Shown: positions 1 through 46,904 of the stretch, piece by piece
Layout: each line of letters opens with the position of its first letter
Position numbering within the stretch: position 1 is the first letter of the stretch
Assembly (NCBI GenBank): GCA_017528045.1
Contig: JAFXPG010000010.1
Coordinates: 77,968 to 124,871 of the forward strand
Reading direction: 5' to 3'
Origin: Alphaproteobacteria bacterium
GTDB lineage: Bacteria > Pseudomonadota > Alphaproteobacteria > Rs-D84
Length of the DNA: 46,904 bases
Translations under genes and position numbers: made by a program
Notes under the pieces: model-generated
Databases searched by the model: none
The model's input: the letters and a program-made list of their open reading frames with translations, nothing else
Told to the model about the DNA's origin: nothing

Positions 1-689
1 AGATTTTTATATTTTTCGGAATTTTCTGGGCATCCACGTTCAGATAAATTAGCATAAATTTTCGCATCGTTTACATGTTCAGATTCATTGCAGGAATGAT
101 ATCTTGTATCCTTACAAATTAAACGTGGAAGTAATTCAGATTCAATTTTTCCACAAGTTGTCACAGGAACAAAATCAGGAATTCTGTTTTCTTGTACCAT
201 TTCATTATCTATATCCAATGCCTTTGCCATTTTTCTTTCACGGTTGGCCAACTGTATATATTTGTCTTTATTTTTTTCACAACCTTCTCTGGCTATTCTT
301 TCGTATATAGTTGCATTTCTGTCATGATCCCAAATATTTGTAGTATTTTCATCATTTAAAGTTTGTTTCAACAATTCTTCAACCGCTTCACAATTTATTT
401 CTGATAATTTTTTTACCTCTGGTTTTGGTTGTGGTTTTGGTTGTTCAAAGATTCTATCTACACAATTTTCAGAATATACTTTGTTTAATTGAGCAAGAAA
501 TTCTGGATTTGGCATAGGATTTGCAGCAGCTCTTATTATTTGATTTGATATATCTCTGCAATCACTTTTACTCATTGTTGCTGTTCTTAAATGTCCGGAA
601 CCATTTAAAGTATATCCTAACATTCCACCGACTAAGAACAATCCAACCAAACCAATTATTCCATATATATGATTTTTTGTATTTGACAT
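1..689 (-). CDS. Membrane-anchored hypothetical protein, C-terminus cut off by window edge
   Basis: The frame is open from an ATG at about 689 to the window edge with no stop, so at least 229 codons are present and the C-terminus is missing. A GGAGAGAG ribosome site sits just before the ATG. Residues about 7-27 form one hydrophobic helix (IYGIIGLVGLFLVGGMLGY), suggesting an N-terminal anchor or uncleaved signal. The rest is hydrophilic, with a PKPQPKP stretch near residue 90 and regularly spaced cysteines (for example SDCRD, SENCVD, INCEAVEE, REGCEK, TTCGK, LICKD, SCNES, RGCPEN), which suggests a disulfide-bonded periplasmic domain. It lies upstream of nothing visible and 22 bases before the lolD stop on the same strand, so it may be transcribed after lolCD. 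I do not recognise the family. Confidence 0.6.
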   Translation of the reverse strand, partial: MSNTKNHIYGIIGLVGLFLVGGMLGYTLNGSGHLRTATMSKSDCRDISNQIIRAAANPMPNPEFLAQLNKVYSENCVDRIFEQPKPQPKPEVKKLSEINCEAVEELLKQTLNDENTTNIWDHDRNATIYERIAREGCEKNKDKYIQLANRERKMAKALDIDNEMVQENRIPDFVPVTTCGKIESELLPRLICKDTRYHSCNESEHVNDAKIYANLSERGCPENSEKYKN

Positions 690-711
690 TTTTCTCTCTC
701 CTATTTTGTTA

Positions 712-1422
712 TTATTTTACTATACCATCTTTAATGGTAATAATTCTATTTGCTTTTTTTGCCAAATTCATATCATGTGTTACGAATAACATAGACATTT
801 TACTTTTATGAACCAAATCTAATAATAAATCAAAAACTACATTTGCATGTTCAGGATCCAAACTGCCTGTTGGTTCATCCGCTAATAAAATTTCAGGCGC
901 ATTTGCTAACGCACGTGCTATTGCAACACGTTGTTGTTCACCACCAGACATTTCAGATGGATAATGAGATGCACGATGTGCAACATTTGAAACTTTTAAT
1001 AATTTCATTGCACGTTCTGTTGCTTTGTCTTCATCCATGCCATTTGCCAACATTGGTAAAACAACATTTTCTAATGCAGTAAAATCAGATAATAAATTAT
1101 GTTTTTGATAAACAAAACCTATTTTTTGACGACGCAACATAGTACGTGTTTCTTCATTAATTTTATCTGTTGGTAAACCATTGATAAAAATATCCCCACC
1201 AGTTGGTTTATCTAGTAACCCAACACATTGTAATAAAGTAGATTTTCCAGAACCACTTTGTCCAACCAAAGCGATTATTTCTCCACGATATAAATCAAAA
1301 CCACCACCGCGTAATATTTTCAAAGGTTGTCCACCTTCTACAAAAGTTTTCTTAATATCTTTCACAGACATCACTGTGTCTTTTCTGGATATTTTTGATA
1401 AAGAATTTAATATACTTGCCAT
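712..1422 (-). CDS. lolD: Lipoprotein-releasing ABC transporter ATPase LolD
   Basis: This is the cytoplasmic ATPase of the Lol system, which extracts outer-membrane lipoproteins from the inner membrane and hands them to LolA. Visible motifs are Walker A GQSGSGKS (about residues 54-61), the signature [15 protein letters not shown] (about 158-172) and Walker [13 protein letters not shown] directly after it. The length of 236 residues is usual for LolD/MacB-type ATPases. It follows the permease gene by only 8 bases, so the two are co-transcribed. An internal Met at about residue 18 is an alternative start, since family members often begin close to the VKDIKKTF strand. The pairing with a LolC/E-type permease separates it from MacB or FtsE. 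Confidence 0.93.
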
Positions 1423-1430
1423 GGTTTTAC

Positions 1431-2687
1431 CTATTCATTTCTTAATGTTTCAACAGGATCTGTATTTGATGCTTTCCATGCAGGATATAAAGTTGCCAAG
1501 AAAGCCAAAGCAATCGCTATTACTGCAATACTGATAACTGAAGAAGGAACCAATTTAGATGGTAATTCAGATAAAGAATACAATTCCGCAGGAAACAAAT
1601 CGCGTCCTGTAATAAATTGGAAAAACTTTCTTATTGGTTCAATATAAATTGCCATGACAACCCCTAATAATGTTCCTAGACCCGCACCAATAATCCCAAT
1701 AGTTGTTCCTGATAAAATAAATATTTTCATCATAGATTTACGTGATACACCAAAAGTACGCAATACTGCAATATCTTTGTTTTTATCTTTCACCAACATA
1801 ACAAGAGATGAAATTATATTAAAAGCAGCAACTATAACTATTAATAATAAAATTAAAAACATAACACTGGATTCAACTTGCAACGCACCAACAAAACCAC
1901 GATTTAAGTCACGCCAATCACGAACAATAAATCCATCAGGTAACAAATTATCCAGTGCACGAACAACTGTTTCACTTTGTTCTGCATCTGTTAAAAACAA
2001 ATCTATGTGTGTAACACTGTTGTCTATATTCAAATATTTTTGTGCTGTTGATAAAGGCATAAATATATAACCAGAATCATATTCATACATTCCCATAAAG
2101 AAAGAAGACACAACTGGATAAGACATTATTCTTGGCATCGTTCCAAATGGGGTTGCAGTACCACCATTAGCAGAAATCAACGAAATTTTATCATCTTTTG
2201 TGACACGCAAAGAACGAGATAAAGACGATCCAACTATCAATTCCCCATCTTGAACTTTATCTAAACTTTTGCCATAAATTTTTGTTCCTGTTTTCGTCTT
2301 AGCTATCAAATCAGGCATACGAATACCACGAACAATTGCCCCAGAATTATTCCCATTTGCCGACGCCATTATTTGACCTTCTGCAATAGGAACTATGGAA
2401 GTTGCGTATTTTTCAACAACTTTATTTTGACGCATTTTATCAATTAAGAAATCATAATCTGAAATCGTACCAGCTTGATGATAAACAACAACATGTCCAT
2501 TCATACCAATAATTCTGGACAATAAAGTTTCATGAAAACCACCCATAACAGACATAACAACTATTAAAGTTGCAACACCTAATGTGATTCCTATCAAAGA
2601 AACCCAAGAAACAACAGAACCAAAACCACGTTTTTTGGCCCACATATATCTGAAAGCAATTTTCTTTTCTAATTTTGAAAACAACAT
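1431..2687 (-). CDS. lolC: Lipoprotein-releasing permease, LolC/LolE type
   Basis: This inner-membrane permease partners LolD in lipoprotein release. The N-terminus has the family pattern (KKIAFRYMWAKKRGFGSVVS) followed by a first membrane helix (about 27-48). A large periplasmic domain runs from about 50 to 265, and three more helices (about 270-300, 318-345 and 380-400) form the FtsX-like region. The C-terminus YPAWKASNTDPVETLRNE is the typical FtsX/LolC ending. Its 418 residues match the family. Only one permease gene lies next to lolD, as in many alphaproteobacteria where one LolC/E hybrid works as a homodimer; a second copy elsewhere cannot be excluded. It begins 9 bases after the upstream secretin gene, in the same orientation. 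Confidence 0.93.
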   Translation of the reverse strand: MLFSKLEKKIAFRYMWAKKRGFGSVVSWVSLIGITLGVATLIVVMSVMGGFHETLLSRIIGMNGHVVVYHQAGTISDYDFLIDKMRQNKVVEKYATSIVPIAEGQIMASANGNNSGAIVRGIRMPDLIAKTKTGTKIYGKSLDKVQDGELIVGSSLSRSLRVTKDDKISLISANGGTATPFGTMPRIMSYPVVSSFFMGMYEYDSGYIFMPLSTAQKYLNIDNSVTHIDLFLTDAEQSETVVRALDNLLPDGFIVRDWRDLNRGFVGALQVESSVMFLILLLIVIVAAFNIISSLVMLVKDKNKDIAVLRTFGVSRKSMMKIFILSGTTIGIIGAGLGTLLGVVMAIYIEPIRKFFQFITGRDLFPAELYSLSELPSKLVPSSVISIAVIAIALAFLATLYPAWKASNTDPVETLRNE

Positions 2688-2695
2688 TTTTTATC

Positions 2696-4030
2696 CTATT
2701 GATTCAGAAAATCTCTTAATTCATCACCAGACAAAGGTTTCATTTCATCAACCCCTGATTTAGCATCTATAATAGATATTAAACGAGGACTAATAAACAC
2801 CACCAATTCAGCAAATGGACTGATTAATGTTTCTGGTGTTGTAACAAAAGAGTGTGTTGGTATACCAACAATTACATAATTTTCACCGATATTTGTTGGA
2901 ATTGTAAAAGATGATAATTCACCATTAGTTGTGCTTAAAACTATTTTTGCATCAATTTTTTTATAACCACCATAATCACCATAAACACCTGTTGCACTGA
3001 CAATCAAATCTGTTTCTAATCTGTCTTCTTTTCCACATTGTCCAATATCAAATCTTGATTGCCAACCATTTGGTATAGCAAAAGTACCCTGAGATACCAA
3101 TACCGCATTTGCTTGTTGTGAAATAAATTCTTGTAATGTTTTTGTATTTATTTCAGGACTTACAACCAAAGCACGTCCAACAACACCAGGTACAGACATA
3201 TGAATATTATTTTCACCAAACGCAGGCAACATATTCATCCAAACAATAGGATTATCTGTTTTTGGATATACACGATATACATCCATATCCCAAGCCAACA
3301 CATATTTTTTAGAAGAAACATCAGCTAACAATCTAGACACTTCTTTTTCAGTTTGATAATCACCTTCGAAAACCAATGTTTTTTCTTGCCAGTTAACTAA
3401 CAAATTACGGATATCTGCACCACGCAAAGCATCTAATATTGCCATTATTATAGTTTCATCTTTTGGTAATTTTATCATCCATTTACCACGACCAGTTAAA
3501 TGAATTTCACCAAAATCAGCATCATAAGAATAATAAACATGACCTAATTTTGCCATCAATTCAACAGCATCTGTCAAAGAACTTGTTTTTATAGAACCAG
3601 TTATTTTTTCAAAAGTAGCCTGGTCTTCTATTATTGAAATATCTGTATCTGCAAGTAATTTGTTCAAAGCATCTTTAACATACATTTTTTTAAATTCAAA
3701 ATCAGACACTTTTAAATCTGGTAACTTATCACCTGTATTTAAACGAACTATTTCTATTTTTTGTTCTGGTACAACAGAAACCACACTTTGATTATTCCAA
3801 TCAACAGTACATCTTTTTGGTAAATCCAAAGAAAAATGTTGTGCCGTATCAGTTGTCAAAGCAGCTTTCTTAGGAAAGATAGGAACACTGTTTTCATCTA
3901 TAACGATATTTTCTGTAACATTAACAACATCATACATTTGATCATTGTTTTTATTTACACAACCATTTAACAAAACAGAACAAATTCCTACAAACAATAA
4001 CATATTGTTTTTTGCTTTATTTTGTATCAT
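2696..4030 (-). CDS. pilN: Type IVb pilus secretin-like lipoprotein (PilN of R64 type)
   Basis: A probable outer-membrane secretin for a type IVb pilus or related secretion system. The N-terminus is a lipoprotein signal with lipobox LNGC (Cys about 24). A small N-domain like the STN/N0 fold follows (about 105-215, including DALNKLLADTDISIIEDQA and SLTDAVELMAKLG). The C-terminal half (about 235-425) is the secretin part, ending in FAELVVFISPRLI, where secretins carry a similar hydrophobic/Pro-Arg motif. Its 444 residues are somewhat short for R64 PilN (about 560). The rest of the pilus set (PilO, P, Q, R) lies at 26.9-31.5 kb, so the secretin gene is separated from its partners. A GspD-like protein of another pathway is the alternative. 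Confidence 0.7.
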   Translation of the reverse strand: MIQNKAKNNMLLFVGICSVLLNGCVNKNNDQMYDVVNVTENIVIDENSVPIFPKKAALTTDTAQHFSLDLPKRCTVDWNNQSVVSVVPEQKIEIVRLNTGDKLPDLKVSDFEFKKMYVKDALNKLLADTDISIIEDQATFEKITGSIKTSSLTDAVELMAKLGHVYYSYDADFGEIHLTGRGKWMIKLPKDETIIMAILDALRGADIRNLLVNWQEKTLVFEGDYQTEKEVSRLLADVSSKKYVLAWDMDVYRVYPKTDNPIVWMNMLPAFGENNIHMSVPGVVGRALVVSPEINTKTLQEFISQQANAVLVSQGTFAIPNGWQSRFDIGQCGKEDRLETDLIVSATGVYGDYGGYKKIDAKIVLSTTNGELSSFTIPTNIGENYVIVGIPTHSFVTTPETLISPFAELVVFISPRLISIIDAKSGVDEMKPLSGDELRDFLNQ

Positions 4031-4065
4031 TTTCTTTCCTTTTTAATCATTCTGTTATATTTATA

Positions 4066-4389
4066 CTAAATATTCATAATTTTTTCAAATTCTTCTAATG
4101 TCATTTCATATATAGGCTTTTGATTAGGTGTAACCAAATCTTTCACTTTTTCAAATTGTTTTTCAAATAAATTCATCGCAGATAAAATTTCAGGTGTAAG
4201 ATTTGCACCAGATTTTTTTAATCTGTTACCATATTCCATAATATATTCTAAAACATCAGCGGCAAAGAAACGACCTACATAATTTTCCATTGAAATTCCG
4301 CCTTTTTCTACACAAATTGCAGATAAAACCTTTAGCATTTCATTATAAAAATTCGCTAATTTTATGTAATTTTGTACACTTAAAGCCAT
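4066..4389 (-). CDS. Small hypothetical protein
   Basis: A 107-residue, mostly helical soluble protein with no signal peptide or membrane helix. The start at 4389 is supported by an AGGGAAA ribosome site about 8 bases upstream. Features include a run of helices (LANFYNEMLKVLSAICVEKG, FFAADVLEYIMEYGNRLKK, EILSAMNLFEKQFEKVKDL) and an acidic C-terminus (MTLEEFEKIMNI). It precedes the secretin gene by 36 bases on the same strand and is probably in the secretin-lolCD transcript. It is divergent from the lipoprotein gene at 4465. I do not recognise the family, and the position offers no firm functional clue. Confidence 0.6.
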   Translation of the reverse strand: MALSVQNYIKLANFYNEMLKVLSAICVEKGGISMENYVGRFFAADVLEYIMEYGNRLKKSGANLTPEILSAMNLFEKQFEKVKDLVTPNQKPIYEMTLEEFEKIMNI

Positions 4390-4427
4390 AATATTTTCCC
4401 TATCCTTTTTTTATATTATAAAAACTA

Positions 4428-4456
4428 TTGCCCCACAAACGCAATTAAATTATAAT
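4428..4456 (+). promoter_or_regulatory. Sigma70-type promoter of the 4465 lipoprotein gene, probably leaderless mRNA
   Basis: TTGCCC at 4428-4433 and TATAAT at 4451-4456 are separated by 17 bases. The ATG begins only 8 bases after the -10 box, exactly where transcription should start, and no ribosome site fits between. The message is therefore probably leaderless. Confidence 0.6.
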
Positions 4457-4464
4457 ATAAAATT

Positions 4465-4845
4465 ATGAAGATGAAAATTTTGTTTTTATTGATTGCCTTA
4501 AGTGCATGTGCATCTGCAAATCGCGGATCAATTGATGATGCTACCATATTAAATTGGGAAAATGATGCTGTTACCACCGAACAATTTGTTCGTGACCATA
4601 AATCTTGTCTGGGAATAAAAGACAATAATTATATTCCACGTTCCAGAATAGCTAAATTATTAGCACCAAACCAAAGTGCACAAATGCCAGATTGGGACGG
4701 TTTATGGGTAACATTCCAATCTAACGAATATAAAGATGTTGGTCAGCGTGCTTTGTTATCTGTTCCACCCAACACGGCTTCAAAAACCACAGGGTATTAC
4801 AGAAAATGTATGTTAAGACGTGGTTATTTATTGCGTGCAAAATAA
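4465..4845 (+). CDS. Small predicted lipoprotein
   Basis: 126 residues beginning with a very short lipoprotein signal, MKMKILFLLIALSAC, where the lipobox LSAC places the lipidated Cys at about residue 15. The mature part has two more cysteines (SCLGIKDN and RKCMLRRG), a QFVRDHKSCLG helix and a tryptophan-rich middle (MPDWDGLWVTFQS). The pattern resembles small alphaproteobacterial lipoproteins of unknown role, and I cannot name a family. It precedes ftsQ by about 50 bases on the same strand but ftsQ appears to have its own promoter. Being lipidated, it would be a client of the LolCD system encoded nearby. Confidence 0.65.
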   Translation: MKMKILFLLIALSACASANRGSIDDATILNWENDAVTTEQFVRDHKSCLGIKDNNYIPRSRIAKLLAPNQSAQMPDWDGLWVTFQSNEYKDVGQRALLSVPPNTASKTTGYYRKCMLRRGYLLRAK

Positions 4846-4859
4846 TTATCATTGTGTTG

Positions 4860-4888
4860 TTGGTTATTTAATAAAATTATGATATAAT
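4860..4888 (+). promoter_or_regulatory. Sigma70-type promoter in front of ftsQ
   Basis: TTGGTT at about 4860-4865 and TATAAT at 4883-4888 with 17-base spacing. The ftsQ ATG at 4896 lies 7 bases after the -10 box, at the expected transcription start. The AAGG in front of it directly touches the ATG, too close to serve as a ribosome site. This suggests a second leaderless message. Confidence 0.55.
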
Positions 4889-4895
4889 TACAAGG

Positions 4896-5585
4896 ATGAA
4901 AAAATCTATATTCTTTTGGCTGTACTTTGTTATATCCATTGTTTTGGCTGTGTATTTTGCATCTCGTATAATAACCAGTCAAATGGGACGTGGACCTGTA
5001 TCTAATGTAAAACAAATAGAAATTATAACAAACAGCAAAGATACTGATATTGAACCTATTAAAATAGCCATAGGTGTCACCAAAGGTACAAACATAAAAT
5101 CATTAGATTTATATAATATAAACCACCGTGTTATGTCTGTACCTGGTATAAAAAAATCATCAACACGCAGATTACCAAATGGTAATTTAATTATAAAAAC
5201 AGAAAAACATGATATTGTTGCTATGTGGACAGATGGTTCTTTATACTATCCTTTGTCTGTTGATGGAACAAAAATAGATACTCCAACAGAAACCCCTGAT
5301 AAAAACACTTTGGTATTTAGTGGTGAATTACCAAATAATTTAAAAGAAATAATATCCAATGTGTCCCCTTTATCGGAATATATTGAATATTTAGATATGG
5401 TTGAATCAAGACGCTGGAATATTCACACAACAAACGGAACAACAATATATTTACCAGAAAACAATGTATCTGTGGCTGTTAATAAAATAAGCGTTTTAAA
5501 TCAAACACATAAATTATTATCTCGCGAATTAGATGTAATTGATATGCGAGATAATGCCAGAATTTTAGTTAAAACAAGAAAATGA
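4896..5585 (+). CDS. ftsQ: Cell division protein FtsQ
   Basis: FtsQ is the bitopic membrane protein linking early and late divisome components. Residues about 6-25 form the single membrane helix. A POTRA-like domain follows (about 55-115: IKIAIGVTKGTNIKSLDLYN, VPGIKKSSTRRLPNGNLIIKT). The C-terminal beta domain contains two signatures of the family, ESRRWNIHTTNGTTIYLPE (compare RRWDL..NG..V.LPE) and LDVIDMRDNARILVK (compare D.R..DR..V). Its 229 residues are on the short side. The stop overlaps the ftsA start by ATGA, so the two are translationally coupled, as in the usual ftsQ-ftsA order. No mur or ddl genes precede it and no ftsZ follows within the window. Confidence 0.85.
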   Translation: MKKSIFFWLYFVISIVLAVYFASRIITSQMGRGPVSNVKQIEIITNSKDTDIEPIKIAIGVTKGTNIKSLDLYNINHRVMSVPGIKKSSTRRLPNGNLIIKTEKHDIVAMWTDGSLYYPLSVDGTKIDTPTETPDKNTLVFSGELPNNLKEIISNVSPLSEYIEYLDMVESRRWNIHTTNGTTIYLPENNVSVAVNKISVLNQTHKLLSRELDVIDMRDNARILVKTRK

Positions 5586-7366
5586 ATCTTTATAATTCAT
5601 CATTTTTATGTTTAGATATTGGAACATATGGTGTTCGTGGGATAGCACACAATATTCACAATGCTAAAATTGTTAATTCAGCAACATATTTTGTAAAAAA
5701 TACAAATACTATATTTGCATTAAAAAGTGTTATTGACGAATTAGAACACCAATTAAAAACAAATTTTAATTCTGCTTTTGTCACCGGAAATTTTGGTGAT
5801 TCTGACTTTCAAACTTTTTCTGATACTATATCATGGAATAATGAACACAAAATAACAGAAATAGATTTACATCATCAAACTGCAAAAATTTCCACACAAG
5901 ACGGATTTTTTGCAATGCATATTATTCCAGTATTTTATTCAACACCAAAAATAAAAAATATCGGAAATACACCAATAGGTCATATTGATACACAGCTAAA
6001 ATCAATATTCAGCATAATATCATATGAAGAAGAACGAATTAAATACATATCTGATATAATGCGCAGATCTCACATACAATGTGCAGGTTTTTTTGATTCT
6101 GCGTTTTTACAAAATGCGATATTAAGGAAACCTAAAGAAAAAGTTTTATTCCTAGATTTAGGAAATGAATTTACAACAGTATCAATATGGACTGATCGTG
6201 GACCATTATATTTTAACAAAATAAAATTTGGCCAAAACGATATCACAAAAGAATTGATGCACGAATTAAATATAGGACAATCTGATGCAGACACATTAAA
6301 AATATCTGTTGCTAATGCATTGCCTAATGAAATGGACAGATTTACCCCAGCAGATTCATCAGAAAAATTTTCTAATTTTTCTCGCGCTGACATAAATGAT
6401 GTTTTTATACCAACTTTATCTAAATTAATAAATACGGTTATACAAGAATCTGATAAATATATTCAACAATATAAACCTGAAAAAATCATTTTATCTGGTG
6501 GTGGCACATCTATCGAAAACATAAATACTTTCATAGAACACGCTTTCGGTTTACCAGTAGAAAATCAAACTGATGGTGCATCTGTAAATGCCTTATCTGA
6601 ATATATATGGCAAAGTCATTTATCTGAAAGAAATGCTTATTTAGAAAGACAAACTAAATTTAAAAATTATTTTGATAAATTTATAAATATTTTTCACAGA
6701 AAGAAAAAAGTAAAAAAACATAAATTTATACCGATAATGCCAAGTACTTTATGTTTTAATATGAATGATTACACAACATATACAATGTTTGCATCTGCTG
6801 GAATTTCAATGATTCATGTTGATATAATGGATGGTTTTTATGTTGATAGAATTGCCGGCGGAATAAAAGATTTGGCAAACATACGTTCAAAAACAAAAGC
6901 ACATTTGCATGTTCATTTAATGACAGAAAGTCCTTCTGTTTGGGCAACAGATGCGATAAATGCTGGGGCTGATACAGTTATAATATCAACAAATACATCT
7001 GGGGTTCACGATGCTATAAATATAATAAAAAATGCTGGTAAAAGATGTGGTATTGCTATAAACCCTGATTCAAATATAGATATCATTGTTCCTGTATTAA
7101 AACAATTAGATGAAGTTATGGTTATGGCAGTAAAGCCAGGTGCAGCGGGACAAGAATTTGATGATACAATTTTACACAAAATACAAATGTTAAATCACAC
7201 ACGAAAAAAACATGGTTTAAAATACATAATCAGTGTAGATGGTGGTATTAACCCTGAAACTGCAAAATTATGTTGGAATGCTGGCGCAGATTTATTAGTA
7301 AGTGGCTCTTATCTTGCAAAATCTAGTGATTTTCCTTTGGCTGTACAAAGTTTATTGAAGCACTAG
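5582..7366 (+). CDS. ftsA: FtsA fused to ribulose-phosphate 3-epimerase (Rpe) domain
   Basis: One uninterrupted 594-residue frame holds two proteins. Residues 1 to about 376 are FtsA, the actin-like divisome protein that tethers FtsZ to the membrane: LDIGT near the N-terminus, phosphate-2-like LFLDLGNEFTTVSIW, adenosine motif LSGGGTSI, and an amphipathic basic helix (KFKNYFDKFINIFHRKKK) like the usual FtsA C-terminal membrane-targeting helix. Residues about 380-594 match ribulose-5-phosphate 3-epimerase: IMPSTLCF, IHVDIMDGFYV (metal and catalytic Asp), HVHLM, MAVKPGAAGQEF, ISVDGGI (second catalytic Asp) and SGSYLA. Both parts have normal family length. No convincing ribosome site precedes the internal Met of the epimerase part. 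The start overlaps the ftsQ stop, and the last 15 bases overlap convergent tsaE. Confidence 0.87.
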   Translation: MNLYNSSFLCLDIGTYGVRGIAHNIHNAKIVNSATYFVKNTNTIFALKSVIDELEHQLKTNFNSAFVTGNFGDSDFQTFSDTISWNNEHKITEIDLHHQTAKISTQDGFFAMHIIPVFYSTPKIKNIGNTPIGHIDTQLKSIFSIISYEEERIKYISDIMRRSHIQCAGFFDSAFLQNAILRKPKEKVLFLDLGNEFTTVSIWTDRGPLYFNKIKFGQNDITKELMHELNIGQSDADTLKISVANALPNEMDRFTPADSSEKFSNFSRADINDVFIPTLSKLINTVIQESDKYIQQYKPEKIILSGGGTSIENINTFIEHAFGLPVENQTDGASVNALSEYIWQSHLSERNAYLERQTKFKNYFDKFINIFHRKKKVKKHKFIPIMPSTLCFNMNDYTTYTMFASAGISMIHVDIMDGFYVDRIAGGIKDLANIRSKTKAHLHVHLMTESPSVWATDAINAGADTVIISTNTSGVHDAINIIKNAGKRCGIAINPDSNIDIIVPVLKQLDEVMVMAVKPGAAGQEFDDTILHKIQMLNHTRKKHGLKYIISVDGGINPETAKLCWNAGADLLVSGSYLAKSSDFPLAVQSLLKH

Positions 7367-7756
7367 TTTACGACCTTCGCCAAATTCAGTTATATAAATA
7401 TGGATTGTGTTGTTTGGTAAAATATCTTTTGCAATATCAGGCCATTCTATTAATGTAATATCATTATCTATTGCATAAGGTAAACCTATTTCTTCTAATT
7501 CAGAAACATCACCTATTCTGTATAAATCAAAATGTGATATACCATCATAATTTTGAACCAAAGTAAAAGTAGGACTTGGCACAACAGTATCTTCACCACG
7601 TAAAGTCTTTATTATTGTTCTTGCTATTTCTGATTTGCCCATACCCAAATCACCATGCAAAGCAACAGTTACAGGTGCACGCAAAGTTTTTGCAAAATCA
7701 CGCGCAAATTGTCTTGTTTCTTCCAGATTATTTAACATAAAAGTTTTTTCATTCAT
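7352..7756 (-). CDS. tsaE: tRNA threonylcarbamoyladenosine biosynthesis ATPase TsaE
   Basis: TsaE is the ATPase that works with TsaB, TsaD and TsaC to make t6A37 in ANN-decoding tRNAs. Visible motifs are the P-loop HGDLGMGKSEIAR (about residues 34-46), SPTFTLVQNY, HFDLYRI and LIEWPD, all typical of the family. Its 134 residues are slightly short of the usual 150-160. It starts 1 base after the uvrB stop and is probably co-transcribed with it. Its 3' end overlaps convergent ftsA-rpe by 15 bases. tRNA-Met and tRNA-Thr in this window would both be t6A substrates. Confidence 0.92.
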   Translation of the reverse strand: MNEKTFMLNNLEETRQFARDFAKTLRAPVTVALHGDLGMGKSEIARTIIKTLRGEDTVVPSPTFTLVQNYDGISHFDLYRIGDVSELEEIGLPYAIDNDITLIEWPDIAKDILPNNTIHIYITEFGEGRKLVLQ

Positions 7757-7757
7757 T

Positions 7758-9752
7758 TTATTCCACCATTAATAAATCATCTTCTAATTTATGAATTGCA
7801 TCTCTGATTTCTGCAGCCTCTTCAAATTCGAGATTTTCTGCATGTTTATGCATTTCTTGTGTTAATTTCTTTATTTGTTTACGCAAAGATTCAGCATCCC
7901 AAACACCATCTTTATTATAAACAAATCTTTTAGCCTTATCTGTTTTTTCTTCTTTTTCTTTTACTTCATCAAATATAGATTTAATAATCGTTTTTGGAAC
8001 AATACCATGTTCTGAATTATATTGCATCTGTTTTTCACGACGACGTGCACTTTCATCCAGCGCAGCACGCATAGAATCAGTAATTGTATCGCCATATAAA
8101 ATTACACGACCGTTTGCGTTTCTGGCCGCACGACCAATAGTTTGAATTAAAGAACGTGTAGAACGTAAAAAACCTTCTTTATCTGCATCCATTATCGCAA
8201 CTAATTCACATTCTGGAACATCCAAACCTTCCCTTAATAAATTAATTCCAACCAAAACATCATATTTACCAAGACGTAAATCACGTAATAAATCTATTCG
8301 TTCCAAAGTTTCTATATCAGAATGTAAATATCTTGCACGAACACCGTTTTCATTAAGATAATCAGTTAATTGTTCTGCCATTTTTTTTGTTAAAGTTGTA
8401 ACAATAACACGACCTTTTGTCTTTTTTACTTCATATAATAAATCATCAACTTGATGTTCAGTCGGACGCACATTACACACAGGATCCAATAATCCGGTTG
8501 GTCTTATTAATTGTTCAGAAACGATACCATTAGATTGCTCTAATTCCCATTGTGCAGGTGTAGCTGAAACAAATATACTTTGTGGTCGCAATTCATCCCA
8601 TTCTTCAAATGTTAAAGGTCTATTATCTACACACGAAGGCAATCTGAACCCATATTGAGACAAAGTTTCTTTACGAGCCCTGTCCCCACGTGCCATAGCT
8701 CCAATTTGCGGAACTGTTACATGACTTTCATCTACAAACAAAACCGCATTTTTTGGTAAATATTCAAACAAAGTTGGTGGCGGCTGTCCAGGTAAACGTC
8801 CCGTCAGGTATCTAGAATAATTTTCAATACCTCGACAAGTTCCTGTAGATTCCATCATTTCTATATCAAAATTTACACGTTCTCGTAATCTTTGTTCTTC
8901 GACATATTTCATATTGTCATGAAAATATTTTAATCTATCATCTAAATCTTGTCTGATATGTGTCAAAGCTTGTAACACTGATGGCATAGGTGTTGCATAA
9001 TGAGTATTAGGATACACCACTATTCTGTCTAATTTATGTAATTTACCACCTGTCAAAGTATCTATTTCCCATATTTCATCTATTTCATCGCCAAAGAAAG
9101 ATATTTTCCATGCCCTGTCTTGAGAATGAGATGGAAAAACATCTAAAGTATCACCACGTGCACGAAAATCACCACGTGCAAACCCCATTTCATTTCTTTT
9201 ATATTGAATATCTACCAAGGAACGCATCACATCCTTTTCAGATATCTTATCACCAACATTTAAAACCAATTTCATTTCTGAATATTGTTCTGGAGATCCA
9301 ATACCATAGATAGAAGACACAGAAGAAACAACAATAACATCTTTTTCTTCTAACATTGCACGAGTTGCACTGTGTCGCATACGATCCAATTGTTCATTTA
9401 TAGAAGCATCTTTGTCTATATATGTATCAGTTGTTGGAACATATGCTTCCGGTTGATAATAATCATAAAAAGATACGAAATATTCCACATGATTATGAGG
9501 AAAGAAAGATTTCATTTCTGTATATAATTGAGCTGCCAATATTTTATTTGGTGCCATAATCATGGCTGGACGTGATAAATCACGAATAATATTTGCCATA
9601 GTAAATGTTTTTCCAGAACCCGTAACTCCCAATAAAACCTGAGATTTACGACCTTCATTAACACCAGCAACCAATTCAGATATAGCTGTTGGTTGGTCCC
9701 CCATAGGTTTATAGTCAGATTCCAAAGAAAAAACACTTTTATTTTTATTCAT
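7758..9752 (-). CDS. uvrB: Excinuclease ABC subunit UvrB
   Basis: UvrB verifies damage and recruits UvrC in nucleotide-excision repair. The N-terminus FSLESDYKPMGDQPTAI and Walker A GVTGSGKTFTMA are characteristic. The beta-hairpin region VEYFVSFYDYYQPEAYVP and helicase motifs VLVGINLLREGLDVPE and QTIGRAARN are all present. The C-terminal UVR domain (about 625-660, EEAAEIRDAIHKLE) binds UvrC. The length of 664 residues is standard. The start at 9752 gives the normal N-terminus. The upstream intergenic region is shared with the divergent AsmA-family gene. Confidence 0.97.
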   Translation of the reverse strand: MNKNKSVFSLESDYKPMGDQPTAISELVAGVNEGRKSQVLLGVTGSGKTFTMANIIRDLSRPAMIMAPNKILAAQLYTEMKSFFPHNHVEYFVSFYDYYQPEAYVPTTDTYIDKDASINEQLDRMRHSATRAMLEEKDVIVVSSVSSIYGIGSPEQYSEMKLVLNVGDKISEKDVMRSLVDIQYKRNEMGFARGDFRARGDTLDVFPSHSQDRAWKISFFGDEIDEIWEIDTLTGGKLHKLDRIVVYPNTHYATPMPSVLQALTHIRQDLDDRLKYFHDNMKYVEEQRLRERVNFDIEMMESTGTCRGIENYSRYLTGRLPGQPPPTLFEYLPKNAVLFVDESHVTVPQIGAMARGDRARKETLSQYGFRLPSCVDNRPLTFEEWDELRPQSIFVSATPAQWELEQSNGIVSEQLIRPTGLLDPVCNVRPTEHQVDDLLYEVKKTKGRVIVTTLTKKMAEQLTDYLNENGVRARYLHSDIETLERIDLLRDLRLGKYDVLVGINLLREGLDVPECELVAIMDADKEGFLRSTRSLIQTIGRAARNANGRVILYGDTITDSMRAALDESARRREKQMQYNSEHGIVPKTIIKSIFDEVKEKEEKTDKAKRFVYNKDGVWDAESLRKQIKKLTQEMHKHAENLEFEEAAEIRDAIHKLEDDLLMVE

Positions 9753-9815
9753 GTTATTTTTTTATTCACTTATATTAATATAATTCATTATAATAAAAAT
9801 ACAAGGAAAGAGAAT

Positions 9816-12293
9816 ATGTCTATCAAACCACGTTATAAACGCAGAATTTTATGGTCTTTAATATCAATTATTGGTATTACATGTGTCGGTATTTTTGTTG
9901 TTCCACCAATGGTAACATTAAATTATTTGAAACCAAAGATAGAAAAAGCCATATTAAAAGAAACCGGTATTCCTGCTAGAATAAATGGAGATATTCATTT
10001 CAGTCTGTTAGGCAAAGCAACAATTGTTGCACATGATATATCTTTGGAAAAAGGTTTTGTTTCTTCTTGTGAATTCAGTGTACCTTTTATGTCTGTATTT
10101 GATATAGAAAATGCAAATATATCTGGTGATATTTACGTAAATGGCGCATCTTTATCTGTTGAAAAAATATTACCTTTTTCAATGAATACAAATTTAATTG
10201 TAAAAAATTCTAAGATTAAATTTTTAAATAAAACCTATGAAATAATTAATGCAAATTTATCAAAAAAATCTGTTTCAGCCATAGTCAGAACAAATCAACA
10301 TAAATACGAAATACAATCTGAAGATAATAATTTTACAATCAGAAATAAAAATAATGATTTAAATTTAACAGGGACTCTTTTCAATGACGGTGGTGCAACA
10401 GCTCATATCAGCATCATAGCACAAAATGTAAACAGATGGTTTGAATTTGAAACACCACGTATAAACGGTAAATTTCCAATAACCGCTGATATGTATTGGA
10501 ACGGTAATTATGGTATAGAATTTACAAACATTAATGCAAATGGTGTATCTGGTGAAGCAATTTTACAAGAAGATGGCTACAAAAAAATAAAATTGAAAAA
10601 CAATCATGCTGATTATGATATGTCTTTTATATTAAAAGATATATCTGTTATTAAAAATGCCAGTTTTAATTTAGATTTTTACGGAAATATAAAATTTCTG
10701 GATAAAAAAATAAAACACTTGTATGTGGATATAGTTGGAAAAAAAGATAAAATCAATATCAAAGAAATTATTGCAGATGATTTGATTATAAAAAATGGTT
10801 ATATTGATGATCAAGGCGCACATAATCTTGAAATACAATTACTAGAAAACGGGGTAAAAACGAAATGTTTATTTAATGGAACACCTGACAAATGGTCTTG
10901 TAACAATTTTGCTTATGGTAATAATATAATTGGCGAATTGTATATAGATAATCAAAATTTTAATATAAAAGTTTCTTCTAAATACAATCTTGATGATATA
11001 GATAAATTAGTTAATTCAGCACATCAAATTGCACCTAAAGGTAAAATAGAATTTACATTTGCAAACATGGCTGGGCTAATTAATGTAAAACCTAATGATT
11101 ATATGGTTGAATATAAATTTGCAAATAATAAAAATTTAAATTGGGCAAAAATAGATTTATATTTTATTCCTGATTTTATGAAACAAGAAAAAGGTAATTT
11201 TATTTGGTCTGATAACAGTATTTATTTTGTTCCAGAATCAAAAAATTGGAATTTACAAATAACAAAAGATTCTTTTATCTTGGATGGAAACAATTTAAAA
11301 GATTGGATAAAGAACACAGAAATACAATCTATTGTTGATTTACCATATATTATGTCTGGAAATTATAAAAATAAAACCATATCAAATTTAAATATTCAAA
11401 TACTAAATCAAATATTTAAAGGTTCTGCATCTGGTAATTCTGTTACATTAAAAACAGATTCTTTAAATCTAGATTCATTTTTATCAAAAGATTTTAAAAA
11501 TAATTATGAACAATTATCATTTTTCATAAATCATCCATTGGTTATACCTTTTGAATTACCAATAAACATTTCTTTATCATCAGATTTATTAATATACAAA
11601 AATAATTCTTATAATAATTTTGTGTATTCTTCAAAGGCAAATTCTCAAACTTTTTCTATTACAGATTCTGATAAAGGAAACATTTTAGCTTCTATAAAAA
11701 AAGACAGAATTAATTACAATATAAATATCCAATTAAATAAATTTGTATGGCCAAATCTATTATTAAACAAACAAATGCCTTTGAATATATCAGACACAAC
11801 AATCACAGCAGATATAAACTTACAAACGTATGGAAAAATTGCTCACGATATAACAGAAAATATCCAAGGAACATTTGATGCATCATTTGAAGGTGGGACA
11901 TTATATGGTATCAGCACAGATAAATTTTATGCATCTGCTCAAAACATAACTTTATTAAATGTTGAAAACATATTATCAGAATCTTTAAAATCTGGTACCA
12001 GCAAAATAAAAAAATTACACATAGAAGGTGTTTATAATAACGGAGATATAAAAACAACAAAACCATTTGTATTATATCTTAAACATACAGATATCTTTGG
12101 TATATTTGATATAACAAATAATAAAATGTCCGCAAAATTAAATTTAATTTTAAGGGGGACTTCACCAGAACCAGAACCAATCGAATTAACAATAAATTCA
12201 AATAATAAACGAGAAGTATCCTTGTCAGATATGATGTTACATTTTGATCCTGAATATATGAAAACATTTATACAAAGTCATGATAAATTTTAA
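9816..12293 (+). CDS. AsmA-family envelope protein
   Basis: 825 residues from the ATG at 9816, which has a strong AAGGAAAGAG ribosome site and a TATAAT box at about 9789-9794; the frame extends further upstream only by running into uvrB. One N-terminal membrane helix (about 11-32) is followed by the AsmA-type start, with a NGDIHFSLLGKATIVAHDIS strand-rich repeat region. The protein ends with the family's C-terminal pattern (LNVENILSESLKSG, DIFGIFDITNNKMSAKLNL). AsmA-like proteins are bridge-like proteins implicated in phospholipid transport between the membranes. The middle is long and rich in Asn, Lys and Ile, in keeping with the base composition. It ends a few bases before a terminator shared with convergent aspS. 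Confidence 0.82.
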   Translation: MSIKPRYKRRILWSLISIIGITCVGIFVVPPMVTLNYLKPKIEKAILKETGIPARINGDIHFSLLGKATIVAHDISLEKGFVSSCEFSVPFMSVFDIENANISGDIYVNGASLSVEKILPFSMNTNLIVKNSKIKFLNKTYEIINANLSKKSVSAIVRTNQHKYEIQSEDNNFTIRNKNNDLNLTGTLFNDGGATAHISIIAQNVNRWFEFETPRINGKFPITADMYWNGNYGIEFTNINANGVSGEAILQEDGYKKIKLKNNHADYDMSFILKDISVIKNASFNLDFYGNIKFLDKKIKHLYVDIVGKKDKINIKEIIADDLIIKNGYIDDQGAHNLEIQLLENGVKTKCLFNGTPDKWSCNNFAYGNNIIGELYIDNQNFNIKVSSKYNLDDIDKLVNSAHQIAPKGKIEFTFANMAGLINVKPNDYMVEYKFANNKNLNWAKIDLYFIPDFMKQEKGNFIWSDNSIYFVPESKNWNLQITKDSFILDGNNLKDWIKNTEIQSIVDLPYIMSGNYKNKTISNLNIQILNQIFKGSASGNSVTLKTDSLNLDSFLSKDFKNNYEQLSFFINHPLVIPFELPINISLSSDLLIYKNNSYNNFVYSSKANSQTFSITDSDKGNILASIKKDRINYNINIQLNKFVWPNLLLNKQMPLNISDTTITADINLQTYGKIAHDITENIQGTFDASFEGGTLYGISTDKFYASAQNITLLNVENILSESLKSGTSKIKKLHIEGVYNNGDIKTTKPFVLYLKHTDIFGIFDITNNKMSAKLNLILRGTSPEPEPIELTINSNNKREVSLSDMMLHFDPEYMKTFIQSHDKF

Positions 12294-12294
12294 A

Positions 12295-12330
12295 AAAACA
12301 CCGGTAAATACCGGTGTTTTTTTTTACAGC
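12295..12330. terminator. Bidirectional terminator between the AsmA gene and aspS
   Basis: A perfect 12-base inverted repeat (about 12295-12306 and 12309-12320, core ACACCGGTA) with a 2-base loop, flanked by an A-run on the left and a T-run on the right. It can end transcription from both convergent genes. Confidence 0.85.
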
Positions 12331-12337
12331 AATTTAT

Positions 12338-14092
12338 TTAGTTCTTTTTTCTGACTTGAATATGAACTTCACGCAATTGTTGTTCTGTTACTTCACGTGG
12401 TGCACCCAACATTAAATCTTGACCACGTTGGTTTGTTGGGAATAAAACAACTTCACGTAAATTTGTTGTTCCCAAAATAATTGATACTAAACGATCAATA
12501 CCAAAAGCACAACCACCGTGAGGAGGAGCACCATATTGGAAAGCTGCATACATTCCACCAAATTTTTCTTTTACAACTTCTGGTCCATACCCAGCTACTG
12601 CAAAAGCTTTTATCATGGTTTCTGGATTATAGTTACGTAATCCACCACTGCATATTTCCGCACCGTTTAAAACCATATCAAATTGGTTTGCTTTGATTTT
12701 CAAAGGATCGCCATCTAATTCACCTTTTGGCAAACTGAATGGATTATGACCAAAATCTATTGCACCAGTTTCTTCGTTTAATTCATACATTGGGAAATCT
12801 TCAATCCAACAGAATCTAAATTCATTTGGATTTATTAATCCCAAATCTTCACCTAATTTTATACGTAATTTACCAGCAGCTTTTGCAGCATTTTCTTCTT
12901 TATCACAAACAAAGAACAAAGATGAATTATCACCAGCAATTTCATGTAATCTAGACAAACGTTCTGCATCTAATTTTTTAGCCACAGGACCTTTTGCTTC
13001 TTCACCAAACACAACATAAGCTAAGCCACCTAATCCTAATTCCTTAGTTGCATAATCTGTTAATTTATCAAACCAAGAACGTGGTTTATCAGATGAATTT
13101 GGTGCAGGAATTGCACGAATCACAGAACCATTTTCAACTGCATTTGCAAATATTCCAAAATCAGATCCACGGAAAACATCACTTACATCATGAATAATGA
13201 TAGGGTTACGTAAATCAGGTTTATCTGAACCATATTTCAACATTGCTTCATCAAAAGGAATATGTGGAATATCTTTTGCGATAATTGCATTTGGAACAAA
13301 AGTTCTGATAAGCTCAGGCATCAATTCATTACCAACTGCTTGAATATCTAATAAATCTACAAAAGACATCTCAATATCCAATTGATAAAATTCCAACAAT
13401 CTGTCTGCACGTAAATCTTCGTCACGAAAACAAGGTGCTATTTGGAAATATCTATCAAATCCAGAAATTTGTATCAATTGTTTAAATTGTTGTGGCGCTT
13501 GTGGTAAAGCGTAAAACATTCCATGATGATTACGACTTGGAACAATATAATCACGTGCACCTTCTGGACTGGATACAGTCAAAATAGGTGTCTGGAATTC
13601 AGAAAATCCCATATCCCACATTTTATCACGTAAAAACTTCATAATACGGTTACGTGTTAAAATGTTGTTATGTAAACTGTCACGACGCAAATCAATATAA
13701 CGATATTTCAAACGCAAATCTTCTGCGACAGTATCATCATCACCAAACACTTGGAAAGGTAATACATCAGCATTTGTTAAAACTTCCCAAGATTCAGATT
13801 TAATTTCAATGTGTCCAGTTGGGATTTTATCATTAATAGCTTCATTATCACGTGCGACAACTTTACCTGTTATTCTGATAACAGATTCTGGACGAACTTT
13901 TTCTAAATTTTCGTCTCCACCATCAAAAACACATTGTGTTATTCCATAATTATCACGCAAATCAACAAATAACAAAGATCCATGATCGCGTTTACGATGA
14001 ACCCATCCAGACAGTGTGACTGTTTCACCAACGTTTTTTTCAGTCAATTCACCACAGGTATGCGTTCTGTATTTAGATTTTAAAGAAAGCAT
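12338..14092 (-). CDS. aspS: Aspartyl-tRNA synthetase
   Basis: A class II synthetase that charges tRNA-Asp, possibly also tRNA-Asn in non-discriminating forms. Starting at 14092 (MLSLKSKYRTHTCGE) gives 584 residues, the usual bacterial length; upstream in-frame Met codons would run through the regulatory leader. The N-terminal OB fold (VTLSGWVHRKRDHGSLLFVDLRD) binds the anticodon. Class II motif 2 is in FQIAPCFRDEDLRADR, a bacterial GAD insertion lies around residues 290-410, and motif 3 is GGCAFGIDRLV. The C-terminal PTNQRGQDLMLGAP is also typical. It has its own leader with a T-box antiterminator and a hairpin that could hide the AGGGTG ribosome site. The gene upstream is suhB-like. Confidence 0.96.
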   Translation of the reverse strand: MLSLKSKYRTHTCGELTEKNVGETVTLSGWVHRKRDHGSLLFVDLRDNYGITQCVFDGGDENLEKVRPESVIRITGKVVARDNEAINDKIPTGHIEIKSESWEVLTNADVLPFQVFGDDDTVAEDLRLKYRYIDLRRDSLHNNILTRNRIMKFLRDKMWDMGFSEFQTPILTVSSPEGARDYIVPSRNHHGMFYALPQAPQQFKQLIQISGFDRYFQIAPCFRDEDLRADRLLEFYQLDIEMSFVDLLDIQAVGNELMPELIRTFVPNAIIAKDIPHIPFDEAMLKYGSDKPDLRNPIIIHDVSDVFRGSDFGIFANAVENGSVIRAIPAPNSSDKPRSWFDKLTDYATKELGLGGLAYVVFGEEAKGPVAKKLDAERLSRLHEIAGDNSSLFFVCDKEENAAKAAGKLRIKLGEDLGLINPNEFRFCWIEDFPMYELNEETGAIDFGHNPFSLPKGELDGDPLKIKANQFDMVLNGAEICSGGLRNYNPETMIKAFAVAGYGPEVVKEKFGGMYAAFQYGAPPHGGCAFGIDRLVSIILGTTNLREVVLFPTNQRGQDLMLGAPREVTEQQLREVHIQVRKKN

Positions 14093-14300
14093 TTTACACC
14101 CTTTTATTTTGTTTCGGTGTCGTAAATAAAAACATTTTGAATACGGCACCAATTCAAATCTTAAAACACAGGGGCGCTAAGATTCTTACGCGCGGTGCCA
14201 CCCTGCTTTTTTAACTCTTTAGATTTTATAAATACTCCACGGTTGTCAGTCGCATCAACATATTCTATAAAATCATCAGCAATCCAATGATATACCTAAA
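14093..14300 (-). promoter_or_regulatory. T-box riboswitch-like leader of aspS
   Basis: Read on the minus strand, the leader contains AGGGTGGCACCGCG (14204-14191), an exact match to the T-box consensus AGGGUGGNACCGCG. Downstream, CTTAGCGCCCCT pairs with it as in the classic antiterminator: AGGG with CCCU, a 7-base bulge UGGCACC, then GCGC and UAAG with CUUA and GCGC. The variable bulge base is C, which matches the G73 discriminator of tRNA-Asp. Upstream there is a 9-base stem (14274-14266 with 14230-14222) whose loop holds two GAC (Asp) triplets, a possible short Stem I and specifier. Downstream GGTGCC (about 14147-14142) can pair with GGCACC of the T-box. The full-length canonical Stem I is not seen. 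Confidence 0.8.
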
Positions 14301-14325
14301 AAAAACAACTTGCAACTTGTTTGTT

Positions 14326-15084
14326 TTATATTTTCAAAACATCTTGCAAAATGTCATTATTTGCCATCGCAAAAATTTTTCTGGTTTGAAAATAATCATC
14401 TATGTCTTTGAAATCTTCGGTTTTCACTATACCACCGGCTTCTTCAACTATAAGAACAGCCGCCGAATAATCCCATGAACAAAGCTTAAATTCAAAGAAA
14501 TATCCAATTCTGCCACACGCAAGATTACAAAGATCTAAAGCAGCAGATCCACAACGTCTTACATCAATAGAAGCTTTGAAACACTTTTTAGCATATTCAA
14601 AAACATTATCTATTTGGCTTAAATCTTCTACCCCTGTTCCAAATGTGACAAGACTATCAGCCAAACAATCTTTTGTTGTATGAATAGGCATTCCATTCAA
14701 AGTTGCGCCTTTACCTTTTTCAGCACAAAACAATTCATCCAAATATGGATTATAAATAACACCTAAGACTGGTTTGCCATCTTTTAACAACGCAACCGAA
14801 ACACAGCTAAAATTAAAACTTTTTACAAAATTTGTTGTACCATCTATTGGGTCACAAACAAAACAATAACCTTCTTTATGAAAGTTATTTTCGCCTTCTT
14901 CCCCAAAAAAAGAAGCGGATGGCAAAATTTCTGTTAATTTTTGTTTCAGTACAGATTGTATTTGTAAATCATATTCGGTGACTAAATTTCTTCTGTCTTG
15001 ATTTTTAAGCTCTACATGTTGTGCACAGGCATTTTTTATAATACATCCGCACTCTTTCACAACTTCTATTATCTTTTGCAACAT
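14326..15084 (-). CDS. Inositol monophosphatase family protein (SuhB-like)
   Basis: A Mg-dependent, Li-sensitive-type sugar phosphatase of the IMPase/FIG/CysQ superfamily, 252 residues. Metal-binding motifs are visible: GEEGE (about 61-65), DPIDGTTNF (about 78-86) and CSWDYSAAVLIVEEAGG (about 200-216). LVTEYD near residue 35 matches the LVT..D start motif. The substrate could be inositol phosphate, histidinol phosphate, PAP or another sugar phosphate, and SuhB also acts in rRNA antitermination in some bacteria; the sequence does not decide. It lies upstream of aspS in the same direction, with the T-box leader between them. Confidence 0.85.
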   Translation of the reverse strand: MLQKIIEVVKECGCIIKNACAQHVELKNQDRRNLVTEYDLQIQSVLKQKLTEILPSASFFGEEGENNFHKEGYCFVCDPIDGTTNFVKSFNFSCVSVALLKDGKPVLGVIYNPYLDELFCAEKGKGATLNGMPIHTTKDCLADSLVTFGTGVEDLSQIDNVFEYAKKCFKASIDVRRCGSAALDLCNLACGRIGYFFEFKLCSWDYSAAVLIVEEAGGIVKTEDFKDIDDYFQTRKIFAMANNDILQDVLKI

Positions 15085-15145
15085 TTTGAACTCCTTATAA
15101 TCATAAAAATATCAAAATCATATATTGAAAGCAATCCATATTATA

Positions 15146-15172
15146 AAAACCGCTTGAAAAACAAGCGGTTTT
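15146..15172. terminator. Terminator downstream of tRNA-Thr
   Basis: Inverted repeat AAAACCGCTTG / CAAGCGGTTTT (about 15146-15156 and 15162-15172) with a loop of five bases and T-runs on both strands. It lies 6 bases beyond the tRNA 3' end on the minus strand. Confidence 0.8.
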
Positions 15173-15178
15173 AAAGTC

Positions 15179-15252
15179 TGGTGCCCTAAGCAAGAATCGG
15201 ACTTGCGACTCGTCCTTACCAAGGACGTGTTTTACCACTAGACTATTAGGGC
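15179..15252 (-). tRNA. tRNA-Thr (anticodon GGT)
   Basis: Folds as a tRNA with a perfect 7-base acceptor stem (GCCCTAA with TTAGGGC), discriminator A and an encoded CCA. The anticodon stem CGTCC/GGACG encloses loop TTGGTAA, giving anticodon GGT. The T-stem is GCAAG/CTTGC. Two oddities: the T-loop reads TCCGATT, so position 55 is C rather than the near-universal T, and the D-stem has a C12-A23 mismatch. The gene is otherwise intact and followed by a good terminator. Confidence 0.88.
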
Positions 15253-15300
15253 AACAGATTTTATTATACCTATCAACATTGAAAAATCAACTTAAATTAT

Positions 15301-15990
15301 TCAGCGTAAAGAACGCAATATTTCTTTATTTTTATCAGAAACCCTATATGATTCCAATGCTTTTTGAATTGCGTGTTTACGTGTCCATTCATCTATTTTT
15401 CCGAAAGATAAATATGATAAAATTATCTCTGGTTGTTTTGCCATACCGGTTGCAAAATACCATGCTCGCATCATATTTATATAATATTCATCTGTTTTTA
15501 TATTTGCGACCATATTTGCATATTCTGGTTTAAAATTATCACCCATGTAATATTGCATTAAATTTTTTATTGCGAAACGAACAGTATAAATATCTTTAGA
15601 TTTAATCCATTCACAAATATATTTAAACAATAAATCTAAATTCTTTTTAAACACATGTGGCGACATCTGATCACAAGTTGCCCAATTATCAACATATGGA
15701 AAAAAGCGTTCTGTTTCTGTTATAACAAAATTAAAATCTTTAAATTCAGACAGGATAAAAGCATGTATTTGGTTTTCTTCAAAATATCTGTGTGGTAAAT
15801 TTTTAATAAAAGAAAAAGCTTGTCCAGATTTAACCATTTCTTTGGCAAATTTACGTAATTGTGGTGTACGAATTCCTATAAACTTATCAGATTGTATATT
15901 TGGTATTAATTTTGAATTAAAATCTTTATACTCTTTATCTTGTAAAGCATACAAAGATTTATAAAACATATCTTTATCTGTGTTTTTCAT
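15301..15990 (-). CDS. DNA alkylation repair protein, AlkD-like
   Basis: 229 residues of HEAT-like helical repeats matching the AlkD family, whose members excise alkylated purines without base flipping. Typical elements are FIGIRTPQLRKFAKEM (about 37-52), a central WATCDQMSPHVF segment (about 100-115), where family members have the conserved DNA-contacting Trp and Asp region, and WTRKHAIQKAL near the C-terminus. The 3' end lies close to the tRNA-Thr gene. The start overlaps the rfbD stop by 17 bases, so the two are co-transcribed although unrelated in function. Whether this member is a glycosylase or has lost activity cannot be told. Confidence 0.82.
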   Translation of the reverse strand: MKNTDKDMFYKSLYALQDKEYKDFNSKLIPNIQSDKFIGIRTPQLRKFAKEMVKSGQAFSFIKNLPHRYFEENQIHAFILSEFKDFNFVITETERFFPYVDNWATCDQMSPHVFKKNLDLLFKYICEWIKSKDIYTVRFAIKNLMQYYMGDNFKPEYANMVANIKTDEYYINMMRAWYFATGMAKQPEIILSYLSFGKIDEWTRKHAIQKALESYRVSDKNKEILRSLR

Positions 15991-16810
15991 TTTCTTTTAT
16001 ACATCTGGTCAAAGCATCTTTCCAATCAGGTATTTTTAATCCGAAAGTTTCTATTATTTTTGTTTTATCCAAAACAGAATACTTTGGACGCATTGCAGGT
16101 GTTGGATATTGAGAAGTTGGTATAGACTTAACCTTACATTCTAGTCCAGATTGTTGCATTATTTCACTTGCGAATTGTGCCCAAGAACATTGACCTTTGT
16201 TAGTAAAATGATAAATTCCTGCATTAAATTCATTTATTTGTGGAACAATTTCAACAATTGCAGATGCCAGATCCGCTGCATATGTAGGGGTTCCAAATTG
16301 ATCACCAACAACATTTATTTCTGATTTTTCGCTGCCCAATCTTTGCATTGTTTTAAAGAAATTTTTTCCATATGGTGAAAACACCCACGATGTTCTTATA
16401 ATCGCAGATTCATGTGAATATTTTAAAACTTCTTTTTCCCCCAGTAATTTTGTATATCCATAAACAGACAAAGGTTTAGGTGTATCTGTTATTTTATATG
16501 GTATATTAGAATCTCCATCAAAAACATAATCTGTTGATATATGAATCATTTTACGCCCTGTTTGTGCCAAAAATTTTGGACCATAAGTGTTAACTTTTAC
16601 AGCTTCTAAAACTTCTGTTTCAGCCAAGTCTACCGCTGTATACGCAGCACAATTAATAATAAAATCTATGCTATATTTTTTAACAAAACGGTGAACCGCT
16701 TTTTCATTAGTAATATCTAAATCTTTTGAACCTGTTGCTATTGCATATGGTAATAACTTTGTTAATTCTGTTCCCAATTGACCATTCGCACCTGTAATTA
16801 AAATATTCAT
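15974..16810 (-). CDS. rfbD: dTDP-4-dehydrorhamnose reductase
   Basis: RfbD/RmlD makes dTDP-L-rhamnose, the donor for rhamnose in O-antigen or capsule. The start at 16810 (MNILITGANGQLG) is chosen because AAGGA lies 6 bases upstream and the Rossmann motif GANGQLG then begins at residue 7. Visible motifs are INCAAYTAVDLAE, STDYVFDG, and the catalytic YGYTKLLGE (YxxxK); GTPTYAADLA also fits the family. Its 278 residues are normal. rfbA, B and C are not in the window. The RgpF-type protein at 43.8-46.0 kb belongs to a family named for rhamnan synthesis and could use this pathway's product. Confidence 0.93.
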   Translation of the reverse strand: MNILITGANGQLGTELTKLLPYAIATGSKDLDITNEKAVHRFVKKYSIDFIINCAAYTAVDLAETEVLEAVKVNTYGPKFLAQTGRKMIHISTDYVFDGDSNIPYKITDTPKPLSVYGYTKLLGEKEVLKYSHESAIIRTSWVFSPYGKNFFKTMQRLGSEKSEINVVGDQFGTPTYAADLASAIVEIVPQINEFNAGIYHFTNKGQCSWAQFASEIMQQSGLECKVKSIPTSQYPTPAMRPKYSVLDKTKIIETFGLKIPDWKDALTRCIKENEKHR

Positions 16811-16889
16811 ATTATTCCTTTTGATATTTAGGCTGAATATTAATACATATAAACATAAAATCAAATTTTTATTAAAAACGATAAAAATA

Positions 16890-16917
16890 TTGCAAAGTCA
16901 AAAAAGTTTGATATAAT
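16890..16917 (+). promoter_or_regulatory. Promoter of tRNA-Met
   Basis: TTGCAA (16890-16895) and TATAAT (16912-16917) are 16 bases apart and end about 10 bases before the tRNA 5' end. Confidence 0.75.
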
Positions 16918-16927
16918 GCTTTCTGCT

Positions 16928-17002
16928 GGCGGCGTAGCTCAGTGGTAGAGCAGAGGAATCATAATCCTTTGGTCAGGGGTCCGAATCCCTTCGCCGCTAC
17001 CA
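16928..17002 (+). tRNA. tRNA-Met (anticodon CAT), probably elongator
   Basis: GGCGGCG pairs with CGCCGCT in the acceptor stem (one G-U at the end). The D-stem is GCTC/GAGC, and the anticodon arm GAGGA-ATCATAA-TCCTT gives anticodon CAT. Discriminator A and CCA are encoded. Overall it resembles alphaproteobacterial elongator tRNA-Met; a tRNA-Ile2 (lysidine-modified CAT) is the alternative. The T-loop is TCCGAAT, with C at position 55, as in the tRNA-Thr of this window. Confidence 0.9.
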
Positions 17003-17038
17003 AAATTTGGACCGGGTTTATCCCGGTTTTAATTTTGG
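17000..17038 (+). terminator. Terminator downstream of tRNA-Met
   Basis: ACCGGG/CCCGGT (about 17011-17016 and 17022-17027) with a short loop and a following TTTTAATTTT. An outer pairing CCAAAATT/AATTTTGG adds to it. Confidence 0.75.
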
Positions 17039-17093
17039 TATAGTCGCAAGTGGATAAGGACCCTAGGTCCGACAACAAGTATATTTTACCGTA

Positions 17094-17882
17094 TTAATCT
17101 CTGGTATTACCAAGATTTATATATTGTTTTTGTTCTGGCGATAATTTATACACACCTGCCCCAGGTACAGATATAATTTCAGACATTATTTGTTTATCAG
17201 AATCTGTTTGTATCATAATCGCAGCCGGTTCATCAACAGCATATCCAAACTTAGATTCTTTTATTAACATTCTTTTTATAACATCCTTGGAAGTTACTTC
17301 TTTATCTATTCCATATTCTGTTTTTTTATTCCAATGTGGGCAAAAATATCCTTTTACAAACCCAAGTGCACGTTTTGTTGTAAATGTGTTTTCTGTCCCA
17401 TCAAAATCTTCATCTTCGTCATTATCGTAATATTCAAACCAAACACAACCACCCGCACTGTTACCAGACATAATTACACCATTGTCATAGGCTTCTTTTA
17501 ATATTTTATCTGTTCCTGTTTCTTTTAATACTTTCATCAAACGTGTCACATTTCCACCACCAACATAGACAATATCTGCACCCATAACCATTTCACGAAT
17601 TTTATCTTGGTTTGGTCTTTGTGATAAATCTGTCAAAATTAAATTTTTTGTAATGCAACCAAGTTTCTTTTCAAACACATCACAAACAGCAGGAAAATAA
17701 CTAGGACTGTCATTACTGGCCGCACCAATAAAAACCAACACAGGATGTTCTTTGCCTGTTAATTCAACAATTTTTCTGTCTGCTTTTTCTGTTTCCCATG
17801 GTTTTTGTTCACGACGACCATCATCATGAATTTTAATTCTGCCCATTTCACCACCACCAATAGCAATTATAGTTTTTGTCAT
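17094..17882 (-). CDS. Peptidase S51 (peptidase E / cyanophycinase-like) family protein
   Basis: 262 residues from the ATG at 17882, chosen because AAAGGAG lies 8 bases upstream; an ATG at 17900 overlapping the upstream stop is the alternative. The S51 nucleophile elbow is SGNSAGG (about 139-145, Ser about 142) after IVYVGGGN (about 104-111). FCPHW (His about 183) fits the catalytic histidine region, and FIGAASND near residue 52 is also typical. Family members are alpha-aspartyl dipeptidases, cyanophycinases or relatives, acting in the cytoplasm. It is the last gene of a minus-strand run coding for an HExxH protein, a GNAT and a nucleotidyltransferase, which looks like an accessory cluster. 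Confidence 0.82.
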   Translation of the reverse strand: MTKTIIAIGGGEMGRIKIHDDGRREQKPWETEKADRKIVELTGKEHPVLVFIGAASNDSPSYFPAVCDVFEKKLGCITKNLILTDLSQRPNQDKIREMVMGADIVYVGGGNVTRLMKVLKETGTDKILKEAYDNGVIMSGNSAGGCVWFEYYDNDEDEDFDGTENTFTTKRALGFVKGYFCPHWNKKTEYGIDKEVTSKDVIKRMLIKESKFGYAVDEPAAIMIQTDSDKQIMSEIISVPGAGVYKLSPEQKQYINLGNTRD

Positions 17883-17896
17883 TGTGTTTACTCCTT

Positions 17897-18670
17897 TCAT
17901 TTTGATTCTGCCGTTTGTATCTTGGAACGCAGTTCTGTTTCATTTGTTTTTATCCATTCAAATGAATTTTCCATAAAATCATAAATATCTTTTCGTTTCA
18001 GATACATTTTCTTCATAGTATCAAATATTAATTCACCATTTATTGTCATATCATAGAAATACGAATATGCAATATATTCTGGTTGCTTACCTAAATTCGC
18101 AATATCAGTATTATGATTTATTGTTTCTACAACAATCTCTGATAATAACCATTTAATATTTGGAAAATCATATTCTGACGGATTGTCTTTGAAATGTTTA
18201 TTCCAAAAATAAAACCAAACAAAATGTGTTATTTCGTGTAAAGCCGTTGTTATCGCATATTGTGGGTCAAAATAATGATATATATCAAAACTGTGATTTT
18301 TCACATCCCTTGGACATATTGGATTTAACCCCACATAAGCAACCATATCATTCAAAATACCACCACAATCATTATCAAATGCGGAACTGTACGCAGAGTT
18401 CAATTGTTCTGCAATTTTGTTCCATTCTTCACTAAACATATTTATAGAATTATCTATGATAGGTTTTCTTCTTTCTGCCTGAACCTTCATTTGACCAGTA
18501 ATATATTCAAATCGTTTTTCTTCTGGTAAAGATTTGGCATATTCATAATTCAAATCAGGATACGCCTTGAACAACTGCTTTTGCCACCAGACAGGTGTTC
18601 CATCTTTCTGGTGGAACAGGATAAAATCTAAATCGTTGTCAAAATCTTTCTGTTTCCAAATCAGTTGCAT
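17897..18670 (-). CDS. Predicted zinc metallopeptidase-like protein (HEITH motif)
   Basis: 257 residues with HEITH at about 145-149, a zinc-binding HExxH in a hydrophobic helix (ITTALHEITHFVWFYFWNKHF). About 30 residues later WLLSEIVVETINH provides Glu residues that could be the third ligand, as in gluzincins. There is no signal peptide or membrane helix, so the protein is probably cytoplasmic. I do not recognise a named family. The start overlaps the GNAT stop by one base and its stop is followed closely by the S51 peptidase, so the three form one operon. A substrate cannot be inferred. Confidence 0.65.
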   Translation of the reverse strand: MQLIWKQKDFDNDLDFILFHQKDGTPVWWQKQLFKAYPDLNYEYAKSLPEEKRFEYITGQMKVQAERRKPIIDNSINMFSEEWNKIAEQLNSAYSSAFDNDCGGILNDMVAYVGLNPICPRDVKNHSFDIYHYFDPQYAITTALHEITHFVWFYFWNKHFKDNPSEYDFPNIKWLLSEIVVETINHNTDIANLGKQPEYIAYSYFYDMTINGELIFDTMKKMYLKRKDIYDFMENSFEWIKTNETELRSKIQTAESK

Positions 18671-19218
18671 CAGCGTTCTCTTTTTATATAAATCAAAGAA
18701 TCACATTGCCCCACACATTTTGCATAACTGGCCATCGGTAATGTTTCTTCTAGTTTATATCCATTGCGTTTAGCAATATTTTCAGAATGAATATTTCCGT
18801 TATCTATATCTAATTTTATTTTCTTGAAACCAAATTTAAATAATTCTTTCTCTAAACCAGATAAGGCTTCACTCATATAACCATTACCATTGACCGATTG
18901 TATCAACCAATAACCAATTTCACATCCATTATCTTTCACATCAAAGAAACGAATTCGTCCAATTAAATTATCATTATGGTAAATACCAAATAAAACACCT
19001 TCATTTTTAGATATTTGTTCATATCTGTGTTTTAATTTTTCAAGAACTTCTTCTGTTGTATGTAATTTACCAAAATGTCCTTGCCACGCTTCCAGATAAT
19101 CACGATTTTGTTCGATTATATTCAACCCAATTTTAGCATTTTCCTGTGTTGGTAAAATAACACTCAAAACCAATCTTGGTGTTTTTATAATTTGCGGAAA
19201 CTCTGTTAAATTTTTCAT
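18670..19218 (-). CDS. GNAT-family acetyltransferase (RimJ/RimL-like)
   Basis: 182 residues with the RimJ/RimL-type layout: N-terminal TPRLVLSVI, central FGIYHNDNLIGRIRFFDV, then EIGYWLIQSVNGNGYMSEAL, which is the acetyl-CoA-binding motif A, and a C-terminal IHSENIAKRNGYKLE (motif B). Such enzymes acetylate protein N-termini or small molecules such as antibiotics and metabolites. It is the second gene of the minus-strand run, with the nucleotidyltransferase upstream by 5 bases and the HExxH protein overlapping downstream. The substrate cannot be told from sequence. Confidence 0.82.
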   Translation of the reverse strand: MKNLTEFPQIIKTPRLVLSVILPTQENAKIGLNIIEQNRDYLEAWQGHFGKLHTTEEVLEKLKHRYEQISKNEGVLFGIYHNDNLIGRIRFFDVKDNGCEIGYWLIQSVNGNGYMSEALSGLEKELFKFGFKKIKLDIDNGNIHSENIAKRNGYKLEETLPMASYAKCVGQCDSLIYIKRER

Positions 19219-19223
19219 TGTGT

Positions 19224-19988
19224 CTATCTCTTTTCAATCTTTCTTTTGCCACGGAATTGTCCAATATCAAATCCACCGCCTGATTTAATTACATATTTGT
19301 ATAATTTATCTAGGGCAGACATTTTATCTTTTGATTTAGCATTAAAGCATCCCTGCAATAAATTTATAAATTTCTTGTTTGGCAAATTATCCGCATGATA
19401 TTTTTTTGCATATCCAGTATCCAATAACATTTTTTGTATTTTGGACATTGGATATTTTGGTAAACAGTTGAAATCACTGTATGCAGTAATCAATCTACCA
19501 ACCAAAGCCCAATATACTAAATCTATCGGATAACCATCTTGTTTTAATGAAATCATATCATCATAATTGCACCACAGACCATATTTTGTAAAATCGTTTG
19601 TGTATTTAGAAAATGGTTTGATTTTCTTTTTCAAATCTCGCACTGATTGTTGACGAAGTTTTTTCATTATACCATGTTTATCGTGCAGTATAACACCATA
19701 TGCAAACATATTCTGGTCAATCAAACTGTGCCTTTCAATACCTGATTGCATATAATCTTGAATTTTATATACAGGGTTTATTGTATATTCCATCAAAAAA
19801 CCATCAACATAACAATTTGATTTTTCTTGCCACCCCATATCGTTTTTACCAACAATAACAACATCTATATCGGAAAATTTGTTCTGATTTCCAGCAGCAT
19901 ATGACCCACACAACAAAGCCCCTTCGAACCAGGGTTTGTTTATATATTGTTGCAGAAATTTATCAAGTGCCTTTTCCCACTTTTGCAT
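19224..19988 (-). CDS. Nucleotidyltransferase-domain protein (aminoglycoside adenylyltransferase-like fold)
   Basis: 254 residues. The N-terminal domain has the pol-beta nucleotidyltransferase signature GSYAAG (about 28-33) followed by FSDIDVVIV (about 38-46), with two metal-binding Asp residues. The rest is helical and resembles the accessory domain of small-molecule nucleotidyltransferases. An AAAGGA ribosome site precedes the ATG. Relatives include aminoglycoside adenylyltransferases and HEPN/MNT toxins, but the length and C-terminal domain argue for the former type. I would not call resistance from this alone. It is first of the run with a GNAT and two hydrolase-like genes. Confidence 0.72.
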   Translation of the reverse strand: MQKWEKALDKFLQQYINKPWFEGALLCGSYAAGNQNKFSDIDVVIVGKNDMGWQEKSNCYVDGFLMEYTINPVYKIQDYMQSGIERHSLIDQNMFAYGVILHDKHGIMKKLRQQSVRDLKKKIKPFSKYTNDFTKYGLWCNYDDMISLKQDGYPIDLVYWALVGRLITAYSDFNCLPKYPMSKIQKMLLDTGYAKKYHADNLPNKKFINLLQGCFNAKSKDKMSALDKLYKYVIKSGGGFDIGQFRGKRKIEKR

Positions 19989-20019
19989 AGTAAATCCTTT
20001 ACGTTTTTTTTAATAAAAT

Positions 20020-20565
20020 TTAAATCTTGTGCTTAAATTTTGCAAAACAGTTAGTATCACGAAAACGATTTTCATATTTTAAAAATCTATCTTGTTTTAA
20101 AATTGCTTCTAATTCATAACCTAATTTTTTTGCAACATTTACAGAATTTTTATTTAATACATCTGTATGAATAATAACTTTATTAAAACCATTTCTAAAT
20201 AATTCTTGTTCCAGCATATGAACAGATTCCATCATAAAACCATTTCCACGATAATCATTTGCCAACCAATATCCTAATTCAACTTTCTTATTATTTTTAT
20301 CAACAACAACAGCACCACACATACCAATAATCACATCATTTAAAACAATAGCATATTCATAAGCTTTGTCATTTTCCCAATTTTTATCTGATTGAATTAA
20401 AAACTTGTGTGTATCTTTTACAGATTTTGTATTATTTAACCATTGCATCCAAGGTAATAAAAAGCTCTTGTTTTTCATCAGCACTTCATACATCAATTTT
20501 GCATTATGCATAGATGGTTCCAAATGTATTAAATTTACCCTTGTACCTTTTAATATAATCTTCAC
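20020..20565 (-). CDS. GNAT-family acetyltransferase (RimJ/RimL-like), GTG start
   Basis: 181 residues starting with GTG at 20565, supported by AAGGGG about 7 bases upstream. Layout: IILKGTRVNLIHLEPSM at the N-terminus, VELGYWLANDYRGNGFMMES (motif A) and LNKNSVNVAKKLGYELEA (motif B). It is clearly related in pattern to the GNAT at 18670-19218 and could be an older duplicate. It is separated from the nucleotidyltransferase by 31 bases on the same strand and divergent from the GNAT at 20661. Confidence 0.82.
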   Translation of the reverse strand: MKIILKGTRVNLIHLEPSMHNAKLMYEVLMKNKSFLLPWMQWLNNTKSVKDTHKFLIQSDKNWENDKAYEYAIVLNDVIIGMCGAVVVDKNNKKVELGYWLANDYRGNGFMMESVHMLEQELFRNGFNKVIIHTDVLNKNSVNVAKKLGYELEAILKQDRFLKYENRFRDTNCFAKFKHKI

Positions 20566-20660
20566 AACAAACCCCTTGTTTTCAATAAATTATACCATAA
20601 AAATAGCATACTTACAATTTATGTGGTATCATAGCATCATGGAAAACAAAGGATATTTTT

Positions 20661-21206
20661 ATGAACCGCAGCATTAAATTTAAATTAAAAAATGGTAAAA
20701 TTGTCACTATCAGACGTTTAAAACCTGATGATTATGATGCTTTTGTAAAATATATGAACGAATTCAGAAATGGACCCAGTGCAAAATGGACTTGGCAGTA
20801 TCCTGGTCGTCCATTACCACCAAAAGAAAAAGCTGAAAAAGATTGGAACAGCGAAAACAGTTTATTTATTGCGGCATTTGCTGGAAACAAAATTATAGGG
20901 ATGGCAAATATAACAAAAAAAATGCCAGACCACCCATATTCTGGACGTGTTGCAACATCAGGAACATCAATATTGGAAAAATATACATCTAATGGTCTTG
21001 GGACTAAATTTAAACAAATCGTTGGCAAATGGGCATTAGAAAATAATGTTCACAAATTGCAAAGTGAAGTTCGGCATAAAAACAAACGTTCTTTGGGCAA
21101 TCTGTTAAAACAAGGATATGAAATAGTTGGTATTTTACATGATACTGCTTTCATAGATGGTGAATGGCATCATGAATATATTTTAGAAAAGATTTTAGAA
21201 AAATAA
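20661..21206 (+). CDS. GNAT-family acetyltransferase
   Basis: 181 residues with AAAGGA before the ATG. The N-terminus VTIRRLKPDDYDAFVKYMNE is typical of GNATs, and TSILEKYTSNGLGTKFKQI corresponds to motif A (compare R/Q-x-x-G-x-G/A). Motif B is VRHKNKRSLGNLLKQGYE. It differs from the two RimL-like copies nearby and looks closer to YhbS/PhnO-type enzymes. It stands alone on the plus strand and ends at a strong terminator. Substrate unknown. Confidence 0.8.
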   Translation: MNRSIKFKLKNGKIVTIRRLKPDDYDAFVKYMNEFRNGPSAKWTWQYPGRPLPPKEKAEKDWNSENSLFIAAFAGNKIIGMANITKKMPDHPYSGRVATSGTSILEKYTSNGLGTKFKQIVGKWALENNVHKLQSEVRHKNKRSLGNLLKQGYEIVGILHDTAFIDGEWHHEYILEKILEK

Positions 21207-21234
21207 AAAACACCGGCATTTGCCGGTATTTTTT
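21206..21234 (+). terminator. Terminator after the plus-strand GNAT
   Basis: ACCGGCA (about 21212-21218), loop TT, TGCCGGT (about 21221-21227), then ATTTTTT. It has the same core as the terminator at 26827. Confidence 0.82.
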
Positions 21235-21285
21235 AAGAATTTTTTCAAATTTAATTTTATATATAACATGTATAAAATTAATTTT

Positions 21286-21855
21286 ATGAAAAGCATATAT
21301 ATTATATTTTTATTATTCCCAAATATTGTTTTTGCAAATGAAATTTTATTTCCAAAAACAGATCCTTTTATGGGTGAATATGAAAACCAAATTTCATTTG
21401 GTTTTGGTCAAGGTTTTGACACAGGTATTTTATTACCACCACCAGTCCGTCCAGTTCCTTTTTACATAACAACTATACAATATTCTCAACCAGATACTTT
21501 TTTCAGAATACCTGCACGTCGTTCTTTAAATTTGTCACAAACGATTGGAACAAATAAAAAAAATGGTTGGGATTGGCGTGATTATACAATACCCATTTTA
21601 TATTTAACAGAAGATATTGCCATATTCAGATATAGACATTTATATATGGGCCTGGGTGCCGGAGCAGGCTTACAAGCAAAAGAAAATAAGAGATTAGGAT
21701 CTAAATTATTATTTCAATTCAAAATAACATTTGGATACAATTTTAATAAATGTTGGGCCACAGAATTATTTATACAGCATTTTTCTAATGCAAATACAGC
21801 TGATGAAAATAATTCTTACGCTTTTTATGGATTGGGAATTACATATAATTTTTAA
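21286..21855 (+). CDS. PagL-like outer-membrane protein (possible lipid A 3-O-deacylase)
   Basis: 189 residues from the ATG at 21286, chosen because MKSIYIIFLLFPNIVFA then makes a clean signal peptide cut before NEI. The mature part alternates hydrophobic and polar residues like a small beta-barrel and ends in Phe (YGLGITYNF), as outer-membrane proteins do. Near the C-terminus, LFIQHFSNAN (His about 165, Ser about 167) matches the PagL catalytic HxSNA pattern; a nearby Glu (about 174) may complete the triad, though its spacing is not certain. PagL removes a 3-O acyl chain from lipid A, which fits the lpx genes elsewhere in the window. No clear ribosome site is seen. Confidence 0.7.
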   Translation: MKSIYIIFLLFPNIVFANEILFPKTDPFMGEYENQISFGFGQGFDTGILLPPPVRPVPFYITTIQYSQPDTFFRIPARRSLNLSQTIGTNKKNGWDWRDYTIPILYLTEDIAIFRYRHLYMGLGAGAGLQAKENKRLGSKLLFQFKITFGYNFNKCWATELFIQHFSNANTADENNSYAFYGLGITYNF

Positions 21856-21856
21856 A

Positions 21857-22522
21857 TTACCAATCAATTGGTGTTTCTTTATTTGAAATTAAATATTCAT
21901 TAGCACGCGAAAAATGATGATTTCCAAAGAAACCACGATATGCAGATAAAGGTGAAGGATGAGCACTTTTTAAAATTAAGTTTTCTTGTTCATTAACAAT
22001 ACATGCTTTCTTTTGTGCAAAAGATCCCCATAACATATAAACAACATGTTTACGATTTTCTGAAACAGCTTTTATAACAGCATCTGTAAAAGTTTCCCAA
22101 CCTTTACCACTATGAGATGCAGCCAAGTGTGCTTGTACAGTAAGTGTAGAATTTAATAACAAAACACCCTGCTTTGCCCAAGATGTTAAATCCCCATTTG
22201 TAATACTTTTATGTCCCAAATCAGATTCTATTTCTTTATAAATATTTTGTAATGAAGGTGGTAAATCAACACCGTTTTCTACAGAAAAACACAAACCATG
22301 TGCTTGACCTGGTTCATGGTAAGGATCTTGACCAATAATAACTACACGAACATTATTTAACGGACATAAATTGAACGCATTGAAAATATTTTTAGCTGCA
22401 GGATATATGGTTTTACCAGACATGTATTCAGAACGAACAAAATCAGTCAAACTTTTAAAATAATCTTTTTCAAACTCATCTTTTAAAACTTCTTTCCAAG
22501 ATTGTTCTATTTTTACATCCAT
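21857..22522 (-). CDS. ung: Uracil-DNA glycosylase (family 1)
   Basis: Ung excises uracil from DNA as the first step of base-excision repair. The catalytic water-activating motif GQDPYHEPGQAHGL (about 64-77) is present, with Glu in place of the usual Gly after PYH. Also present are LLLNSTLTV, GWETFTDAVI, the MLWGSFAQKK region and the His loop SAHPSPLSAYRGFFG near residues 185-200. Its 221 residues are normal. Its start overlaps the stop of the HhH-GPD gene by 1 base, so the two glycosylases are coupled. Confidence 0.96.
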   Translation of the reverse strand: MDVKIEQSWKEVLKDEFEKDYFKSLTDFVRSEYMSGKTIYPAAKNIFNAFNLCPLNNVRVVIIGQDPYHEPGQAHGLCFSVENGVDLPPSLQNIYKEIESDLGHKSITNGDLTSWAKQGVLLLNSTLTVQAHLAASHSGKGWETFTDAVIKAVSENRKHVVYMLWGSFAQKKACIVNEQENLILKSAHPSPLSAYRGFFGNHHFSRANEYLISNKETPIDW

Positions 22523-23184
22523 TATAAATCCTTTAAATCAATTAAATGATTTTGTAAACTTTTCCACAAAACCACATCAATATATCCTATTGGTAAATTT
22601 GTTTCTTGATGTAAATGTGTAAACATATCATCACATGCTTGTTTTATTTCAGCATCTAATTTACCATTATCTATCTTATCGTATAAAGCCGGATTTCCAC
22701 TGTATACAACACCTAAACGTTGAATCCAAATATCATATTTAACAACATTTTCTCCCAAATTCCTTGCCAAATGGTTTGCTGTTATTTTTCCAATATGAGG
22801 TAATTTTTGTAAATAACTTAATTTGTCTTGCAAAGAATTACATTTATAAAAATTATCACAATAATTTTCTTTATTTTGCCAAATTTTAACAATCGCATTT
22901 ATTTTATTTTTGTTGTTAAATATTTTTAATAAATCATCAACAGATGTGTTTGTTGGCAATACATCCATTATTATTTTATGAATTCTTTTCGCTGTTTTTT
23001 GTGAAAAACCACCAGCCAAAATCACATAAGAAACACTGCTGGCAAATTCAATTGGTGATAAACGTGGTGGATTAGATAAGATTTGTTTTATTTCATCAAA
23101 AGATTTATCATCACTGTCCAATCCCATTTTACGTAAATTGGAATCTAAATCATCAAACCAAGATTTAGAAAACATTTTATTCAT
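22522..23184 (-). CDS. HhH-GPD superfamily DNA glycosylase-like protein
   Basis: 220 residues. The helix-hairpin-helix LQKLPHIGKITANHLARNLG (about 125-144) is followed by VVKYDIWIQRLG, where Asp about 151 takes the place of the catalytic Asp of the HhH-GPD family (compare VDTHVxR). Upstream, VILAGGFSQKTAKRIHKII resembles the first half of the glycosylase fold. There is no Cys cluster for an iron-sulfur site as in Nth/MutY, and no obvious catalytic Lys. It could be a monofunctional purine or alkylbase glycosylase, but the exact type is open. It overlaps the small gene upstream by 8 bases and ung downstream by 1. Confidence 0.72.
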   Translation of the reverse strand: MNKMFSKSWFDDLDSNLRKMGLDSDDKSFDEIKQILSNPPRLSPIEFASSVSYVILAGGFSQKTAKRIHKIIMDVLPTNTSVDDLLKIFNNKNKINAIVKIWQNKENYCDNFYKCNSLQDKLSYLQKLPHIGKITANHLARNLGENVVKYDIWIQRLGVVYSGNPALYDKIDNGKLDAEIKQACDDMFTHLHQETNLPIGYIDVVLWKSLQNHLIDLKDL

Positions 23185-23419
23185 TTGTTTTTTTAAAATT
23201 AGCCATAGCAGTATAAGTCAACGAATTATCTTCTGTTTTATCTAAAGATATAATCTTTTGCTTTATCTGTTCTTTTGCTTGATTAAAATCTTTTACTATA
23301 TTTTGTTTTGTTGTTTGTGTCGAATAATGTTTTTGTAATTTTTTTTGCCGGATTAAATCATTCAACAAATTCTTGTTGTGTTTTATTTCGTAAAAATCAA
23401 TCACAACATTATTCGACAT
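23177..23419 (-). CDS. Small basic hypothetical protein
   Basis: 80 residues, rich in Lys, Asn and Gln, with no signal or membrane helix. Helical segments (NLLNDLIRQKKLQKHY, IVKDFNQAKEQIKQKII) suggest a short coiled coil. It starts 12 bases after the gyrB stop and overlaps the next gene by 8 bases, so it is in the gyrB-HhH-ung transcript. The family is not recognised and no function is inferred. Confidence 0.6.
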   Translation of the reverse strand: MSNNVVIDFYEIKHNKNLLNDLIRQKKLQKHYSTQTTKQNIVKDFNQAKEQIKQKIISLDKTEDNSLTYTAMANFKKTNE

Positions 23420-23430
23420 TTTACCTTTGA

Positions 23431-25830
<2,400 letters not shown>

Positions 25831-25915
25831 TTAAAATTCCTTTCTTTTTGCTATGTAAAACATAGCAATTTATGATATAATTATCAAGTGAAAAGGTATA
25901 CAAAACAGGAAAAAT

Positions 25916-26242
25916 ATGCCAACAGATTCAGTAAAAGAAGGCTTTTTTGCAACAAAAGAAGAAAGAGAGAATTTATTAAACATTGGTTCCTCTCATTCTC
26001 CTGTGCAAACATTTAAAAAATCTGATTATTTAACACCTGAAACTTTCGCAAAAAAATTTCGTTTTAACAAAGAGTTAGTCATAAGAACAATGAGAAAAAT
26101 GGCCTTTCAAAATGCAAAATTTGTTATAAATGGGCATCTTTCTAATATCGTAAACATACTACCAGATGGTGAATTACTAGCACACCCAATGGCTTTAAAC
26201 GAAATAAAAAAACAATTAATGAAACCAAAGGTAAAACAATGA
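25916..26242 (+). CDS. Small hypothetical protein coupled to RusA-like gene
   Basis: 108 residues with CAGGA upstream of the ATG. The middle TPETFAKKFRFNKELVIRTMRKM looks like a helix-turn-helix or other small DNA-binding helix pair, followed by NAKFVINGHLSNIVNILPDG. The stop overlaps the start of the RusA-like gene by ATGA, so the two proteins are probably made together. The family is not recognised. A DNA-binding partner for the nuclease is an inference from position and helix pattern only. Confidence 0.58.
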   Translation: MPTDSVKEGFFATKEERENLLNIGSSHSPVQTFKKSDYLTPETFAKKFRFNKELVIRTMRKMAFQNAKFVINGHLSNIVNILPDGELLAHPMALNEIKKQLMKPKVKQ

Positions 26243-26808
26243 AATTTAAATTACTTTATTATGGTGATATTTTAACAAACCCTAAAAAAAGGGCACAACA
26301 TATTGCAGATATACGTATGCAATTTCACCCTCAGTTAAAGAAATTGGTTACTTTTAATCCATGGAATAATTTGACTAAATTTATGATGCCAGACGCCACA
26401 AAAAGCCCTATTATAACACGTCATATTGGTGGTATAGACTGGAACCCTATTATTACACCTAATTTAAAAATGATTGCAGAACTTGATATATTATTAATGC
26501 ATCCTGAAATTGTTGGTGTTCCACATTCTGATATAGACAACCGAGTAAAAACTATTTTAGACGGGTTACGTTGTCCACAAAATGAACACGAAATCGGTGA
26601 AAATACACCACGTGATATTGGGCCTATATATACTCTATTAGACGATGATCATTTAGTAACAAGATTGACTGTTAATACTAGCCATTTATTATCAAAAGAC
26701 ATATTTCCAGAAAGTGAACATATCGGTCCAGATGCTGTATTTATGTTGATAGACGTAAATGTTCGTGTTACCGAAGGGACATTAGAAAATCTTCCTTTTA
26801 TGGTTTAA
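26239..26808 (+). CDS. RusA-like structure-specific endonuclease (Holliday junction resolvase family)
   Basis: 189 residues. The segment HSDIDNRVKTILDGL (about 97-110) matches the RusA active-site motif DxDNxxKxxLDAL, including the two metal-binding Asp residues (about 98 and 100) and the catalytic Lys (about 104). TLLDDDHLVTRL (about 132-143) provides the third Asp, as in the RusA DDxxV motif. The N-terminal extension to residue 60 and the 20-residue insert between the motifs make it longer than E. coli RusA (120). RusA cuts Holliday junctions and is mostly found on prophages, so the gene may be of phage origin, though no phage genes flank it. It ends at a strong terminator. Confidence 0.68.
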   Translation: MKFKLLYYGDILTNPKKRAQHIADIRMQFHPQLKKLVTFNPWNNLTKFMMPDATKSPIITRHIGGIDWNPIITPNLKMIAELDILLMHPEIVGVPHSDIDNRVKTILDGLRCPQNEHEIGENTPRDIGPIYTLLDDDHLVTRLTVNTSHLLSKDIFPESEHIGPDAVFMLIDVNVRVTEGTLENLPFMV

Positions 26809-26826
26809 ATAAAATCAAATAATACA

Positions 26827-26855
26827 AAATACCGGCAAATGCCGGTATTTCTTTA
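26827..26855. terminator. Bidirectional terminator between RusA-like gene and pilR
   Basis: AAATACCGGCA (about 26827-26837), loop AA, TGCCGGTATTT (about 26840-26850), flanked by A- and T-rich ends. It serves the convergent plus-strand gene and the pilus operon, and shares its core with the element at 21212. Confidence 0.8.
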
Positions 26856-27923
26856 CATCAAAACAGACGTTATTTGCTCTTGCATTTGGAATGTTCCTAA
26901 AACAACCCAACCAATAACTACTGAAACCAATATAATACCTATGCTGTTCATAATATTAGATATACTTTCCATACGACGAACAGAATCTTCCATATAATCA
27001 CGTGCTATCTGGTCTAAATTTTTATCAAAATCATTCATATCAGCATAAATTATTAAATCACCAATTATTTCATCATTTGGAAAATCTTTACCTGTTAATG
27101 CCAACGCATTACCTAAATTTTCACCATTTGCAATATGATGTAAAGTTTCTTCTAATATGTTTGATAAATATCTATTAGAAGTATCTGCCAATAAACGCAT
27201 AGCATCTGGAATACTGACCCCAGCAGAAACCATAGCAGCCAAAGACATCAACCAACTTACAGATATTTGTAATTTATAAGTATTCCAAGGTGGCAACTTA
27301 TCAAACAATGTTCGTAATTTTCCAGTCCATACTGGTAAAGAAGTCCATACTAATACAAAAATACCGATTATACCTACACTGAATACATACCAATATTTGT
27401 TTGCAAAATTTGATACCCAGATTAAAGAAGCTGCACTGCCACGCCAAACAACTTCACTGCCTGCTGCTTCTGCAAGTGGTGGTACAAGATACAAACCAAC
27501 CATAACTATGATAACCACAGTTAAAACAAACAAAAACAATGGATACGCTATTGCAGACCACATAGCACGTTTAATACGATTTATTCCACCAACAACACGT
27601 GTTATATTTTCTAACGATATTAATAAACTTGATACATTTCCTGATGTTAACAATAAAGTTTCTTCATTTGGAACCCAACCACGTGTTGCTTCTGAAAAAG
27701 GCATACCTTGTTCTAAATTTTTTTGTATTTCACGCATAGCAATAGCAAAAGGTTCGTTTGGTTTACGACCACCTTTTGATTCTATCATTTCTATTCTGTT
27801 TAAAGCATCCATCAAAGTAAAATTGTTACGCAAAAGCGATGCTACTTTACGTGACACAGACATACGTTTATCCGTATCTGATTTAAAAACCATTTTTGCA
27901 TAAAGCAATTCTAATTTATTCAT
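26853..27923 (-). CDS. pilR: Type IVb pilus inner-membrane platform protein (PilR/GspF/PilC family)
   Basis: 356 residues with the T2SS protein F layout. A cytoplasmic N-domain (about 1-115) is followed by a membrane segment (about 118-150, AYPLFLFVLTVVIIVMVGLY), a second (about 178-200), a second cytoplasmic domain with DAMRLLADTSNRYLSNILEE, and a third helix near the C-terminus (about 326-346). The platform anchors the extension ATPase and helps lift pilin subunits. It is the last of four pil genes and starts 3 bases after the PilQ stop. The order and divergence fit the R64/Bfp-type group rather than the type IVa set. Confidence 0.82.
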   Translation of the reverse strand: MNKLELLYAKMVFKSDTDKRMSVSRKVASLLRNNFTLMDALNRIEMIESKGGRKPNEPFAIAMREIQKNLEQGMPFSEATRGWVPNEETLLLTSGNVSSLLISLENITRVVGGINRIKRAMWSAIAYPLFLFVLTVVIIVMVGLYLVPPLAEAAGSEVVWRGSAASLIWVSNFANKYWYVFSVGIIGIFVLVWTSLPVWTGKLRTLFDKLPPWNTYKLQISVSWLMSLAAMVSAGVSIPDAMRLLADTSNRYLSNILEETLHHIANGENLGNALALTGKDFPNDEIIGDLIIYADMNDFDKNLDQIARDYMEDSVRRMESISNIMNSIGIILVSVVIGWVVLGTFQMQEQITSVLM

Positions 27924-27926
27924 TTA

Positions 27927-29561
27927 TTAATACACCCAAGGTCTGTCCAATAATCCAACCCAACGTTCTAATTCATCAACCCCAATAACACCACGCAACA
28001 TTAATTCTGTGGCCGCTTCTTTTAAAGTACGACCGTTCATTTTTTCCAACCAATATTTCATGGCATTTTCTGTTTCGCCAGCCAAAGCCAAACTTAAAAA
28101 TTCACTGTTAGTAATGATAATTTCACCTGCTTTAACACGACCAATTGTTCCTGTACCTTTACAATGTTCACATCCAACACCACGAACATATGTTTGTTCT
28201 AATCCTAAATTACCAAAAGCTTCTTTGACACGATTATAAGCAGGATGATTATGTTTATCTTTTAATTTTTCACGACAATATGGACACAACTTTTTAAACA
28301 AACGCATAGATACCAGACCACGCATCATTGTTTCGTCTTTTAATTTAAAAGATTCCACCCCCATATCTAACAAACGAGTCAAAGCACCCATTGCAGAATT
28401 AGCGTGTAAAGTTGTCCAAACATTATGACCAGACAAAGCACCTTTGACTGTCAATTGTGCAGCAGACAAAGTTCTTATTTCCCCAACCATTAAAGTATCA
28501 GGGTCGCTTCTTAAAGCAGCCGCCAAAGCTTCTGTAAATTTTTCTTCACGTTGTTCTTCATTTACAGCGTTAACAACTGGCATTTGATGTGCACCAAATA
28601 TCTTTTGTTCTGCAGGATCTTCCACAGTTATAAGATTTATTTCATATCTGCGTTCTTTTAACATCAATGCCATATTACGAACTAATGTTGTAGATTTACC
28701 AGAAGATGTAGGTCCAGCAACAACAACTAAACCAGTTGGTGCAGAACGTAATCTTAACAATAATTTTTGTTCATATTCATTGAATTCTTGTTCTGTTTTT
28801 ATACCTTCACTTGGATTATCATATAACAAACGCATAACAACATATTGAGAACCAAAAGCAATTGGATTAAATTGCATTCTGATACCCAAAACACCGTTTG
28901 GTAAATATAAATCTTTTGTTCCACGTAATGGTGTGCGTCCGTCTTTTAAGGCTGTTTGATATTCATTTTGTGCATAACTGGAATTAGAAATATCAGATGA
29001 AGCAAATGCGGCGCGAACAAAAGATTCACCCCATTGCGAATTATATTCTAATACAGGTTGCATACTGCCATCTATACGAAAATATACTGTTGTTTGATCT
29101 GCTACCTCTATATGAATATCAGAAACTTTTTGAGATGCAGCACGTGCAATAATATCAACAAAATCTTTCTGCATCTGGTTGTCATAATCTAATTTAGAAT
29201 GAACGTTTGCACCCAATCTTTCGTCATTATATTTATATATATTAGATATCAATCCTAAATCAGAATAATAAGGTTCTTTGACATTTATATTATTTTGTTT
29301 CAGCAAATCCATAAAAGCAATAACACGACCATCATATTTATGTGTTCGCGAAACAATAATTTCACCACCAGAAAAATAAGCAATCAAACTTTGTGTATCT
29401 TTAGGCAAAGCAAATCTGCCCGCAGATGCAGTCAACAGCCTGTTTTTATTAGCAAACAAATAATCTATGATATCCTTGCTGTTAGAATTTTCTAAACCAA
29501 CAGGTACAGATAAATTATTTTTTTCAAAATTGTTTTCTGATTCTGCCATATTATTTTCCAA
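27927..29561 (-). CDS. pilQ: Type IVb pilus assembly ATPase (PilQ/GspE family)
   Basis: 544 residues; secretion ATPase powering pilus assembly. Walker A is GPTSSGKST (about 283-291), the Asp box SDIHIE (about 148-153) precedes it, and TVEDPAEQKIFGAHQMPV is the usual region after Walker A. Walker B DTLMVGEIR and TTLHANSA (His box) follow. Near the C-terminus a CPYC and CEHCKGTG pair forms the tetracysteine zinc site of GspE/PilB enzymes. In R64 nomenclature the ATPase is PilQ, not the type IVa secretin. Its start region overlaps the pilP stop by 11 bases. Confidence 0.88.
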   Translation of the reverse strand: MENNMAESENNFEKNNLSVPVGLENSNSKDIIDYLFANKNRLLTASAGRFALPKDTQSLIAYFSGGEIIVSRTHKYDGRVIAFMDLLKQNNINVKEPYYSDLGLISNIYKYNDERLGANVHSKLDYDNQMQKDFVDIIARAASQKVSDIHIEVADQTTVYFRIDGSMQPVLEYNSQWGESFVRAAFASSDISNSSYAQNEYQTALKDGRTPLRGTKDLYLPNGVLGIRMQFNPIAFGSQYVVMRLLYDNPSEGIKTEQEFNEYEQKLLLRLRSAPTGLVVVAGPTSSGKSTTLVRNMALMLKERRYEINLITVEDPAEQKIFGAHQMPVVNAVNEEQREEKFTEALAAALRSDPDTLMVGEIRTLSAAQLTVKGALSGHNVWTTLHANSAMGALTRLLDMGVESFKLKDETMMRGLVSMRLFKKLCPYCREKLKDKHNHPAYNRVKEAFGNLGLEQTYVRGVGCEHCKGTGTIGRVKAGEIIITNSEFLSLALAGETENAMKYWLEKMNGRTLKEAATELMLRGVIGVDELERWVGLLDRPWVY

Positions 29562-30246
29562 TATTTAACGTTACAGTTTCTCCATCTTTTTCAAAAACAA
29601 TTCCTTCATTTAAAGAAATAGATTTAACAACATAACCATCAACATTTTTGCCAACCGCAATTCTTTTGTTTTGACCAGTTGATACTTCTTCTATTGTTGC
29701 TTGTAATTCATTACCAACACCAATTACATTAACTAACTTATAAGAATCATAAATCGGACCAGACTGTTTTTTCGATACTTTTTCAACAGGTTTTTCTTCT
29801 GGTTCTTCATCTAATTGTTCACGTTGACGCTTTATTTGTTCACTTTGCGCTTCCAATTGAGCTTTTGCAACTTCTAATTCTTGTTGTTGTTGTTCTGCAC
29901 GACCAGACAAAGTATCCAATTCCATTTGTAATTTTATTTTTTCAGCATTCAATCTTTCCAATTCCAAATCTAATTGAGCACGTTCTTTTTCTAGTTGCAT
30001 AACAACTTTTTCTTGTTCAAGATTTGTTATTTTTTCAAACAAAGAACCAGACATTTCATAATTATTTATTGCATCAGCAGATATTTCATCAGCTTGCATC
30101 ACCTCAACAGGTTCTGTTTCTTCAACAAATTCTTCTGCAAAATCTTCTTCTAGAAAATCTTCTTCACAATAAGCATTGACATTCAAACCCAAAGTCAATA
30201 TTCCAATGAATAAAATTTTATTTATAATTTTAAACATCCTTTTCAC
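29551..30246 (-). CDS. pilP: Type IVb pilus biogenesis protein PilP
   Basis: 231 residues with an N-terminal signal (MKRMFKIINKILFIGILTLGL). An acidic stretch (EEDFAEEFVEETEPVEVMQ) is followed by a long coiled coil (about 65-150, repeated EKERAQLDLELERLNAEK-type heptads). A C-terminal globular domain (about 160-231, YKLVNVIGVGNELQATIEE, then GYVVKSISLNEGIVF) resembles the PilP domain of R64-type pili. It probably works in the periplasm, between PilO and the secretin. It lies between PilO (2 bases) and PilQ (overlap), which supports the identification. Sequence similarity alone would be weak because of the coiled coil. Confidence 0.72.
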   Translation of the reverse strand: MKRMFKIINKILFIGILTLGLNVNAYCEEDFLEEDFAEEFVEETEPVEVMQADEISADAINNYEMSGSLFEKITNLEQEKVVMQLEKERAQLDLELERLNAEKIKLQMELDTLSGRAEQQQQELEVAKAQLEAQSEQIKRQREQLDEEPEEKPVEKVSKKQSGPIYDSYKLVNVIGVGNELQATIEEVSTGQNKRIAVGKNVDGYVVKSISLNEGIVFEKDGETVTLNIGK

Positions 30247-30248
30247 CT

Positions 30249-31502
30249 TTATTTTGTGTAAATTATTATTTCATAATTCCATGTTCTGGTGTTTGCACGC
30301 CAATTAGCAGCCGTCATATAAACACCTTCAAACCCGTTGAATATTTGCATAAATTCATAAGGAATTAATTTAGAAGAAACACTTAATTCAATAACATTTA
30401 TTTCTTCTGTATCAACCCCATTTGTCAAAGTATCAGTTACACCTTGCATTTCTGGAACAACATTCATTTTTTGAAACAAAGTTGATATTTCACGCATAAC
30501 CGTTTCTTGATCACGTTCTTCCAAAGAAGCATTTGTTGGTAAAGACGGCATTTTTGCACGAACCAAAATTTCTTTATCAGACGTTTGTTGTACCAAAGCC
30601 CCAGGCATTAATTGACCACCAATTTCATAAAAATCATTTAAAGTTCCAAAATCACGTGTGAATGTAGCAGTAACATAATCACCATCACATTTTGCATAAG
30701 TTTGATTCCATCCAGAAATCGGCTGCATTACAAAACCAATTGCTTTATAACATAAATTTGCACGTTCTATTGTATTTGGTAAATTATCATAAGGATGAAC
30801 AATAGGTTTTATTTCTTTTTTTACAATATTATACTGTTTATCCAATTCTTTATTTTTTAATTCAATTTGTCTTTTATACTCTTTTGCTAATTCTGGATCT
30901 AATTTATGTTCTTTTTTTGAAATCATTTCATTTATAGGTGAATGAAACATATAAAAACCAAATAAAGCAAAAACTATTACAAAGAACACAGATGGCAACA
31001 AAGATTTAATTATACTGATATTACGTAAACGCCCAGAAACATTAGAAGAAATAATATCAGATAAAAATTTTTCTTGTGATTTTGGCATTCCCCATTGTAC
31101 TGGTGCAAACAAAGCACCCCAATCAGGAATATTTGATAATTCAACATATAAATTACGTGCTTGTGATTCTGTTTCTAATAAAATATCACGAATAATTATA
31201 CCATTTCTTACAGCAATTAAATAATAATGATCATCTGTTTTAAAAACACCCAAAAATGAAGAAAATTCAGATAAAGAATTTAATACTTCCACCGCAGCAC
31301 TTGGCATACCAAAACGAATACCTGTTTTAGAATTTCCAAGTCCAACCATAGATTTATAATCTATGAACAAATTATATTTTTGTTTTAAATTTTTAACCAG
31401 ATTTTTTACATAATTATACGAAGCATTACCAACACCCACAGGTTGCCAAAATAGACCTGTTGCATATTTTTTGCGATTAACAGTTATTGTTTGTTTTATC
31501 AA
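30249..31502 (-). CDS. pilO: Type IVb pilus assembly protein PilO (R64 type)
   Basis: 417 residues; bitopic alignment-type protein. The N-terminal cytoplasmic half (about 1-165) resembles the PilO/actin-like part. One membrane helix follows (about 172-192, LLPSVFFVIVFALFGFYMFH), then a periplasmic domain with a helical start (about 205-240, YKRQIELKNKELDKQYNIVKK). It is the first gene of the PilO-P-Q-R run, in the same order as R64 pilOPQR. The preceding pilN-like secretin gene is at 2.7-4.0 kb instead of adjacent. No pilin (pilS) or prepilin peptidase is in the window. Confidence 0.72.
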   Translation of the reverse strand: MIKQTITVNRKKYATGLFWQPVGVGNASYNYVKNLVKNLKQKYNLFIDYKSMVGLGNSKTGIRFGMPSAAVEVLNSLSEFSSFLGVFKTDDHYYLIAVRNGIIIRDILLETESQARNLYVELSNIPDWGALFAPVQWGMPKSQEKFLSDIISSNVSGRLRNISIIKSLLPSVFFVIVFALFGFYMFHSPINEMISKKEHKLDPELAKEYKRQIELKNKELDKQYNIVKKEIKPIVHPYDNLPNTIERANLCYKAIGFVMQPISGWNQTYAKCDGDYVTATFTRDFGTLNDFYEIGGQLMPGALVQQTSDKEILVRAKMPSLPTNASLEERDQETVMREISTLFQKMNVVPEMQGVTDTLTNGVDTEEINVIELSVSSKLIPYEFMQIFNGFEGVYMTAANWRANTRTWNYEIIIYTK

Positions 31503-31566
31503 TTCTCTCTCTTATATGCCCATTATACAAAAACAGATAAAAAAAATAAAGCCTAAATTTACATAT

Positions 31567-31592
31567 AAAAAGTCGTATTTCTACGACTTTTT
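31567..31592 (-). terminator. Terminator downstream of the lpx operon lipoprotein
   Basis: AAAAAGTCGTA / TACGACTTTTT (about 31567-31577 and 31582-31592), four-base loop, flanked by T-runs on both strands. On the minus strand it ends the lpxK-lpxC-lipoprotein transcript just before pilO. Confidence 0.85.
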
Positions 31593-31593
31593 A

Positions 31594-31905
31594 TCATTTT
31601 TGGCAATTATAAACTTTTGTTTTGAATTTATATGTTTCTTTTGGTCCAAATATTGCTTCTGGATTTTCTACAGTATCTTGTTGAACTATATAATAAGAAT
31701 CACCTATTAAACGTTGTTCCAATATTCTTTTTTCCAAAAAAACATATGCATCTTCAACTTTATAATCTGTAACAGAAGTATCTATTGTGTATAAAAATTC
31801 ACAATTTTTTGGTTCTTCATTTAACTTTACCAAACCTGTTTCTGAATCAGTTGTTGTTGCACACGCACTTAAAGCCAAAATTAAACAAAATAAAAATTTT
31901 TTCAT
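31594..31905 (-). CDS. Small predicted lipoprotein
   Basis: 103 residues beginning MKKFLFCLILALSAC, a short lipoprotein signal with lipobox LSAC. The mature protein starts ATTTDSETG and has a compact core (EPKNCEFLYTIDTSVTDYKV, ILEQRLIGDSYYIVQ) with a conserved-looking Cys near the start of the fold and another close to the C-terminus (KVYNCQK), possibly a disulfide. The pattern recalls DUF4156-type small lipoproteins, but I am not sure. It starts directly after the lpxC stop, so it is the last gene of the lipid A operon, and is followed by a strong terminator. Confidence 0.65.
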   Translation of the reverse strand: MKKFLFCLILALSACATTTDSETGLVKLNEEPKNCEFLYTIDTSVTDYKVEDAYVFLEKRILEQRLIGDSYYIVQQDTVENPEAIFGPKETYKFKTKVYNCQK

Positions 31906-32850
31906 TTATTTCCCCTTTTCTTCTATAATTTCATAATTAGATTTATCACTGAATAATTTACGTAAAACTAAGTTATTTAAAGCATGTGACCCCTTTACAG
32001 ATTCCAGATGCCCATAAATAAAACCGGAACTGGTAAACATATCACCCACAGCATCAATTATTTTATGACGAACAAATTCATCTGGATAATATAATTTATT
32101 CAAAGTACCATCACCGGCAGCATTTAAAGCAATCACATTATTTTCATTTGCACCACGTCCCATACCGTGTGCTTTTAAATATTCCCATTCAGAATATTTT
32201 CCAAAAGTTCTAGATTTAGAAATATTTTTAATAAAATCATTTATTGATTTTTTACTGCCATCTAAAAAACAAGAATAAGACTGGCTTCCTATAATTTTAT
32301 CAGGATATACCAAAGTAGCATCTATTTTTAAACCACCATTATTTGGTGATAATTTTACATATCCGTTACCTTTACGAAAAAGTGTATGATTCAAAATTAT
32401 AGTTTTTATTCTTTTAAAGAAAGGCATTTGCTTAACCAATTCATTACGATGTGCAACAACAGTCTTTTTAACAATAATTTTTTTCATATTGCTTTTTCCA
32501 GAAACATTTTTTTCAAAAGCTTTATAAAATTCATAAGCACTGCCATCCAGTATTGGTGTTTCTTTATCGTCTATTTCAATAACAGCAGAATCTATACCTG
32601 ATAAAAACAAAGCGGCCATTAAGTGTTCAATTGTCTGAACATGGGCACCAGACGTTTTTCCGATTGTCGTATTTCGCATCAAAGTTTCACCAACATTATC
32701 ATAAGTTGCTGGAATTAAATCACTGTTTTTTATATCAGATCTTTTAAAGAAAATACCATATTTCTTAGAAGGTTTTACAACCATATTCACAGGCAACCCA
32801 GAATGAATACCAACCCCAGATATCTTAATTTTTTTTGTAACCGATTTCAT
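31906..32850 (-). CDS. lpxC: UDP-3-O-acyl-N-acetylglucosamine deacetylase LpxC
   Basis: LpxC carries out the committed, zinc-dependent step of lipid A synthesis. The N-terminus KKIKISGVGIHSG is typical. VQTIEHLMAALF carries the first zinc His (about 76); DEFVRHKIIDAVGD carries the second His and the Asp; and VKGSHALNNLVL carries the catalytic His. The length of 314 residues is normal (about 300). The start overlaps the end of lpxK by 26 bases. In many alphaproteobacteria lpxC lies near ftsZ, so its position after lpxK here is notable. Confidence 0.95.
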   Translation of the reverse strand: MKSVTKKIKISGVGIHSGLPVNMVVKPSKKYGIFFKRSDIKNSDLIPATYDNVGETLMRNTTIGKTSGAHVQTIEHLMAALFLSGIDSAVIEIDDKETPILDGSAYEFYKAFEKNVSGKSNMKKIIVKKTVVAHRNELVKQMPFFKRIKTIILNHTLFRKGNGYVKLSPNNGGLKIDATLVYPDKIIGSQSYSCFLDGSKKSINDFIKNISKSRTFGKYSEWEYLKAHGMGRGANENNVIALNAAGDGTLNKLYYPDEFVRHKIIDAVGDMFTSSGFIYGHLESVKGSHALNNLVLRKLFSDKSNYEIIEEKGK

Positions 32851-33751
32851 CTACCTTTCCTTTTATCCAATCATAAAACCCATTTTCTATTTCAGTTTTT
32901 AATTGCGAAAATCTTACTTGATGTTTTGCCCAATCCGGTAATCTGACCCAATCTTTTTCAGTGGTTAACAACTTTGCATTTTTTTCATCAGCAATTTTTA
33001 TTAAATTTTTTATATCATTATCTGTATATTGATAATGATCCGGAAAAGATATTTTTTCCACAACATTTGCCGGCACAGCATTAAAAAATTTATCTGGATA
33101 ACCAATACCAGCAAAAACAACAACAGATTCATTTTTTCCATAAGGACATATTTCTTGATTATAAGCATTAAATATTGGGATGTTTGTTGGTAAATTAAAA
33201 TTTTTAACAACATTTTTTCTTTTAATAACAATTATTGCATCAGCCCTGGATATAGCAGAAACAGGTTCGCGTAATGGTCCTGCAGGCAAAAGAAAACCAT
33301 TACCAAAACCAATACTTTCATCAAAAACCAACACAGAAATATCTTTTTTAATAGAAGAATTTTGAAAACCATCGTCCATAATTATTGGTGTTTTTGATTC
33401 TTGTTTATTCAGCAAAATCAAATTACTTTTTCTGTCGCCAACATGAACCAAAATACCATCATTGGACAACATTTTTGCTTCATCTCCAATATTTCCTGTT
33501 TGAACAGATTTTTTATATCCACGCATAACAACCGGAACATCAAAAAATTTAGCAACTTGTCTTACTATTGGTGTTTTACCAACACCACCAGATAAAATAT
33601 TTCCAAAACATATTATTGGTCGATTTGAAGAATATTCTTTATATTTTCTTATATTAAAAACCATTTTACTGGCAATATAATAGAAACCAGAAAAAGGGTA
33701 TAAAAATACCGATAAAGCGTTTCTTTTCAAAAACCATTTTGGTGTTTTCAT
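32825..33751 (-). CDS. lpxK: Tetraacyldisaccharide 4'-kinase LpxK
   Basis: LpxK phosphorylates the 4' position of the lipid A disaccharide at the inner membrane. A hydrophobic N-terminal helix (about 10-28, NALSVFLYPFSGFYYIASK) is followed by FGNILSGGVGKTP (Walker A, about 49-61). VVMRGYKKS, IIMDDGFQN (DDGFQ motif), and GPLREPVSAISRAD are other family signatures. The length of 308 residues is normal. It begins directly after the DUF374 gene stop, and its 3' end overlaps lpxC by 26 bases. Confidence 0.94.
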   Translation of the reverse strand: MKTPKWFLKRNALSVFLYPFSGFYYIASKMVFNIRKYKEYSSNRPIICFGNILSGGVGKTPIVRQVAKFFDVPVVMRGYKKSVQTGNIGDEAKMLSNDGILVHVGDRKSNLILLNKQESKTPIIMDDGFQNSSIKKDISVLVFDESIGFGNGFLLPAGPLREPVSAISRADAIIVIKRKNVVKNFNLPTNIPIFNAYNQEICPYGKNESVVVFAGIGYPDKFFNAVPANVVEKISFPDHYQYTDNDIKNLIKIADEKNAKLLTTEKDWVRLPDWAKHQVRFSQLKTEIENGFYDWIKGKVDEIGYKKN

Positions 33752-34486
33752 TTAATCTTCCGCTATTAAATCTTGTTCAACTTTAAAACTGGTAAATTTT
33801 TTATCCAGGTTATAAGCTTGTTTTACCATAATATCTTCTAAAGATTTTCTGATTTTTTCAAAATCTTCCAATTTTGTTTTTTTATCTATGAATATAGGTT
33901 TTCCAACTTCACCTGCAATTACAGAAAAAGGCTTTGCAATTAAATATCTGTCCCAACGATTTTGAAACCAAGGACGTGAACAAGAATAGCAAACAGGTAT
34001 AATTGGTGCCCCAGTCATTTTTGCAAAATACAAAGCCCCATCATGAAAACGCATAGACGGACCATTTGGACCATCTGGTGATAAAGCTAAACAGAATTTA
34101 CCTTTATTTAAAACATTTACGCCTTTTTTTAACACCGAAACTCCACCACTGGCCGAAGAACCATAAATTGTACGCAAACCAAACAATTTTTCCATTTTTG
34201 CAATTGCACGACCATCTTTTCTTTTATCTGCAATAATATAACCACGAACACGCGCCAAAGATATAACAGGTGACAACATCATTGTTCTGCCATGCCAAAA
34301 AACAAAAATTGCCGGTTTTCTGCCATATTTATATAAAGTTTCAAGACCTGTCATCTCTTTTTTAGATGTAAAATAAACAAACCAAATTAAAACATAATAA
34401 ATAATAGCCAAAAACCATTGAACAACACCCCACCCGTAAAGAGTACGGAAAAATTTTCTGATTCTTTTTTTGACTGATTTTTTCAT
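33752..34486 (-). CDS. Lysophospholipid acyltransferase-like protein (DUF374)
   Basis: 244 residues from the ATG at 34486, chosen for an AAAGG site 8 bases upstream and because further upstream codons encode an unlikely extension. One N-terminal membrane helix (about 20-38) is followed by FVFWHGRTMM (the H-x-x-x-x-D-like acyltransferase box in this family) and IYGSSASGGVSVLKKG. LSPDGPNGPSMRFHDGALYFAKMTGAPIIPV is also typical. The family usually lies next to waaA and lpxK in alphaproteobacteria, and here it directly precedes lpxK, so a role in acylating lipid A or a lipid precursor is likely. waaA itself is not in the window. Confidence 0.85.
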   Translation of the reverse strand: MKKSVKKRIRKFFRTLYGWGVVQWFLAIIYYVLIWFVYFTSKKEMTGLETLYKYGRKPAIFVFWHGRTMMLSPVISLARVRGYIIADKRKDGRAIAKMEKLFGLRTIYGSSASGGVSVLKKGVNVLNKGKFCLALSPDGPNGPSMRFHDGALYFAKMTGAPIIPVCYSCSRPWFQNRWDRYLIAKPFSVIAGEVGKPIFIDKKTKLEDFEKIRKSLEDIMVKQAYNLDKKFTSFKVEQDLIAED

Positions 34487-34585
34487 ATAAAAAACCTTTG
34501 GTAAAATCATAGCAATAAAAAAAATACAATGCAAGACCCAACAAAAAAACACATAAAATCAAAGAAATGTGATAAAAAACATTAT

Positions 34586-35365
34586 CTAATAAACATTGCT
34601 ATGTTGGTTCTGGTTTATTATTAAATATTCATTTATAGCTTCTACTATTTTATCAGATGTTTCCGGAGAAAGAAAATAAGTCACATAGTCACCACCCATA
34701 AAATGGTTTATTTTTCTAGCATTTTCTTTTGTGTGTTTTAATTCTTCGTCTTTGCCATCTTTTTCATATTGAAAATCAAAATCGCGCGCTTTACGTCTTT
34801 CTTGTAAATTTAAAAAGAATTGTATTTCTTGTGGTGAAAATCCGTATTCTGCACCAGCTATAAAATCTATACTTCTGTGATTTTTTATATTTTGCAATTC
34901 AGGATTCATTTCTTTGATTAAATCTGCCAATTCATAAAGTTGTTCTTGTGCCTCTATAAACAAAGATTTTAATTTTTCAACATCTGATATTGCCAAACAA
35001 ATACAAAAGCCAAAAAAGACAGAAAGGTCTGTTTTATTATTATAATACATTTCATTAAATAAAAAATTTTTCAACGATTGTTGTTTATGCACACCAGATA
35101 TAGGATTATCAAGATATCGTATGTAAATATTACAAAAACCGGTTAATATATCCTGATCATGAAAATCACGATTGCTTAAACCACCTGGAAATTTATATTC
35201 ATAATATAATTTTTGTGGCAAAACAATCCCGTGATTTATCAAAGCTTTTTCTAATTTTTGTGCAGACGAATACCAAATAGGGTTGACGTTTTTAATATAT
35301 TTAAACAAATATTTTTTTGTTAAAAATTCGGTTCCAGATTTAAATTGTCTAATTTTGTCTTTCAT
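34586..35365 (-). CDS. Hypothetical protein
   Basis: 259 residues from the ATG at 35365; a TTG 21 bases further upstream is an alternative, and no clear ribosome site settles it. The protein is soluble and mostly helical, with no signal peptide. Recognisable stretches are LSVFFGFCICLAIS (a hydrophobic helix, about 115-130), KSLFIEAQEQLYELADLIKEM, and a lysine-rich helix (ERRKARDFDFQYEKDGKDEE). I recognise no family. It is 100 bases upstream of the DUF374-lpxK-lpxC operon in the same orientation, with no clear terminator between, so co-transcription is possible. Confidence 0.58.
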   Translation of the reverse strand: MKDKIRQFKSGTEFLTKKYLFKYIKNVNPIWYSSAQKLEKALINHGIVLPQKLYYEYKFPGGLSNRDFHDQDILTGFCNIYIRYLDNPISGVHKQQSLKNFLFNEMYYNNKTDLSVFFGFCICLAISDVEKLKSLFIEAQEQLYELADLIKEMNPELQNIKNHRSIDFIAGAEYGFSPQEIQFFLNLQERRKARDFDFQYEKDGKDEELKHTKENARKINHFMGGDYVTYFLSPETSDKIVEAINEYLIINQNQHSNVY

Positions 35366-35461
35366 TATACACAGTATACCTTTCAATATGAAATTATATC
35401 ATAAAAACATAAAAAATACAATGTATGTTCAAGAAAAAATAAGATTAAATGCGTTTTTTAT

Positions 35462-35489
35462 TTGACACTAACAAATAAAGATATATAAT
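35462..35489 (+). promoter_or_regulatory. Promoter of tRNA-fMet
   Basis: A consensus TTGACA (35462-35467) and TATAAT (35484-35489) with 16-base spacing, about 12 bases before the tRNA 5' end. It is the closest to consensus of the promoters I could see here. Confidence 0.85.
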
Positions 35490-35501
35490 AAGTCTGCTTA
35501 T

Positions 35502-35578
<77 letters not shown>

Positions 35579-35585
35579 AGATTTA

Positions 35586-35612
35586 CAAAATCGCCAATAA
35601 GGGCGGTTTTTC
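35586..35612 (+). terminator. Terminator downstream of tRNA-fMet
   Basis: AAATCGCC / GGCGGTTT (about 35588-35595 and 35602-35609), with one G-U pair and a six-base loop, followed by TTTTTC. Confidence 0.65.
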
Positions 35613-35654
35613 TTAGATTACCAATACCAACAAAAAGTTCGAAAGTTAAAATTA

Positions 35655-35683
35655 AAAAAGTGGCAAAAAAATCGCCACTTTTT
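35655..35683 (-). terminator. Terminator of the 35703-36074 lipoprotein gene
   Basis: AAAAAGTGGC / GCCACTTTTT (about 35655-35664 and 35674-35683), nine-base loop, with T-runs on both sides. It lies about 20 bases beyond the stop of the minus-strand gene. Confidence 0.75.
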
Positions 35684-35702
35684 AACCAATTAGTGATTAT
35701 AT

Positions 35703-36074
35703 TTATCTGCAACCAATGAAAGCCCAATTAATATCTTTACCTGCGTCACCATCAACAGGTTCTGCAATCATTGTACGAATAGTAAAATCTTCTTTACATG
35801 TTCCTGGATCATCAAAAGATACTTCTGTATAAACATGTTCTTTATCTGCATATAATTCAGACAAATTCAAATGACCACCTGCTCTAAATTTACCGTTTGG
35901 TTTTAATTGTTTTACTTTTTGTGCCCATTCTTGGCCTGCAGGACATTTATAAACTAAATGAAAATCTGTTGTTTCTATTCTTTCACAACCACCAAATATG
36001 GAATCATATTTGCTGTAATCTTGACCGCAAGCAGCCAATGCAAAAACTGGTAAAATTAAAAATAATTTTTTCAT
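35703..36074 (-). CDS. Small predicted lipoprotein
   Basis: 123 residues from the ATG at 36074, chosen for its AAAGGAG site 7 bases upstream and for the lipoprotein signal MKKLFLILPVFALAAC (lipobox LAAC, Cys about 16). The mature part begins GQDYSKYDSIFGGCERIE and carries three more cysteines (YKCPAGQEW, GTCKEDF, IGCR), which suggests disulfides in the periplasm. I do not recognise the family. It has its own terminator and stands between tRNA-fMet and the cupin gene. Confidence 0.65.
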   Translation of the reverse strand: MKKLFLILPVFALAACGQDYSKYDSIFGGCERIETTDFHLVYKCPAGQEWAQKVKQLKPNGKFRAGGHLNLSELYADKEHVYTEVSFDDPGTCKEDFTIRTMIAEPVDGDAGKDINWAFIGCR

Positions 36075-36141
36075 AAATACTCCTTTCTTTGACATGGTAT
36101 ATTTTAACACCTTATTACAATTAACGCAATGTTTAAGCATA

Positions 36142-36169
36142 AAAAAACACACCAAACGGTGTGTTTTTT
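36142..36169. terminator. Terminator of the cupin gene
   Basis: AAAAAACACACC / GGTGTGTTTTTT (about 36142-36153 and 36158-36169) around an AAAC loop, with runs of A and T on both sides. On the minus strand it lies 14 bases after the cupin stop. Confidence 0.85.
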
Positions 36170-36182
36170 AAATTAATATTTA

Positions 36183-36560
36183 TTAACAAATTTCTGCATC
36201 ACCAAAACCAAACTGTGTTAAAGAATTTTCTTTGGCTTGGACACAAATATATTGCATTTCGGTTTTGCCTGTATTTGCCATTGCACGTTTTGCACCAGTT
36301 GCAACACGAACAGCTGTTCCTGGTTTTATTTCTATTGTTTCATCATCAACCGTAAAAGTTCCTTGTCCAGATAAAAATATATAAATTTCTTCATTTTGTT
36401 TATGAACATGATTAAAAGGAGATGTCGCACCAGCAGGCATAACACTGACAGATATTTCCGCACTGGTTAAAGATAAAACATCATGCAAAAAAGCTTTTCC
36501 GTGTTCCATTTTTGCAACATCTGCCAAAGTTCCAAAATTAGTTGATGAATATTTTTTCAT
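36183..36560 (-). CDS. Cupin-domain protein
   Basis: 125 residues with one cupin-2 barrel. SPFNHVHKQNEEIYIFLSGQGTF (about 47-69) contains the metal-binding cupin motif 1 (HxH, four residues, E, then G), and IEIKPGTAVRVATGAKRAM follows as motif 2. Cupins of this size bind metal ions and act as small isomerases or dioxygenases or only bind ligands; the substrate is unknown. An AAGGAG site precedes the ATG. The HxlR regulator gene at 36685 is divergent, an arrangement in which the regulator usually controls its neighbour. Confidence 0.85.
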   Translation of the reverse strand: MKKYSSTNFGTLADVAKMEHGKAFLHDVLSLTSAEISVSVMPAGATSPFNHVHKQNEEIYIFLSGQGTFTVDDETIEIKPGTAVRVATGAKRAMANTGKTEMQYICVQAKENSLTQFGFGDAEIC

Positions 36561-36639
36561 ATTAATTCTCCTTGTGTTGTTTTACGACATAAATTATATT
36601 ATATAAAATAAATTATGTAAAGTAGGCATATTTTTGTAA

Positions 36640-36675
36640 TATAGTATAAAAAAAGTAACTATTGTATAAAAAAAG
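36640..36675. repeat. Two 16-base direct repeats in front of the HxlR gene
   Basis: TATAGTATAAAAAAAG (about 36640-36655) and TATTGTATAAAAAAAG (about 36660-36675) differ by one base and are 20 bases apart, two helix turns. They sit in the 124-base divergent region between the cupin and hxlR genes, and the second one abuts the hxlR ribosome site. They could be operator half-sites or duplicated -10 regions. Confidence 0.6.
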
Positions 36676-36684
36676 GAAATTTTT

Positions 36685-36996
36685 ATGAAAAAAAATTTAC
36701 CAGAATGTCCTGTTGCGACATTTTTAACACTTGTCGGGAATAAATGGAAAATTTTAATAATACGTGATTTGTTATCTGGAACAAAAAGATTCAAAGAATT
36801 GCAACGCAGTATTGGTTGCAGTCAAAAAGTTTTAACAGATAATTTACGTGAATTAGAAAAAAATGGTCTAATATCACGAAAAGTTTATGCAGAAGTACCA
36901 CCACGTGTAGAATATAGCATGACAAAAACAGGTAATTCAATATCACCTGTTTTAGATTCTATTGCTAAATGGGGAACAGAATACAAAAAAAGATAA
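36685..36996 (+). CDS. HxlR-family winged-helix transcriptional regulator
   Basis: 103 residues, normal for the family. The core motif is CPVATFLTLVGNKWKILIIRDLLSGTKRF, where HxlR proteins have Cys at position 8, followed by KRFKELQRSIGCSQKVLTDNLRELEKNGLI (recognition helix and wing) and VEYSMTKTGNSISPVL. The N-terminal Cys is the redox-sensing residue in characterised members such as HypR and YodB, so thiol or aldehyde stress sensing is a reasonable guess. It is divergent from the cupin gene and has two direct repeats in its promoter region. Confidence 0.9.
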   Translation: MKKNLPECPVATFLTLVGNKWKILIIRDLLSGTKRFKELQRSIGCSQKVLTDNLRELEKNGLISRKVYAEVPPRVEYSMTKTGNSISPVLDSIAKWGTEYKKR

Positions 36997-37003
36997 AACA
37001 AAA

Positions 37004-37207
37004 TTATTGTTTTGATATGTTTATCTTTGATTCTTGATAACGCCCTAAAACATAATTTCCCAAAGGCATTGCTATTAATACTTGTAAAAACAAAGCAAAT
37101 AAATAATTACGTGGCAAAGCTGTAATATAAATAAAAGGTAAAGTAACTATCCATTTTTCAATACTTAAAACATTAAATATCCATAAATTACATAAAATTT
37201 CATATAT
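37004..37207 (-). pseudogene. Possible degenerate small membrane protein ORF
   Basis: In the 272 bases between the HxlR gene and the giant gene, a minus-strand frame of 68 codons is open from about 37207 to a stop at 37004 but has no usable start. Its translation is hydrophobic and protein-like, with WIVTLPFIYITALPRNY and LFALFLQVLIAMPLGNYVLG as two membrane helices, each introduced by LP, as in small two-helix proteins such as DUF2798. An ATG with a good AGGGG site lies at 37203 but in another frame, where it stops after 12 codons. A single-base frameshift would join them. No other feature is seen in this gap. Confidence 0.35.
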
Positions 37208-37268
37208 TCACCCCTGTTTTTTTAAGCGGCAAACATATTAAATTAAAAAATTTTTTTGAATCAAGTTT

Positions 37269-40200
37269 TTAATTTCTTCCAGATTCATCAGATGGGGTTA
37301 TAAAAATATCTCTATCTATACCTAAATGCTTTTTTGATTCACGCAAAGCCATTAATTTTTCTATTTCTTCTTTTGCTTTTCTTAATATATCCATTCTTGA
37401 AATTTCTGGTTCTGTACCGATATATTCAATTCTTATATTACTTTGTGTTTTTGAAAAACCTTCTGACAAAGTTTTAAACCAACCTGGACGTAATATTTTC
37501 AGTTTATTTAATATAACCTTTGTACGAATAGTTCTCATTACTGTTTTATTAATTATTCCAGAATTTATCAAAGCAATTATTATATTTTGTAAATCTTTTT
37601 CTGTTAAAACTTTACGTTCTTGAATAATTTTTCCATCTTCATCTTTTATTTCTTTTTGATATTCAATTATATCTGATAAAGCAATCAAACCACGCTGAAC
37701 ACCATCTATATAAGCCGTATCAAAACCATATTTTTTACCCATAGAATCTAGTTGTTGAACATTAGAATTTAAAACATCTGATATATCTTTTCCGTTTCTT
37801 GCTTCACGAATTAATTCATAAAACAAATGTCCTAACATTATTTTATCTTTTATCCCTGGTTTGTTGCTCATTTGTGCACCGGTATCAAAAATACCTATAC
37901 AAAAATCACGAAAATCTTTGTTATAAAAATTCTGTTGTCCCATATGTCTGTCTGTATCCCAAGTAGCACCAGATAATAATATAGCCAATTCTAGCGCAAC
38001 ATAACCAACAGCCATATCATGCTTATCTTCTTCATCTATTGCATCTGAGATTAAAGATTCACCTTGGGCCATTTCCATAATTTTATAAGCATTATTTTTG
38101 CCTTCATCTGCACCATACCCAATCCATCTTTCAACATACGGTGAATAATCTGCATTTGTGGTATGAACTGTTAAATTTTCATAAATTTTAACAGCCCTGC
38201 AATATTTATCATAATCTTGCTGGACATCTATTTCAGATTCACAAGATAATTTTGCTTGCGTTACAATATTTTTTAAAACTTCAAATTTCTTATCTTTTTT
38301 TGCCATATCATTAATAGAACGTGAAATCATATCAATACCACCAGACATTAATTCACGTGTATATGGACGCATTAAAGCTATTACACAATCTTGATTATCA
38401 TATTTAACATGTACAGAAACATAAATAGATCCGCCACCAAGAATTTTACCGACATATGATATTTTATTAAATTCTGATTCAGGTAACGATGTCTTAAACA
38501 TTTCATACAGTTCGTCTCTGGTCGGCAAATTAGCTTTTTCTCGTAAAGTTGCTAATTCTTTTCTGATATCAGAATCTAAAGTTGGCAAATAAGATAATAA
38601 TTGTCCAAATTTAACAAATGCCCCTCCTTTTGTTTGGAAAAACATTTTTAAACCACGTCCAACCTGCTGTCCATTCGATATACTTGAATTATCTTCATTT
38701 TGACCAGAAGATAACAAAGCAGACAAAATCAAATTTTTTTCATAATCTTGCAAATTATTATATACAGATTCCAACACAATGAACGCATCTTTATAGTATT
38801 CAGAATCATCATTAAAATAAGTATTTATTACCAACTCTAATTTTGTTTTATCATTCGTTGTATAAGCATCTAGCAATTTATTCATGACATATGCTCGTAT
38901 TGGTAAATCTGCACTCCAAAAATTTTCATGAATCATTGTCAAAGATTGCTTGTTTATAACATTATCTACTTTTGATTCTGTATTTTCTAAAACACTTTCT
39001 AAAAATATTTTTACGGATTCATCCGTCAACTTTTTATTCAAAAAACGTATAGTTTTTAAAGCTTTTTGTGGTGTTTGTGCTAATTTTGAAAAAGCGGCTT
39101 CTGCACCACGACCATAATAATCATAATCGTTTATTTTTTCTGAATTTACACGTAATTTTCCACCACTGGCAAATAATTTTGCAGCTTTTTCTTGTGCAAT
39201 AACATTATCAGAAATTTTATTTAATACGCTTTGAGCTATCATTTGTGAAAACAAACGTTTATCTATATAAACATTTCGTTTATTTAAAACTTTTTCAACC
39301 TGTGTTATGTGTTCTACACATGTTTTTACACGTTCAAGATAGTTATCAGAACCATCATCTCGACCTAAAATTTTGGTCCAATATTTTGCATAAAAATCTA
39401 TTAATTTTTCACGCTCGTTTGCAAAATCTAAATCTCTGTCAGCTAAAAATCCATATTCAGTAACAGGGTGTCTTGCTAACAAAGGTTCTACTATTTTATT
39501 AACAACAAATTCCTGGTTATCATTTTGTATTGTTTCGTTTACTATTGTTCTTATTAACGAGTTTTTATTTGCTATTTTTTCAGAAAACAATTTATTTGTA
39601 TCCATAAATTCATACAAAGTTATTTTATCCATCAAAGAAAGATTTGAAAAATTAATATATGTTCCAAATATATCTTGTATTTCTGTATAAACATATTCGT
39701 TTTTTTCTGTATATGTTGGTTTAAAATATTTAAACAAATCTATTGGATTACATTTATAACCATTTTTTAAATATTCAGCCCACAAAATAAACATTAATTT
39801 GTAATATTCTGCACTTGGATATTCTTTTCTGTTGTTTTGACAAAGCAATAATGATTGTTCCAGTTCTTTTTGATTTTTCGGCATATTCATTATGCCGATT
39901 GTTCTCATCATAGTTGATATTATTTCAGATGGTCTGTTTTCTAATAATTCGGATTTTACTTTTTCTGCTAAAAAAACTGGTAAATCAACAACAACACGAC
40001 TATTTTTAATTGCATGTTTTATTACTTCTTGATTAAAATCTTCTTTATATTTTTCAGTTTTTTTATGAGCATCTCTAAGTTTATCCCTGAAAATCATTTT
40101 ATCTGCCAAATTACCTTCTATAAAATGACTTTCGAATATAGTTGTTGGGTGTACATATGTTTCAATAAGTTCTTGATATTTAGTTCGTCCATAATATTCG

Positions 40201-41996
40201 TCATCTTTTGATATATCATCCGCTTCTTTTAACAAAGATTGCATAATAAATTCATTGAACTTACTGTAATTAGCAGGATTTAATGTTACACGTATTCTTT
40301 CCAATATATAATTTAAACTTTTAGTATATAATCTTTCTGGTTCATATTGGATTTCTGGACTTGTAAGAATAAATTCTTTATAAAAAGATGTTTGTTTTAT
40401 TTTTTCATAAAAATCAAAAAAAGCATCATAACTTATACCATATTTTTCCATCTTTTCTTCTAAATTGGATTTTGCCCCTATATATATATATTTAGAAGCT
40501 TTATAAATAGAAAAATTATGTTGTAATTCATATTCTAATTTTTTTTCTTCTGCTATATTTGCATATAAATCTACATATTTACTTCTTGAAATTTCACCTT
40601 TGTAATAACTGACTGTTAATTCAATCAATTGCAATATTACTTCAAAGAAGTCTATATTTTTTTGTATTTCTTTTTCAATTTCTAATTTTTCTTTGTCTTT
40701 ATACAAAAGATGTGCTTCTTCACCATAAGCGGTAACTATCTTGTTTTCATCCAGAAAATAATCTTCTGATTTAAAATTTACAATTTTTGAATAATGTGCT
40801 TTAGCAGCATATTCAGTTTGAAAACAATATTCAAAAATATAATCTATATTATGAACCTTATATGATTTTAATTGATCCCAAGGCAACATTTTTCCAATAT
40901 TATCCTTACCCAAAGGTTCAACTTTTATTTCTGGCCAATTAACATCTTTAACAAAATAAACAGTCCATAATAAAGATGCTATTTTATTTGCATATTCTGT
41001 TGCTTTCTCTTTATCATAACAATATTTAATAAGATTTTTTATATTTTCATATTGTTCTTTAAAAGGACCAAACATTTCAAGCTTAAAATGCCTTAACAAT
41101 TCATCAAGATGTATTGAATATTTATCTCGCAAAGCTAAAAATATATCTTGTAAAACAACTGTTTCTTCTTCTGATTTTACAGAATAGTTATATTCATATA
41201 ATTTTTTAACTAAATCTTTTATTCTGACTTCATGCTCTTGATCAAACCATTCTGGATGAGTTTTTATACATTCAAGAAAAAATTTTAAAACTTCCAGTCT
41301 GTTTAAATTTAAAACATATTTTTGACCAAATTTTTTCTTTAATTCTTTATCCAGAAAAGTATCATAACCGTCTTCTTTGTAAATTTGTTCTAATTCTTTT
41401 TGAAAATTCAACCAATCTGTATCTGGCTTATCGTTTGTTATATCTGGAAAATCACCTTGTTCAGAAGCGATTTTAGTCATATAGGCTTTAACATCTTCTA
41501 TACGTTGATATGAACTGCCATGAACATTAAAAGTTACTTCAGAATTAGAAAAATTACCAAATATTTTTTTCTGTGCCACAGTCACATATCTTGGGTTATA
41601 ACCCGCATTTATCATCATATCTACACTGTGAATATCCGCAGAACGTTCTTGAATAATAGTATTATCCCCCCCTATTAAATCAGCCCAAATAACATGTCCA
41701 CATTCATGAGCTATAATGGCGGCAAATTCTTCAATTCTTGTTAATTTTTGTATTAACCCATACGATACAGCAATTACTGTTTTGCCATCTACTTTTTTTT
41801 GTGATTTAAAAGCGTTGGCTTGTGTATCATCATACCCCAAGAAATAAAAATCATCCAAATTTATATCAGTGCCTTGGAATAATCTGGCAAAAACTTCTTT
41901 TATCTTGGCACTTATTTTTGACTGCATTCTGCTGTTGATATCATAAAAACGAAAACCTTCAAAAAATTTCTGATCAGAAAAATTTACCTGTGCCAT
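37269..41996 (-). CDS. Giant M48-like metallopeptidase and ABC1/UbiB-like kinase fusion protein
   Basis: 1575 residues in one frame, with no signal peptide and no convincing membrane helix. The head (about 1-140) has IIAHECGHVIWAD (HExxH, about 97-101) and QERSADIHSVDMMI (Glu about 117), matching the zinc ligands of M48 peptidases. A region of about 950 residues of unassigned, mostly helical sequence follows. The tail (about 1110-1400) reads as an ABC1/ADCK/UbiB kinase-like domain: AFVKFGQLLSYLPTL (KxGQ motif), GGGSIYVSVHV (nucleotide loop), DTDRHMGQQN (catalytic loop D, H and N) and FDTGAQM (DFG-like). The usual nucleotide-loop Lys seems replaced (CVIALMRP). ABC1 proteins are normally 450-600 residues and not fused to peptidases. 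A TATAAT box lies at about 42025-42020, about 24 bases before the ATG. Confidence 0.8.
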   Translation of the reverse strand: MAQVNFSDQKFFEGFRFYDINSRMQSKISAKIKEVFARLFQGTDINLDDFYFLGYDDTQANAFKSQKKVDGKTVIAVSYGLIQKLTRIEEFAAIIAHECGHVIWADLIGGDNTIIQERSADIHSVDMMINAGYNPRYVTVAQKKIFGNFSNSEVTFNVHGSSYQRIEDVKAYMTKIASEQGDFPDITNDKPDTDWLNFQKELEQIYKEDGYDTFLDKELKKKFGQKYVLNLNRLEVLKFFLECIKTHPEWFDQEHEVRIKDLVKKLYEYNYSVKSEEETVVLQDIFLALRDKYSIHLDELLRHFKLEMFGPFKEQYENIKNLIKYCYDKEKATEYANKIASLLWTVYFVKDVNWPEIKVEPLGKDNIGKMLPWDQLKSYKVHNIDYIFEYCFQTEYAAKAHYSKIVNFKSEDYFLDENKIVTAYGEEAHLLYKDKEKLEIEKEIQKNIDFFEVILQLIELTVSYYKGEISRSKYVDLYANIAEEKKLEYELQHNFSIYKASKYIYIGAKSNLEEKMEKYGISYDAFFDFYEKIKQTSFYKEFILTSPEIQYEPERLYTKSLNYILERIRVTLNPANYSKFNEFIMQSLLKEADDISKDDEYYGRTKYQELIETYVHPTTIFESHFIEGNLADKMIFRDKLRDAHKKTEKYKEDFNQEVIKHAIKNSRVVVDLPVFLAEKVKSELLENRPSEIISTMMRTIGIMNMPKNQKELEQSLLLCQNNRKEYPSAEYYKLMFILWAEYLKNGYKCNPIDLFKYFKPTYTEKNEYVYTEIQDIFGTYINFSNLSLMDKITLYEFMDTNKLFSEKIANKNSLIRTIVNETIQNDNQEFVVNKIVEPLLARHPVTEYGFLADRDLDFANEREKLIDFYAKYWTKILGRDDGSDNYLERVKTCVEHITQVEKVLNKRNVYIDKRLFSQMIAQSVLNKISDNVIAQEKAAKLFASGGKLRVNSEKINDYDYYGRGAEAAFSKLAQTPQKALKTIRFLNKKLTDESVKIFLESVLENTESKVDNVINKQSLTMIHENFWSADLPIRAYVMNKLLDAYTTNDKTKLELVINTYFNDDSEYYKDAFIVLESVYNNLQDYEKNLILSALLSSGQNEDNSSISNGQQVGRGLKMFFQTKGGAFVKFGQLLSYLPTLDSDIRKELATLREKANLPTRDELYEMFKTSLPESEFNKISYVGKILGGGSIYVSVHVKYDNQDCVIALMRPYTRELMSGGIDMISRSINDMAKKDKKFEVLKNIVTQAKLSCESEIDVQQDYDKYCRAVKIYENLTVHTTNADYSPYVERWIGYGADEGKNNAYKIMEMAQGESLISDAIDEEDKHDMAVGYVALELAILLSGATWDTDRHMGQQNFYNKDFRDFCIGIFDTGAQMSNKPGIKDKIMLGHLFYELIREARNGKDISDVLNSNVQQLDSMGKKYGFDTAYIDGVQRGLIALSDIIEYQKEIKDEDGKIIQERKVLTEKDLQNIIIALINSGIINKTVMRTIRTKVILNKLKILRPGWFKTLSEGFSKTQSNIRIEYIGTEPEISRMDILRKAKEEIEKLMALRESKKHLGIDRDIFITPSDESGRN

Positions 41997-42064
41997 TTAA
42001 TAACCCCGTTGTTGCTGTAATTATAACACAAAACGCATATTTTACACAGGGTTTTCTTATAACA

Positions 42065-42093
42065 TTGATTTTTTGATAATTTTGTGGTATAAT
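42065..42093 (+). promoter_or_regulatory. Promoter of the Mtd-like gene
   Basis: TTGATT (about 42065-42070) and TATAAT (about 42088-42093) with 17-base spacing. Transcription should start near 42100, at the ATG of a four-codon ORF and just before two tandem terminator hairpins. Confidence 0.7.
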
Positions 42094-42099
42094 ATCACC

Positions 42100-42158
42100 A
42101 TGCGGTTGGAATAAATCCAATCGTTTTTTATTTGCCGGGTTTTCCCGGCTTTTTTTTG
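42100..42158 (+). terminator. Two tandem intrinsic terminators in the 5' leader of the Mtd-like gene
   Basis: Hairpin 1 pairs CGGTTGGA with TCCAATCG (about 42103-42110 and 42116-42123) and is followed by TTTTTTATTT. Hairpin 2 pairs GCCGGG with CCCGGC (about 42134-42139 and 42144-42149) and is followed by eight T. Both lie between the promoter and the ORF, so most transcripts should stop early unless something intervenes. A mini-ORF, ATG CGG TTG GAA TAA, starts at about 42100 and ends inside hairpin 1. Confidence 0.7.
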
Positions 42159-42176
42159 TATACCAAGGAGATCTCT

Positions 42177-42689
42177 ATGTCAAAACAAATACAAATACGT
42201 CGCGGAAGTGCGGCTGAAAACGATGCTTTTACCGGGGCAGTCGGTGAAATAACAATGGACACCACAAATAATACATTGCGTGTGCATGACGGCACAACCG
42301 CCGGCGGAATAAAATTGGCTAAACAAAACGAAATACCGGCACCATATACAATGCCATCAAATTATGATTTTGTGGTTGAATATCAAGAACCCACAGCCGC
42401 AAACAATTACACATGGTACCGTAAATATAAAAGCGGTTGGGTAGAACAAGGGGGTACATGGACAGGAAATATAGTTTGTGCAGAAGGCATGGAAGTTTAC
42501 CAAACAGTTAATTTACCAGTAAATATGTTAAATACAAAATACTATGCCTCTTCATCTGTTATAGAATTACATATGTTATCAATGGGTATAACCAAGAATA
42601 TAAATCAAATACTTTTTCGTTTTGGTGCATACAAAATAAGCAGAACATTATCAGAATTCACATGGTATGTTTGTGGCAAATCAGCATAA
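42177..42689 (+). CDS. Phage-tail-type protein with Mtd N-terminal domain
   Basis: 170 residues from the ATG at 42177, chosen for an AAGGAG site 6 bases upstream. The N-terminal 45 residues (KQIQIRRGSAAENDAFTGAV, GEITMDTTNNTLRVHDGTTAGG) match the major tropism determinant N-terminal domain that trimerises at phage tail tips. The remainder (FVVEYQEPTAANNYTWYRKYKSGWVEQGGTWTGN) is a small beta-rich head seen in phage or prophage receptor-binding proteins. No other phage genes flank it. Expression appears controlled through the two-terminator leader. Base use is more GC-rich at the start of the gene than in the neighbours (GTCGCGGAAGTGCGGC), a possible transfer sign. Confidence 0.78.
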   Translation: MSKQIQIRRGSAAENDAFTGAVGEITMDTTNNTLRVHDGTTAGGIKLAKQNEIPAPYTMPSNYDFVVEYQEPTAANNYTWYRKYKSGWVEQGGTWTGNIVCAEGMEVYQTVNLPVNMLNTKYYASSSVIELHMLSMGITKNINQILFRFGAYKISRTLSEFTWYVCGKSA

Positions 42690-42691
42690 AA

Positions 42692-42720
42692 AAATCGGGT
42701 GATATACCCGATTTATTATT
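42692..42720. terminator. Bidirectional terminator after the Mtd-like gene
   Basis: AAATCGGGT / ACCCGATTT (about 42692-42700 and 42706-42714), five-base loop, A- and T-runs at the ends. It serves both the plus-strand gene and the convergent methyltransferase. Confidence 0.8.
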
Positions 42721-43768
42721 TTATGATTAAAAATAAAATATTTAATAACATTAAACAGGTAACAAATATTAAAATAATATTTGAATATTTTTTGTTTTTT
42801 AATTTCATTTTTTTATAATACTTGTACATCTGTATTTCTAAATTATTTGATAAAATATTATTGTTTTCTTTTAAACCAAAAATATCTTTCTTTAATTCTT
42901 CAATTTTGTTATTTGAAGTTTCCATTTTATATAATAAATCTTGTAATTGTTTATCTTTATCTGACAATTCAGATAAATATTGTTGTTTATATTGTTTAAT
43001 ATAATTTGGCGCATTATTTTCATTTATATTAACAGCAGATATATTTTTTGTACATAACATTGATTGATTTTCATCTGATATCTTTGCTTTTACAACATAC
43101 TGCCATACATAAGAATGCCAATCTTCTAAAACAAATCTTTTTATATCATCTGACAGATACTCATAAGGGTTTTCTGGTTGCAATCCATTTTTTTCAAAGA
43201 ATGTAAAACAGGATTTTTCTATACATAATCCAGCAGATGCAAACATTGATGCAATACTTTTATAAGTAAACAAATGAACATGTGTTTCATCTAATACACC
43301 ATATTGCGTATAAGTAAAATCATTTAATAATAGATTTGATTTTATACTTGCATGCGCATTATTTGGTATAGAAGCAATTATCGCACCGTTTGGCTTTAAA
43401 TACGTTTTTAATACTTTAATTGTATTTTCAGGGTTTCTTAAATGTTCCAAGATATCATTACATACAACGTAATCAAATTTAGAAATATAATCTTTAAAAC
43501 TGTCTTCTGATAACTGATTTAAATCAAATTGTTTAACGTTTTCATAAGCATCTGTTTTTCTGGCTATTTCACACGAATCTTTATCATATTCTAAACCATA
43601 TACCAAACAATTTTTATGATTTTTTAAAGCAATACCTAAATCACCACATGCACAACCAACATCTAAAACAACACTGTTCGGTTCAATATAATTTATAGCC
43701 ATAACATGTGAATCATTCACATTATTTAAATCAATATCTAATTTATATTTCTCACCGGATTTTAACAT
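42716..43768 (-). CDS. SAM-dependent methyltransferase with coiled coil and C-terminal membrane anchor
   Basis: 350 residues. The class I SAM-binding motif is VVLDVGCACGDLGIAL (about 33-48), and FDYVVCNDILEHLRNPENTI (about 92-111) with PNGAIIASIPN are motifs of the Methyltransf_23 type found in sugar and polyketide pathways. After about residue 230 comes a coiled coil (KQQYLSELSDKDKQLQDLLY, NKIEELKKDIFGLKENNNIL) and a final membrane helix (ILIFVTCLMLLNILFLIIK) at the C-terminus. It might tether a polysaccharide-modifying methyltransferase to the membrane. It is the last gene of the polysaccharide run, 12 bases after the RgpF-WbsX stop. Confidence 0.8.
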   Translation of the reverse strand: MLKSGEKYKLDIDLNNVNDSHVMAINYIEPNSVVLDVGCACGDLGIALKNHKNCLVYGLEYDKDSCEIARKTDAYENVKQFDLNQLSEDSFKDYISKFDYVVCNDILEHLRNPENTIKVLKTYLKPNGAIIASIPNNAHASIKSNLLLNDFTYTQYGVLDETHVHLFTYKSIASMFASAGLCIEKSCFTFFEKNGLQPENPYEYLSDDIKRFVLEDWHSYVWQYVVKAKISDENQSMLCTKNISAVNINENNAPNYIKQYKQQYLSELSDKDKQLQDLLYKMETSNNKIEELKKDIFGLKENNNILSNNLEIQMYKYYKKMKLKNKKYSNIILIFVTCLMLLNILFLIIK

Positions 43769-43780
43769 AATTATATTCCA

Positions 43781-46000
43781 TTATTTTTCTGTTTTTTCTA
43801 AACAATCTTTAACTATTTGTAATTTGCGATATCCCCATCTGGTTGTTGGTTCCAAGATTGCGCCTTCAGCCCATTCATTCCATGCATTTATATACACATA
43901 TTGCATATTTTTTGGGTTATTTTCTTTTGTCCATTTTATTATACCAGATAACCATTGTTCAAATTCTTTGTCTGTTATCTCAAAAACGCCACCACCTGAA
44001 TAAACTTTTCTTGGTGTATTATCCCAATTTGGAAAACAACACTTGAAAAGTGTATAATTTTGTTTTGGTTCTGCTTCCTGTTTTTTTATATAATTTTCCA
44101 TAGAGTAGACATTAAGTTTTGTATTTTGACTAACAAAATGCTTTTCTAACATATAAACGTCTGATAATCCATGCGGTGGAAATTCTATTATTCCTTTTAA
44201 CCCGTACTCTCTAGGATTAGAAAAATCGAAAGCGTTACTACCCATGAACCAAAAGCCATCAAAACCATGATTTTTTGCTAATTTATCCAACTTTGAAATA
44301 AATTTTTTAAAATCTTCTTTATCAAACATTGATGGTCTATAAATCATTAATAATGGTTTATTATCAATTTTCTCATATCTTTTATCTTTTATAAAAGGTA
44401 ACAAATCTTTGAAGAATTTATCTGCGTTTAACTTTTTTTCCTGTGATAAAATAATTTCTTTATCACCACCATCCCATAACTTTGACCAATTTTCATTTGC
44501 CCAACAAAGATGGAATGGTAAATCTATGTCCGACTTTAAAAAGTTTTCAAGTGGCTTTTCCAATACTTTTTTTCCATCAAACCAATAATAATAAAAACAC
44601 CAACCATATACCCCATACATTTTTGCCAATTCAGCCTGACGTTTCATAACATTTATATCCAACAAATTATAAAAACCAACATCGTATGGTATTTTAGGTT
44701 GATAATGCCCAATAAATTGTGGCGAAGCAGATGCCACATTTGTCCATTCTGTAAATCCTTTGCCATGTGCATCATCATTTTCTGGAATTGCATGAAATTG
44801 TGTTAAATAATATGTAAAAATCTTTGGTGTATTTTTTTTACGTTTAAAAGGTTTATTTGTAATAGGAACAAACAACGATTTATCATTATGCAAATCTTCT
44901 AACCATTTTACATATTCAGAAGAAAAGTTATTCATGCAATGAATTTTTGATTGATATATTTTTTTATTAAATAAAAAAATTTCTTTGTTATTTTTATTAA
45001 AAATACTTTTATAAACTCTTAAACCAAACAATCTAATTCTAATAGATTTTTCTCCTAAATTTGTAGTATTTACTTGTTTTTTTATTGGATTGAGATAATA
45101 AATATGCTTTTTGCATTTTTGTGTGTTTATACCAACAATACGTTTATTTTGCGCAACAACAATTTCTCCCAAAACACGTTCTAATACATAAACATCACCA
45201 TGCCAATCTCTTTTTTTATCAGATTTTTTCCAAGAAACTTTACCATTAATATTTTTTAAAACTTTTAATAAATCAGATTTTACCATAAACATTGTTCCAG
45301 CAAAAAAAGCGTAAGGCTTATACGTTAAACCTAATTTTTTTGTTAATTTTTCCACATGTGGTTCATAATAACTATTATCTTCATTTCTATTCAATAATAT
45401 TTTAATATTTCCAACCGCACCTGTTTTATAGTGTGATAATTTGTTAAATGATTTTTTTAAATTTTCTTTATAAAAAGGGTTTAATAAATAATCACGCCAT
45501 TTTGTACCACCAACACAAACACCATTATCTAAACAATAATTATTATCATCATAATTTCTTTTTGTGTGTAATTTTAAAACATATGTATAATCATCAAGAT
45601 TAACAGAATTAATAACATCTATAAAAGGTTTAATATCATATCCAACATTATCAACCAATCTTATATCAGCATCTGGAAATCTTTTCTTAAATAAATTTTT
45701 ATTTAATTTTTTATCTACATATGTAATAACAATTTTTTTTGCCCCGTCTATATTATCAACAATATCAGCCAATTCATCAAATAATTCTGGATAATATACA
45801 TGTATATGAACCAATAATGACTCATTTTTTTGTAAAGTATATTTGTAATCATTATTCTTTGAACTTATTCTGCAATTAAACAAATAAGTTTCACTAAAAG
45901 AACCGGACCATCTTTTTTTCAAATATCTTATACCACAAAAATAATATTTATTTGTGTGAACGCCATTATCAAAAAATTCTTTTTTCTTGATTAATTTCAT
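43781..46000 (-). CDS. RgpF-type and WbsX-type polysaccharide synthesis protein
   Basis: 739 residues with two domains. The first (about 60-300) matches the rhamnan synthesis F family: LLVHIHVYYPELFDELADIV, VDNVGYDIKPFIDVI, YTYVLKLHTKRN, GTKWRDYLLNP and KPYAFFAGTMFMVK. The second (about 390-735) matches WbsX, a glycosyltransferase-like GH99-fold domain: YYLTQFHAIPENDDAHGKGF, GVYGWCFYYYWFDGKKVLEKP, LPFHLCWANENWS and YVYINAWNEWAEGAILEP. Proteins with both are common in O-antigen and capsule clusters and transfer or process sugars at the cytoplasmic face. It is preceded by a GT2 enzyme and followed by the methyltransferase. Confidence 0.87.
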   Translation of the reverse strand: MKLIKKKEFFDNGVHTNKYYFCGIRYLKKRWSGSFSETYLFNCRISSKNNDYKYTLQKNESLLVHIHVYYPELFDELADIVDNIDGAKKIVITYVDKKLNKNLFKKRFPDADIRLVDNVGYDIKPFIDVINSVNLDDYTYVLKLHTKRNYDDNNYCLDNGVCVGGTKWRDYLLNPFYKENLKKSFNKLSHYKTGAVGNIKILLNRNEDNSYYEPHVEKLTKKLGLTYKPYAFFAGTMFMVKSDLLKVLKNINGKVSWKKSDKKRDWHGDVYVLERVLGEIVVAQNKRIVGINTQKCKKHIYYLNPIKKQVNTTNLGEKSIRIRLFGLRVYKSIFNKNNKEIFLFNKKIYQSKIHCMNNFSSEYVKWLEDLHNDKSLFVPITNKPFKRKKNTPKIFTYYLTQFHAIPENDDAHGKGFTEWTNVASASPQFIGHYQPKIPYDVGFYNLLDINVMKRQAELAKMYGVYGWCFYYYWFDGKKVLEKPLENFLKSDIDLPFHLCWANENWSKLWDGGDKEIILSQEKKLNADKFFKDLLPFIKDKRYEKIDNKPLLMIYRPSMFDKEDFKKFISKLDKLAKNHGFDGFWFMGSNAFDFSNPREYGLKGIIEFPPHGLSDVYMLEKHFVSQNTKLNVYSMENYIKKQEAEPKQNYTLFKCCFPNWDNTPRKVYSGGGVFEITDKEFEQWLSGIIKWTKENNPKNMQYVYINAWNEWAEGAILEPTTRWGYRKLQIVKDCLEKTEK

Positions 46001-46003
46001 AAG

Positions 46004-46849
46004 TTATCTCCATTTGATTTTGAAAATTGGTAAAAATTCAAATAAATAAACTGTATTATTTTTTATTTTTAACATCGGTATAAAACCAAATAAACGCAAT
46101 CTTAAACGCGTACCTTGGTTATAATTATTATCAAATTCTTTTCTTAACATTGGATATTTGTTTGATATAAATTGCTGTATTATATTGTGTTTTTCTATCA
46201 TGTCTGTTTTCTGAACCACAGAAGTATTTTTATCAAACATACGGTATTTGACTAAAACTTTTTGAATATTATGAAATTTTGTAACATCCATTAAACAAGC
46301 ACACAAACGATAATCTTCCGCAGGACTGAAAAATTCTTCGTATTCTATGTTATTATTAATTAACACAGATCTGCGTATCATTGATGCTGTATGAGACATC
46401 CAATTATTATCTGTTAAGAAAATTTTTATTTGTTTATCGTTTTCTGGCATTTTACGAATTAGTTTTTTATCACCAAATAATTCAATCCATCCAGAAACTA
46501 TCCCAACATCTGGGTTTTCATCCAAGTATTTAACTTCTTTTTCTAATCTGTCTGGCATAGAAATATCATCATGGTCAAATACAGCCAAATATTCACCACG
46601 TGCCATTTTTAACAGTTTGTTTCTGGATTTAGTAATGCCTATATTTTTAGTATTTTTTGAATATTTTATACGCTTATCATGTTTAGCATATTCTTTAACA
46701 ATTTTTTCAATTTCTTGATTATCTGGAGAATCATTTAAAATCAAAAATTCAAAATCTGTAAAAGTCTGATTTAAAACACTTTCAATACATTCCCGTAAAT
46801 GTTCCGGTTTTGTATTATAAATTGGTGTTAAAACAGAAACTTTAGGCAT
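46004..46849 (-). CDS. Family 2 glycosyltransferase
   Basis: 281 residues. The GT-A fold starts KVSVLTPIYNTKPEHLRECI and has LNQTFTDFEFLILND, then the metal-binding FDHDDISMPDRLEKE (DxD-type), and SWMSHTASMIRRSV further on. The family adds single sugars to lipid-linked intermediates in O-antigen or capsule assembly; donor and acceptor cannot be told. AAGG lies 6 bases before the ATG. It starts 3 bases upstream of the RgpF-WbsX gene and forms one operon with it and the methyltransferase. Beyond its start (46850-46904) nothing is seen. Confidence 0.9.
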   Translation of the reverse strand: MPKVSVLTPIYNTKPEHLRECIESVLNQTFTDFEFLILNDSPDNQEIEKIVKEYAKHDKRIKYSKNTKNIGITKSRNKLLKMARGEYLAVFDHDDISMPDRLEKEVKYLDENPDVGIVSGWIELFGDKKLIRKMPENDKQIKIFLTDNNWMSHTASMIRRSVLINNNIEYEEFFSPAEDYRLCACLMDVTKFHNIQKVLVKYRMFDKNTSVVQKTDMIEKHNIIQQFISNKYPMLRKEFDNNYNQGTRLRLRLFGFIPMLKIKNNTVYLFEFLPIFKIKWR

Positions 46850-46904
46850 AAAAAAACCTTATTTTCTTTTGATAAAAAATATACTTTTAAAAAAATCAAA
46901 CCAC

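Follow-up and report, generated by a model that had tools for sequence, protein, structure and literature searches.

Does a single natural protein join an M48 zinc peptidase to a kinase-like domain of the UbiB/ABC1 type, and what would such a protein be for? The question is raised by a gene in the window, the whole 46,904-nucleotide stretch of DNA that we analyzed, which comes from an alphaproteobacterial genome of 0.89 Mb in 16 contigs; the named relatives found are Alphaproteobacteria MAGs from the rectum of goats and sheep and two uncultured proteobacteria. A sequence-only reading had proposed one open frame of 1,575 residues carrying the motifs of both domains. We recovered exactly that: a single frame of 1,575 codons, with its ATG at 41996 and its limits at 37269 and 41996 on the minus strand, and many stops on the plus strand across it. 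Every motif named in that reading was present, namely, HECGH (residues 97 to 101), ERSAD (117 to 121), KFGQ (1129 to 1132), DRHMGQQN (1349 to 1356), and FDTG (1370 to 1373). The gene and its parts are as follows.

37269-41996, minus strand: whole gene, a fusion of M48, variable, solenoid, and UbiB-like parts (1,575 aa)
41457-41966, minus strand: M48 peptidase domain, residues about 11 to 180
39927-41291, minus strand: variable middle part of low conservation, residues 236 to 690
38667-39926, minus strand: helical solenoid-like part, residues 691 to 1110
37497-38666, minus strand: UbiB/ABC1-like domain by hhalign and NCBIfam UbiB, residues 1111 to 1500
37272-37496, minus strand: C-terminal tail with a K-A-x-x-E-I...H-L-G-I element, residues 1501 to 1575
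42102-42149, plus strand: two terminator-like hairpins between divergent genes (consensus scan only)

HxlR and cupin genes lie downstream of the fusion gene. Its upstream neighbor is a divergent gene (42132-42689, plus strand) with a match to the Major tropism determinant N-terminal (Mtd_N) domain (E = 1e-13), which is known from phage receptor-binding proteins. The region from 36500 to 42800 contains 10 terminator-like sites, versus 1.8 in shuffled sequences, as counted by consensus scan only.

We rejected an assembly or frame artifact as the source of this architecture. A misassembly of two separate genes cannot account for it, since we found 12 full-length fusion sequences, each in one frame, in 11 genomes (alignment A1; loci L002 to L005 are the same genes as four of its rows and were counted once). 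A single natural protein thus contains both the M48 and the UbiB-like part, and the motifs did not arise by chance, since models of both domains match the homologs. Counts of alignment rows below are out of these 12 sequences, and residue counts are out of 16 UbiB-like or 17 M48-bearing sequences after extra sequences were added. The sequence-only reading knew of no established family joining M48 to ABC1, and the limited literature collection that we searched likewise yielded no description of an M48-UbiB fusion.

The distribution of the gene is patchy. Matches were found in 4/59 close relatives searched, the window genome included, and matches of any kind were found in 15/191 genomes of its order: 10 carried a full-length single frame, 1 a split form, 2 a partial M48 part, 1 a UbiB-like part without M48, and 1 a weak M48 match only. 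Genome G134 has two overlapping open reading frames (ORFs) in different frames (541 and 1,062 aa), which represent either a natural split or decay. A second order, that of genome G408, gave matches in 3/33 genomes, G408 included. When the C-terminal half was used as the query against a sample of the class, 2/289 genomes matched, the window genome and G408, the latter with two copies. A C-terminal profile matched 307/398 genomes in a sample of the phylum; among the matches listed, only that of the window genome was full-length, and the others were partial, in frames of up to 776 aa. Collections of phages, plasmids, and viral contigs contained no homolog of the fusion.

The N-terminal domain scored 37.2 bits against Pfam M48 (cutoff, 20.3), this model matched all 12 aligned homologs at an E value of up to 0.1 (best, 1.3e-12), and structure comparison found the M48 fold. 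The active-site elements are given below.

41694-41708, minus strand: HECGH zinc site, residues 97 to 101; H, E, and H invariant in 12/12 rows
41634-41648, minus strand: ERSAD, residues 117 to 121, with the presumed third zinc ligand Glu and an Asp, by alignment to 3c37
41520-41522, minus strand: His159 of an H-G/P-x-x-x-R element, invariant in 12/12 rows and aligned with HP..R of 3c37

Glu117 and Asp121 are also invariant in the 12 full-length rows, and HExxH together with the downstream Glu ligand (ExxxD) is kept in 16 of the 17 M48-bearing sequences. The M48-like zinc site proposed earlier is therefore borne out by score, fold, and a complete conserved site. The fusion protein is an M48 peptidase by domain, and protease activity is likely. 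It shares with the M48 family members 3c37, BepA, and HtpX the fold, HExxH, ExxxD, and the later His, whereas it differs from them in being a domain within a 1,575-aa protein whose hydropathy suggests neither a signal peptide nor a membrane helix. It also falls far below the HtpX equivalog model, the NCBIfam cutoff of which was missed (best, 24.2 bits versus 245). The highest 19-residue hydropathy is 1.59, and none of the 12 sequences has a signal-peptide-like start, so that hydropathy alone speaks for a soluble protein in the cytoplasm, the location that had been suggested. The exception to site conservation is L130:2-4402 (plus strand), a homolog cut by a contig end, in which the M48 site is degenerate but the residues of the UbiB-like part persist, with DFG as the DxG motif.

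The C-terminal domain of the window protein matched UbiB weakly as a single sequence (E = 2e-5, and 6.6e-6 when searched together with its homologs). The NCBIfam UbiB model matched 12/12 homologs at an E value of up to 0.1 (best, 3e-12), and a 12-row C-terminal profile aligned by hhalign with five ordinary UbiB proteins at a probability of 97 (E = 8e-11), the register holding at KxGQ, ExD, the catalytic Asp, and DFG. These matches substantiate the ABC1/UbiB-like motifs seen earlier. The window copy lies well under the curated NCBIfam UbiB cutoff (24.9 versus 487.55 bits), and Pfam ABC1 matched none of the 12 homologs at an E value of up to 0.1. The elements of the putative nucleotide site are as follows.

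38601-38612, minus strand: KFGQ (KxGQ motif) with Lys1129; K and Q kept in 16/16
38427-38441, minus strand: glycine-bearing nucleotide loop L-G-G-G-S, where UbiB has an Ala-rich AAAS
38364-38384, minus strand: beta3 strand V-I-A-L-M-R-P, lysine missing, versus V-A-V-K-V-x-R-P in UbiB
38226-38234, minus strand: ExD motif, EID in the window copy, with Glu1255 kept in 16/16
37929-37958, minus strand: catalytic loop D-T-D-R-H-M-G-Q-Q-N with Asp1349 kept in 16/16
37878-37886, minus strand: DTG at the DFG position with Asp1371 kept in 16/16

The KxGQ motif of L129 reads KTAQ, and the Asp of ExD is replaced by Asn in 3/16 sequences. The nucleotide loop is GGGS or GAGS in 10/12 alignment rows and GSAS in the other 2, rather than the Ala-rich AAAS. 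The beta3 Lys position holds Ala, Ser, Gln, Gly, or Thr in 16/16 sequences (the alignment of L130 is unsure there, its R-P being missing too), and the alpha-C Glu position, four residues past the ExD Asp, holds Asp (7), Gly (6), Ser (2), or Ala (1). The Lys-Glu pair is thus absent from all 16 sequences, whereas it is present in 5/5 reference UbiB proteins. Although the domain resembles UbiB/ABC1/COQ8 proteins in having KxGQ, ExD, the catalytic Asp, and DxG in register, the absence of the beta3 Lys and alpha-C Glu, the Gly loop in place of AAAS, and the score below the UbiB cutoff set it apart. Since several of the UbiB-defining features that we tested were not found, it should not be filed as UbiB. 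Similarly, given that the beta3 lysine and alpha-C glutamate are missing in every copy, ordinary protein kinase activity is not to be assumed; of the joint action proposed for a protease and an atypical kinase, the protease half stands on its complete zinc site, but the kinase half does not carry over as stated.

Nucleotide binding by this domain is plausible, and we infer that the KxGQ lysine and ExD glutamate may have taken over the role of the lost pair. According to a review, UbiB proteins have an Ala-rich loop and an active site into which the KxGQ and ExD motifs are folded, and the A339G change in ADCK3 moves preference to ATP and allows autophosphorylation (PMC4718504, excerpt); an excerpt of PMC7877690 describes A339G as a hyperactive control. 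The predicted model of the C-terminal part had a pLDDT mostly under 60, and Foldseek and VIA-align matched mainly helical repeats at low Z scores. No ABC1/UbiB structure was among the listed fold matches, an absence that tests nothing because the model is poor in that part. Since no ABC1 domain over the cutoff was found in 53 own-order genomes searched, the window genome included, the fusion is unlikely to serve ubiquinone synthesis, and a role as a partner of UbiB is unlikely for the same reason. Beside a ribonuclease III gene at L039 lies a UbiB-like gene of 555 aa that stands alone (L039:8043-9710, minus strand); it has no M48 part, and the same Lys and Glu are missing from it. Given that L130 has lost its zinc site and that this L039 protein lacks M48, cutting is not essential to every member.

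The two domains had been described as joined by about 950 residues of unassigned helical sequence. A linker of about 930 residues does exist, in which residues 691 to 1110 form the helical, solenoid-like part; residues 236 to 690 are poorly conserved, with a mean identity of 8 to 35% per 75-residue block between six rows from the genus and the window protein. The confidence of the predicted model is low beyond about residue 480. The tail element is common to the own-order fusion members, and the tail is not consistently basic. When a tail profile was run against 2,179 ORFs at an E value of up to 10, it matched only own-order fusion-family members, not the G408 copies, and a shared secretion tail was rejected on this basis. 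We took a SopD profile match (E = 0.03) to be chance, along with low-scoring Pfam matches, for example to CFTR_R and RE_endonuc.

What, then, might the protein do? Although the architecture and the kept and missing residues are firm, the biological role is a bet. We tentatively favor, as a possible rather than a probable answer, a single-gene, soluble, cytosolic protease machine with a nucleotide switch, encoded by an accessory, fast-diversifying conflict gene that most likely defends against phages or mobile elements. The M48 zinc peptidase would be the cutting part, and the variable stretch and helical solenoid would form a recognition arm. The UbiB-like domain would bind nucleotide in a rewired pocket, in which the KxGQ lysine and ExD glutamate would replace the lost pair, and it would gate the protease, either as a switch or as a second enzyme. 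Such a gene would act inside the cell against phages or mobile elements, be lost often, and sometimes travel on mobile elements. The family itself is real; its genes change fast and are dispensable, and they may play a part in conflicts with phages, mobile elements, or hosts. In its boldest form, the proposal is that this one gene makes up a new immune or conflict system and that its nucleotide switch, derived from UbiB but with KxGQ Lys and ExD Glu in place of the universal kinase Lys-Glu pair, directly controls the fused zinc protease; this form strikes us as doubtful. The defense reading draws on the complete M48 site in 16/17 sequences, the 16/16 conservation of K1129, E1255, D1349, and D1371 and loss of the canonical pair, solubility by hydropathy, and the patchy spread (15/191 and 3/33 genomes); the dispensability of cutting in L130 and L039 counts against it.

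The evolution of the gene bears on this reading in both directions. In three pairs from the genus, in which dS is near saturation, the UbiB-like part evolved most slowly (dN/dS, 0.11 to 0.24), followed by M48 (0.15 to 0.33), and the middle (0.39 to 0.80) and tail (0.29 to 0.82) were the fastest parts, a pattern that we count in favor of the defense reading. The two G408 paralogs, compared pairwise, gave a dN/dS of 1.08 over the whole gene, with a bootstrap interval for dN-dS that includes zero (-0.025 to 0.057). The M48 segment (dN/dS, 1.70; interval, 0.026 to 0.173) was the sole segment of five to exclude zero; the UbiB-like segment gave 0.70, with an interval that includes zero, and a gene duplicated together with the paralogs gave 0.32 over 98 codons. 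Because it comes from five segments, a simple method, and one paralog pair, this excess is a lead, not proof. Seven carriers share a slot within the genus. A tree of the fusion gene and a tree of lpxK plus its neighbor divide these seven into identical sets of three groups, the branches being longer for the fusion gene, which is absent from close relatives of several of the seven. These matching groups and absences point to mostly vertical descent with repeated loss rather than frequent transfer, which counts against the defense reading. The copy at L033, which belongs to the same genus but lies elsewhere in its genome, grouped with L032 of another genus (98/98), suggesting transfer in that case.

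Mobility or defense markers were found near 6/15 loci, whereas none was identified close by at the other 9. In G408, an arm-type integrase precedes the copy at L038; the copy at L037 is preceded by AbiEi and AbiEii genes and followed, about 1.5 kb downstream, by another integrase. The gene duplicated behind both copies is NikA/MobC-like, as judged from the one behind L037. Near the L046 copy there are an integrase and a PDC-S13 gene, a PDC-S37 gene adjoins that of L033, a serine recombinase lies near that of L031, and the marker at L130 is, as we read its sequence, an IS66-like transposase. Apart from the gene shared by the two G408 copies, the neighbors listed included no partner gene conserved across carriers. 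No PADLOC family matched the fusion protein at an E value of up to 0.1. At an E value of 1e-20, 41 PADLOC families matched within 138 neighbors pooled over loci, versus 14 within 138 own-genome control ORFs; since one gene may match many families, families overlap, and the control is not empty, this excess is suggestive at most. The pooled matches, which are not assigned to individual loci, included PDC-S23, a type II methyltransferase, and AbiEi and AbiEii for a second time, the last two probably being the ORFs that flank the L037 copy. Own-genome control stretches (L108 to L116 and L119) had PADLOC matches to RT_UG29 and RT_UG17 (reverse transcriptase) and to SspH.

Alternatively, the protein could be a type IV secretion effector, exported through VirB/VirD4 to act as a protease and kinase-like enzyme inside host or neighboring cells, which we consider somewhat unlikely. 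It is large and soluble and has a conserved tail element in its own order. VirB4 exceeded the cutoff in 12/13 genomes searched, including all 12 own-order genomes with the fusion or, in G104, its UbiB-like part, and a VirD4-type coupling protein did so in 11/12 carriers searched (11/11 own-order). The exception in both cases was G408, which has two fusion copies but no VirB4 match and a VirD4-type score below the cutoff, although a coupling-protein-like gene (TrwB and TraG-D models over the cutoff) lies about 4.5 kb upstream of one copy. By these distributions, an effector is possible for the own order and less likely for G408. Four of the seven carriers in the slot (L043, L045, L046, and, at about 11 kb, L044) have virB3-virB4 or VirB4 on its far side on the same contig; the other three have VirB4 on a different contig. 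However, VirB4 also adjoins the slot in 17/20 stretches from the genus without the fusion, and the tail element was found on no other ORF examined. In these 20 stretches, the slot holds what we take to be glycosyltransferases, sugar-nucleotide enzymes, an ABC ATPase, acetyltransferases, an integrase, or little else.

The agreement of gene and flank groups would also suit an endogenous regulator, a conditional quality-control or signaling protease whose UbiB-like part senses adenine nucleotides and whose loss reflects genome reduction. Both catalytic parts are under purifying selection, and in seven of eight same-genus full-length carriers the gene lies within about 12 kb of genes that we take to be lpxC-lpxK-DUF374; the L033 stretch, unlike the other seven, contains no lpx-type genes. 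The neighbors of L129, in the second order, likewise appear to be ordinary core genes. Nevertheless, absence from most close relatives searched (only 4/59 match, the window genome included), the integrase and mobilization neighbors of other copies, and the very fast middle region make such a regulator unlikely. Finally, it is improbable that the UbiB-like domain is a pseudokinase scaffold that neither phosphorylates nor hydrolyzes ATP and just holds or inhibits the protease. In favor of a scaffold, the beta3 lysine and alpha-C glutamate are gone from 16/16 sequences. Against it, the catalytic Asp, the DxG Asp, the KxGQ Lys, and the ExD Glu, for which a scaffold alone would have no use, are kept in 16/16, and the Gly loop resembles the ADCK3 A339G change that favors ATP (PMC4718504 and PMC7877690, excerpts).

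Among known systems, PGM48 and the ABC1K kinases of plants offer an analogy only, as they are separate proteins and not a fusion. The ABC1 kinases (ABC1K) share the plastoglobule compartment with PGM48. PGM48 is an M48 protease of plant plastoglobules (PMC12587418, excerpt). The polyvalent proteins of phages and conjugative elements are large and multidomain, with an HExxH peptidase and sometimes kinase domains; their peptidases form their own clades, and their kinases lack the C-terminal subdomain and keep the ATP-site residues (PMC5512222, excerpt). The fusion differs in having an M48 peptidase and a UbiB-like domain; it has no phage or plasmid match, and integrase and mobilization genes lie near its G408 copies.

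The chemical function of UbiB/COQ8 proteins is a long-standing question. In the natural family described here, a zinc protease is tied to a UbiB relative that has dropped the canonical lysine and glutamate and has glycines in its nucleotide loop but retains the UbiB-specific motifs; with the protease as a possible readout, what KxGQ and ExD do can be tested directly. Elsewhere in the window, a 739-aa frame (43781-46000, minus strand) joins RgpF-like and WbsX glycosyltransferase domains. A 594-aa frame (5582-7366, plus strand) matches FtsA over residues 191 to 329 and ribulose-phosphate 3-epimerase over residues 386 to 578 and is an unusual fusion of a cell division protein and a sugar enzyme.
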